This document shows, piece by piece, positions 1-32,321 of a stretch of DNA of 32,321 bases. Below the pieces are notes generated by a model. That model was not told the DNA's origin and made no database searches. It saw only the letters and a program-made list of their open reading frames with translations. A program made the position numbers and the translations under genes. Positions within the stretch are counted from its first letter, which is position 1, and every line of letters starts with the position of its first letter. Location of the stretch: positions 26,224 through 58,544 of the forward strand of contig PLPI01000041.1 in assembly GCA_003159495.1 (NCBI GenBank), written 5' to 3'. This DNA comes from a candidate division FCPU426 bacterium (GTDB lineage: Bacteria; Oederibacteriota; PGYV01; Palsa-1178).

Positions 1-50
1 TGTCATATACCCCGGATAAAACCAGCAAAGGGTTTTCTGACAGTACAATT

Positions 51-1442
51 TTATACAGTTTTCCCGATATCCCTTATTTTGAGTTTTATCACACCCCGGT
101 ATGGCATAATCATCATTTTTTTGAAATTCCCCATGATTTTTTTTGATACCCAGGGTATCCCGATAATGCCGGACATGACGGCTAACATAATATTTTTAAA
201 CGGCTTGTTCTGTGGAAAATCAAACACACCGGTCTTTTTGTAAACCCTGTGGTCGGCCTGGAATACCACCCTTAATTCCGAGTAAATATCGTCGCGGAAT
301 ACTTTCATTCCGGCAAAACCCAGGAATGTTACGGGTTTTAAATACCCTTTTTCAGAGAATTCAAGCAGCTTCCCTGCCAGATTGTCTATTGACGCGTCAA
401 TATTTTCCGCCGTTTCATCCGTTATTATATCCACAAAATTGGCGTTCTGCCATTCGGCAAATGCCGTAAGGATTTCCCTCAGGTTAAAATTCTGTGAGAG
501 CGGGCCGCTTATTAAAAAAGCCAGCTGTTTTCCCGCCAGCGACCTCTGGTGGGTGTTGAAAAAACTCCTGTCAAAAAACATCTTCCACCGTGATGACAGA
601 TATCTGCCCTTCATGGCGCCGGCGTAAACAACAATATCAGCCTTCATTATTTTTTCCCTGTACGTTTCAACGAACGCGTCTTTGCCGGTATAAGAACAAA
701 CATTTGCCGGCCCGCATTTCAGGCAGCCCAGGCATCCGCCCTTGATATCCAACGCCTTTATATCCACTATTTCAGGGGCGGGCTGAATTGCAGAGCAAAG
801 GCGATTAATCATTTTTCCCATGTTGCCGTCATTTTCGTCGGTTACAATGACAATTTTTTTGCCGCCGGCGTCATGCGGCGAGGAAGGCGCGCCGGGATTA
901 TAAACCGCGCTTTCCAGTTTGACAGGGGTATATGCCTTCGTTACAGGAACACGCGCAAGCGCCGTTGAAACCGCATTTTCAAAAAAAGTGACCAGATTAT
1001 TCCGCATTTCAGCCTTCAACAAATCGTTCATATGTGCGGAAAACGACCCTGTAAAATTCATCCCGAGGTCGTCGCTTATTGCGCGGATGTAATTGTGGGC
1101 GGTATGGTCAAAAAAATGTATCGACGTGCTTAGAGCCGCCGAATACTTTCCGTTAAAGGCGCCGGCGCACCCGTTTTCCTCAATTAGTTCAATGAACCGC
1201 TGGTATTGCGAACATACGGTAAATACGTAAAGCGGAAATGCCCACAGCACAAGGCCGGACGCGCGTATGTCATCCATGATCAAATTAAATTTTCCCCTGT
1301 CCCTTTCCACCGCGGCTATATTGAACGCCGGCTGATGAACCACAAATTCATGTTCCGGAAAATTCACCCTGAGGAACCCGACATACTGCATTGTTACGCT
1401 TGTCTCTCCCTTGGGGCTTCCCCCCAGTACGGTTATTTTCAT
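51..1442 (-). CDS. Two-domain flavodoxin-like / iron-sulfur flavoprotein (FMN reductase family)
   Basis: The 463-residue product appears to carry two flavodoxin-fold halves in tandem. Residues 1-165 begin with MKITVLGGSPKG, the usual phosphate-binding start of NADPH-dependent FMN reductases. Residues 193-360 begin with KKIVIVTDENDGN and contain GCLGCLKCGPANVC near residue 237. That C-x2-C-x2-C-x5-C spacing matches the compact cysteine motif of Isf-type iron-sulfur flavoproteins, so the second half may hold a 4Fe-4S cluster; this is inference. The C-terminal 100 residues are basic with a hydrophobic stretch (IMLAVMSGIIGIPWV), perhaps a membrane contact. Its ATG overlaps the TGA of the upstream PadR gene by four bases, so the two are translationally coupled and probably both under PadR control. 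The likely role is flavin- or quinone-type electron transfer or xenobiotic reduction; the substrate is unknown. Confidence 0.8.
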   Translation of the reverse strand: MKITVLGGSPKGETSVTMQYVGFLRVNFPEHEFVVHQPAFNIAAVERDRGKFNLIMDDIRASGLVLWAFPLYVFTVCSQYQRFIELIEENGCAGAFNGKYSAALSTSIHFFDHTAHNYIRAISDDLGMNFTGSFSAHMNDLLKAEMRNNLVTFFENAVSTALARVPVTKAYTPVKLESAVYNPGAPSSPHDAGGKKIVIVTDENDGNMGKMINRLCSAIQPAPEIVDIKALDIKGGCLGCLKCGPANVCSYTGKDAFVETYREKIMKADIVVYAGAMKGRYLSSRWKMFFDRSFFNTHQRSLAGKQLAFLISGPLSQNFNLREILTAFAEWQNANFVDIITDETAENIDASIDNLAGKLLEFSEKGYLKPVTFLGFAGMKVFRDDIYSELRVVFQADHRVYKKTGVFDFPQNKPFKNIMLAVMSGIIGIPWVSKKIMGNFKKMMIMPYRGVIKLKIRDIGKTV

Positions 1443-2011
1443 TTCTTCATCCCTTTTGTGGTTTTTTTAAGAAAGGCAATTGTTTCTTCACACCACTCAA
1501 TAACCGCTTTGTAATGTTTTTCTCCATAACTAAGTGTAATGAGTGGAAACAGGCTCGTTTCATTCTGTTCTCCTGCGTGCGCCTGCTTTCTGATGCTTTT
1601 TAACTCTTTGAGAATATTAATAGCGGCGTCCCTCTCGCGCTCAATGGCCGCTATTGATATTTCCATCGGGACAAGCATGCCAAAAAACAGTTTCAACAGC
1701 AGTTCAATACGGGAATTTTCGGCCGCGTGCGGCTGATATAGCCATTCTTTAACAGCCTTTTTGCCCTGCTCTGTTATCGCGTATACTTTTCTTTCCGGCC
1801 CGCCCTTTGTTTCTTTTTTCCTGTCCCTTCCCTGCAGTTTTATAAGCCCTTCCCTGCTGAGTTCCGCCAGCATGGGATAAATATGGCCGTAGTTTTCCTT
1901 CCAGAAATAGGCAATGCTGTTATCAACTATTTTTTTTATGTCGTAACCCGACATCGGCTGAAAAGCCAGCATTCCAAGTATCGCAAAACGCGTCCTGTTT
2001 TTTTGCGCCAA
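1439..2011 (-). CDS. PadR family transcriptional repressor
   Basis: This is a 190-residue winged-helix regulator. Residues 8-90 hold the PadR DNA-binding domain (FAILGMLAFQPMSGYDIKK, then YFWKENYGHIYPMLAELSREGLI, then the wing containing KVYAITEQGKKAV). Residues 100-185 look like the alpha-helical dimerisation domain of the long (subfamily-1) PadR proteins. The start is TTG, supported by AGGAGG six bases upstream; there is no better ATG. PadR proteins usually repress a neighbouring detoxification or transport gene and release DNA on binding small aromatic or cationic compounds. Here the regulated partner is probably the downstream flavoprotein, which overlaps it by four bases. A near-perfect promoter containing a 19-bp palindrome lies 23 bases upstream and argues for autorepression. 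Confidence 0.93.
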   Translation of the reverse strand: MAQKNRTRFAILGMLAFQPMSGYDIKKIVDNSIAYFWKENYGHIYPMLAELSREGLIKLQGRDRKKETKGGPERKVYAITEQGKKAVKEWLYQPHAAENSRIELLLKLFFGMLVPMEISIAAIERERDAAINILKELKSIRKQAHAGEQNETSLFPLITLSYGEKHYKAVIEWCEETIAFLKKTTKGMKK

Positions 2012-2033
2012 AAGGCACCTCCTGTATCAGGAG

Positions 2034-2062
2034 TATATATCAGACTGATATATTAATGTCAA
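2034..2062 (-). promoter_or_regulatory. padR promoter with embedded palindromic operator
   Basis: Read on the minus strand, TTGACA (2057-2062) and TATATA (2034-2039) are separated by exactly 17 bases. The spacer and -10 box are covered by a perfect inverted repeat with 9-base arms (ATATATCAG / CTGATATAT, 2035-2053, one central base). Binding of a dimeric repressor there would block RNA polymerase. PadR is the obvious candidate because its gene starts just downstream. Confidence 0.8.
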
Positions 2063-2132
2063 GTTTTTTCTGCTTTAAATAACAGGCCGGATTGTTTTAC
2101 TTATATTAACCAAAACAACACCATAAACTAAT

Positions 2133-2161
2133 TTGACCGCCGCCGTTTTGTGAATTATCAT
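2133..2161 (+). promoter_or_regulatory. Sigma-70-type promoter for the DNRLRE lipoprotein
   Basis: TTGACC (2133-2138) and TATCAT (2156-2161) are spaced by 17 bases. Transcription would begin near 2168, leaving a leader of about 30 bases before the ATG at 2200. It diverges from the padR promoter about 70 bases away. Confidence 0.55.
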
Positions 2162-2199
2162 TGTCATATATCGGACACTTAAATTTTACAGGGGGTTTT

Positions 2200-2895
2200 A
2201 TGAAAAAACGCGCAATGATTCTGGTTCCGCTTTTTGCAATGCTTGTGGTTTTGTTTCTCGCTTCATGCAAGGGGGCCGCGGGAAACAACGGCCCGACGGG
2301 AAGTTCGGGTTTAAGCGTCATGACCTTTCAGGACGGCGTATCCCCGTCAAACGCGTATGCCGGCACGACTGATACCGACCTTATTTCAGGTGCCGACGCA
2401 TCCACAAATTACGGCACCCTCACTATTGCCACGGCCGGTTCGCAGTCAAGCGGCGGCGGCAATTTTATGTTATTCCGCCCGTTATACAGGTTTGATATCT
2501 CCACAGTGGTTCCATCTAATATCACGATACAGAAGGCTTATCTGACAATCACCCTGACATCCTACATTGCCAAAACTTACAATGTTTATGCCTTAACAAA
2601 GGTATGGACCGAGACGCAGGCAACATGGAACGTCAGCGCGACGGGGATTAACTGGACGACTCCGGGCGGCGATTATACCACGCTTGAGGACTCTGAAGCT
2701 TCAACATCAACAACAATTACTTTTTCCCTGAACCCGTCGCTGGTCCAGTCATGGATAACGACCCCGTCTACAAATTACGGGTTATTGCTCAAAGACACCG
2801 ACGAAACAGCCGGCACCTTCGCCAATATCAATACCAGGGAAAGTTCAACAGCGGCTTCGAGGCCTAAACTCACGATATATTACAGCCTGCCTTAG
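2200..2895 (+). CDS. DNRLRE domain lipoprotein with collagen-like tether
   Basis: The 231-residue product has a lipoprotein signal peptide ending in LASC (lipidated Cys about residue 23). Four Gly-X-Y triplets follow immediately (GAAGNNGPTGSSG), then a beta-rich domain of about 190 residues. The domain has the features of DNRLRE/disaggregatase-type modules: VSPSNAYAGTTDTDLISG at its start, LYRFDISTV, ALTKVWTETQATWN, and a closing SRPKLTIYYSLP. These modules occur in exported, often carbohydrate-associated proteins. The start is set at ATG 2200 because a run of five G lies just upstream and the signal peptide starts there; the frame extends further upstream only through a TTG. A paralogue lies at 12953-13693. 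The protein is probably anchored in a membrane and displayed; no enzymatic residue is recognisable. Confidence 0.85.
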   Translation: MKKRAMILVPLFAMLVVLFLASCKGAAGNNGPTGSSGLSVMTFQDGVSPSNAYAGTTDTDLISGADASTNYGTLTIATAGSQSSGGGNFMLFRPLYRFDISTVVPSNITIQKAYLTITLTSYIAKTYNVYALTKVWTETQATWNVSATGINWTTPGGDYTTLEDSEASTSTTITFSLNPSLVQSWITTPSTNYGLLLKDTDETAGTFANINTRESSTAASRPKLTIYYSLP

Positions 2896-2955
2896 CCTCA
2901 TCCAGGCCGATGCTTACCATATATTGCAGTCTTCCTTAAGAAAGTCAGCAATGCA

Positions 2956-2989
2956 AAAACCCCGCGGGCAACCGCGGGGTTTTAATTTT
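2956..2989 (+). terminator. Rho-independent terminator
   Basis: A 12-bp stem (AAAACCCCGCGG / CCGCGGGGTTTT) with a GCAA tetraloop is followed by a T-rich tail. It ends the DNRLRE lipoprotein transcript, about 60 bases after its stop codon, and could also act weakly on the opposite strand behind the XRE gene. Confidence 0.88.
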
Positions 2990-3004
2990 TTATCAGTCTA
3001 CGAG

Positions 3005-3325
3005 TCATCTTTTTTCAAAAACAAGGTTTAAATCAAGCCTTGCGCCGACTCCGTGCGCCACCTTTGACAAAGATGAGAGTTCCGCGTTTTTTGAACCGTT
3101 TAATATGCGCGCCAGAACCTGGTGCCGCATGCCGGCTTTCTTTGCCACAGAATAATATGTAAGATGCCTTTTGGCCATTATTAATTTTATCTGTTCCACA
3201 AAATTATAAAACGCTTCGGCCTCGTTGTAAGCTTCCTGTGCCTCTGCATGTTTCATTACTTTCTTAAAATATGCCTCTTCTTTTCCCCTGCTTACCAGTG
3301 AAACCGCGTTTAGCTTGTTTTTCAT
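3005..3325 (-). CDS. XRE-family HTH regulator, antitoxin-like, solitary
   Basis: The 106-residue protein has an N-terminal helical region (residues 1-45) and a Cro/C1-type helix-turn-helix at about 55-82 (LTYYSVAKKAGMRHQVLARILNG). It ends with a short hydrophobic strand, LDLNLVFEKR. The layout resembles the antitoxins of HigBA/RelE-type modules, including the HigA-like protein at 10285-10584. No toxin gene lies next to it: the upstream gap of under 70 bases holds only the promoter, and downstream is a terminator. The start is placed at ATG 3325 because GGAG sits six bases before it; an in-frame GTG lies four codons upstream. A palindrome over its promoter suggests autoregulation. It may be an orphan antitoxin or a stand-alone repressor. 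Confidence 0.82.
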   Translation of the reverse strand: MKNKLNAVSLVSRGKEEAYFKKVMKHAEAQEAYNEAEAFYNFVEQIKLIMAKRHLTYYSVAKKAGMRHQVLARILNGSKNAELSSLSKVAHGVGARLDLNLVFEKR

Positions 3326-3351
3326 TTTCCACTCCACTGTGTTTTTAACAA

Positions 3352-3380
3352 ATTATGCATTTTAAAGAGCATAATGTCAA
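3352..3380 (-). promoter_or_regulatory. Promoter and operator of the XRE gene
   Basis: On the minus strand TTGACA (3375-3380) and CATAAT (3352-3357) are 17 bases apart. Perfect 7-base inverted repeats ATTATGC and GCATAAT (3352-3358 and 3369-3375) flank a 10-base spacer and cover the -10 box and most of the core promoter. This is a typical autorepressor arrangement. Confidence 0.75.
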
Positions 3381-3393
3381 TATAGATTTTTTA

Positions 3394-3834
3394 TCAGTCT
3401 GCGGGCATGGTATGCAGGCGTATTTCCCTGTTGATAAATTCCATATACCTGAAATATGCGTTTGCGAAAGTTATAATCCCCGCGATTGCGGAAAATAAAA
3501 TGGTTATTGCGGTCAGCCATGCGGGTGGTGAGGACATGCGGGCAAATTCAAACGGGCCGCTGTGGAAATATCCGAATATAAGGGATTCTATTAACACAAT
3601 CCCCGCCGCGTATAAAATAAACGCCGCAGCTCCGCATATTATTGTCATTGATATTTTTCCGCGGTGGCATGTATTGTGGACAGGTATGCAAACGCGTGGT
3701 TCCGTTATATCCGAAACCGACGCGCTCACTTCAATATTATCAATATCCGCGACCTTCTTGTTGCATATCCAGCAGTAAGGTTCATAATCAAAGTAATACG
3801 CCGACGCACGCACTTTTACACCCCATTCAAACAA
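3394..3834 (-). CDS. Small membrane protein with N-terminal Cys pairs, function unknown
   Basis: I do not recognise this 146-residue protein. The N-terminal 55 residues contain a possible zinc-ribbon arrangement, CWIC and later CIPVHNTC. Two hydrophobic segments follow (about 65-88, IICGAAAFILYAAGIVLIESLIFGY; about 105-128, LTAITILFSAIAGIITFANAYF), then a short basic tail. The gene lies 11 bases downstream of osmC-like 3846-4250 on the same strand and probably shares its transcript. The start is uncertain: the TTG at 3834 has no obvious ribosome site, whereas the in-frame GTG at 3813 is preceded by GGGG at good spacing. Confidence 0.65.
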   Translation of the reverse strand: MFEWGVKVRASAYYFDYEPYCWICNKKVADIDNIEVSASVSDITEPRVCIPVHNTCHRGKISMTIICGAAAFILYAAGIVLIESLIFGYFHSGPFEFARMSSPPAWLTAITILFSAIAGIITFANAYFRYMEFINREIRLHTMPAD

Positions 3835-3845
3835 AAATTACATCA

Positions 3846-4250
3846 TCAATCCGGATATTTGAATTCGATTGAATATTTTATATCAGGGTCAAGGCTTTTG
3901 TGTACCGGGCAGGCGACCGCGCCCTGTTCAACAGGTTTTCTTTTATCCCCGGGTATGCCCGGGCACATGCTGAATACTATGTTTATCTCCCCTATCCTGC
4001 GCGGGCCGTCGTACATTTTTTTATAACCCTCAAATTTCGTCCCTTTTATATCAATGCCGGTTTTCTTCGCTGCCATGGCCATTATGGTCAGCATGCATGA
4101 ACCCAGCGCTATGACCACCATATCTGTCGGTGAGAATGCCTCTTCTTTTCCGCCGCTTTCAGCAGGAGCATCGGTTATGATGTCGCCGAATTTTTCAGCC
4201 GATGTCCTGCACCTCAATGAACCCTCGTAATTAATTTGTATTTTGCCCAT
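3846..4250 (-). CDS. OsmC/Ohr family peroxiredoxin-like protein
   Basis: The 134-residue protein matches the small OsmC family, thiol-dependent peroxidases acting on organic hydroperoxides. It keeps both family cysteines: Cys52 in ALGSCMLT and Cys114 in ACPVHKSL. The segment FSPTDMVVIALGSC is the characteristic start of the central helix. The ATG is preceded by GAGGAG at good spacing. The gene follows the ketopantoate-reductase-like gene by 12 bases on the same strand, so the two are probably co-transcribed. The cytoplasmic role is peroxide detoxification; the physiological substrate cannot be read from sequence. Confidence 0.9.
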   Translation of the reverse strand: MGKIQINYEGSLRCRTSAEKFGDIITDAPAESGGKEEAFSPTDMVVIALGSCMLTIMAMAAKKTGIDIKGTKFEGYKKMYDGPRRIGEINIVFSMCPGIPGDKRKPVEQGAVACPVHKSLDPDIKYSIEFKYPD

Positions 4251-4262
4251 TTTATTCTCCTC

Positions 4263-5192
4263 TTAAATTGTTTTCCGTGCCTGTATAGACGCGTAAATTC
4301 TTTCCGTGACAGGGGTTTTAACCCCCGCCTGAACGCCCATCCTTATAACAGCACCGCCGAACTGGTCGCGCTCGTCTTTTTTTCCCGCTTTTTCAAAATC
4401 CCTCTGGAATGAGGTTTTTGTTCCAAACGGGAACGTCTTTGCTTTTGCGAATGTGTCATTGATAAGCGATTGGGAAACTTTAATATTTTTTTTGGCGGCT
4501 ATTCCGGTTATTTCCCCCATTATGGCCCGTGTATATCCCGCCAGTTCATCCGACTCCATTACTTCGCCGATTGTCTTGTTATAGTTGGTTGTCACAAGGC
4601 CGAAAGAGGCGATAAAAACAAACTTGCTCCATATTTCCACATCAGGGTCCGAGGTCCATTTATATTGTATTCCGGCTTTTGCCAGTATCTCAACCAGCAG
4701 GTCAGGCCCTTCGTCATGCAAAGGGTCATTACCAAAAATAATAGAAGCCTCCCCGCCGCGCTGGAAAACCGTGCCGGGTTTTGAAATTTGTGTGCCGACA
4801 TATACGCAGGAAGGAAGGACAATACCGTTTTTTATAACAGCCCGGATGCGTTCATATATATCAACGCCGTTCAACAAGGGGAGTATTACGGTTTTATCAG
4901 TTATTTTCGGCGCCAGTCTTTTTACAGCATCCGCAAGGTCATATCCTTTTACGCAGATGAGGCATATATCAAACGAAGGCAAATCCTCAATGCGGTCTGT
5001 AGCCATCGTGGGACGGCATTTTATAACACCCTCGCTTGAATCAAGCGTCAATCCGTTCTGTATAATCTCCGCCAGGTGAGCCCCGCGGGCGATAAAAAAT
5101 ACTTTGAGGTCACTCTCTTTTTCAGCCAGTTTAGCAATCTTCCCGCCAAAATATCCCCCCACTCCGCCAATACCGATAACTGCGATGTTCAT
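4263..5192 (-). CDS. panE: 2-dehydropantoate 2-reductase (ketopantoate reductase) family
   Basis: The 309-residue protein has an N-terminal Rossmann fold starting MNIAVIGIGGVGGYFGG, giving the GxGxxG nucleotide-binding motif at residues 7-12. The C-terminal ApbA domain includes EIWSKFVFIASFGLVTTNY, which holds the probable catalytic Lys, and TSFQRDFEKAGKKDERDQ, the conserved C-terminal signature. The family reduces ketopantoate to pantoate with NADPH in pantothenate and CoA synthesis, but many paralogues act on other 2-oxo acids. No other pantothenate gene is nearby, so the symbol marks the family only. The start is ATG 5192 because GGAG lies six bases upstream; a TTG four codons earlier is less likely. 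It is followed by the OsmC gene after 12 bases. Confidence 0.85.
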   Translation of the reverse strand: MNIAVIGIGGVGGYFGGKIAKLAEKESDLKVFFIARGAHLAEIIQNGLTLDSSEGVIKCRPTMATDRIEDLPSFDICLICVKGYDLADAVKRLAPKITDKTVILPLLNGVDIYERIRAVIKNGIVLPSCVYVGTQISKPGTVFQRGGEASIIFGNDPLHDEGPDLLVEILAKAGIQYKWTSDPDVEIWSKFVFIASFGLVTTNYNKTIGEVMESDELAGYTRAIMGEITGIAAKKNIKVSQSLINDTFAKAKTFPFGTKTSFQRDFEKAGKKDERDQFGGAVIRMGVQAGVKTPVTERIYASIQARKTI

Positions 5193-5205
5193 AAATGACT
5201 CCAAA

Positions 5206-5436
5206 TCAAGGTTTTAAGACCAGTTCGTCAACCGCATAAGCGAATTTCACAGCAATCCCGTCCGAGCCGGAATCAATGTAATCTTCAGAAGCATAAAATG
5301 TTTTGTTCTTGTCTTCTTTCCTATAAACAAAACTCAACAATTCTTGCTTGGTTAATTTTCTCATTTCCTTCAAATCATTTGCCATAATATCTTCCATTTT
5401 TTCAAACTCTCCCCAAGTGTAAAGAGCGGCATTCAT
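5206..5436 (-). CDS. Small hypothetical protein
   Basis: I do not recognise this 76-residue, mildly acidic, apparently soluble protein. It has no signal peptide, membrane segment or clear motif; the middle (LKEMRKLTKQELLSFVYRKED) looks helical. It is probably real: its ATG is preceded by a full AGGAGG at six-base spacing. It lies 32 bases downstream of the HEPN-helicase chimera and its stop is 13 bases before the panE-like start, so it may couple the two. It could be an accessory protein that travelled with the helicase. Confidence 0.6.
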   Translation of the reverse strand: MNAALYTWGEFEKMEDIMANDLKEMRKLTKQELLSFVYRKEDKNKTFYASEDYIDSGSDGIAVKFAYAVDELVLKP

Positions 5437-5468
5437 ATTCGTCCTCCTATTACAATTTTTTTATTACA

Positions 5469-6671
5469 TTAAAGTATATTTAATCCGATTCCTTTTAAGT
5501 AATCATAAGTGGAATCATAATAATCTGCTTTTCTGGTTCTATCATAGCTATCTCCTTCTGGTACTACTATAACCATGCCTTGCCTTGCACGTGTGAGAAG
5601 AACTCGATAAGCGTTTTTTAAATACATTTTACGTTCAGCTTTATTTATATTATTCCACCTGTCGCCACAAAAAGACATGTGCTGCCATCCTTTATCTGTA
5701 TATCGAAAATCTGCGTCCCATGTAACACAAGCCCAATCAAGTTCCAAGCCCTGTACATGGAACTCTGTTGCTACATCTTCAAGATAATAGGACGAACGCA
5801 CGTCTTCTTTGCCATCGAGAAACCAATGAATAGGATCCATAGGACTTTTTACATCTATTGCGTGAGGTTTTAATCTTTGCGCTTGAGATGATACTACTAT
5901 TCCATATCTTTCAGTTCCTCTAGCCTGCAATCTAAGCCATTTTTTTGCTCTACTTAAATCTCTCGTCAAGACTATAGGATATTTATCTTTAAGTTTATTA
6001 TATGTTTCTTTTGCTTCCTTCTCCCTTAAATCAAGCATTTGTTTGACTAATAAAGATAAATTTTCAGCCCTAAAAGATCTCATCGATACTGCCAAGTGTA
6101 ATTCTTGATTGTAAAAAACATTTTTTCTTTTCTTTATTTCATTAAGCAATTCCTCTGTCCCATATTCAGAATCATGTAGTTTAGGTGATATATATATACG
6201 CCAGTCTGGAAATGACTTATTTAAGGCACGCACCCATTCAGAAATACCTGCTTCTCCAGTATTAATCTCCTGTCCACCACCAACAAGACAAACTATGACG
6301 GCCCAATCCTTATGTCTATCCATACATGATATAAGAAACTCCGGTTCAGATTGGTTGAAACCTTCATTTAGCGCTTCAACAAAAAAAAACGGCAGTTTAT
6401 TCTCTTCAACATACAGACATCTAATTGCTTGTATCAGGCAATAGTGGCTGTGCTCCCTCAAGTTTTTGTGATATAACAGGGCCCTGGCTGTATGAAACAT
6501 TGAATAATACAATTGCACCATTGTCCACTTAAAATCATTGTCATTAAATGTCTTTTCCGCCCTTTTTAAATCTAATTCTGCTGCCTGAAGCTCCGCAGGC
6601 GCTATTTCTTTTCCCCTCGAAAACTCCCTTATTCTACCCTTTTTCAGACACTCCCCGTACTCTGTGTTCAT
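5469..6671 (-). CDS. HEPN domain fused to the C-terminal half of a DUF2075-type helicase (chimera)
   Basis: The 400-residue frame joins two unrelated parts. Residues 1-103 are a HEPN domain of the kind paired with MNT nucleotidyltransferases ([25 protein letters not shown], with a candidate R-x4-H at Arg63/His68). From about residue 104 the sequence becomes the post-Walker-B part of a DUF2075/Schlafen-like superfamily-1 helicase: [21 protein letters not shown], then [15 protein letters not shown], a motif-V-like [10 protein letters not shown] (303-312) and a motif-VI-like [12 protein letters not shown] (354-365). Walker A and the Walker B DEAQ-type motif are absent, and the usual HEPN C-terminus is missing, so ATP hydrolysis is unlikely. 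The start is ATG 6671, with GGAGG just upstream, overlapping the MNT gene by 38 bases. It is best read as an in-frame deletion or recombination product, or a misassembly, centred near 6360. Confidence 0.8.
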
Positions 6672-7212
6672 CCCTCTCCTCCCACAGTATTACCCCTCTT
6701 TCAACCTCGCGCGCGTATAAAGCTTCCTTTTGTTTAAAACCCGCCGTTTCAACCGGCGTTTTTATGACTGCCTGAATTTTTCGTTTTAGTTTTATTTTTT
6801 TCAGGATTTCCCTTACCCTGTCAGGGTCATGGGATATTATAAAAATATCCATATCACTATCGGCCATATCTTCGCCCCTTGCGCAACTGCCATAAAGGGT
6901 TGCGGATATCATATGCCTGCAAAGCTTTTCAACTGTGCCATTTAATTCAACAATATTCATCATAATTTTAAACTGTTTTACAGCCGGATTTGATGCGTCG
7001 GCCGAATATATTCCAGTATTTCCCCTAATTTCGTTTTTTACAAAACCTTCCTTTATAAGCTGTTTCATTGCAAGAAAAACTCCGGCCCGGCTTATTCCAA
7101 GTGCTTTTTGAACCGCGCTGCCTGTAAAATCCCTGCCGCTGTTTTCACAAAGATATTTCAGGGTTTTCAGCGCGTTTGTGCCTTCAAGCAAATTTACAGC
7201 CTTTATTGACAT
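6634..7212 (-). CDS. MNT-type nucleotidyltransferase antitoxin with N-terminal winged HTH
   Basis: The 192-residue protein combines a winged helix-turn-helix (about residues 14-70, [29 protein letters not shown]) with a minimal nucleotidyltransferase domain. The latter shows the hallmark [19 protein letters not shown] at 106-124; Asp120 and Asp122 are the expected metal ligands. MNT proteins of this class neutralise a HEPN toxin, in characterised MntA-HepT pairs by adenylylating it. The next gene begins with exactly such a HEPN domain and overlaps it by 38 bases, giving a classical bicistronic pair. The HTH suggests that the antitoxin also binds the phased repeats over its own promoter at 7223-7277. 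Confidence 0.9.
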
Positions 7213-7222
7213 GCTCCACCTT

Positions 7223-7277
7223 GTTTAATATATTTAACACATGTTTATTATATTAAACTATTGTTTAATTGTCAAAC
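7223..7277 (-). promoter_or_regulatory. MNT-HEPN promoter with three phased operator repeats
   Basis: The minus strand carries an exact consensus sigma-70 promoter: TTGACA (7270-7275), a 17-base spacer and TATAAT (7247-7252). Three imperfect palindromes sit over it at exactly 20-base intervals: GTTTAATATATTTAAC (7223-7238), GTTTATTATATTAAAC (7243-7258) and GTTTAATTGTCAAAC (7263-7277). The 20-base period is about two helical turns, placing bound proteins on the same DNA face. Autoregulation by the HTH-MNT protein is the likely use. Confidence 0.85.
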
Positions 7278-7290
7278 ACAATGCGGACTT

Positions 7291-7686
7291 CTATTTCGTA
7301 TACCTCATCTTCTTGGCTATCTCCATATCCGCCGGAGGCATATCGTATTTCAGCAGTTCCTCCGGAGTTACCCATACAATCAGGTCGTGGACTATCAGTT
7401 GTAATTTATCCGTCAGCAGGCGGGATTTGTAGCATTTCAGGTCTATTATCTTGTCCCCCCTGTCCCATTTGCTCTCCGCATAGAAATCAACCACTTCAAT
7501 ATCCGCATTCAGCTCTTCCTTTATTTCCCTTTTAAGACACTCTTTCTCCGTCTCCCCTGCCTCGAGCTTCCCGCCGGGAAACTCCCATTTACCCGCCATG
7601 CTGCTGCCCGTGTGCCGCCTGGCAAGCAGTATTTTCCCCTCTTTTTCGATTATCGCCCCGAGCACGGTAATTGTTATCAGTCCCAT
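7291..7686 (-). CDS. MutT-type Nudix hydrolase
   Basis: The 131-residue protein is a compact Nudix pyrophosphohydrolase. The Nudix box runs from residue 39 to 61: GKLEAGETEKEC, then LKREIKEELNA, with the catalytic REIKEE core intact; the late Gly of the consensus is Asn. WEFPGGKL just before the box is typical of MutT/8-oxo-dGTP and CTP pyrophosphohydrolase relatives, so a house-cleaning nucleotide phosphatase is likely. The start is ATG 7686, preceded by GAGGTG. A longer frame to 7755 exists only because it reads through the intergenic repeat at 7691-7710 (giving a GEGWGEV peptide) and should not be used. Confidence 0.9.
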   Translation of the reverse strand: MGLITITVLGAIIEKEGKILLARRHTGSSMAGKWEFPGGKLEAGETEKECLKREIKEELNADIEVVDFYAESKWDRGDKIIDLKCYKSRLLTDKLQLIVHDLIVWVTPEELLKYDMPPADMEIAKKMRYTK

Positions 7687-7690
7687 TTTC

Positions 7691-7710
7691 ACCTCACCCC
7701 AACCCTCTCC
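7691..7710. repeat. Dispersed C-rich intergenic repeat, copy 1
   Basis: The plus-strand core ACCTCACCCCAACCCTCT recurs with two mismatches at 28306-28323 and in part at 11186-11206. All three are in intergenic DNA. This copy lies between the Nudix start and the Fic stop and also donates part of the Nudix ribosome-binding site. Confidence 0.6.
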
Positions 7711-7783
7711 TGAAAGGAAAGGGAGAATTAATTCGGACAACCATGTTTTATCCAACTAAACCAGTTTTCCGCCGTCATCATAT

Positions 7784-8842
7784 TTACTTTTTTTTATATC
7801 TCACTCCCCGTCCCGTTCCTATCCTCTCAATAAGCCCTAACATCTCCAGTCTTTTCAGCGCCTGTGCCGCGCTTATGGACGGGATATTCAGTTCTTTTAC
7901 AACATCGGCGTTCTTTATCACATCATACTTCCCGAAAAGTCCCAGTATTAATCCCTGCCTTTCCGATATCATTTTTTCCGGCGCTGTGCCGCCCGCTATT
8001 TTCTCAACTATCCCGGCCTGTTCCCCGAGCACTTCAGTAAAAAAGTTTACAAACATCGAGGCGTCACATTTTTCAGTTTTCCTGAATTTTTGACCTTCAC
8101 GCAGGGCAATATAATACCGTTCCTTATTATCCTCTATTATCTTTTCATGTGACGCGTACTTAACAAAGGTATAGCCCTGTTTTAGCAAAAGAAGGTTTGT
8201 CAGTATCCTGCTTAACCTTCCGTTTCCGTCCTGAAAAGGATGAATGGCAAGAAACTCAAGTATGAAATTGGCAATTACCGGAACAGGATGGAATATTCCG
8301 GCCTTAAGCGTTTCATCCGCCCATTCTATAGCCGCTTTCATTTCAATAGGGGCGAGATATGGTTCGGTGGGGCTAAATACCACAGACCTCTCGCCTGTCA
8401 TGTTATTTATGGCCTCGACTATATTAGGCTGGTTTTTGTATTTTCCCCTGTGATGCCCGTCTTTGTCCGAAAATTCCAGGGTCATTTTATGCAGATGAAG
8501 GATTGAATTCTCGGAAAATTTAATATCTTTGTAATTATCAAATACGCTTTTTATGGTTTCCCCGTATCCCGCGACTTCCTGGGAATCCCGGTCTTTGAGC
8601 TTTGTCACCTTAAGCCCGCCCAGCAGTTTTTTTACCCCCTCATCGGACATTTGGGAGCCTTCTATCCTGGTTGAAGCGCCGGTGGAGGTTACCAGCACAT
8701 TTTGTTTAAGCCTGTTTATTACCTGCGCCCCGGCTTTTATGCCCATATCAACAATTCCCCGGACACGGTCAATATGGTCAAGTCTGGCTTTAAGGCCGGC
8801 CTGTTTTACCCTTAAAAGCCTTGCCGTCAAATATTCTTTCAT
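7784..8842 (-). CDS. Fic family protein (AMP-transferase) with N-terminal inhibitory motif and C-terminal winged helix
   Basis: The 352-residue protein has the full Fic core HPFQDGNGRLSR at residues 201-212, with the catalytic His and the anion-binding GNGR loop. The N-terminal segment has STRIEG (57-62), matching the (S/T)xxxE(G/N) autoinhibitory motif of class II Fic proteins, in which the Glu blocks productive ATP binding. The last 60 residues (LGLFGKYDVIKNADVVKELNIPSISAAQALKRLEMLGLI) form a winged helix, so the protein can probably bind DNA. Fic enzymes usually AMPylate Tyr, Ser or Thr hydroxyls on target proteins; the target here is unknown. GGAGG precedes the ATG. Its promoter is overlapped by three 10-base repeats that may be its own operator. 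Confidence 0.93.
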   Translation of the reverse strand: MKEYLTARLLRVKQAGLKARLDHIDRVRGIVDMGIKAGAQVINRLKQNVLVTSTGASTRIEGSQMSDEGVKKLLGGLKVTKLKDRDSQEVAGYGETIKSVFDNYKDIKFSENSILHLHKMTLEFSDKDGHHRGKYKNQPNIVEAINNMTGERSVVFSPTEPYLAPIEMKAAIEWADETLKAGIFHPVPVIANFILEFLAIHPFQDGNGRLSRILTNLLLLKQGYTFVKYASHEKIIEDNKERYYIALREGQKFRKTEKCDASMFVNFFTEVLGEQAGIVEKIAGGTAPEKMISERQGLILGLFGKYDVIKNADVVKELNIPSISAAQALKRLEMLGLIERIGTGRGVRYKKK

Positions 8843-8866
8843 TTCTTCCTCCGGTCAGTCTGACTA

Positions 8867-8911
8867 TATATGATTGTATATGATTATATACGATTTGAAA
8901 AGTAATGTAAA
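8867..8911 (-). promoter_or_regulatory. fic promoter overlapped by three 10-bp iterons
   Basis: On the minus strand TTTACA (8906-8911), 17 bases and TATAAT (8883-8888) form a strong promoter. Three tandem plus-strand repeats with a 10-base period, TATATGATTG, TATATGATTA and TATACGATTT (8867-8896), cover the -10 box and start region. One repeat per helical turn suggests cooperative repressor binding, possibly by the Fic winged helix. Confidence 0.7.
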
Positions 8912-8974
8912 TAATGTTTTTATGATATACCCAATTATGTCCGATTATACCCGTTTAGAAAAAATAGGCTTATT

Positions 8975-9538
8975 TTATTCCTTTTCCCCGCTGAGAATTT
9001 TGCATGCGTCGGAAATTCTGTCAACTATAGCATCCTGAACTGCCCGCCATGCGGATTCCCTTGTGGCTATCACATTATCCAGTAATTTTTGCGTATTATC
9101 TATCCAGACGGCCTCTTCCTTACTGCCTGGCAATATTGCATAGGGTGAAAACACTGCGTTTCTCGGTTCATTTGTTATTTTAAAATAATCATTCACCGGG
9201 TCGACTTCTTGCGTTACTGCAAGATATGTACTTGCGGAATAAAATACCATTTTATCCCCCTGTGTAATCATATAAAATCTGTTTATTTCGGCCTGTGCAT
9301 CTTTATCATAATAATGGGTGCGTATGATGCCGCTGCTGCGGTCAGCTTCTGTTATTTTTTCATCTGCTGCATTTGCTGCATAAAGCGCCGCGTTAAAAAC
9401 CCTGTCATAAGAATAGTTTTTCCACGGATATCTATACACGGCGGTTTTTGATGATTTTACCACCGCATCTGAGACTATGGCGCATGATGTGAAAATTAAG
9501 CTCAACCCAATTACTGCCAGAACAATGATTTTTTTCAT
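8975..9538 (-). CDS. Hypothetical lipoprotein
   Basis: The 187-residue protein has a lipoprotein signal peptide (MKKIIVLAVIGLSLIFTSC, lipidated Cys19). The rest is a mixed alpha/beta domain starting YRYPWKNYSYDRVFNAALYAANAADEKITEADRSSG, which resembles the repeat-type fold of small envelope lipoproteins of unknown role. GGAGGAG lies directly before the ATG. It is transcribed alone as far as can be seen, with a 16-bp palindrome about 140 bases upstream. No enzymatic residues are evident. Confidence 0.8.
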   Translation of the reverse strand: MKKIIVLAVIGLSLIFTSCAIVSDAVVKSSKTAVYRYPWKNYSYDRVFNAALYAANAADEKITEADRSSGIIRTHYYDKDAQAEINRFYMITQGDKMVFYSASTYLAVTQEVDPVNDYFKITNEPRNAVFSPYAILPGSKEEAVWIDNTQKLLDNVIATRESAWRAVQDAIVDRISDACKILSGEKE

Positions 9539-9674
9539 AACTCCTCCGGATTTTTATTGTAAGCCCCATTGTCTAAACGTGAAAGTTTAACATTTTTTTA
9601 TAAAATATCAAAGGGTTTTTTATTCCATGGATTTTAAAAATACAGAATCAAAATTTTGCCGTATGCTACAAATA

Positions 9675-9690
9675 TGTTACAACTGTAACA
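9675..9690. promoter_or_regulatory. 16-bp palindrome, candidate operator
   Basis: TGTTACA, two bases, TGTAACA is a perfect 7+2+7 inverted repeat in the gap between the lipoprotein start (9538) and the stop of the exported protein (9716). A further half-site, TGTAACAT, follows at 9695-9702. There is no T tract, so it looks like a protein site rather than a terminator. Confidence 0.4.
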
Positions 9691-9715
9691 CATATGTAAC
9701 ATGTCAGTATTTTTT

Positions 9716-10264
9716 TCAGTGAAAAAGCTTGCTTTTTAACGTTTTATCAATAATACCGGATATTTCATCTATGTATTCTTTCGTCAATACGCTCGTTTTT
9801 AATATTTTCAGTATTTTTCCGTCTTTGCCTGTCAAATATATATAAAAAGGGTCCGGATCATCCACGGATAATTTTTTCATCATTGCGTCCTTGTCGCCGG
9901 AATATATAACAAAATCCCCCCACCGCTGCTTTGCAACCGCCCCCCTTAGCGCGTTTGCTATAATACCGCTTATAAACGGCATATCGGGTATGACCGCAGC
10001 CTCGATATATTTTACATCCGGGTTGTTTTTATACCGCGCGGTAAATGTATCAGTCCATGCCTCTGTAAGCGCGATGTCATGTCTGCTGAAAGATAGGGAT
10101 ATCAGGGTGACTGTCGGTGTGACGCTGTCAGGGACGGTTACCATGGTGTCATTTAACGAGCGCGCGGTGAATGAAGGGAACGTGTCGCCGGGTTTCAGGA
10201 CAGCTGCGTGAAGCAGGGAAATAAACGAGGCTGTAATAATAAAAATTATTGCGGTTTTTTTCAT
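9716..10264 (-). CDS. Exported thioredoxin-fold-like protein without a CxxC pair
   Basis: The 182-residue product has a signal peptide (MKKTAIIFIITASFISLLHAA) and then LKPGDTFPSFTARSLNDTMVTVPD, the usual opening of redoxin/TlpA-like domains. At the place where the redox CxxC would stand the sequence reads LISLSFSRHD, so a disulfide-exchange role is unlikely. The late segment DPFYIYLTGKDGKILKILKTSVLTKEYIDEISGII fits the last strands and helix of the fold. It may be a structural or chaperone-like relative, for example ATP10-like; that is a guess. The start at 10264 is preferred because GGGGAG lies ten bases upstream, whereas it abuts the ATG at 10273. It lies 20 bases after the HigA-like gene and may share its transcript. 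Confidence 0.65.
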   Translation of the reverse strand: MKKTAIIFIITASFISLLHAAVLKPGDTFPSFTARSLNDTMVTVPDSVTPTVTLISLSFSRHDIALTEAWTDTFTARYKNNPDVKYIEAAVIPDMPFISGIIANALRGAVAKQRWGDFVIYSGDKDAMMKKLSVDDPDPFYIYLTGKDGKILKILKTSVLTKEYIDEISGIIDKTLKSKLFH

Positions 10265-10284
10265 AGTTTGCATTCTCCCCGGTG

Positions 10285-10584
10285 TTATGACAGTTTAATT
10301 ACGAGTTTTTTACCCATTCCCTGTGCCACCTTAAATAATGTTTTTATGGTGGCGTTTGCGTCGCCTTTTTCAAGCCTTGAAATTTCCTGCTGCTTTAATC
10401 CCGCCTTTTGCGCGAGAACCTTCTGGGTAAAATGAATCTTAAGCCGTTCCTCCTGCAGTGTTTCAGCCATAGCGTACATCATCTTTTCAGTGTTGTATGC
10501 TTTTCTGTATTCGGCGTTTTTAGCGTGTTGCCCGACCCTGTTTTTATATATACTATAATCAATAGTAATTTTCTCTTTTTTCAT
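10285..10584 (-). CDS. higA: HigA-type XRE antitoxin
   Basis: The 99-residue protein has a Cro/C1-type helix-turn-helix at about residues 53-75 (FTQKVLAQKAGLKQQEISRLEKG). It ends with the hydrophobic strand KLVIKLS typical of HigA-like antitoxins. It begins one base after the stop of the RelE/HigB-like toxin gene, and its AAGGAG ribosome site lies inside the end of the toxin gene. The order toxin first, antitoxin second is the HigBA arrangement. The antitoxin binds the toxin and represses the shared promoter, which carries a 22-bp palindrome. Confidence 0.88.
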   Translation of the reverse strand: MKKEKITIDYSIYKNRVGQHAKNAEYRKAYNTEKMMYAMAETLQEERLKIHFTQKVLAQKAGLKQQEISRLEKGDANATIKTLFKVAQGMGKKLVIKLS

Positions 10585-10585
10585 C

Positions 10586-10942
10586 TTACATCTCCTTTTT
10601 GTCCGTAATACTAATTACTTTTTTCATTATTAAAACCGCCTTATCAATATCTTTTTGTTTAAAATCTTTTTTATCAACAGCATGCACAAATACCGCGCTT
10701 TTCCCGTGCCAAAAATAGAACAGCCTGTATTCTTCAGTATTTATGCCCGGCCTTAATTCCCATATCTTATCCCTTAGATATGCGGCATATGGCCGTTTAA
10801 GTTTCGGCCCCTTTTCCTCCAACAACGCCATTAAAAAATAAATTTTACCTTTTCCTGCGTGATTTTTTGATTCAATAAATTTATCAACAGGACATCTGCT
10901 GCCGATCCAGTAAAATGCAATTTTATAACTATAACGCATCAT
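10586..10942 (-). CDS. higB: HigB/RelE-superfamily mRNA-interferase toxin
   Basis: The 118-residue protein fits the HigB/Gp49-like branch of the RelE superfamily. Key features are KRPYAAYLRDKIWELRPGINTEEYRLFYFW in the middle and FVHAVDKKDFKQKDIDKAV near the end, with the basic residues used for mRNA contact. Such toxins cleave mRNA at the ribosome and are held inactive by the adjacent antitoxin. GAGGGG precedes the first of two consecutive ATG codons. The gene is the promoter-proximal member of a two-gene module and its frame is intact. Confidence 0.88.
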   Translation of the reverse strand: MMRYSYKIAFYWIGSRCPVDKFIESKNHAGKGKIYFLMALLEEKGPKLKRPYAAYLRDKIWELRPGINTEEYRLFYFWHGKSAVFVHAVDKKDFKQKDIDKAVLIMKKVISITDKKEM

Positions 10943-10966
10943 AACTTACCCCTCAATTCAATGTTT

Positions 10967-10995
10967 ATAATACAATATATATCTTGTATTGTCAA
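10967..10995 (-). promoter_or_regulatory. higBA promoter with palindromic operator
   Basis: On the minus strand TTGACA (10990-10995), 17 bases and TATTAT (10967-10972) form the promoter. Perfect 7-base inverted repeats AATACAA and TTGTATT (10969-10975, 10984-10990) cover the spacer and -10 box. This is the expected target for the HigA dimer. Confidence 0.8.
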
Positions 10996-11131
10996 GCCGC
11001 CTTATATTTGGGAATATATATCAGATTCTATGTGGTAAATTACCGTCGGCTTTGTCGGCGGCTTTTCAAATACACCCTTCCCACCGATGGTGCTATTTTC
11101 AGTATTACTTTGCCGGGTAGATAGTCGGTTT

Positions 11132-11220
11132 GGGTGAAGTATCGGCAGTCGGTGTCTCACCTTCATACCTGCCTGCCGCTACTTCACCCTCCTCTGACCC
11201 TCTCCCATCAAGGGAGAGGG
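11132..11220. repeat. Structured intergenic element with nested inverted repeats
   Basis: This is the main content of the 366-base gene-free stretch 10943-11308; the rest holds only the higBA promoter and a C-rich tract near 11250-11270. Long arms GGGTGAAGTA-CGGCAG (11132-11148) and CTGCCG-TACTTCACCC (11173-11189) pair with a single mismatch. Inside them is a small GGTG/CACC hairpin (11151-11161). Directly after comes a perfect 9-bp stem CCCTCTCCC / GGGAGAGGG (11198-11220) that shares the ACCCTCT core of the repeats at 7691 and 28306. No T tract follows, so a terminator role is unlikely. Confidence 0.6.
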
Positions 11221-11308
11221 AATCTGGTGCCCCAAATGTACTGGGCCTTGCCCCCCCCGCACCCCACCCCGACTAAAGTTATTTGATTAGCTATGATTTA
11301 AACAAAAT

Positions 11309-12871
11309 TTAAATGAATATTTTCAAATCCGAAAATATCTTTGTATTTATCACGTTATACGACGAGTACTGATTCTCTTTCGGTGTTTCCCACTGCGGTT
11401 CCACCCTTACCCCTATATTCAATTCATACGACTTCCCGGTAAACCCCATGCCTGCGTTATACCCCAGCTGCATCATCCACGGGTTTTCCTGTGAACCGGT
11501 CGGGCTGGATTCATAGGGACTAGCTCCTGTCTGTTTGCTGTAATTGCTCAAAGCGGTAAAATCAACGCCATATCTAACCGCCATGTTTTCTCCAATAGCT
11601 ATTTCGTTTCCAATCTTTATCCCCATATCATAAGTTAATCCGCTGAGTTCGCCTGTATCATCCCTGGTGTCCGCCCTTTCTTCCTGGTAAAACAGTTCTA
11701 CCGGAACCAGGAAGTTTTTATCCCCAAACGCCTCGCCGGCGGATATTCCGGCAATATTAATCCATCTTTTCCCGCCTGTCATATCGCCGGATAAATAAGT
11801 TTCTGTTACTTTAACTCCAGCGTTGATACCGCCGAGATCGGCCCTGAAAGCCGCCTCGCCGTCAAACCCGGTGCCGTTTTTTAACACCATATAATCCGGG
11901 CTTTTAGTTGTTGTAAATACGCCTGTTGTCTTATCAGTATCAACTTCGGTAAATTTGTCGGTAATACTCATATCAACCAAAACCCCTGCTTTGATATCAA
12001 ACTGTGTCCTGTTAGTTTTTGCGGAAGCCGCTCCTAAGCTGATTCTGGTTCCCCCGACGTAATCGTCTATATAACCCTCCACGGCAGTCGGTGTGCTATT
12101 ATAATAGTTTTCTGATGTGTAATATAGATGGGTGTTAAAAAACTGGAATGGCGCTTCTCCCCTTGTATAATCACCCGGATCCATAATAAGGTCATAATTT
12201 TCATAACCTGTTACAAAGAGTGCCGTCTTATTGCCGAGAGATAACGCATAACTCCAACCATCTGCGGTATCAGGTAGAAATGCTCCTGATATCTCATATT
12301 CGAGCTTATCTATCCAGGAATTGTTTTTTGAGTTATCCTGAAATGTATCATAATATCCCTGCCACAAATATCCAAGTGTCGCCGACGCTGCAAAATTTGT
12401 GTTGAGTTTCTGCGCGTAATTTACTTCCCCGCCGGTTAAAATTTGCCCATAATTTTCTTTATCCGACATATACGTTTGATTTCCACCAAAACCCGAAATC
12501 AGGGGTTTTATAATGAGAACAGAATCCGGCGATAAAAAATACTGTATGCCGTCGTTTGAAGGGAATGTAGTACCTGTGCCGCCGCCGATAAGAAATTCTG
12601 ACCTTTTGCTGTAAACATCACCATTCGTATTATATGTATAAACATCAAATTCCGGATAAATCGCCACAAATGATGTTTGCGGCCTCATGAAAATCCCGGG
12701 TGTAAAGCCTTCGCCGTAAAGGTCAAGCTGGTTGGATTCATCAGCCACGGTTATTTCCGGCCCGCCCATCGAAAGAAGCCTTGCGGGCCCGCCGTCATAA
12801 CCGTTTTCAGCAAAAATATTTAAAGCCAGTACAAAAACAGATAAAAGCAAAAAAAGCGAAATCTTTTTCAT
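11309..12871 (-). CDS. Probable outer-membrane beta-barrel protein
   Basis: The 520-residue protein has a signal peptide (MKKISLFLLLSVFVLALNIFAE) followed by RLLSMGGPEITVADESNQLDLY. That resembles the N-terminal plug of PorV/FadL-like barrels, where MGG and AVAD are typical. The remainder is a succession of amphipathic beta strands rich in Tyr, Gly and Thr, and the protein ends with KIFSDLKIFI, an aromatic/hydrophobic C-terminus fitting a last outer-membrane strand. No periplasmic enzymatic motif is seen. It is the last gene of a three-gene envelope operon, 81 bases after the DNRLRE lipoprotein. It could be a transport channel or an export partner for the two upstream lipoproteins; the specific function is not identifiable. 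Confidence 0.75.
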   Translation of the reverse strand: MKKISLFLLLSVFVLALNIFAENGYDGGPARLLSMGGPEITVADESNQLDLYGEGFTPGIFMRPQTSFVAIYPEFDVYTYNTNGDVYSKRSEFLIGGGTGTTFPSNDGIQYFLSPDSVLIIKPLISGFGGNQTYMSDKENYGQILTGGEVNYAQKLNTNFAASATLGYLWQGYYDTFQDNSKNNSWIDKLEYEISGAFLPDTADGWSYALSLGNKTALFVTGYENYDLIMDPGDYTRGEAPFQFFNTHLYYTSENYYNSTPTAVEGYIDDYVGGTRISLGAASAKTNRTQFDIKAGVLVDMSITDKFTEVDTDKTTGVFTTTKSPDYMVLKNGTGFDGEAAFRADLGGINAGVKVTETYLSGDMTGGKRWINIAGISAGEAFGDKNFLVPVELFYQEERADTRDDTGELSGLTYDMGIKIGNEIAIGENMAVRYGVDFTALSNYSKQTGASPYESSPTGSQENPWMMQLGYNAGMGFTGKSYELNIGVRVEPQWETPKENQYSSYNVINTKIFSDLKIFI

Positions 12872-12952
12872 CGTCCCCTCCCGAAATTTTTTTTGGAATA
12901 ATTTTATTTCCCCTTGTAAAATAAAATTATCGCTGTTATATTTTTTTTAAAA

Positions 12953-13693
12953 TCAATTATATTCCGTTGTGTAATAACTAATCTTAAGCAGGGGCCTGTT
13001 TGACGGCGTCGGGTCACCTGACGGATATATTTCGGCGTATTCGCCCCCGGCTTCGTCACCTGCTATAAATATCATGCCGTAGTTTGTCGACGGGCTGGCA
13101 GCCCACGATAGCACCACAGCAGGGTCAAGGTCTATAGTAACAGTATCATTTGCGCCAAGGTCAAAAGCCGGAGCATTTACAGTCATGGTATTGCTCTCAA
13201 AATCCCCGCCTTCATTAAATTGATTTTTCCAGAAAGTATGTTCAGTGGCGTTGTTCCACCCTGCATAATATTGAGTCCATAATGTTGTTATTTTATGCAC
13301 ATGGACTCCTGTAATTCCAGAACCGACAATATTGCCGTTTGTTTTTATTGTCAGTTCAGCCTTGTCGATCAATATTTTGGAAGAAGGCAACGAACTCAAA
13401 TCAAATTTCACAAGCCCCCTGAACGTGCATAAATTAATCCCTTTGCTCCCAAGCCAGATTGGTTGTGTGTTGGCCGTGTATGTTGCGCCAGAATATCCGC
13501 AAAAAATTGAAGCCTCTATTTGCCCGCTGTAAGACGCCGGATAAATACCATTCTGAAAATTTTTTACATAATAAAGCCCGGATTGCTGGGGCCCTGCCGG
13601 CCCGATTAGCCCGGTTGAGCCTGTTTTCCCGGTACAGGAGAGCAAAATAACAGCAATAATAACGACAAAAACAGATAAAATAGCTTTTTTCAT
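12953..13693 (-). CDS. DNRLRE domain lipoprotein with collagen-like tether (paralogue)
   Basis: The 246-residue protein parallels the one at 2200-2895. The lipobox is LLSC (Cys20), followed by five Gly-X-Y triplets (GKTGSTGLIGPAGPQ) and a beta-rich module. Shared landmarks include LVKFDLSSLPSSKILIDKAELTI, KITTLWTQYYAGWN, SWAASPSTNYGMIF and the closing RPLLKISYY. The Gly-X-Y run is short but has a triplet register and may act as an extended tether between lipid anchor and domain. AGGAGG precedes the ATG and lies at the very end of the upstream lipoprotein gene (8-base gap), so the two are translated from one message. No catalytic residues are recognised. Confidence 0.85.
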   Translation of the reverse strand: MKKAILSVFVVIIAVILLSCTGKTGSTGLIGPAGPQQSGLYYVKNFQNGIYPASYSGQIEASIFCGYSGATYTANTQPIWLGSKGINLCTFRGLVKFDLSSLPSSKILIDKAELTIKTNGNIVGSGITGVHVHKITTLWTQYYAGWNNATEHTFWKNQFNEGGDFESNTMTVNAPAFDLGANDTVTIDLDPAVVLSWAASPSTNYGMIFIAGDEAGGEYAEIYPSGDPTPSNRPLLKISYYTTEYN

Positions 13694-13701
13694 AAAACCT
13701 C

Positions 13702-14961
13702 CTAATTTGAACTGCTTGTAATTGTTTCAACCCTTTTTTTAAATATATCAGCCAATCTAAAGTGATCCCAATAGGCGTCACAGTCATGGTCTGGTTTTGT
13801 ACCGTTATAGCAATCACGTAAAGATGCGGAAATTTTATCTGATGTACAACACCAGTAATAACAGGGCTGGTTCCAGTCATTATTTGTGTGAAACAACCTT
13901 TTTATATCCAGATCCCCGTCACTATCGTCATGAATGCGCAATATTAGCGTCCCGTTATTATCCGGATGACTGTATGCAAAATCCTCATCCATGTTTGTTG
14001 TAAGTTTTGCAAGAAGCGTATAACACCCGAATTCCTCTTTATCCCTGAAACATCCGTATCCTGTCGATACAAGATTTCCAGGTCCAGCATCTCCTGTATT
14101 TACCGCCGAATATATTTCACACACTATGTTTCCGTGCGGGACATAATTCCCGGGAAATAAAATAATGTTTTTTACACCGGCTAAATATGAGGTGTGTCCG
14201 CTGTCCTCATCATAAGCCTTCACAGCGGCATAAATATAATCCGCTGTAATGCTGAATTCCCAATTTTTTGTGAGTATTCTTTGGGGCGAATATACTATTG
14301 TCCCGTTCAAAGGGGTACAGTAAAAATTGAACGGGAGTGTTTTTCCTGTTGGATATCCTTCATAACTTTTTGGTATATTCAAAGTGTAATTGGTTGAATC
14401 TCCCTCAATTCTTAAATTTCCACTATTGCTGGGAATTGAAAACATAAGATTATCAAACGTATCATGATGCACCAATATCGGCCTTGGAAATTTTGTATGA
14501 TAAACAACCTTATATATTATAGTTGACGCCCCTATTGGTATTGACTCGCTTCCACTTACAACATCCGTCTCAAGCGACGGTATGCCGTAGTTTATGGAAT
14601 TATATGTGTTCGTCACTGGTTCCACCATGAATTTTTGCCCTTCAAATCCGTCATAACCTCCTATATCCATTTCCCACTGCCCGTCATCATGGACATTAAA
14701 AACAAATTTGCCGTCCTTTCCAGTCGTCCCGGTTAGTGTTACCCCCGCCGTCGGCTGGATCAACGTCACCCCGACGTTTGCCATCGGCGTCGACTCCTCG
14801 TGTAAATAAACCGTATACGGCGCGTCCGGCGTCGCTGTCTGCGTCGGCGTCATTTTGATCTTTGACGGGCATATCAGGCACGACCCCTTCTGGCTGCATG
14901 ATATGACCGTAAAAAGAACCGCTGAAACAAGAACCGAAAACAAAAACAATTTTCTGAGCAT
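13702..14961 (-). CDS. Large lipoprotein with carboxypeptidase-regulatory/Ig-like N-terminal domain
   Basis: The 419-residue protein has a lipoprotein signal (FTVISC, Cys22) and a Thr/Pro-rich linker. A domain at about 45-115 follows (YTVYLHEESTPMANVGVTLIQPT, then GTTGKDGKFVFNV), which looks like a carboxypeptidase-regulatory-like beta sandwich. The remaining 300 residues are unrecognised and beta-rich. Close to the C-terminus are Asp-rich stretches (HDDSDGDLDIKR, KPDHDCDAYWDHF) and clustered Cys (CYYWCCTSDK), suggesting calcium or metal contacts and disulfides. The start is ATG 14961 with GGGGAG upstream; an earlier in-frame start at 15006 would bury the signal peptide. It leads the operon with the DNRLRE lipoprotein and the beta-barrel protein and diverges from the AGE epimerase gene. 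Confidence 0.75.
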   Translation of the reverse strand: MLRKLFLFSVLVSAVLFTVISCSQKGSCLICPSKIKMTPTQTATPDAPYTVYLHEESTPMANVGVTLIQPTAGVTLTGTTGKDGKFVFNVHDDGQWEMDIGGYDGFEGQKFMVEPVTNTYNSINYGIPSLETDVVSGSESIPIGASTIIYKVVYHTKFPRPILVHHDTFDNLMFSIPSNSGNLRIEGDSTNYTLNIPKSYEGYPTGKTLPFNFYCTPLNGTIVYSPQRILTKNWEFSITADYIYAAVKAYDEDSGHTSYLAGVKNIILFPGNYVPHGNIVCEIYSAVNTGDAGPGNLVSTGYGCFRDKEEFGCYTLLAKLTTNMDEDFAYSHPDNNGTLILRIHDDSDGDLDIKRLFHTNNDWNQPCYYWCCTSDKISASLRDCYNGTKPDHDCDAYWDHFRLADIFKKRVETITSSSN

Positions 14962-15155
14962 AGGCTCCCCCCAATATAAATATTCGCAAGCCCGCAGTAT
15001 TCCCAAAATATCCGGATTAGTTTATAAAATTTGCCGGTTTTCGGCAAACCCCTCTTTCCCCTTTTTTCTGTCCTTTTTCCGCCTGCCAAAAGCGCAACCC
15101 CCGCCCCCTTTTTTTCGTTATATATTTGTTAATTAAACATAATAAGGAGTCATAA

Positions 15156-16610
15156 ATGAAAAAATTACTTTTACCGGCAGTTTTGTTGTCGTTTGTCTTT
15201 GCCCTTTTTTCCGCGGGTTTTGCCTCGGCTTCAGCGAGTGACGCTGTTTTATCCCCGGGCCACTGGATAGATGAGGGGCTTACAAATTTTGCGCCCTTCT
15301 GGGAAAAAACCATTGACAATGAAAACGGCGGATTTTTTACCAACATAAACGAGGACGGAACACAGGGCGAGCCCGCCAACAAATATACCCGTATGAACTC
15401 GCGCGTTGTTTTCGGATTCTGCGTTGCCTACCTTATCTCCGGCGACGATAAATACCTGGTATTCGCCAAGCACGGCATGGATTTTCTTTCGCAGTACTGC
15501 TATGACAAGGACAACGGCGGCTGGGCCACCACTGTTGACGAAGGGGGCGACCCCGACGGCGGCAACAAAAACCTTTTTGACGAGACCTACGGCAATGTCG
15601 GGCCCATACTTTATTATTTCACCACAGGCGACAAAAACGCCCTTTCGCTGGTCTCAAAAACCCACGCCCTTATGCAGTCAAATGCGTGGGACAAACAAAA
15701 CGGGGGATATTACGCTTACGTGGGTTATAACTGGAGCACCGCAACAGGCACAAAATCCTTTAATTCAATGCTCGATACCTGCACCGCATACCTTATATAT
15801 TATTATATGTCCACGCGCGACCCTTCCGTATTAAAGGACCTCACCGCAACTGGCGGGACAATACTCGCCCACATGATAGACAAAAACGGTTTTGTGGGGG
15901 AATCGTTTGACGGGGAATGGAACTCGCTGGAAACCAACCTGTGGGTGGGCCACAACCTGAAGACGGCATGGGTTTTAACAAGGCTTTATTACATAACCGG
16001 GGATAAAAAATACCTGGACGCCGCGGAGAAAATTGCCTCTGGCCAGATAAAATACACCTGGGATAAAAAATTTGGCGGATGGTTCTTCCATTTCGACGCA
16101 AAATCACCTTTAATAACAGATGATGACAAAGACTGGTGGACGCAGGAAGAGGGCGACAACCTCATGTTATCCCTTTACCACATAACCGGCAATAAAAAAT
16201 TCCTGGATAAATTCATTGCAGGCGCGCAATTCTGGGACAAATATTTCGTGGACAATAAATACGGCGAGGTTTATGAAAGGCTGGACCGCGGCGGGAAACC
16301 ATCTATAAGGGCCAAAGCGGATTATTATAAAAGTTCATACCACTCCATGGAAACCGTGCTGACAAATTACCTTTACCTTAGCCTCTATAAAAACCACGCC
16401 GACACACCCCTTTATTTCAGCCTTTCCGCCGACGCGGCCGGCGAAAAGCATTACGTAAACATCCTTGAGGATCCGGCTGTTGTGATAAAGGCAGTCGCTA
16501 TCGACGGCAAACCGTGGACGGATTTCAACGCGGCTGAGGGTTATATAAACCTTCCTGCAGGCAAAGACATGAAGGTAAAGGTCACGCTGGGGATGGCAGG
16601 TCAAAGTTAA
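15156..16610 (+). CDS. Exported AGE-family epimerase/isomerase (N-acylglucosamine or cellobiose 2-epimerase-like)
   Basis: The 484-residue protein has a signal peptide (residues 1-28, ending ASASA) and an alpha/alpha-barrel of the AGE superfamily. The two catalytic His candidates are in place: His266 in WVGHNLKTAW and His396 in YKSSYHSMET. Arg83 in MNSRVVFGF and Glu331/332 in DWWTQEEGDN fit the conserved sugar-binding set. Family members invert C2 of N-acetylglucosamine, mannose/glucose or cellobiose-type sugars. A secreted form is unusual, since classical members are cytoplasmic. About 60 residues beyond the barrel (from AAGEKHYVNI) form a small beta-rich tail. AAGGAG precedes the ATG. It may process sugars released outside the inner membrane, for example by the GH44 enzyme downstream in the window. 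Confidence 0.85.
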   Translation: MKKLLLPAVLLSFVFALFSAGFASASASDAVLSPGHWIDEGLTNFAPFWEKTIDNENGGFFTNINEDGTQGEPANKYTRMNSRVVFGFCVAYLISGDDKYLVFAKHGMDFLSQYCYDKDNGGWATTVDEGGDPDGGNKNLFDETYGNVGPILYYFTTGDKNALSLVSKTHALMQSNAWDKQNGGYYAYVGYNWSTATGTKSFNSMLDTCTAYLIYYYMSTRDPSVLKDLTATGGTILAHMIDKNGFVGESFDGEWNSLETNLWVGHNLKTAWVLTRLYYITGDKKYLDAAEKIASGQIKYTWDKKFGGWFFHFDAKSPLITDDDKDWWTQEEGDNLMLSLYHITGNKKFLDKFIAGAQFWDKYFVDNKYGEVYERLDRGGKPSIRAKADYYKSSYHSMETVLTNYLYLSLYKNHADTPLYFSLSADAAGEKHYVNILEDPAVVIKAVAIDGKPWTDFNAAEGYINLPAGKDMKVKVTLGMAGQS

Positions 16611-16641
16611 AAGTTAAAATGCAAAACAAATAAAGTTAAAA
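16603..16641. repeat. Short direct repeats (AAAGTTAAAA)
   Basis: Three copies of AAAGTTAAAA occur at 16603, 16610 and 16632 across the stop codon of the epimerase gene and the following gap. They are AT-rich and may be simple-sequence slippage. Confidence 0.35.
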
Positions 16642-16667
16642 CAATTAGAAGCGGTTCTTTATTGTTT

Positions 16668-17189
16668 TTATCTGATCTTAACCCTCTTTTTGTCTATCTT
16701 TTCCCTTATCAACCTTATCACCGCTTCCGCTTCGGCGGGCGCGGCAAAGTCTTTTTTCGGCACCAGGTATTCCTTTACGGCAGATATGCAGAACGAGAAA
16801 TATTTTTTATTCGCAACCGCCAGGATTATCTTGTCCCACCCTATCCAGGTGTTGCCGTATTCCGCCGATATTGTGAAACCCTCTTCATCAAAAATATATG
16901 TCTGTTCCTGTTTTATATGGTCGTCGGTCTCGAATATTTTTTTGACGTTGAAATAGACCAGCGACGGCATAATTATCAGGTATGCGCCGTAAAAAATGAT
17001 CACCGGCAAAAAGCTTTTTACAAAATGGGCCGCGCTCCTTCCGGAAGCAAGTGTTGCGACAAACGTCCCCGCCATGAGCAGGATTATAAGAGCGTTTATT
17101 ATTTTAAACGTGGGTGAAAATACCCTTGATAAATGCCATCCCCTGAACTCCTGTTCGGTCATTTTAACCCTTACCGTTATCTTTTCCAT
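16668..17189 (-). CDS. YcxB-like membrane protein
   Basis: The 173-residue protein has the YcxB-family layout. A short N-terminal region (VKMTEQEFRGWHLSR) is followed by two membrane segments (about 30-50 and 60-82) and a C-terminal domain with IFDEEGFTISAEYGNTWIGWDKIILAVANKKYFSFCIS, which is the family signature. The role of the family is not established. GGGAGG lies just before the ATG. It is transcribed towards the epimerase gene and probably stands alone, since a terminator separates it from the upstream DUF4870 gene. Confidence 0.8.
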   Translation of the reverse strand: MEKITVRVKMTEQEFRGWHLSRVFSPTFKIINALIILLMAGTFVATLASGRSAAHFVKSFLPVIIFYGAYLIIMPSLVYFNVKKIFETDDHIKQEQTYIFDEEGFTISAEYGNTWIGWDKIILAVANKKYFSFCISAVKEYLVPKKDFAAPAEAEAVIRLIREKIDKKRVKIR

Positions 17190-17240
17190 GATGCCTCCCG
17201 TATGCTGTGTTGATGTATTATAACACCCGGCTATAAAAAT

Positions 17241-17275
17241 AAAAAGGCGGGTTTTACCCCGCCTTTTTATTTTTT
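17241..17275 (-). terminator. Bidirectional-looking rho-independent terminator
   Basis: An 11-bp stem AAAAAGGCGGG / CCCGCCTTTTT with a 6-base loop has A tracts on one side and T tracts on the other. On the minus strand it ends the DUF4870 transcript, about 12 bases after that gene's stop. Confidence 0.85.
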
Positions 17276-17286
17276 GCCCTGCCGGT

Positions 17287-17625
17287 CTATCCGGCCTGTT
17301 TTTCGGCCATGTCGCCGACTATCGGAAGCTTGAATTTTTCACCCTTGTACGCTTTGTACATTAAAAAGATCCAGAGTATCAGCGTAACCGGCCACAAAAA
17401 AACCGCGACTATCCATCCCAGCACCGGTATGGCGCCGAGCACAATGTTTATTACCAGAAGCCCGGCGAATGTTATTAACGACTGCATTGCGTGGAAACGG
17501 ACGAACTTGTTGTCCTTTTCAATCAGAAAAAAAACAAGCCCCGATACCCAGCCAAACAGATAACATAACATCGCCTCGAAATTCTCGGTCAGTCCTGACG
17601 CTGTTTTGTTTGAATTTTCAGCCAT
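17287..17625 (-). CDS. DUF4870-type small membrane protein
   Basis: The 112-residue protein has three or four hydrophobic segments. It carries the motif pattern of DUF4870/Tic20-like small membrane proteins: AMLCYLFGWVSGLVFFLIEKDNKFVRFHAMQS, then VLGAIPVLGWIVAVFLWPVTLILWIFLMYKAYKGEKFKLPIVGDMAE. The sequence FVRFHAMQSL is especially characteristic. Function is unknown; it is an inner-membrane protein. AGGAGGGGG precedes the ATG. It has its own terminator and appears monocistronic. Confidence 0.85.
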   Translation of the reverse strand: MAENSNKTASGLTENFEAMLCYLFGWVSGLVFFLIEKDNKFVRFHAMQSLITFAGLLVINIVLGAIPVLGWIVAVFLWPVTLILWIFLMYKAYKGEKFKLPIVGDMAEKQAG

Positions 17626-17713
17626 AAAGCACCCCCTCCTTTCATGATTTATACCCGCCTTATACCGGCAGAATAAATCGGAAAGGTTTTTTTGTCAATG
17701 TTTTTTTCCGGCC

Positions 17714-19303
17714 TCACATTGAGGTCAGCACAGCGTGGTATCCCGCAAGGGGCGGCATCTCTATGGTAAAGACGTTCCCCTTTACGGCCGGGGCGCCGCG
17801 CGGCGTCAGTTGCGGCCCGGCATACCTGTCGAACCCGAAGACCAGGATATTTTTATACGGCTTTTTTGATATCAGCGTCACCCTGGCTGTCAGCGTGTTG
17901 CCCGTGTCCTTGTTCAGCAGTATGATGTGCAGTTTTGAAGCGTCTTTTCCGTCTATGGAAGCGTAGCAGGAAAGTTTTTCATTGTCACCGGACGAGGCGT
18001 ATACGGAGGTGTCCCCGAACTGCGAGCCGGCGCCGTCGTAGTCGCGGTAAAGCCTGAATGCCGCCAGTGAATATGCCCCCCATTCTACCATCCAGTAATT
18101 TGCCATGTACACGCCGTATTTTCCGAATATGCCCAGCGCATCCGCCTCGGCAATTCCGCCTGACGGGTGGAAACCCGCGCCGAACTCGTATTCACTGAAT
18201 GAAAGTTTGGTGCCGGGATAATATTTTTTTATGAGGTCCTTTAATTTCGGTATCAGCATCATGGGGCAGTTGCCCGAGGAGCATATCCAGCTTGATTCGG
18301 AATATTCCGGGTCCCACAGCGAGCGCGGCGCCTCCACCCTGGCCTCGGCGTTATCCTCTGAAGAGCCCTGCGAAAAAACCACACGCTTGCCGGCGCCCGT
18401 TGCCTCCGGATAATAATGCACGTCGAGCACGTCCAGCAGCCTTTTCCCTTTTACCACTTCCGCCTTTTTCATCATGGCAAGGTAATATCCGAGGAACCAC
18501 CCGTAGATCCACTGCTGTTTTGTATAATACGGCGCGTTCTGGAATGTTTTATAGCCGTTAAAACCGTATGACGCCGGCCCGAATATCTCCGCGTGCGGGT
18601 CCAGGGATTTTATCACCATGGAAGCCTCTATGGATTTGTTTATGTATTCCTCCGCCCCTGTCTTGTCGGGATGCAGCAGAGGATGTGTCGTGCTCCAGAT
18701 ATCCGGTTCGTTGTCCAGCGAATACCCCTTTACGCCTGTGGCGGTATCTGATTTGCCGTATTTTTTGACCAGGTAATTTATCTCCTCGTCAAGGTAGACA
18801 TAATTGTCGTTCTTGTCCGGCTCTGCCGCGAACGCGCCGGGTTTTTTAAAAATCACCTGCGCCCATCTGTCTGAAGGCGCTTTATCCGACGCGGAAACCG
18901 GCCCTGATTTGTCCTTTGCCACATATCCGGCGAGCTCAACCGTGACCAGCGAGTAGGCATTCATCGCTATTGATTTATCATGGAACGCCTCTATGACTCC
19001 CGCTGTCTTGTCGGCGGGCCCTTCCATGCCCATATTATCCGCCAGATAATTGTCGGACGACTGCTGGTAGTCGCTGCCCGCGTTGGAGGCGTTGTTTTCC
19101 CAGTTATATCCCGTCATCCTGTTGCCGCCGAGGCGCCGGGCGGTTATTTTCAAATCCGGCGGAAGGTCCTGGTTCGTCCCGTAGATATAGGGGCTTATGG
19201 CCGAATTATCCTTTGAGACGTTCACGGTTACGGCTACGGCCGCGCCGAAGGCATAACCGCATACTGCGGCCGCTAAAAAAAGCAGTATCATTATTTTTTT
19301 CAT
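17714..19303 (-). CDS. Secreted glycoside hydrolase family 44 endoglucanase-like protein
   Basis: The 529-residue protein has a signal peptide (cleavage near AFGA, residue 20) and a GH44 TIM barrel. Diagnostic segments are RRLGGNRMTGYNWENNASNAGSDY (57-79), GYSLDNEPDIW (193-203, acid/base Glu199) and LSFSEYEFGAG (367-377, probable nucleophile Glu371). A C-terminal beta domain (from about 435) ends with EMPPLAGYHAVLTSM. GH44 enzymes cut beta-1,4 glucans and xyloglucan with retention of configuration. No carbohydrate-binding or dockerin module is attached, so it is a simple free or cell-associated enzyme. The start is ATG 19303 with GGAGGG next to it; an in-frame start at 19378 would overlap the AraC gene and bury the signal peptide. 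It lies 68 bases after that AraC regulator. Confidence 0.93.
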   Translation of the reverse strand: MKKIMILLFLAAAVCGYAFGAAVAVTVNVSKDNSAISPYIYGTNQDLPPDLKITARRLGGNRMTGYNWENNASNAGSDYQQSSDNYLADNMGMEGPADKTAGVIEAFHDKSIAMNAYSLVTVELAGYVAKDKSGPVSASDKAPSDRWAQVIFKKPGAFAAEPDKNDNYVYLDEEINYLVKKYGKSDTATGVKGYSLDNEPDIWSTTHPLLHPDKTGAEEYINKSIEASMVIKSLDPHAEIFGPASYGFNGYKTFQNAPYYTKQQWIYGWFLGYYLAMMKKAEVVKGKRLLDVLDVHYYPEATGAGKRVVFSQGSSEDNAEARVEAPRSLWDPEYSESSWICSSGNCPMMLIPKLKDLIKKYYPGTKLSFSEYEFGAGFHPSGGIAEADALGIFGKYGVYMANYWMVEWGAYSLAAFRLYRDYDGAGSQFGDTSVYASSGDNEKLSCYASIDGKDASKLHIILLNKDTGNTLTARVTLISKKPYKNILVFGFDRYAGPQLTPRGAPAVKGNVFTIEMPPLAGYHAVLTSM

Positions 19304-19371
19304 ATTCCCTCCGTATGTTAATCTGCGTTCCTCATCATTCATAACGGCTTTTGTGGCCGGAGGGTTGCGGC

Positions 19372-19815
19372 TTAACACCGTTTTTTCCCGCTGCCCGGCG
19401 GTGTTCCACCGGCCAGGATGCGGCGTATCTCGCTTTCTGTCAGCCTGTGCCTTTCCCTGTCAATTATAATGCGCCTGTTTTTCCTGTAAACGGCCGGCGT
19501 TGTGCCGAAGACCTTTTTAAACGACCTTGAAAAGGCCTCCCTGGACTCAAAGCCGTATTCAATTGCAAGGGCGGCGGTGGCTTTTTTTGTGGAGAGCAGT
19601 TTCCTGGATATTATGGTGAGTTTTCTTTTTCTTATGTAGCATCCCACGGTTTCCCTGAAAATCTGTTTGAAGAGCCTCCAGAAATGGTCCTTTGAAATGC
19701 ATGCGGCGCCGGCTGCCTGCGCAACGGTTACTCTCTCATTTATGTTTCTTTCAATATAATCAACCGCGCTCTTCATGCTTCTGTAATATCGTTTTCTGTT
19801 CAAATTCACCGCCAT
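19372..19815 (-). CDS. Short AraC-family transcriptional regulator
   Basis: The 147-residue protein consists almost wholly of the AraC DNA-binding region with its two helix-turn-helix units: about 31-52 (VAQAAGAACISKDHFWRLFKQ) and about 79-101 (ATAALAIEYGFESREAFSRSFKKVFGTTP). It lacks the usual sugar-sensing N-terminal domain, resembling MarA/SoxS-size activators whose level rather than ligand binding sets activity. A basic tail of about 35 residues follows. It sits directly upstream of the GH44 gene on the same strand, so control of that gene is plausible. The ATG at 19815 has no good ribosome site; Met14 (19776) is an alternative start. Confidence 0.85.
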   Translation of the reverse strand: MAVNLNRKRYYRSMKSAVDYIERNINERVTVAQAAGAACISKDHFWRLFKQIFRETVGCYIRKRKLTIISRKLLSTKKATAALAIEYGFESREAFSRSFKKVFGTTPAVYRKNRRIIIDRERHRLTESEIRRILAGGTPPGSGKKRC

Positions 19816-19922
19816 GTTTGTATATACGATATCGCTTTTTTAAGATATTACAACATTGGGGTGAAATTTCAACAGGGTTTATTTTGGGGTTTATCCAGCA
19901 GGACAAACATTAAAAGGCTTAA

Positions 19923-20708
19923 TTACGCGGTTATTTCATCCTTTAAAATGGAAAAAAATATTTCGGATGCCTCTTTTTCAAGCCACGGTGTATGGCCGCA
20001 GTTTTTCAGCAGGTGAAAGGTGAATTTTCTTTTCACACGGGATAGCGGCGCCCTCACGCCTTCCGCGGGGTACGGGTCGTAGTCCCCGTGTATGGCCGTG
20101 ACGTGGCACTTTACAGATTTCGAAAGCGCAAGAAGCTCCCCGCTGCTGCGCATTGCCGAGGCTTCGTTCCATATGCGTTCATAAATGTCGGCGTTGTGTT
20201 CCGGTTTTTCGGCGGCCGAAAAATCCGGGTTAAACAAATCTGACTGCTGCGTCAGTTGTCCGATGCGCTCCATGAGCCTTCTTTTGTCGCGCACCGCCTT
20301 GTTGCCTATGTTGGAAAAAAGAAATTCAAATTCCTGCCTTAATGGATGTTTGAGCCTTGAGAGCCTTGCCGGCATTATAGCCGCGGCATATTCGTCTGTA
20401 AAAGGCGGGCTGGATATCATGATGATTTTTTTTACAAGTTTCGGGTATTTCGCCGTAAAAATCCACGACAGCCACGCTCCCCAGGAATATCCCGCGAGTA
20501 TGATTCCTCCGGGCGCTTTTCTTTCTATGATGAGCCTTAATTCCTCGACCTGCCCGTTTATATTCATGGCTGTCTGGAACGGCTCGATGGAGGGACAATA
20601 TTCAGAGACGCGCTTTGCCACGGGCTTTAATTCTCCCGCGGCTCCGGGCCCTCCGTGAATGAAAGCAACATTAAATGGTCCCTGTCCGTATTCCCTGAAT
20701 TTTTCCAT
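19923..20708 (-). CDS. Alpha/beta hydrolase
   Basis: The 261-residue protein is a standard alpha/beta-fold hydrolase: HGGPGA (18-23) forms the oxyanion region, GYSWGAW (73-79) carries nucleophile Ser75, Asp209 or Asp211 in HGDYDPY is the acid, and His239 in NCGHTPW completes the triad. HGGPG at the front is shared by proline iminopeptidases and C-C-bond or ester hydrolases, so the substrate is open. There is no signal peptide; it acts in the cytoplasm. It follows the GH-like gene by 23 bases on the same strand and is probably co-transcribed, hinting at a carbohydrate ester or glycoside-conjugate substrate. Confidence 0.88.
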   Translation of the reverse strand: MEKFREYGQGPFNVAFIHGGPGAAGELKPVAKRVSEYCPSIEPFQTAMNINGQVEELRLIIERKAPGGIILAGYSWGAWLSWIFTAKYPKLVKKIIMISSPPFTDEYAAAIMPARLSRLKHPLRQEFEFLFSNIGNKAVRDKRRLMERIGQLTQQSDLFNPDFSAAEKPEHNADIYERIWNEASAMRSSGELLALSKSVKCHVTAIHGDYDPYPAEGVRAPLSRVKRKFTFHLLKNCGHTPWLEKEASEIFFSILKDEITA

Positions 20709-20731
20709 TTCCCCATTCTTCCTGAAAATAA

Positions 20732-22363
20732 TCAGATTTTGTGCTTGTAAAAGGTCCTCATGGCCTCGTAAAGCTGTATGTTGGCGTAAGGCTCGAAAGG
20801 AGCCTTAAAAACTTTTGTTATAATCGGATTATGCAGTATGTACCTGTAATTCGCCGAAAAAGCCGCGCCCGTGTGGCCGGAAAGTTCGTCAGTCGTAATA
20901 GGAAGGTTTAAGACCCATACGGTGCTTCTTTTTATCTTATAACCGGTCACCAGCGAATAGGCATTGTTGACCAGGGCTATTCTCTTTCCGTTCTGGATCT
21001 CATTTGAAATATATATATTGTCGTCCACCATCTCCTCATTGCCGCGGAACGTTATCGTATCGACCTTTATCTCTTCCTTGAGTTCCTCAACCTCAAAATG
21101 TTTCTTCAGGTATTTTGCGGCGTCCACCGTGAGCACGACGTTCTTTCCCGTTTTTATAAGGTGGTTGAAAAGCGCCGGAAACTCCGCCGGCTTTGCCGAC
21201 TGCGCCGTGAGTATGACTATTTTTTCCCTTAAATTCTTTTTGTCCGTAAGGTAAGCAGGCACGCCCGCCATGAGCAGATACTGCAGAAAAAGCTCGTCGC
21301 CGTATGTGTTGAGCTGCCTTATCACGGGAATTGAAAATATACTGCCGAACGAATGAAGGCGGTCTATCTTTTCGCTTTTTTCAACAAGCTCCTCCACCAG
21401 CGGCCTCATGAGCGGCTGGGGCAGGATTCCGGCGCAGAACAGTATTATTTCCCCGGCCCCGCCGATCACGGACTGGTATGCCTGCTCGGTGTATATTTCC
21501 CTGTCGCACTGGTAAATGTCGAACCACGCCTTTTTGACCTTGCCCGGCGCTATGTTTTTTATGTACATATAAAACATGGAGCCGTAAACCGGCATAAAAC
21601 GCGCCTGCCTGAAATCGCGCGTCTCGGTGCCGACGGCTATCTCGTCGTAAAGCGGAATGAGCTTTTCAAGGTCGTAGCCCCTGTCATAAAAACTTTCATA
21701 CCACTGCGGGAGCTTGAGGATAATATTTACGTCCTTGTTTACTTTCTTTGCCGGTTCTATTATATATTTTTTTGAGACGTCAAAAAGCAGTTTTGACCTG
21801 TATTCCTGCCAGCTCTTTTTCCCCTTCGCCTTTTTGCAGGCGGAGCATTCGCATACCGTAAAAAACCAGTCGTCGATTATGATTTCGTCAAATATGGAAG
21901 CCGTCATTTCAAATACCTTTTTCATCCTGCGGTTGGCTTCCCTGTCGGTGAAACATCCGGAAGCCGTCGGGTATGGGTTTTTTTCAGTTGTGGAAAAATG
22001 CGTCGGTGTAATCGCCCCGGATACCATGTATTTTTCCTTTAAAAGGGCGTCCCTGGCGGCAATTAAAACCGCCGCGTCAACGGTGTACCCGTCGCGGTAG
22101 CTTTCAAGGTAAACTTTTTTAACCGAGAGCGGGGCCGCTATTTTTAAGAATTTCGATATTGACGCGCCGTAATCCCGGACGTCAAAAGCGGTAAAAAACA
22201 GGGAATAAAAATAATTTTTTGTCTGTATGGCCCTGCCCTTGAACGGGGTGTAGTCGGATATCAACGGGTCCATGGGAACGGAAATCGGCCACTTTGCAAG
22301 GGGCCTCAGTTTCTTAGAAGGGTAATTAAGACTTTCAACAAATTCTTTCTGCTGTGTTGCCAT
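20732..22363 (-). CDS. Uncharacterised cytoplasmic TIM-barrel protein, glycoside-hydrolase-like
   Basis: The 543-residue protein is not one I can name. Its shape is that of an unusual GH: a barrel-like region about 50-320, then an alpha/beta segment about 340-425 (YLLMAGVPAYLTDKKN, KIVILTAQSAKPAEFPALFNHLIKTGKNVVLTVDAAKYL). That segment resembles the amidotransferase-like trimerisation domain of GH42 and related putative GHs. Acidic residues near strand ends are YLESYRDG (85-92) and FDEIIIDDWFF (158-168). The latter is followed by CECSACKKAKG (171-181), a Cys cluster seen in several putative GH families. No signal peptide is present, so any substrate must be imported. GGAG lies nine bases before the ATG. 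It is the first gene of a likely pair with the alpha/beta hydrolase. Confidence 0.6.
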   Translation of the reverse strand: MATQQKEFVESLNYPSKKLRPLAKWPISVPMDPLISDYTPFKGRAIQTKNYFYSLFFTAFDVRDYGASISKFLKIAAPLSVKKVYLESYRDGYTVDAAVLIAARDALLKEKYMVSGAITPTHFSTTEKNPYPTASGCFTDREANRRMKKVFEMTASIFDEIIIDDWFFTVCECSACKKAKGKKSWQEYRSKLLFDVSKKYIIEPAKKVNKDVNIILKLPQWYESFYDRGYDLEKLIPLYDEIAVGTETRDFRQARFMPVYGSMFYMYIKNIAPGKVKKAWFDIYQCDREIYTEQAYQSVIGGAGEIILFCAGILPQPLMRPLVEELVEKSEKIDRLHSFGSIFSIPVIRQLNTYGDELFLQYLLMAGVPAYLTDKKNLREKIVILTAQSAKPAEFPALFNHLIKTGKNVVLTVDAAKYLKKHFEVEELKEEIKVDTITFRGNEEMVDDNIYISNEIQNGKRIALVNNAYSLVTGYKIKRSTVWVLNLPITTDELSGHTGAAFSANYRYILHNPIITKVFKAPFEPYANIQLYEAMRTFYKHKI

Positions 22364-22549
22364 TTATATCATCTCCAGCCGGATCAAACGGCTTTGAAAA
22401 GCAAAAAATTCTTCAACTGTGGCCGTGAAATCATCAAAACAGCCATAATCAAATTTTCGGGCATGCAATTCAAATTCCAGGTTTTTTAGCTGTTTTTATT
22501 ATACTACTATTTGGCCTGCCACACAAGGTATATTAAGCCCCGGCCTGCC

Positions 22550-23518
22550 TTACTGCGCGTCATTGGACTGCTGTTTGTGCTTTTCAAGCATTGCCTTAAG
22601 GCGGGCATCCCTGCCGCTTTGCTCATCATTGTTTTTTTCCGTATCTTTTTCGGCGTCAAGATAAGGCTCTTCCTTTATGATTTCGTCCGCAAGCGCCCTG
22701 TCCCCTGCGGAGAGTGAATTGAATTTCTCCGGGTCCATCTTTCTCATTTTTTTGAGCGCCTCTATCCTTTTAAGCCTGCGTTCTATCTTGTATTTTTTTA
22801 TCTTTCCCGAGCCCCTCATCGATCGCATGTATTCAATTTTTTCCCTTAAATCCCCTATTTCCCTGTATCTGGCAATAAATCCGCTGCCCAGCTCGGTAAT
22901 CCTGCCCGGGCCGTGCATGTATTTCACGATGGTCGTTTCCTCGCCTTTTTTCAGGACCACCCTGTGAAGCACATTACCATTCATATCAAGCCCCGATACC
23001 TCGACCGCGCCGTTATATACCCCGATGGAGCTGTCATCGCCGGCCTGAACGATAAATTCAGTCCCCTTTACAGCGGCCATTGCCATTTTTGTTTTTACCG
23101 TAAATTCCTCTTTGCCCAGGAGTTTTTTTACAACCGCCATGAGCCTGCCCTTTAAAAGTTCAAGGCCGGTTTTGGAACTATTTTTCCCCTTAAGGTCCTT
23201 TATGAGAAGCCTGCTGTCCGGGTCGAGTTTAACAACCGTGGCATCGTCAAAAATCACTTCCATTGAACTGTCAGGGTCGGTTGAAACCGTGTCGCCTTCG
23301 TATAAGGGGACATAAAGATCCTGGACCGCTTCGCTGAAATCCCCGCCGGAACGCCTTATTTCACATTCGCCGCTGAAATCATTTACATAAGCTATTGAAT
23401 AATCCGTGTCCGCCCCGTTCTTTCCCCCGCCGGAGACGCCCGCGCCCGCCATGCAGTAAGAGGGGGCCTGGATTAAAACCGCCGCGAAAAGCGCGGCAAA
23501 GAATATTTTTTTCATCAT
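22550..23518 (-). CDS. Exported FecR-domain protein with charged C-terminal coil
   Basis: The 322-residue protein has a signal peptide (cleavage near CMAGAG) and a FecR-type beta domain at about 45-200: YVPLYEGDTVSTDPDSSMEVIFDDATVVKLDPDSRLLI, later VKTKMAMAAVKGTEFIVQAGDDSSIGVYNGAVEVSG. The last 110 residues are Lys/Arg/Glu-rich and probably coiled coil (KIKKYKIERRLKRIEALKK). Without an anti-sigma transmembrane segment or a sigma-factor neighbour it is one of the periplasmic FecR-domain proteins of unknown role, not a canonical FecR. Its ATG overlaps the stop of the pyruvate kinase gene by four bases and GGGAGG precedes it, so its translation is tied to that glycolytic gene. Confidence 0.85.
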   Translation of the reverse strand: MMKKIFFAALFAAVLIQAPSYCMAGAGVSGGGKNGADTDYSIAYVNDFSGECEIRRSGGDFSEAVQDLYVPLYEGDTVSTDPDSSMEVIFDDATVVKLDPDSRLLIKDLKGKNSSKTGLELLKGRLMAVVKKLLGKEEFTVKTKMAMAAVKGTEFIVQAGDDSSIGVYNGAVEVSGLDMNGNVLHRVVLKKGEETTIVKYMHGPGRITELGSGFIARYREIGDLREKIEYMRSMRGSGKIKKYKIERRLKRIEALKKMRKMDPEKFNSLSAGDRALADEIIKEEPYLDAEKDTEKNNDEQSGRDARLKAMLEKHKQQSNDAQ

Positions 23519-24930
23519 GCCTCCCGTATATTTTTATTTGGGGCCATGCCTATTTTCATGACGGAAATCCTTGCCGACTGCCCGCTGACGGCGTTAAGGT
23601 CCAGAAAAACAAGGTTTCCGGCCCCTCTGATATTTTTCCGCACAAATTCCGCGGCATTGGTTTCCGACGCTGTTTTCATCAGCACCGGATGGATGGCGTG
23701 GTATATGGCAAGTTTCTGGTAAAGTTTCCTGTCTGTCACACACGCGACAACCGGTTTTTTCGGCCTGTAATCAGACAGGTAAGCCACATCTGATACATCC
23801 GCTATTTTCGCCGCAATCTCGCACGATGGGATCATCTTTGCCATTGCGGCGCCTGCGTAAGAGACCGCGTTCTTGTAAATGTCCCTGCCCTTTATAACCT
23901 CGGGGCCTCCGGGAACTTCGCTCCCCTCGGCCTCGGCTTTTTTTATGAGGTCAGCCATTACGCGCGCTGTTTTTACCGGATATTTTCCGACGGATGTCTC
24001 CCCGGAAAGCATAAGCGCGTCGGCGCCGTCAAGCACGGCGTTGTATACATCGGTTATTTCCGCGCGTTCAGGAAAAGGGTTGTTCGTCATGGATTCCAGC
24101 ATCTGCGTGGCCACTATGACTATTTTTCCTTTTTCATTGGCTTTTTTAACCAGGTCTTTCTGTATCGCGGGTATCCTGTCGAAACCCGCCTCCACGGCAA
24201 GATCCCCCCTTGCCACCATTATCCCGTCGCTTTCATCGAGTATTGCGGGAATATCGCCAAGAGCCTCGGGCTTTTCAATCTTTGCTATTATAAGGGGTCT
24301 GTTTTTTCCCTTTATCAGCCTTTTAAGTTCTTTTATGTCGTCCGCGCTGCGCACGAATGAAAGTGAGATAATATCGACGCCGTGTTTAAGGCCGAATATG
24401 AGATCCCTGCGGTCCTTTTTTGTGATGGATGAAAGCGGCAGGTTTGCCCCGGGAAGGTTAACCCCCTTGCGCGGTTCAATGTCTCCGCCGGCTGTGACGG
24501 CGCATAAAATATCATGCGCTCTTATCTCTTTCACCATAAGCTGTACCAGGCCGTCGTTGATGAGTATTTTCCTGCCCGGTTTAAGGTATTTATAAAGCCC
24601 CGGATAATCGACCGCAATATGTTTTTCAACTCCGGAGGTTTTTATCATTTTATCTTTTATGGTTAAAATTTCCCCTTTTTTAACCTGTATCTTTCCCTCG
24701 AATTTTTCAACTCTTATTTTCGGCCCCTGAAGATCCTGGAGTATTGCCGCGCTTAAGCCCGTGGAAATCCTCGCGCGGTTTATGGACGCGATGGCTCCCG
24801 TAAAAAAAGCAGCGTCGCCGTGCGAAAAATTAAGCCTGAAAACATTCACGCCGGATTCCATCAGCTCCCTGATTACGGCGTAGCCGCATGTAGCAGGCCC
24901 CAGTGTCGCCACTATCTTTGTTTTTTTCAT
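23515..24930 (-). CDS. pyk: Pyruvate kinase
   Basis: The 471-residue protein is full length for the family. It begins KKTKIVATLGPAT and has NFSHGD at about 34-39. It carries the active-site region IIAKIEKPEAL and ARGDLAVEAG, then ATQMLESMTNNPFPERAEITDVYNAVLDGADALMLSGETSVGKYP. The C-terminal regulatory domain has VACVTDRKLYQKLAIYHAIHPVL. The enzyme converts phosphoenolpyruvate and ADP to pyruvate and ATP in the cytoplasm, the last step of glycolysis. The catalytic Lys is in the KIEKPEAL segment and the metal-binding Glu and Asp residues are present. It is the first gene behind the promoter at 24954-24981, followed by the FecR-domain gene. Confidence 0.97.
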   Translation of the reverse strand: MKKTKIVATLGPATCGYAVIRELMESGVNVFRLNFSHGDAAFFTGAIASINRARISTGLSAAILQDLQGPKIRVEKFEGKIQVKKGEILTIKDKMIKTSGVEKHIAVDYPGLYKYLKPGRKILINDGLVQLMVKEIRAHDILCAVTAGGDIEPRKGVNLPGANLPLSSITKKDRRDLIFGLKHGVDIISLSFVRSADDIKELKRLIKGKNRPLIIAKIEKPEALGDIPAILDESDGIMVARGDLAVEAGFDRIPAIQKDLVKKANEKGKIVIVATQMLESMTNNPFPERAEITDVYNAVLDGADALMLSGETSVGKYPVKTARVMADLIKKAEAEGSEVPGGPEVIKGRDIYKNAVSYAGAAMAKMIPSCEIAAKIADVSDVAYLSDYRPKKPVVACVTDRKLYQKLAIYHAIHPVLMKTASETNAAEFVRKNIRGAGNLVFLDLNAVSGQSARISVMKIGMAPNKNIREA

Positions 24931-24953
24931 TTTTTCCCGCCTTCCGGATTATC

Positions 24954-24981
24954 ATAATAAACGCAACCTTTCCTGTGTCAA
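24954..24981 (-). promoter_or_regulatory. Promoter of the pyk operon
   Basis: On the minus strand TTGACA (24976-24981) and TATTAT (24954-24959) are 16 bases apart, ending about 24 bases before the pyk start. No palindrome overlaps it, fitting a housekeeping promoter. Confidence 0.6.
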
Positions 24982-25014
24982 CCGGCTGATTATCACCATT
25001 ATATCACAACAAAT

Positions 25015-25046
25015 AAAAAAGGGGACGGAATATCCGTCCCCTTTTT
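25015..25046 (-). terminator. Rho-independent terminator after the micro-protein array
   Basis: A 9-bp GC-rich stem GGGGACGGA / TCCGTCCCC with a three-base loop is flanked by A6 and T5 tracts. It follows the stop codon of the last array gene at 25063 and faces the back of the pyk promoter, so it insulates the two units. Confidence 0.9.
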
Positions 25047-25062
25047 ATTTCAATGAAAAAAA

Positions 25063-25317
25063 TTACTTGGCTGTCGCTGTTGTTGCTACAGGAGCTTCCG
25101 TGTTGCCGGCTGCTTCCGCGGCCGCGGCTGTTTTTGCCGGGAATAATTTGTGCCAGAGCCTCTTTAAAAACGACTCTTTAACTACCGGTGCCTCAGCCGT
25201 CATTGTGACCGGCGCTGCTGTAATTGTTGTCGGTGTGGTAACCACTGCCTCGGCCGCGAAAAGCGATGCCGCTGCGAAGAGTACCGCGAGAACGATAACG
25301 ATTGCTTTTTTCATCAT
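25063..25317 (-). CDS. Small exported Ala/Thr-rich protein with cationic amphipathic segment (array member 4)
   Basis: The 84-residue protein has a signal peptide (MMKKAIVIVLAVLFAAASLFAA) and a low-complexity Ala/Thr/Val/Pro body. Near the middle is ESFLKRLWHKLFPAK, which forms a strongly amphipathic cationic helix. The C-terminus ATTATAK matches that of array member 1. A near-perfect AAAGGAGGTG precedes the start pair ATGATG; the longer frame to 25410 is only the read-through of the hairpin. It is separated from the previous array gene by a terminator and may have its own promoter. I know of no function; secretion and cationic character are the only firm statements. Confidence 0.75.
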   Translation of the reverse strand: MMKKAIVIVLAVLFAAASLFAAEAVVTTPTTITAAPVTMTAEAPVVKESFLKRLWHKLFPAKTAAAAEAAGNTEAPVATTATAK

Positions 25318-25367
25318 ATTCACCTCCTTTAACATAATATGGAACAAACAACCTGCGTTATAATTGT

Positions 25368-25438
25368 AAAAAAAAAGCCATGGAGGCACGTCCTGCGCTA
25401 TGGCACGCATTTGACTGCGTCCGACGCGCCTCCATGGC
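25368..25438 (-). terminator. Long branched hairpin with T9 tail
   Basis: On the plus strand the arms GCCATGGAGGCACGTC (25377-25392) and GACGCGCCTCCATGGC (25423-25438) pair over 16 positions with one mismatch; an inner ACGCA/TGCGT pair can form a second hairpin. Read on the minus strand, the structure is followed by nine T, so it should terminate the transcript of array member 3. It is larger and more structured than an ordinary terminator. Confidence 0.8.
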
Positions 25439-25458
25439 CTGAAATTATATTGCGGGTA

Positions 25459-25692
25459 TTACTTTGCTGTCGTTGTGTCTGCTGCCGGAGCTGTAACTAC
25501 CGGTGTCGCAACTTTTTTTACTTTCTTTGCTTTCTTTGCTTTCTTTTTCATCGGTTTTGCAGCCGGTGTAACCGCGTCTGCTGTTGCCGGTGCTACTGCC
25601 GCTGTTGCCGGTGCTGCTGCTGTTGTGTCTGCTGCGAATGCCATTGAAACTGCGAACATTAATGCCATCAGAACTACGATAACTTTTTTCAT
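25459..25692 (-). CDS. Small exported Ala/Lys-rich protein (array member 3)
   Basis: The 77-residue protein has a clear signal peptide (MKKVIVVLMALMFAVSMAFA, then AD). The mature part is nearly all Ala, Pro, Thr, Val and Lys, with a basic core KPMKKKAKKAKKVKKV and a C-terminus ADTTTAK. GGAGG lies a short distance before the ATG. Composition resembles Asr-type acid-shock proteins and histone H1-like tails, both polyanion-binding, but no homology can be claimed. Its closest relative in the window is array member 2, with the same signal peptide core and KKAKK repeat. Confidence 0.75.
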   Translation of the reverse strand: MKKVIVVLMALMFAVSMAFAADTTAAAPATAAVAPATADAVTPAAKPMKKKAKKAKKVKKVATPVVTAPAADTTTAK

Positions 25693-25717
25693 TCTAAATC
25701 CTCCATTGTTTTTTTTT

Positions 25718-25760
25718 GGCGGGTTTTGTAAAGCGCAGTTTAACCGTAGCGCGCCCCGCC
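25718..25760. other. Imperfect hairpin between array members 2 and 3
   Basis: GGCGGG (25718-25723) and CCCGCC (25755-25760) enclose an inner GCGC/GCGC pair. On the minus strand it is followed by A rather than T, so it is not a normal terminator for the upstream gene; it might slow decay or act as a processing site. Confidence 0.3.
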
Positions 25761-25788
25761 TTAATTCACGCGCATTAACGGATTTTTT

Positions 25789-26007
25789 TTAGTTTGCCGC
25801 CGGTGTTGCCGTCTGAGCCGCCGCGGTTGGTTTTACTTTCTTCGCTTTTTTGGCCTTCCTTGCCTTTTTGGCCTTTTTTACCGTTTTGACGGTTTTCGCC
25901 GCTTTTGCCGTACCCGTGGATGCGGAATCGGCTGTTTTTGTATCCGCCGCAAAAGCCATCGAAGCCGCGAACAGGACAACCATCAACATAATCATGATTT
26001 TTTTCAT
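25789..26007 (-). CDS. Small exported Ala/Lys-rich protein (array member 2)
   Basis: The 72-residue protein has a signal peptide (MKKIMIMLMVVLFAASMAFA, then AD). A Thr/Ala/Ser-rich stretch is followed by a long basic core, VKKAKKARKAKKAKKVK, with heptad-free KKA repeats, and it ends TPAAN rather than TAK. The start is ATG 26007 because AAGGAGG lies eight bases upstream; an in-frame ATG seven codons earlier precedes the ribosome site and is unlikely. After export the peptide would carry about 13 positive charges on a small body. The function is unknown. Confidence 0.75.
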   Translation of the reverse strand: MKKIMIMLMVVLFAASMAFAADTKTADSASTGTAKAAKTVKTVKKAKKARKAKKAKKVKPTAAAQTATPAAN

Positions 26008-26047
26008 TTTCCATGCCTCCTTTTTCATATTTTAAATATAGTCCCTT

Positions 26048-26269
26048 TTACTTTGCCGTGGCGGTTGTTGCCGCCGGTGTTGTGTGCGGTTTGGCCCATT
26101 TCTTTACGGACTGCTTTTTCTTATTTATTTTTTTCAAAGCCGGCGCATTTTTTCCGGCCTTTGCCGTTGAAGTAACCATTGAAGCCGCGCCAGGAGGAGG
26201 AGCCATTTCAGCCATTAACATTGCCGAGGCAAAAGCAAGAACCAGAGCAAGCACAACTATTTTTTTCAT
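26048..26269 (-). CDS. Small exported basic protein (array member 1)
   Basis: The 73-residue protein has a signal peptide (MKKIVVLALVLAFASAMLMA) followed by EMAPPPGAAS, a basic core KKINKKKQSVKKWAKPH, and the C-terminus ATTATAK shared with member 4. AAGGAG lies seven bases before the ATG. It opens the array and is probably followed on the same message by member 2 after 40 bases. It differs from members 2 and 3 in having a more varied core with Trp and His, so the array is diverged rather than freshly duplicated. Confidence 0.75.
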   Translation of the reverse strand: MKKIVVLALVLAFASAMLMAEMAPPPGAASMVTSTAKAGKNAPALKKINKKKQSVKKWAKPHTTPAATTATAK

Positions 26270-26295
26270 GGTTATTCTCCTTATTGTTTTTTTAG

Positions 26296-26315
26296 AATAT
26301 GCGCATACGCATATT
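26296..26315. promoter_or_regulatory. 20-bp palindrome upstream of the array
   Basis: AATATGCG and CGCATATT are perfect 8-base inverted repeats around CATA, 27 bases upstream of the first array ATG and about 40 bases after the stop of the preceding gene. No T tract follows on the minus strand, so an operator or leader hairpin is more likely than a terminator. Confidence 0.45.
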
Positions 26316-26352
26316 TGCAGAAAAATAAATGAAGTTTTAAAAATAATGGGGT

Positions 26353-26721
26353 TTATTTGCGGGTTTTTAGTATAAGGAAGTCTCCAGCCCCTTTTACGCC
26401 GGCATATGAGTAATTATCTCCGGAATAAAATCCCAATGCCTGTGGGGCTTTTGCAAAGCATATTTCGGTGAAACCCGTCTGAACGGGTTTTTTAAACTCT
26501 TCGGAAACGAAAACAACGCCCTGTTTGACGCGTTCGCTGTTTTTATGGCTGTGTTTCTTATAGAGGGAATATTTCGAATGTTTGTATACGGATGGTATAG
26601 AGGTGTTTTCCATGAACTTCAGGGATTTATAATTATAGAAATCCGTGTATGCGTCAAACTGTCCATAGACAAAGACAGCCGCCATTACAAAAGCAACCGT
26701 CATTAACACCAGCTTTTTCAC
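26353..26721 (-). CDS. Small exported basic protein, function unknown
   Basis: The 122-residue protein has a signal peptide beginning at a GTG (VKKLVLMTVAFVMAAVFVYGQ). The mature part is Tyr/Lys/His-rich (YNYKSLKFMENTSIPSVYKHSKYSLYKKHSHKN) and the C-terminal half is beta-like (GVVFVSEEF, ICFAKAPQALGFYSGDNYSYAGV, FLILKTRK). It is not recognisable. GGAGG eight bases before the GTG decides the start; a longer frame to 26811 begins in the promoter region and lacks a ribosome site. It lies directly upstream of the Ala/Lys-rich array on the same strand and shares its exported, cationic nature, so it may belong to the same unit. Confidence 0.7.
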   Translation of the reverse strand: MKKLVLMTVAFVMAAVFVYGQFDAYTDFYNYKSLKFMENTSIPSVYKHSKYSLYKKHSHKNSERVKQGVVFVSEEFKKPVQTGFTEICFAKAPQALGFYSGDNYSYAGVKGAGDFLILKTRK

Positions 26722-26839
26722 AAAACTTCCTCCGCATTTAATCGGTACATAAATAATATGACTTGGATCAAATTTATATAATAAATATATCACAAATTTT
26801 TCCGGAATCAAGTCTTTTTTTTAATTATTATGGCAGAAC

Positions 26840-28168
26840 TTATTCCGCTACGACCCTGTCCCTGCCCCTTTTTTTTGCTTTATAGACGTTATCGTCGGCG
26901 GTCTTGATCATTTTGCCTATATCATCAAGGCCTTTTCTGGTTGAGGCCACCCCGATGGACATCGTCACTTTTATGGATTTGCTCCTTGTCTTGACCGATT
27001 CTTTTTTGACGGCTTTTCTTATCTTCTCCGCTTTCATGAAGGCTTCCTCGCCGATACGGTCCCTGACAAACACTATTATTTCCTCGCCGCCGTACCTGCA
27101 CACCACGCCTTCAGGAAGCGAAGTGTCCCGGATAACCTGCGCCACCTTGAAAAGCACGTCGTCTCCGGCCGCGTGGCCGTAGGTGTCGTTTACATTTTTA
27201 AAATGGTCGATGTCGCACATAAATACGGAAAAATCATTCCCGAGTTTTATATCAGCCAGGCCGCTGATTATGGCGTCCATGTGCTGGCGGTTGTATATTT
27301 TTAAAAGAGGGTCGTAATGCGCCTTGTGGTTCAAGCAGCTCATCCAGTGGACAAAAATTCCGACGATAATGAGCAGGTCCATCAAAAGCAGCATGTATTT
27401 GTACTTGTAGTATCCGTCCCCGTTTGGCTGTGACATTATGGCGATGAGTATATAGAAATTCATGACGGCTATGGCCATTATTATCGAGCCGTAGTTGTGC
27501 TCCTCCTCGATATTAAATACCGAAAGCACCGCCATGACCGCGAAAATGACAAGGTTTGCGGCAAGGGCGTATTTGTTAAAAAAATAAACAAACGCGCCGG
27601 TAAATCTTAAAAATCCGGTTTTATCCGGCCATGCCACATAATAATTGCCCTCGATGAGGATGAGCGCCACGAAACATAAAAGTATGTTCACAAAAAAAGC
27701 GGTAATTGCGATGTTCTTGCCCTTATTGTAATTTATCGACGACCTCGACAAAACCACTATAAGCAGGTTTACGTCAAGCAGGGTTGACAGGAATTTCAGG
27801 GAAAAGCGGCTGCCGTCCCTCCAGAAATCCATTGTAAATCCCATGACATTGAGGGCCTCGGGCCTGATTACGGATATCCCGAGATAAACAATAAAAAAAG
27901 CCGCCAGCGCGTAGGCCGAGAGCAGTATCTTGAATTTATATATCTTGGGGTATGATATCAGGGCCAGCAGAAACATCAATGCGGTCAGGATGAACAGGAT
28001 CCAGTTATAGACGTTCCTTACGGCTTCATTTTTTATGAAATCGACCAGCGCCTGGTGGGAAAAAGAAAAGGACATTTCCATCATTATTATAGAGATAACA
28101 GCGGCGATTATGAATTCTATCCTGTATTTTTTTAAAAATACCCTGAACTCCGGGCTTACAGCTGGCAT
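26840..28168 (-). CDS. Membrane-bound diguanylate cyclase (GGDEF)
   Basis: The 442-residue protein has an N-terminal half with about eight hydrophobic segments (roughly residues 15-270), an uncharacterised membrane sensor. A GGDEF domain follows (about 285-442) with HYDPLLKIYNRQHMD at its start and CRYGGEEIIVFV containing the active-site GGEEI (360-364). The family makes cyclic-di-GMP from two GTP. The fifth motif residue is Ile instead of Phe, usually tolerated. The segment before it (SLPEGVVCRYGGEE) lacks the RxxD inhibitory site, so product feedback may be absent. The gene diverges from the lipoprotein-UbiA-PfkB operon, and a 14-bp palindrome lies within its presumed promoter. Confidence 0.93.
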   Translation of the reverse strand: MPAVSPEFRVFLKKYRIEFIIAAVISIIMMEMSFSFSHQALVDFIKNEAVRNVYNWILFILTALMFLLALISYPKIYKFKILLSAYALAAFFIVYLGISVIRPEALNVMGFTMDFWRDGSRFSLKFLSTLLDVNLLIVVLSRSSINYNKGKNIAITAFFVNILLCFVALILIEGNYYVAWPDKTGFLRFTGAFVYFFNKYALAANLVIFAVMAVLSVFNIEEEHNYGSIIMAIAVMNFYILIAIMSQPNGDGYYKYKYMLLLMDLLIIVGIFVHWMSCLNHKAHYDPLLKIYNRQHMDAIISGLADIKLGNDFSVFMCDIDHFKNVNDTYGHAAGDDVLFKVAQVIRDTSLPEGVVCRYGGEEIIVFVRDRIGEEAFMKAEKIRKAVKKESVKTRSKSIKVTMSIGVASTRKGLDDIGKMIKTADDNVYKAKKRGRDRVVAE

Positions 28169-28237
28169 ATATTGGGGCTCCCTGGTAATTATTTGTGTTA
28201 AAGATAAACAGGCTGTTTCCCCGCCCGTTCATACAAT

Positions 28238-28266
28238 ACAATAACAAAAACCGGCCGGTTTGTAAA
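28238..28266 (-). promoter_or_regulatory. Promoter of the diguanylate cyclase with a perfect 14-bp palindrome
   Basis: On the minus strand TTTACA (28261-28266) and TATTGT (28238-28243) are 17 bases apart. The spacer contains AAACCGGCCGGTTT (28248-28261), a perfect palindrome that would place a repressor between the two boxes. The intergenic gap 28169-28397 also holds the opposite promoter and one dispersed repeat. Confidence 0.55.
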
Positions 28267-28305
28267 GAAAGCAATGAATTAAAAAGATGCGCCAAGGGCA
28301 CCCTC

Positions 28306-28323
28306 ACCTCACCCTGACCCTCT
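28306..28323. repeat. Dispersed C-rich intergenic repeat, copy 3
   Basis: ACCTCACCCTGACCCTCT matches the copy at 7691 in 16 of 18 positions and shares the GACCCTCT core with 11195-11204. Here it lies just upstream of the promoter at 28332. Confidence 0.55.
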
Positions 28324-28331
28324 ATATCTTA

Positions 28332-28360
28332 TTGACAACCCTTTTCTTAATTGATAAAAT
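28332..28360 (+). promoter_or_regulatory. Strong sigma-70 promoter of the lipoprotein-UbiA-PfkB operon
   Basis: TTGACA (28332-28337), 17 bases and TAAAAT (28355-28360) give a near-consensus promoter. Transcription would start near 28367, about 30 bases before the GTG start. Confidence 0.7.
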
Positions 28361-28397
28361 GGCTTATATTTATAACATCATTTCGTGGAGGAAAACT

Positions 28398-29027
28398 GTG
28401 AAATACAGCCGCATATCATCTATTGTTACGGTAATGCTTTTGTTTTCTTCATTATTATTTATAACCGGCTGCGGGCCTGACGTAAAGGCCCAGAGAAAGG
28501 CCGCGGGCCTTTTGAATTCTTTTGAAACAACAGCGTCGGATTCGGCCATCGGCGATTTTGAACTTGAAACCAACGGTTATGTATCACTTGAACAGATAAA
28601 AAAGTACTCATCCCAGGGCAAATTTTCCGCAAAGGCCACCTTTTCGGTTCCGGTTGACTTTTTGACAACCACTCAGGCCGCAAGGTCAAAGGACTCATGG
28701 GTGGATTCAGTCACCATGGGCATCAATACCCTCACCCCGCTGAAGGTCACCGACTGGTCCGTTTATAAAAAATTCGATATTGACGTATATGTCGCCGACC
28801 CGCAGGCTCCTGATTTGACGATAACCCTCGTTGACGCGCACGGCAACCAGTACACCGCATCGAGGCCGTTAAAGAACGGCAGGAACAAGCTCGAGCTTCT
28901 TGTTGACGACGTAAAAACAGCCAGGGTCGATGTCGCGGCCATCACATCCTTTTCACTTTCAATGGACACAAAAAATCAGCCTAAAGACGTTGTAATATAC
29001 CTGGATAACATAAGGCTGGCCCTGTAA
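28398..29027 (+). CDS. Lipoprotein with carbohydrate-binding-module-like beta sandwich
   Basis: The 209-residue protein starts at GTG (28398), decided by GGAGG six bases upstream. It has a lipobox FITGC (Cys25). From FETTASDSAIGDFE onward it reads as one jelly-roll domain like the CBM4/CBM11 or galactose-binding-type modules: YSSQGKFSAKATF, TDWSVYKKFDIDVYVADPQ, LTITLVDAHGNQY, and the closing VVIYLDNIRLAL, in which LDNIRL is characteristic. It probably binds a glycan at the cell surface or in the periplasm. It opens the operon with the UbiA and PfkB genes, four bases before the former. Confidence 0.8.
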   Translation: MKYSRISSIVTVMLLFSSLLFITGCGPDVKAQRKAAGLLNSFETTASDSAIGDFELETNGYVSLEQIKKYSSQGKFSAKATFSVPVDFLTTTQAARSKDSWVDSVTMGINTLTPLKVTDWSVYKKFDIDVYVADPQAPDLTITLVDAHGNQYTASRPLKNGRNKLELLVDDVKTARVDVAAITSFSLSMDTKNQPKDVVIYLDNIRLAL

Positions 29028-29031
29028 TTAG

Positions 29032-29904
29032 ATGAAAAGCCAGCTGTCTGTAATATTCGACCTGCTGCGCGTAAAACAATGGGCGAAAAACATGCTTATT
29101 TTTGCCGCCCTGGTATTCACGAACAACCTCTTTAATTTCCCCTTTTTCCTGAAGGTCCTGATTGGATTTTTCCTGCTTTCGTTCGCGTCGTCCTCGCTTT
29201 ACATATTCAACGACATCAACGACTGCAAGGAAGACCGCCTGCACCCGGAAAAAAAATTCAGGCCCATTGCATCCGGCGCCGTAAAAACAGATTTTGCGTA
29301 CACGTTAAGCGCCATTCTCATGACGATATCCCTGGCCTGCTCCTATTTTCTTTCGGTTCCCTTCTTTATCATTGTGCTTATATACGCCGTAATGACGGTA
29401 TTTTATACATTAAAATTAAAGAACATGGTAATTCTCGACGTCTTTGAGATTGCCGCGGGTTTTGTCATCCGCGCAGCGGCGGGCGCGCTTGTTATTTCAG
29501 TCACCATATCGCCGTGGCTGCTCATATGCACCACGCTTGTGGCCCTTTTTGTGGCCCTTTCAAAAAGGCGCCACGAACTCTCCCTTCCGGACTCGAATAA
29601 GCACAGGAAAGTTTTACAGGAATATTCCATACCGCTGCTTGACCAGATGATATCGGTGGTCACGGCATCAACCGTGGTCGCCTACAGCCTTTATGCCTTT
29701 ACCTCGCCTACTGCCGAAAAACACAATTATATGATGCTAACTGTCCCGTTTGTTTTATACGGCATATTCCGCTACCTTTACCTGGTGCATAAAAAAAACC
29801 TGGGCGGCTCGCCGGAAAATGTGTTTTTAAAGGACATCCCCATGATAGTAAATATCGTCCTTTATATAATTTCCACAATCGTCATAGTGTATTTTGTAAG
29901 ATGA
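29032..29904 (+). CDS. UbiA-family polyprenyl-phosphate phosphoribosyltransferase (DPPR synthase-like)
   Basis: The 290-residue integral membrane protein has about nine transmembrane helices. It carries the first aspartate-rich motif in the form found in decaprenyl-phosphate 5-phosphoribosyltransferases: NDINDCKEDRLHPEKKFRP (60-78), preceded by LLRVKQWAKN. A second basic/acidic loop is near KRRHELSLPDSNKHRKVLQEY. These enzymes transfer phosphoribose from PRPP to a polyprenyl phosphate, feeding ribose or arabinose to envelope glycans. The usual dephosphorylating and epimerising partners (Rv3807c, DprE1/2-like) are absent nearby, so the final product here is open. Its stop overlaps the PfkB start by four bases. 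Confidence 0.88.
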   Translation: MKSQLSVIFDLLRVKQWAKNMLIFAALVFTNNLFNFPFFLKVLIGFFLLSFASSSLYIFNDINDCKEDRLHPEKKFRPIASGAVKTDFAYTLSAILMTISLACSYFLSVPFFIIVLIYAVMTVFYTLKLKNMVILDVFEIAAGFVIRAAAGALVISVTISPWLLICTTLVALFVALSKRRHELSLPDSNKHRKVLQEYSIPLLDQMISVVTASTVVAYSLYAFTSPTAEKHNYMMLTVPFVLYGIFRYLYLVHKKNLGGSPENVFLKDIPMIVNIVLYIISTIVIVYFVR

Positions 29905-30839
29905 TAGCCACAGTAACTTTAAACCCCACCATTGACATTGTAGCGCCCGTAAAAAATCTGGTTAAAGGCTCGGTGCTGCGCACAAAGGCCGTATATTCCT
30001 ATCCGGGAGGCAAAGGGACCAACGTGGCGCGCGCCCTTGTATCGCTCGGAGCGCGGGCCCTCTCCTGCGGATTTACCGGCATAAGGGATTCCCGTGAAAC
30101 TGAACATTTTTTAAAACACTACGGCGTGGAGCCCGACCTTGTGGCCTGCACCGGATCAAACAGAATATGCCTGCTCATAACCGAAACTTCCGGGGCCGGT
30201 TCGGAAACCGTCATCAACAGCGAATCTGATATCGACATATCAAAAAAAGATACGGCCGCCCTTATGGAAAAACTCGGCGCGGCGGCAAAAAAATGCACGC
30301 ACATGATTTTTTCCGGGAGCCTGCCGCTGTCCCTGCCGGAAAATTTTTATGAAAAAGCCGTCCGTGCCGTGCGCCGCGATACCCGAGTGATACTAGATAC
30401 CTCATCGCGGTATCTGTTCCACGGCGTCAAAGCCGCGCCGCATATCATCAAACAGAACATACACGAGCTTGAAAGCGCGTTCGGCAAAAAACTCGGCTCC
30501 CCTGCGGTATTAAAAACTTTTATTAAAAAACTGTCCGCAAAGCACTCCATACCGGTTATAATAACCACGATGAATGAAAAAGGCTCACTGCTTTATGACA
30601 GCGGAAAATTTGTTTTTTATCCTGCCGTCAGGGTTAAAGACAGCGTTTCCCCTGTAGGGTGCGGCGACGCTTTCTCGGCGGGGTTGGCTTATGGATTGTC
30701 AAAAGGGTTTGATGCTTCGGCAGGCTGCCGTTACGGCGCGGCTGCCGCGGCCGCGAATCTGGCCCATCTGGGCTCATGTTTTTTTCCAAAAAAAGAGGCG
30801 TCATTTTTTTTAAAGCTTGTAAAAGAAAAAAAGTACTGA
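29901..30839 (+). CDS. PfkB-type sugar-phosphate kinase (1-phosphofructokinase family)
   Basis: The 312-residue protein is a PfkB/ribokinase-fold kinase. It begins MIATVTLNPTIDIV, has the substrate signature YPGGKGTNVARAL (34-46) and the C-terminal motif SPVGCGDAFSAG (250-261), with catalytic Asp256. Cys replaces the more usual Ala in the GAGD motif. The N-terminal form TLNPTID and the GGKGTNVA motif point to 1-phosphofructokinase or tagatose-6-phosphate kinase. No fructose PTS genes are adjacent, so the substrate could be another furanose phosphate. Its overlap with the UbiA gene suggests that its product or substrate is linked to polyprenyl-sugar synthesis, which is inference. It runs tail to tail into the CDF gene with no spare base. 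Confidence 0.88.
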   Translation: MIATVTLNPTIDIVAPVKNLVKGSVLRTKAVYSYPGGKGTNVARALVSLGARALSCGFTGIRDSRETEHFLKHYGVEPDLVACTGSNRICLLITETSGAGSETVINSESDIDISKKDTAALMEKLGAAAKKCTHMIFSGSLPLSLPENFYEKAVRAVRRDTRVILDTSSRYLFHGVKAAPHIIKQNIHELESAFGKKLGSPAVLKTFIKKLSAKHSIPVIITTMNEKGSLLYDSGKFVFYPAVRVKDSVSPVGCGDAFSAGLAYGLSKGFDASAGCRYGAAAAAANLAHLGSCFFPKKEASFFLKLVKEKKY

Positions 30840-31760
30840 TTATTCCAGCGTGCCGCCGGCGTAAAAAGGCTCAATATGCACCAGCGTATTGCATTCCCCG
30901 AACATTTCCCTTAACTTCCCGTCAATTTCCGTCGTAAGTTCATGGGAGCACTCGACGGTCATGCCCGGGTCTACTTTTACGTGCATGTCTATAAAAATTG
31001 TCGAGCCGCTCTGGCGCGACCTTATTTTGTGGAAATCCTTTATGTCCTTCATGGCAAGAAGCATATTCTCTATGGAATTCATCTCCGCCTCGGATAGCCC
31101 CCTGTCAATCATCTGCTGCGTCAGCTTCGACGAAAGCCTGATAAATATCCCCACCACCCAGAGCCCGACAAAAACAGCGCCGAGCGGGTCTATCCACCAC
31201 AGCCCCGTAAACCTCATTATAATAAGGGCCGCCGCTATCCCGGCCGATGTCACCACATCCGCCCTGAGGTGTTCGCCGTCGACCTCAATGCCGACCGACC
31301 TTAATTGTTTTCCTTTTTTTATCAGGTAAATGGATACCAGCATATTTATAATGGCTGAAATTATCATTATCACTATAGCAGTTGCGACAAACTGATGCGG
31401 GGTTTTTGTGGAAAATTTTTTTATCCCCTCGAATACTATTCCGCATCCGACGAGAAGTATAAGTATGTTCTCGGCCCAGCCGGAAATTATCTCGATTTTA
31501 CCGTGGCCGTACTGGTGGTCCTTATCCGGGGGCTTAAGGGAATTTTTTACCCCGACATAGGCGATAAGCGATGCCATCAGGTCGTTGGCGGAATGAAGAG
31601 CCTCCGCCACGATGCTGATTAATCCGGACATTATCCCGATTGTGAGCTTCATTATAACAAGCGCGGCGTTGGAGGCTATGGATAATATTATTACCTTTTC
31701 CTTTTCTCTTTTAATTTTCTCGGAGAGCCCCGAGTTGTCAATCTGCGTTGTGCCGCTCAT
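30840..31760 (-). CDS. Cation diffusion facilitator (CDF) metal exporter
   Basis: The 306-residue protein has six transmembrane helices and a C-terminal cytoplasmic domain. The metal-transport site shows the two H-x3-D pairs of zinc/iron CDFs: HSAND (56-60) in helix II and HLRAD (164-168) in helix V. The loop motif HQYGHGK (82-88) is also typical. The C-terminal part (MNSIENMLLAMKDIKDFHKIRSRQSG, then FIDMHVKVDPGMTVECSHELTTEI) is the dimerising ferredoxin-like domain. It exports divalent metal (zinc, iron or manganese) in exchange for protons. GAGGT precedes the ATG. It follows the TudS-like gene by 17 bases and is probably co-transcribed with it. Confidence 0.93.
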   Translation of the reverse strand: MSGTTQIDNSGLSEKIKREKEKVIILSIASNAALVIMKLTIGIMSGLISIVAEALHSANDLMASLIAYVGVKNSLKPPDKDHQYGHGKIEIISGWAENILILLVGCGIVFEGIKKFSTKTPHQFVATAIVIMIISAIINMLVSIYLIKKGKQLRSVGIEVDGEHLRADVVTSAGIAAALIIMRFTGLWWIDPLGAVFVGLWVVGIFIRLSSKLTQQMIDRGLSEAEMNSIENMLLAMKDIKDFHKIRSRQSGSTIFIDMHVKVDPGMTVECSHELTTEIDGKLREMFGECNTLVHIEPFYAGGTLE

Positions 31761-31777
31761 TTTAAAACCTCGTTTTT

Positions 31778-32239
31778 TTATTTTTCAAGCAATTCCAGAA
31801 AATTTTCCTCGGTGTATATTTTGATGTTTTCCCTTTCAAGCGCCGCCGCGAGCAGGCCCGGCGCCGCAACCAGGGTCCCGGTAAAAGTGCCGTCATGTAT
31901 TTTTTTAACCCCGCACGCGGGGCTTTTTTCCTTTAATATCACCGCGGTGACTCCCATGCTTTTCGCGGCCTTAACAAAATCCTCCACGCCGGCGGCTATT
32001 TCTGCGGTATGGTCCCCGCCTTTTTTATCCACTATACGCGCCCTGCCGGAGAGAACATCCCTGCCCGTACCGCCGGTAATTTCCACCGGCTCCCTTGGTA
32101 TTTTCCTGCCGCCCATGACCTCGGGGCACAGAGGCAGAGCCCTGCCGGACATTACAAGCTCCCTTATTTTTTCATTGAGCCTGTGGGTTGCGTCATATCT
32201 TGTTTCAACGCCGGCCAGGCACGCGCTTACGAGTATCAT
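31778..32239 (-). CDS. DUF523 / TudS-like [4Fe-4S] thiouracil desulfurase family protein
   Basis: The 153-residue protein is a DUF523 family member. It has all three conserved cysteines: Cys7 (SACLAG), Cys38 (LCPEVMGG) and Cys109 (SPACG). In the characterised relative TudS these bind a [4Fe-4S] cluster that removes sulfur from 2-thiouracil; whether this protein does the same is not known. Other landmarks are PVEITGG, ARIVDKKGGDHTAEI and ILKEKSPACG. The start is ATG 32239, with AAAGGGGA upstream; the frame extends 12 codons further but without support. The 82 bases beyond it to the window end show no gene. Confidence 0.88.
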   Translation of the reverse strand: MILVSACLAGVETRYDATHRLNEKIRELVMSGRALPLCPEVMGGRKIPREPVEITGGTGRDVLSGRARIVDKKGGDHTAEIAAGVEDFVKAAKSMGVTAVILKEKSPACGVKKIHDGTFTGTLVAAPGLLAAALERENIKIYTEENFLELLEK

Positions 32240-32321
32240 AAAATCCCCTTTCGATACTTTCGGAAAACCCCGCACATGTTGCCGGATCCATGGTATATGA
32301 CATTTTTATTGGCCTTGCGCC

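Follow-up and report, generated by a model that had tools for sequence, protein, structure and literature searches.

In-frame fusion of a truncated HEPN gene with the second half of a PDC-S41 helicase gene in an MNT operon, a probable by-product of deletion

Does a HEPN/MNT operon that encodes half a helicase carry a new effector, or the debris of two broken genes? This question is raised by an open reading frame at positions 5469-6671 (minus strand) of the window, by which we mean the whole stretch of 32,321 nucleotides analysed here from a candidate division FCPU426 genome. Its translation is a single uninterrupted frame of 400 codons. The first-pass annotation described it as a HEPN toxin and a DUF2075-type helicase joined in one frame, and Pfam, PADLOC and the alignments to both parent families agree with this description. 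Residues 28-92 match the HEPN family PF05168 (36.5 bits, cut-off 22), covering only positions 5-67 of the 117 in the profile. Residues 104-371 match SLFN-g3_helicase (PF09848, formerly DUF2075) with 189.5 bits against a cut-off of 24, the match starting at position 98 of the 354 in the profile, and residues 102-398 match positions 355-651 of the 657 in the PADLOC profile PDC-S41 (E 2e-144), a partial rather than a full-length match; the helicase half as a whole corresponds to positions 355-653. That residues 104-400 might be a genuine extension of the HEPN domain was also checked, and the residues from 105 onwards align to the C-terminal half of PDC-S41. The coordinates of all features are given in Table 1.

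Table 1. Features of the chimeric gene and of its operon, in positions of the window.
Feature	Position	Strand	Basis and remarks
HEPN half, residues 1-104 (PF05168)	6360..6671	-	Three helices retained, last helix and tail gone; relatives 50-62% identical
C-terminal half of PDC-S41 / SLFN-g3 (DUF2075) nuclease-helicase, residues 105-400 and stop	5469..6359	-	End of RecA1 and whole RecA2, without Walker A and Walker B
Fusion junction, ...VEALNEG (HEPN side) / FNQSEPEF... (helicase side)	6359..6360	-	Alignments of both parent families
wHTH and minimal nucleotidyltransferase (MNT), PDC-M05A-like antitoxin candidate, 192 aa, intact	6634..7212	-	Pfam Polbeta/NTP_transf_2; PADLOC PDC-M05A 1.4e-16
GSX10DXD adenylyltransferase motif of MNT	6847..6891	-	Read from the translation; motif definition from PMC7641770
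Palindrome just upstream of MNT, 17-nt arms, 2-nt gap, probable operator	7223..7258		As good in 1 of 500 shuffles

The junction, previously put at about position 6360, is placed by the alignments at 6359/6360, where HEPN codon 104 is joined to codon ~362 of a PDC-S41 gene. At the DNA level (blastn), helicase relatives are similar as far as 6360 and HEPN relatives from 6370 onwards, and GC3 drops at the join from 0.43 in the HEPN half to 0.25 in the helicase half. The frame is kept, for which the chance expectation is one in three. The longest stretch common to relatives of both parents around the join is at most 8 nt (shared-substring comparison), and within the window no repeat of 12 nt or longer covers the join (longest 11 bp), so that illegitimate joining fits and k-mer misassembly is disfavoured.

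Relatives of PDC-S41 occur in 80 genomes or more, spread over many phyla, and are 62-77% identical to the helicase half over the aligned stretch, mostly 70-77%. The complete relatives, of ~650-680 residues, include an N-terminal nuclease-like stretch (RIDV...LEFKVG), a Walker A motif (GVPGAGKT) and a Walker B motif (FDEAQRAW). Both Walker motifs lie N-terminal to the join in the alignment and are absent from the chimera, as is the nuclease-like domain; the loss of these motifs and of the HEPN tail had been proposed from the sequence, and the alignments to intact relatives agree. The helicase half starts right after the Walker B helix and keeps the last α/β unit of RecA1 as well as all of RecA2. 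Judging from the missing motifs, the chimera is predicted to have lost its ATPase and nuclease functions, and ATP hydrolysis is not expected. What is kept appears undecayed, with 93 of 93 invariant and 142 of 142 near-invariant columns of an 82-sequence alignment preserved and the conserved C-terminal motifs present. A search of the host genome found no second PDC-S41 fragment besides the chimera, and the plasmid and phage searches returned only full-length helicases, 28-49% identical. Our literature search found no paper on PDC-S41 and none on DUF2075 in an anti-phage context.

The PDC-S41 relatives show features of their own. Their identity is ~70% throughout Proteobacteria, Bacteroidota, Planctomycetota, Patescibacteria and others (loci L021-L100), which suggests that this single-gene defence candidate has been transferred horizontally on a very wide scale. 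In L042 (5000-6100), the PDC-S41 frame is broken just before Walker A and both flanks look intact, possibly owing to a sequencing error. In L024 (1-150), from a Geobacter MAG, PDC-S41 is broken off at the codons of the window junction, directly behind what looks like a transposase C-terminus, so that the fusion point coincides with a second, independent break. The upstream peptide reads as the end of an IS30-type transposase; a plasmid search with this tail gave no match.

On the other side of the join, intact HEPN relatives have ~140 residues, and each of the closest ones lies beside a wHTH-MNT gene. They run ~36-40 residues past the join, with a LRE[DEN]ADYxxxW/F segment and a final helix, and the chimera lacks this tail. 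The [LM]RE-[DENM]-ADY motif is found in the closest relatives (L004-L010, L012, L013 and L020) and is missing from the chimera, in which the arginine and the tyrosine are gone and the upstream histidine (REHSH) is kept. For this HEPN class, the proposed active site comprises a basic residue and an upstream His, and the His of Rx4-6H is replaced by Asp in several cases (PMC3710099), while a conserved, potentially adenylylated Tyr is part of the class motif (PMC7641770). A related Class I toxin loses toxicity when the Arg or His of its motif is mutated (PMC4621449). Since the lost LRE[DEN]ADY segment holds both the basic residue and the tyrosine, inactivation of the HEPN half is supported, and the chimera is predicted from its missing motifs to lack HEPN catalytic capacity. 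HEPNs without the motif can still be toxic (PMC3710099), and the alternative residue proposed for catalysis may be the histidine kept in REHSH. The authors of PMC7641770 were aware of no biochemical study of toxicity or active site in Class II modules, so the inactivity of this HEPN half is something that we infer.

The MNT gene lies upstream of the chimeric gene and overlaps it by 38 bp, and its relatives adjoin HEPN genes in L004-L020. Against the NCBIfam MntA profile it gives 2.6e-9, under the cut-off of that profile. The operon context given in the first-pass annotation stands, with the MNT motif intact and the upstream palindrome found at relatives as well: those upstream of MNT at L007 and L010 agree with it in arm length and gap and are similar in sequence, and the one at L008 is longer, its arms being similar. 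Arms resembling GTYTAATATATTATAC are conserved before these wHTH-MNT genes (window 7223-7258; L007, L008, L010), and the palindrome likely serves as an operator for autoregulation in this Class II HEPN/MNT group. The N-terminal region of MNT is winged-helix-like (weak Pfam matches), which makes autoregulation a reasonable expectation and probably places the chimera within a regulated operon. Close to this operon, at 7784-8842 of the window, is a gene of the Fic/DOC family whose C-terminal region is winged-helix-like.

The 400-residue protein could be modelled, but with a mean pLDDT of 65.8, and of 34-50 in the HEPN half, and the model has no PDB match at E<=0.001. The AlphaFold model of an intact PDC-S41 relative reaches a pLDDT of 77.6, and its top-ranking PDB match is human SLFN11. 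We count this difference for loss of function, although the models are uncontrolled for the depth of the alignments, which had 11 rows for HEPN and 31 for the helicase.

The fusion was found in one genome only. With the chimera as query, 98 genomes yielded no second fusion; neither the 80 PDC-S41 loci of genome contigs nor 45 genomes of the phylum hold another; among 384 wider relatives, none of 11 further PDC-S41 genes begins at the join; and viral contigs contain neither a relative of the chimera nor the junction peptide. The genes flanking it in the window were compared with six sister genomes, where ApbA is found in three of the six (one a short fragment) and the lipoprotein-like gene weakly in one.

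The intact near-invariant helicase columns imply that the fusion is either young or selected. Counting 3 x 0.75 neutral opportunities for substitution in each of the 142 codons gives about 320, none of which has been used, and from this we estimate a neutral divergence since fusion of less than about 1%, unless selection acts. The pN/pS ratio between the chimera and its relatives is ~0.18-0.25, like that of other pairs; with synonymous sites saturated and the comparison covering mostly pre-fusion time, it can neither date the fusion nor reveal present selection.

We consider it probable that an illegitimate deletion, recent in date, inactivated the toxin gene of an MNT operon and attached to it a helicase half that is itself dead. 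A Class II (PF05168) HEPN gene in a wHTH-MNT/HEPN operon would have recombined non-homologously with a PDC-S41 gene, most simply by a deletion that, to judge from the alignments, removed the HEPN tail and, from the helicase, Walker B with all that precedes it. The resulting operon probably encodes an intact MNT regulator or adenylyltransferase beside an inactive chimera, a loss-of-function product that the turnover of mobile defence genes would have left behind. The clean two-parent make-up, the boundary defined within a few bases and the GC3 step support an origin by recombination, and the lack of another PDC-S41 piece in the genome is what a deletion predicts; the deletion-like join of two genes proposed earlier is thus borne out. 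The intact parents elsewhere and the lack of another copy of the fusion support the by-product reading. Against it, the kept frame and the undecayed helicase half are what selection would also produce, and the two parents are neighbours in no locus examined. An undecayed helicase half would equally be expected if no real fusion existed and two unrelated molecules had been joined in the assembly or library, and the GC3 step, the draft state of the assembly (145 contigs) and the confinement of the junction to one genome agree with such an artefact. We find it unlikely: misjoins require a common k-mer, which the parents' relatives and the repeats of the window do not offer, the join, which keeps the frame and is free of N's, is ~32 kb away from the start of a contig at least 58 kb long, and a search of the genome found no remaining half of the parent helicase. 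The Geobacter case suggests another route, in which PDC-S41 first received an IS30-type element at a preferred site, the FNQSEPEF codons, and what remained was afterwards fused to HEPN by a deletion. We regard this as very improbable, because it is a single parallel, spotted post hoc, and there is neither an IS sequence at the window junction nor, in the genome, an IS30 transposase that scores above cut-off.

A functional fusion, in which a HEPN-derived helical module with a RecA2 tail is an effector that MNT regulates and that binds nucleic acid or a partner, acting for instance as a dominant-negative protein against helicases or as a non-catalytic translation blocker, would account for the in-frame join, for the loss of not one near-invariant helicase residue, for the intact MNT motif with its family-type palindrome and for a pN/pS that resembles other pairs. 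Moreover, HEPN fusions to SF1 and other helicases have been described and interpreted as defence proteins (PMC3710099). Nevertheless, the fusion stands in a single genome, its HEPN half has lost a helix and the tyrosine, RecA1 is incomplete, the structural model is poor, and the pN/pS reflects mostly pre-fusion time at saturated sites, so we think this quite improbable; doubtful to a slightly greater degree is its narrower form, a selected MNT-controlled effector in which three HEPN helices and a RecA2-type nucleic-acid-binding tail act without the usual catalytic helix. The same losses and the low pLDDT speak against the earlier suggestion of a working toxin domain with a binding tail.

The result is of modest importance, as a case of defence-gene turnover. 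If the chimera is a deletion by-product, it gives a clear snapshot of mobile defence and toxin-antitoxin genes breaking and recombining, and a warning, as automated annotation will assign it to the helicases or to the HEPN toxins. Should it be functional, an antitoxin-type MNT operon would be able to recruit half a helicase as a new tail.

Among known systems, the operon is closest on one side to Class II HEPN/MNT modules (PF05168 with an NTP_transf_2 MNT; PDC-M05A-like), sharing a wHTH-MNT gene that overlaps the HEPN gene, the GSX10DXD motif and helices 1-3 at 50-62% identity, whereas its HEPN lacks the last ~36-40 residues including LRE[DEN]ADY and carries 296 foreign residues instead. On the other side it resembles PDC-S41, a nuclease-helicase with PF09848 that PADLOC lists as a single-gene defence candidate, with which residues 105-400 share all conserved columns and mostly 70-77% identity, but from which the lack of the N-terminal nuclease-like domain, of Walker A and of Walker B sets it apart. 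Nhi and AbiO are matched weakly near Walker A by intact PDC-S41 relatives (PADLOC, E 1e-6 to 1e-3) and not by the chimera. The HEPN-helicase fusions of PMC3710099 likewise join HEPN to helicase-type domains, but those are helicase subunits of R-M systems (SWI2/SNF2, SF2, SF1), whereas the chimera has only the second half of a helicase behind a cut HEPN.

Follow-up and report, generated by a model that had tools for sequence, protein, structure and literature searches.

What reads the repeated palindromes that cover the promoter of an HTH-MNT gene in this genome, and do they form the operator of a self-regulating toxin-antitoxin operon? The gene lies in a 32,321-nt stretch of DNA (the window), which is part of a 62.6-kb contig in a 3.05-Mb draft genome. 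An initial annotation of the window had proposed that a perfect consensus promoter drives an MNT-HEPN pair and is held by a repressor bound at three palindromes with an exact period of 20 bp. The analysis described here argues for two such sites. The region is very probably the autoregulatory operator-promoter of the HTH-MNT antitoxin operon, at which adjacent HTH-MNT dimers would repress their own synthesis.

The HTH-MNT gene (6634-7212, minus strand) encodes a protein of 192 residues, comprising an N-terminal winged helix (approximately residues 1-72), a linker helix (76-100) and a C-terminal minimal nucleotidyltransferase (101-178). The N-terminal winged helix that had been claimed for the MNT antitoxin is borne out both by domain matches and by an AlphaFold2 model (mean pLDDT 91), in which the winged helix, the long linker helix and the MNT fold are all seen. 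The protein scores above the cut-off for Pfam Polbeta and NTP_transf_2, and it has the MNT motifs expected of type VII (HepT-MntA) systems, GS at 108-109 and SDxD at 119-122, which are invariant in set A1. Against the NCBIfam MntA equivalog NF047752 it reaches 36.9 bits, below the curated cut-off of 60. The PADLOC profile PDC-M05A matches residues 7-177, most of the protein, with an E value of 1.4e-16, which makes the protein a member of that profile. Searches by sequence and by fold found no solved structure for full-length HTH-MNT, the matches being to separate winged helices or to separate MNT proteins.

The promoter of this gene had been described as having both hexamers at consensus with a 17-base spacer, and this description is accurate: TTGACA (7275-7270) and TATAAT (7252-7247), both on the minus strand and 17 nt apart, agree with the sigma-70 consensus at 12 of 12 positions. 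Such a promoter is no rarity in the host genome, as a pattern search of the 3.05 Mb returned 41 exact TTGACA-N17-TATAAT sites and none for the reversed control. Within the HTH-MNT family, 37 of 60 promoters score 11 or 12 of 12. A probable ribosome-binding site, recognised by its sequence (AAGGTGGAG, 7214-7222, minus strand), is situated 1 nt ahead of the HTH-MNT ATG. A divergent promoter-like match on the plus strand at 7206 was set aside; it runs into the beginning of the HTH-MNT gene, and there is no gene that it could drive.

Two putative operators are superimposed on this promoter and the leader that follows it. Operator A, a 16-bp palindrome at 7243-7258 (minus strand, GTTTAATATAATAAAC), begins 6 nt before TATAAT and spans the -10 hexamer, an overlap of operator and promoter core of the kind expected in an autoregulated toxin-antitoxin operon. 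Operator B, a second 16-bp palindrome at 7223-7238 (minus strand, GTTAAATATATTAAAC), is located between the transcription start and the ribosome-binding site, which it abuts. The two are 20 bp apart from start to start, with a linker of 4 bp (ATGT, read from A to B). Compared pairwise, their four 5-base arms are identical at 27 of 30 positions, a level of agreement reached in 0 of 2000 dinucleotide shuffles of the same region. The two-site arrangement is real and strongly non-random, and the proposal of an exact 20-bp period thus holds for the palindromes beginning at 7223 and 7243; it does not extend to the one at 7263, considered below. Because 20 bp corresponds to 1.9 turns at 10.5 bp per turn, placement of the two sites on the same face of the DNA is approximate. 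Across all 3.05 Mb of the genome, GTTWAATATAWTWAAC is matched with zero mismatches at sites A and B only. Furthermore, a genome-wide search with this pattern for a regulon revealed no second exact operator, and no further 20-bp pair among the matches with 0-2 mismatches. As the exact operator is found nowhere else in the genome, its target looks local.

Comparison with homologous HTH-MNT promoters, which the initial annotation had suggested as a check, revealed the same phased repeats and showed the 20-bp twin layout to be family-wide. Relatives were gathered by protein similarity alone, with the promoter disregarded; a single-protein query returned no related loci from genome or viral contigs, and an alignment query recovered them. 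In a non-redundant set of 36 sequences less than 65% identical to each other, with the spacing left free over 16-30 bp, matched twin palindromes were present in 25, and 22 of those 25 pairs were spaced by exactly 20 bp, whereas shuffles, with every spacing counted, averaged 1.0 of 36. As a control, 152 regions upstream of other genes at the same loci were scored, and 4 of them reached the same level; three of these belong to duplicate HTH-MNT genes and the fourth is spaced by 26 bp. A separate, strict count of palindromes gave 8 pairs at 20.0 bp, where 0.08 were expected, and none at 20.5 or 21.0. Among more distant HTH-MNT genes, which had not been used in defining the pattern, 13 of 19 have twin palindromes at 20-22 bp (shuffle null, 0.08). 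Counts restricted to a range of spacings were left out of this evidence. In most relatives, as here, the start of site A precedes the -10 hexamer by 6 nt, while L010, L017, L066, L074 and L098 fit the layout imperfectly or need a different promoter call.

Some relatives depart from the common arrangement in other respects. An operator abuts or enters the HTH-MNT start codon in L076, L015, L018 and L096, where bound protein could thus extend over the beginning of the coding region as well. In L006/L044 (G034 contig 173) and L045 (G001 contig 56) the HTH-MNT genes are broken by stops or a frame change; the 20-bp twin palindromes of L045 are still recognisable in spite of the broken gene.

Whether a third dimer is bound over the -35 box and acts with the other two, as had been proposed in the three-site model, depends on a 15-nt element of doubtful status at 7263-7277 (minus strand, GTTTGACAATTAAAC). 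Exactly 20 bp separate the inner arm of this element (GTTTA, 7263) from the arm at 7243, and the element's 9 of 10 half-site match in register (+/-1) has a p value of 0.003 for this promoter alone, calculated with TTGACA held fixed and with local base composition. However, the element is an imperfect palindrome of 15 nt rather than 16, its centre is 19.5 bp from that of its neighbour and so misses the 20-bp register by half a base, and the -35 hexamer supplies most of its distal arm. An upstream third element was found at the corresponding position in none of the 53 other family promoters (1 of 54 overall), and chance alone would give about 0.16 such matches across the set. Third palindromes do occur in L004, L005, L014, L038, L070 and L076, but 20-21 bp downstream of B. 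A third palindrome that is both in register and conserved was therefore not found here; joint action of a dimer over the -35 box with those at A and B appears unlikely, and the upstream element probably lies outside the core operator.

Evidence as to which protein reads the sites comes from the half-sites themselves, the letters of which vary by lineage (GTTTA, GTCTA, GTATA, GACTA, GTTCA, GCTCA, GTTTC and others). Half-site distance is correlated with distance in the recognition helix (residues 41-50) with an r of 0.72, and with a partial r of 0.63 given the MNT domain (0 of 1000 permutations, which ignore phylogeny). The correlation with the helix is 0.56 in 30 non-redundant rows, and that between half-site distance and the wing is 0.10. 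At the level of single positions, and over 54 cases, the pairing of A or S at residue 44 with C at half-site position 4 holds in 51 and that of Tyr46-Leu47 with A at position 3 in 53. Each trait undergoes 4-6 changes on a tree built from the MNT domain only. Registers for this test were called with a promoter term, except that those of L070, L076 and L080 were assigned by inspection; unclear cases were excluded. A test of phylogenetically independent pairs had too few well-supported pairs. Because the permutations ignore the tree and few pairs are supported, the evidence is strong, but stops short of proof, that half-sites track the recognition helix rather than the wing or the MNT domain.

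Two additional HTH-MNT genes are found in the same genome. One of them (L002, 1410-2450 on contig 99) is followed by a HEPN-like ORF and has twin palindromes, GTAAATTTTATGTTAC and GTAATATAAAGTTTAC, that are 20 bp apart; the other (L003, about 1440-2085 on contig 27) likewise has twin palindromes, ATAACATTTATGTTAT and ATAACAAATATGTTAT, at 20 bp. Both paralogues also match PADLOC PDC-M05A over most of their length. The three genes of this one genome have a common layout and three different half-sites. The different arms of the paralogues, together with the lack of any other exact operator in the genome, suggest that no HTH-MNT protein reads any promoter but its own.

The twin palindromes might be read in other ways. 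Their surroundings are AT-rich and -10 boxes are partly self-complementary, features from which palindromes could arise by chance; against this, none of the 2000 shuffles reproduced the arrangement here, exact 20-bp spacing in 22 of 36 relatives compares with 1 of 36 at any spacing in shuffles, the distant set gave 13 of 19 against 0.08, and many half-sites contain G or C (GCTCA, GTATGC, GTACTC). A chance origin is thus exceedingly improbable. A second possibility is that the palindromes are real but serve a regulator other than HTH-MNT, their predicted reader; the lone MNT antitoxin of Shewanella, in which no HTH is recognisable, works through dissimilar palindromes (PMC4621449). This is very unlikely in view of the covariation of half-sites with the recognition helix of HTH-MNT, which the rest of the protein does not share, the travel of the layout with the HTH-MNT gene across many phyla and the occurrence of three different half-sites at the three HTH-MNT genes of one genome.

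The definition of the dimer unit invites a further alternative, in which the inner pair TAAAC-N4-GTTTA, spanning both palindromes, is bound by the dimer and the outer arms are auxiliary half-sites. The linker between the palindromes is nearly always 4 bp, with the inner arms forming an inverted repeat across it, and L021 and L024, which have slightly longer palindromes, keep the 4-bp gap. Nevertheless, taken singly, A is better conserved as a palindrome than B, with half-site agreement of 4.20 and 4.14 versus 3.94 and 3.98, and the inner pair is a distinctly unlikely binding unit. One HTH-MNT dimer on each 16-bp palindrome is preferred.

According to this preferred reading, two HTH-MNT dimers would be bound side by side on the two 16-bp palindromes, with 4 bp between them. 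The dimer on A would cover the -10 box and block RNA polymerase, while the dimer on B would cover the initial transcribed bases as far as the ribosome-binding site. With a period of 20 bp, or about two helical turns, both dimers would be placed nearly on one face of the DNA, where they could touch and help each other. A fall in free HTH-MNT would release the full-strength consensus promoter, and antitoxin would be made first. We infer such binding and repression from the features described above; cooperativity, a steep response and modulation of binding by HEPN may also be part of the mechanism. The near-constant 20-bp period across otherwise dissimilar sequences suggests contact between neighbouring dimers. 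However, positive and negative cooperativity are both known for AbiEi and Rv2827c, and spacing alone therefore gives no ground to assume that binding is cooperative.

A broader proposal is plausible but tentative. Winged-helix MNT antitoxins may share one operator grammar, consisting of a palindrome over the -10 hexamer, a 4-bp gap, a second palindrome and sometimes a third, within which the half-site alphabet would diversify along with a few residues of the recognition helix. Several modules could then coexist without cross-repression. Neighbouring dimers might be bridged by the MNT or HEPN domains, which would couple the level of toxin to repression.

The second gene of the operon qualifies its description as an MNT-HEPN pair. 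Its ORF (6671-5469, minus strand) overlaps the HTH-MNT ORF (7212-6634), with the antitoxin gene upstream of the toxin gene. A HEPN-type partner does adjoin HTH-MNT, as annotated, but it is no normal HEPN toxin. The product is an in-frame chimera that begins with ~104 residues of HEPN and continues, beyond a join near 6359, as half of a Schlafen-group-3 (DUF2075-type) helicase. This is the C-terminal half, and it shares 76% identity with residues 363-658 of the 658-residue protein L113. The HEPN domain is matched only to position 67 of the 117 in its profile, and thus falls short of the complete HEPN toxin of a type VII system; the conserved C-terminal part of HEPN (LREDADYYxRWS...) has been lost from the gene. 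A HEPN gene is immediately downstream of HTH-MNT in 58 of 60 core relatives, where it is free-standing and encodes 140-160 residues when complete. The HEPN-helicase join may reflect a genuine gene fusion, decay of the toxin or a join made in assembly, three possibilities that look alike in the sequence, and the partner toxin gene may be defective. Because the partner is a chimera, the system may be decaying even with an intact operator, and the claim of a working toxin-antitoxin pair is weakened; the operator claim is unaffected. Elsewhere in the neighbourhood are a Fic-family gene with a C-terminal winged helix (7784-8842, minus strand; PADLOC SoFic) and a Gp49-like/HTH_3 toxin-antitoxin-like pair (10285-10942, minus strand), both within 4 kb, so that the region is rich in such genes.

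The literature searched contained no description of a 20-bp twin operator geometry for HTH-MNT genes and no use of the terms HTH-MNT or wHTH-MNT. The present results indicate a large, phylum-crossing branch in which an MNT protein has its own DNA reader, the geometry of the operator is conserved and the code that links protein to DNA can be read. They offer a route to predicting the operators of uncharacterised HTH-MNT genes, to testing the mutual insulation of modules residing in one genome, and to studying how a nucleotidyltransferase antitoxin senses its toxin.

The system described here resembles known systems in part. MarR/ArsR-type repressors, namely MepR, HlyU and ZitR, are among the closest solved folds to the HTH-MNT winged helix, and winged-helix repressors of this type bind palindromes of about 16-bp operator size. 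PDC-M05A is a PADLOC profile of candidate defence genes, and no mechanism was found for it. In the foundational survey of MNT-HEPN systems, the putative antitoxin was judged unlikely to be a transcription regulator (PMC2701414); HEPN was taken as the antitoxin there because MNT was assumed to be the toxin. The only characterised MNT promoter that was found is that of Shewanella oneidensis SO_3166/SO_3165 (HepT-MntA, type VII), where the MNT antitoxin is an autorepressor that binds its promoter, which has palindromes near -10 and -35 (PMC4621449). The gene order is the same in both systems, with MNT first and HEPN second. In contrast, the Shewanella MNT protein lacks an HTH domain and its two palindromes are dissimilar, whereas the MNT of the present gene carries a fused winged helix and its near-identical palindromes are set 20 bp apart. 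In the type IV systems AbiEi/AbiEii and Rv2827c, a wHTH-containing antitoxin controls its own expression from repeated operators that overlap the promoter, and its cooperativity can be positive or negative (PMC7319586). In AbiEi and Rv2827c, the antitoxin is the HTH protein and the toxin is the nucleotidyltransferase, while here the HTH is fused to the nucleotidyltransferase. Their operators are 23-bp inverted repeats with gaps of 3 or 13 bp that are bound by monomers, in contrast to the 16-bp palindromes and 4-bp gaps seen here.

Follow-up and report, generated by a model that had tools for sequence, protein, structure and literature searches.

The four tiny genes between positions 25063 and 26269 of the window (the whole stretch of 32,321 nucleotides that was analysed) belong to a family, here termed KA, of real genes that are under purifying selection. 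With the gene directly upstream, termed LK, which is the first of the module and was overlooked by the first-pass annotation, they make up a larger unit than was initially reported. An ECF-type promoter is found before many of their relatives. On balance, and with slightly better than an even chance of being correct, the array can be read as encoding small, Sec-exported, largely disordered polycations that would protect the cell envelope under stress, in the manner of Asr in Escherichia coli. In the direction of transcription, the unit comprises:

26353..26721, minus strand: LK protein, exported, 122 aa; GTG start, signal peptide, HKKHSHKNSE motif, C-terminus ILKTRK
26048..26269, minus strand: KA microprotein 4, 73 aa; signal peptide, core KKINKKKQSVKK, C-terminus TATAK
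25789..26007, minus strand: KA microprotein 3, 72 aa; signal peptide, core KKAKKARKAKKAKKVK, C-terminus TPAAN
25459..25692, minus strand: KA microprotein 2, 77 aa; signal peptide, core KKKAKKAKKVKK, C-terminus TTTAK
25063..25317, minus strand: KA microprotein 1, 84 aa; signal peptide, amphipathic core ESFLKRLWHKLF, C-terminus TATAK

Each microprotein has a Sec signal peptide, a Lys-rich or amphipathic core and Ala/Thr/Pro linkers, the cores among the four including KKINKKKQSVKK, KKAKKARKAKKAKK, KKKAKKAKKVKK and FLKRLWHKLF. This agrees with the first-pass annotation of four exported proteins with basic cores, as do the TAK ends of three of them (microprotein 3 ends in AAN) and the strong ribosome sites, all four ORFs having an ATG start preceded by an AGGAGG/GGAGG-type Shine-Dalgarno sequence. 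The signal peptides are alike, but with 9-13 of 21 residues in common between pairs they are not the near-identical sequences first described. A fixed filter, requiring a signal peptide, a Shine-Dalgarno sequence, a mature chain rich in A/K/T/V/P/E and a basic core, picks up three of these four genes in the window, and nothing in either 933 kb of 80 unrelated bacterial loci or 100 Markov-resampled windows. In searches with Pfam and NCBIfam profiles no array protein scored above a family cut-off, in agreement with the first-pass annotation, which recognised no family, and an Rfam scan around the array gave only sub-threshold matches. The microproteins are inferred to be largely disordered from their composition and from low-confidence single-sequence models; microprotein 1 does not fall on the disordered side of a charge-hydropathy plot, microprotein 2 is borderline, and the AF2 model of microprotein 1 places a helix at residues 45-58 with a mean pLDDT of 60, a value that does not permit a fold search.

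The LK gene adjoins KA genes at three loci outside the window. In G002, from another genus of the same family, the corresponding site reads GGDEF-LK-three KA genes-cutA-pyk, and the order GGDEF-LK-KA-pyk is common to this genome and that of the window, where pyk lies downstream of the array and the GGDEF gene upstream, beyond LK. As G001 has pyk-cutA-GGDEF at the same site with no module in between, the GGDEF gene is a bystander, the link being positional only, and a functional link to the module is rejected. An assembly gap covers the site of the array in G003. G009, which belongs to a different family within the order, has an LK-KA-LK-KA tandem behind a TolC-RND operon; leucine-rich-repeat and RCC1-like repeat proteins flank this cluster (L134, 1-4058). 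The window's own genome has a second locus, LK-KA-LysM lipoprotein (contig C126), as well as an LK-LysM pair on contig C143. Within the set searched, LK occurs only in genomes of families f1 and f2. All seven copies have the signal peptide in common and end in a motif of the type L-K-T-R-K or T-N-R-Q-L-K, and the AF2 model of LK, with a pLDDT of 45, is too poor for a fold search. A separate curiosity of the locus is an exported FecR-domain protein (22550-23518, minus strand; PF04773, E 7e-19), the gene for which shares 4 bases with the end of pyk; G002 and G007 likewise have FecR-like genes near pyk, accompanied by matches to ECF-like promoters, and it is odd that the FecR domain in the window has no obvious sigma partner.

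KA genes (E up to 1e-6) were detected in 13 of the 384 genomes searched, all but one of which belong to the same phylum as the window, in families f1, f2 and f12. The frames are conserved in relatives at conserved loci: seven f12 genomes have a KA gene downstream of one for a ROK kinase, with ilvD nearby in six, and in others a KA gene adjoins a conserved membrane-protein gene. The dN/dS ratio between pairs of f12 orthologues is 0.20-0.33, while the linkers vary freely; the family conserves its composition and architecture rather than its sequence. Longer type-B relatives in f1 combine KKAKK with Lys/Glu-rich helical tails. Two KA genes in G002 (L121, 4297-4551 and 4868-5080) are recent duplicates with a dN/dS of 0.59 and nearly identical 5' leaders, implying that the arrays grow by local duplication.

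Alignment of the regions upstream of the f12 genes revealed a conserved element, GCAACTTTT-N13-CGTCTTA, and a perfect GGAACTTTT-N13-CGTCTAA precedes the LK gene of G002. Measured against the E. coli consensus, both resemble an ECF/sigmaE promoter. Of the 48 upstream regions scanned for the family, one of which belongs to a neighbouring LysM gene, 16 had such a promoter with a score of at least 17 within 125 nt, compared to 7 of 396 for other genes (p = 4e-12). Once the seven regions used for motif discovery were left out, the count was 9 of 41 (p = 2e-6). These counts are partly dependent, because the regions with the promoter include sets of orthologues. Across whole genomes, the pattern GSAAC-N17-CGTCTWA has 8, 7, 7 and 10 sites in G000 (the window's own genome), G001, G002 and G003, whereas the reversed pattern has 2, 0, 0 and 0, a total of 32 against 2 in these four f1 genomes.

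The eight exact sites in the genome of the window (GGAAC-N17-CGTCTAA type) lie before an ECF sigma gene, behind which come a likely anti-sigma gene (without a Pfam match) and one for an LTXXQ protein; the broken duplicate of this sigma gene; another ECF sigma gene; a gene resembling tolC; a gene for DnaJ, identified by sequence; a second LTXXQ (Spy/CpxP-like) protein; and two previously unrecognised family members, a 55 aa KA gene (C61) and the LK gene on C143. In finding these last two, the motif passed a blind test. Some 3.5 kb separate the broken sigma-gene start and its promoter from the intact operon (L304, 3637-7101), with a FlgK-like flagellar gene between the two copies, a local duplication.

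Family members with the promoter comprise the KA gene on C61, the LK genes on C126, C143 and in G002, and members in f12; many others, including most of the ROK-locus orthologues, have no such site. Nor is there one upstream of the four window genes or their LK gene, where the best scores (8-13) are at background level; a scan of the window found no match to the pattern with fewer than two mismatches, and no more matches in total than expected by chance. The relatives nevertheless appear to lie in an ECF envelope-stress regulon, and because of this a role in the envelope is favoured over secretion to the medium. What had been put forward as a secreted cationic system is indeed exported and cationic, but its release to the medium is disfavoured by the regulon of its relatives.

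The array in the window has the following candidate transcription signals:

26784..26811, minus strand: weakly supported sigma70-like match before the LK gene, TTGATT-16-TATATT
25368..25440, minus strand: intrinsic terminator after microprotein 2, GC-rich stem GGCCAUGGAGGCGCGU, U9; -48.7 kcal/mol, z -6.7
25016..25046, minus strand: intrinsic terminator after the array; z -6.3

As the first of these terminators, a strong one, separates genes 2 and 1, the gene for microprotein 1 probably needs a promoter of its own. Matches to sigma70-like promoters number five, with 3.5 expected from shuffled sequence. The earlier suggestion of high expression is plausible for the family: TAA is the stop codon of 31 of the 34 Lys-ending genes, compared to 118 of 237 background ORFs (p = 2e-6), which is compatible with it. 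Codon bias is not convincing, with a likeness to ribosomal genes only in genes 1 and 2 of the array. Directly before the Shine-Dalgarno sequences of KA genes there are conserved 5'UTR hairpins, AGCCCGAAAGGGCT, perhaps mRNA stabilisers, with apparent compensatory changes in the stem AGTGG/CCACT (L225, L226, L232, L234, L236, L238 and L224, L227, L230, L235, L237, L140).

The resemblance to the acid-shock protein Asr noted from composition holds, in that both have a Sec signal and a small, basic chain rich in Ala/Lys/Thr/Pro, and the mature start of Asr (E. coli b1597; NCBIfam NF033636), AETTTTPAPTATTTKAAPAK, resembles KA microproteins. Membership of the Asr family was rejected, the tests of both score and mature-region homology having failed: the best match to the profile, microprotein 2, reached 18.3 bits (E 0.003) against a cut-off of 50, none of 59 genomes had a protein above this cut-off, and hhalign aligned only profile columns 2-31, the signal peptide and its edge, with a probability of 67. 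The array proteins contain 0-2% His (none in microproteins 2 and 3, one residue each in 1 and 4), compared to 10% in E. coli Asr, and from pH 7 to pH 4.5 the charge changes by 0.4 to 1.2 for genes 2-4 and 2.5 for gene 1, against +8.1 for Asr. Protection against low pH, one of the roles first proposed, is therefore weakened as a matter of charge switching. Asr is reported (PMC10746267) to be disordered and to act as a periplasmic chaperone that helps to maintain the integrity of the outer membrane, and a similar part in envelope stress is proposed by analogy for KA. The best reading of the comparison is that KA proteins, to which Asr comes nearest in behaviour among known families, may be the functional counterpart of Asr, apparently unrelated to it and with no His-based pH switch; they differ also in forming arrays with an LK partner, in their lone terminal Lys and in the ECF-type promoter of relatives.

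Other likenesses are more partial. The Spy/CpxP-type LTXXQ proteins (PF07813) are small and exported, and their genes in these genomes have the ECF-type promoter as well, but they are helical with an LTXXQ motif, not Lys/Ala low-complexity chains, and have no sequence relation to KA. Braun's lipoprotein Lpp is comparable in being a small protein of the envelope that ends in Lys (YRK, against TRK in LK), but KA and LK have no lipobox or heptad helix, and a YkuD domain was not found in most carriers. LEA and histone-H1-like Lys-Ala proteins share the composition, the KKAK repeats and, in type-B tails, the repeated Lys/Glu helix, from which KA proteins differ in being exported, short and with no family match. 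A literature search for Lys-rich disordered periplasmic stress proteins found nothing relevant.

Because the genes of relatives often share their promoter type with envelope-stress genes, coating and protection of the envelope is the probable role. Sec export would deliver a stress-responsive polycation to the periplasm, with the caveat that KA proteins could be extracellular. There the cationic or amphipathic core may bind polyanions such as lipid A/LPS phosphates, anionic membrane or unfolded envelope proteins, flexible Ala/Thr/Pro linkers would keep the chain extended, and the bound polycation might buffer or chaperone the envelope as Asr does in E. coli. The replacement of KKAK by an amphipathic helix in microprotein 1 and in a protein of G003 (L163, 2920-3192) suggests membrane binding by some members. 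Copy number would set the dose, with KA working as a module with the exported LK protein of about 122 aa, to which a LysM lipoprotein is added at other loci. Many members are presumably transcribed by an ECF sigma factor along with the genes for that factor, Spy/CpxP-like proteins, TolC and DnaJ. On this reading the window's array arose by amplification to four genes and either lost the ECF-type promoter or never had it. A more specific version, that LK and KA are an undescribed envelope-stress pair under an ECF sigma/Spy-like circuit, the fast-evolving polycations, with their conserved lone terminal Lys, and the partner, with its conserved T-x-R-K end, assembling on a LysM/peptidoglycan scaffold, is put forward only tentatively.

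The C-terminus calls for an explanation of its own: Lys is the last residue in 34 of 42 KA proteins, but makes up only 6% of positions -2 to -10, and its background frequency at the C-terminus is 18-19% (p = 2e-15). This residue may be no more than a cap against degradation, a polar last residue sparing the Ala-rich tail from tail-specific proteases, an account of the C-terminus alone that is compatible with the envelope-stress polycation and has a substantial, if somewhat less than even, chance of being right. The 42 proteins always terminate in K, Q, N, E or P, never in Ala or Val despite the Ala-rich tails, and both Lys codons are in use, so that the residue itself is what selection keeps; against this, Lys is in any case the most frequent C-terminal residue in these genomes, and might aid termination in highly expressed genes.

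A role outside the cell, as a histone-H1-like surface glue binding extracellular DNA or acidic polysaccharide in a biofilm, would suit the KKAK repeats, the longer type-B relatives with KKAKK and helical tails and the GGDEF protein upstream of the module, but it is unlikely given that the GGDEF gene is present in G001 without the module and that the ECF/Spy/TolC regulon points to the periplasm. The release of antimicrobial or toxin-like peptides from KA precursors, also suggested at the outset, is less probable still. The cationic nature, the amphipathic FLKRLWHKLF core, the variation in copy number and the rapid divergence would fit such a role, but single-copy orthologues, which in as many as seven genomes lie beside genes for a sugar kinase and ilvD, evolve at a dN/dS of ~0.2-0.3, purifying selection at housekeeping loci that weakens the suggestion, as does the sharing of ECF-type promoters between KA relatives and chaperones. 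No processing, leader-peptidase, export or immunity gene is seen beside the array, and profiles of antimicrobial families in Pfam and NCBIfam gave no match over cut-off.

Slightly less credible again is a covalent tether, in which an L,D-transpeptidase would join the terminal Lys to peptidoglycan while the core grips the outer membrane. The lone Lys after a Lys-poor tail, the Lys at the end of all seven LK proteins (most in [TS]RK) and the neighbouring LysM lipoprotein are in its favour, but eight KA proteins end in Q, N, P or E, and anchoring of this kind is not supported by the distribution of the YkuD domain (PF03734), which was found in neither the seven f12 genomes searched nor G002, all of them carriers, whereas G001, which has no array, has one; the window's own genome has one on contig C62. 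A protease cap or a termination effect thus seems to fit the terminal Lys better than attachment to peptidoglycan. That the array ORFs are chance artefacts of GC-rich repeats, as their low-complexity composition might suggest, has a negligible probability and is already refuted by the empty filter controls, the purifying selection and the conserved promoters and ribosome sites.

Small, low-complexity exported proteins usually go unannotated. One such family has now been tied to an envelope-stress circuit by synteny, selection and promoter, which gives a class of micro-ORFs in this phylum a testable function. The family may also represent a counterpart of Asr from E. coli, apparently unrelated to it and lacking the acid switch.
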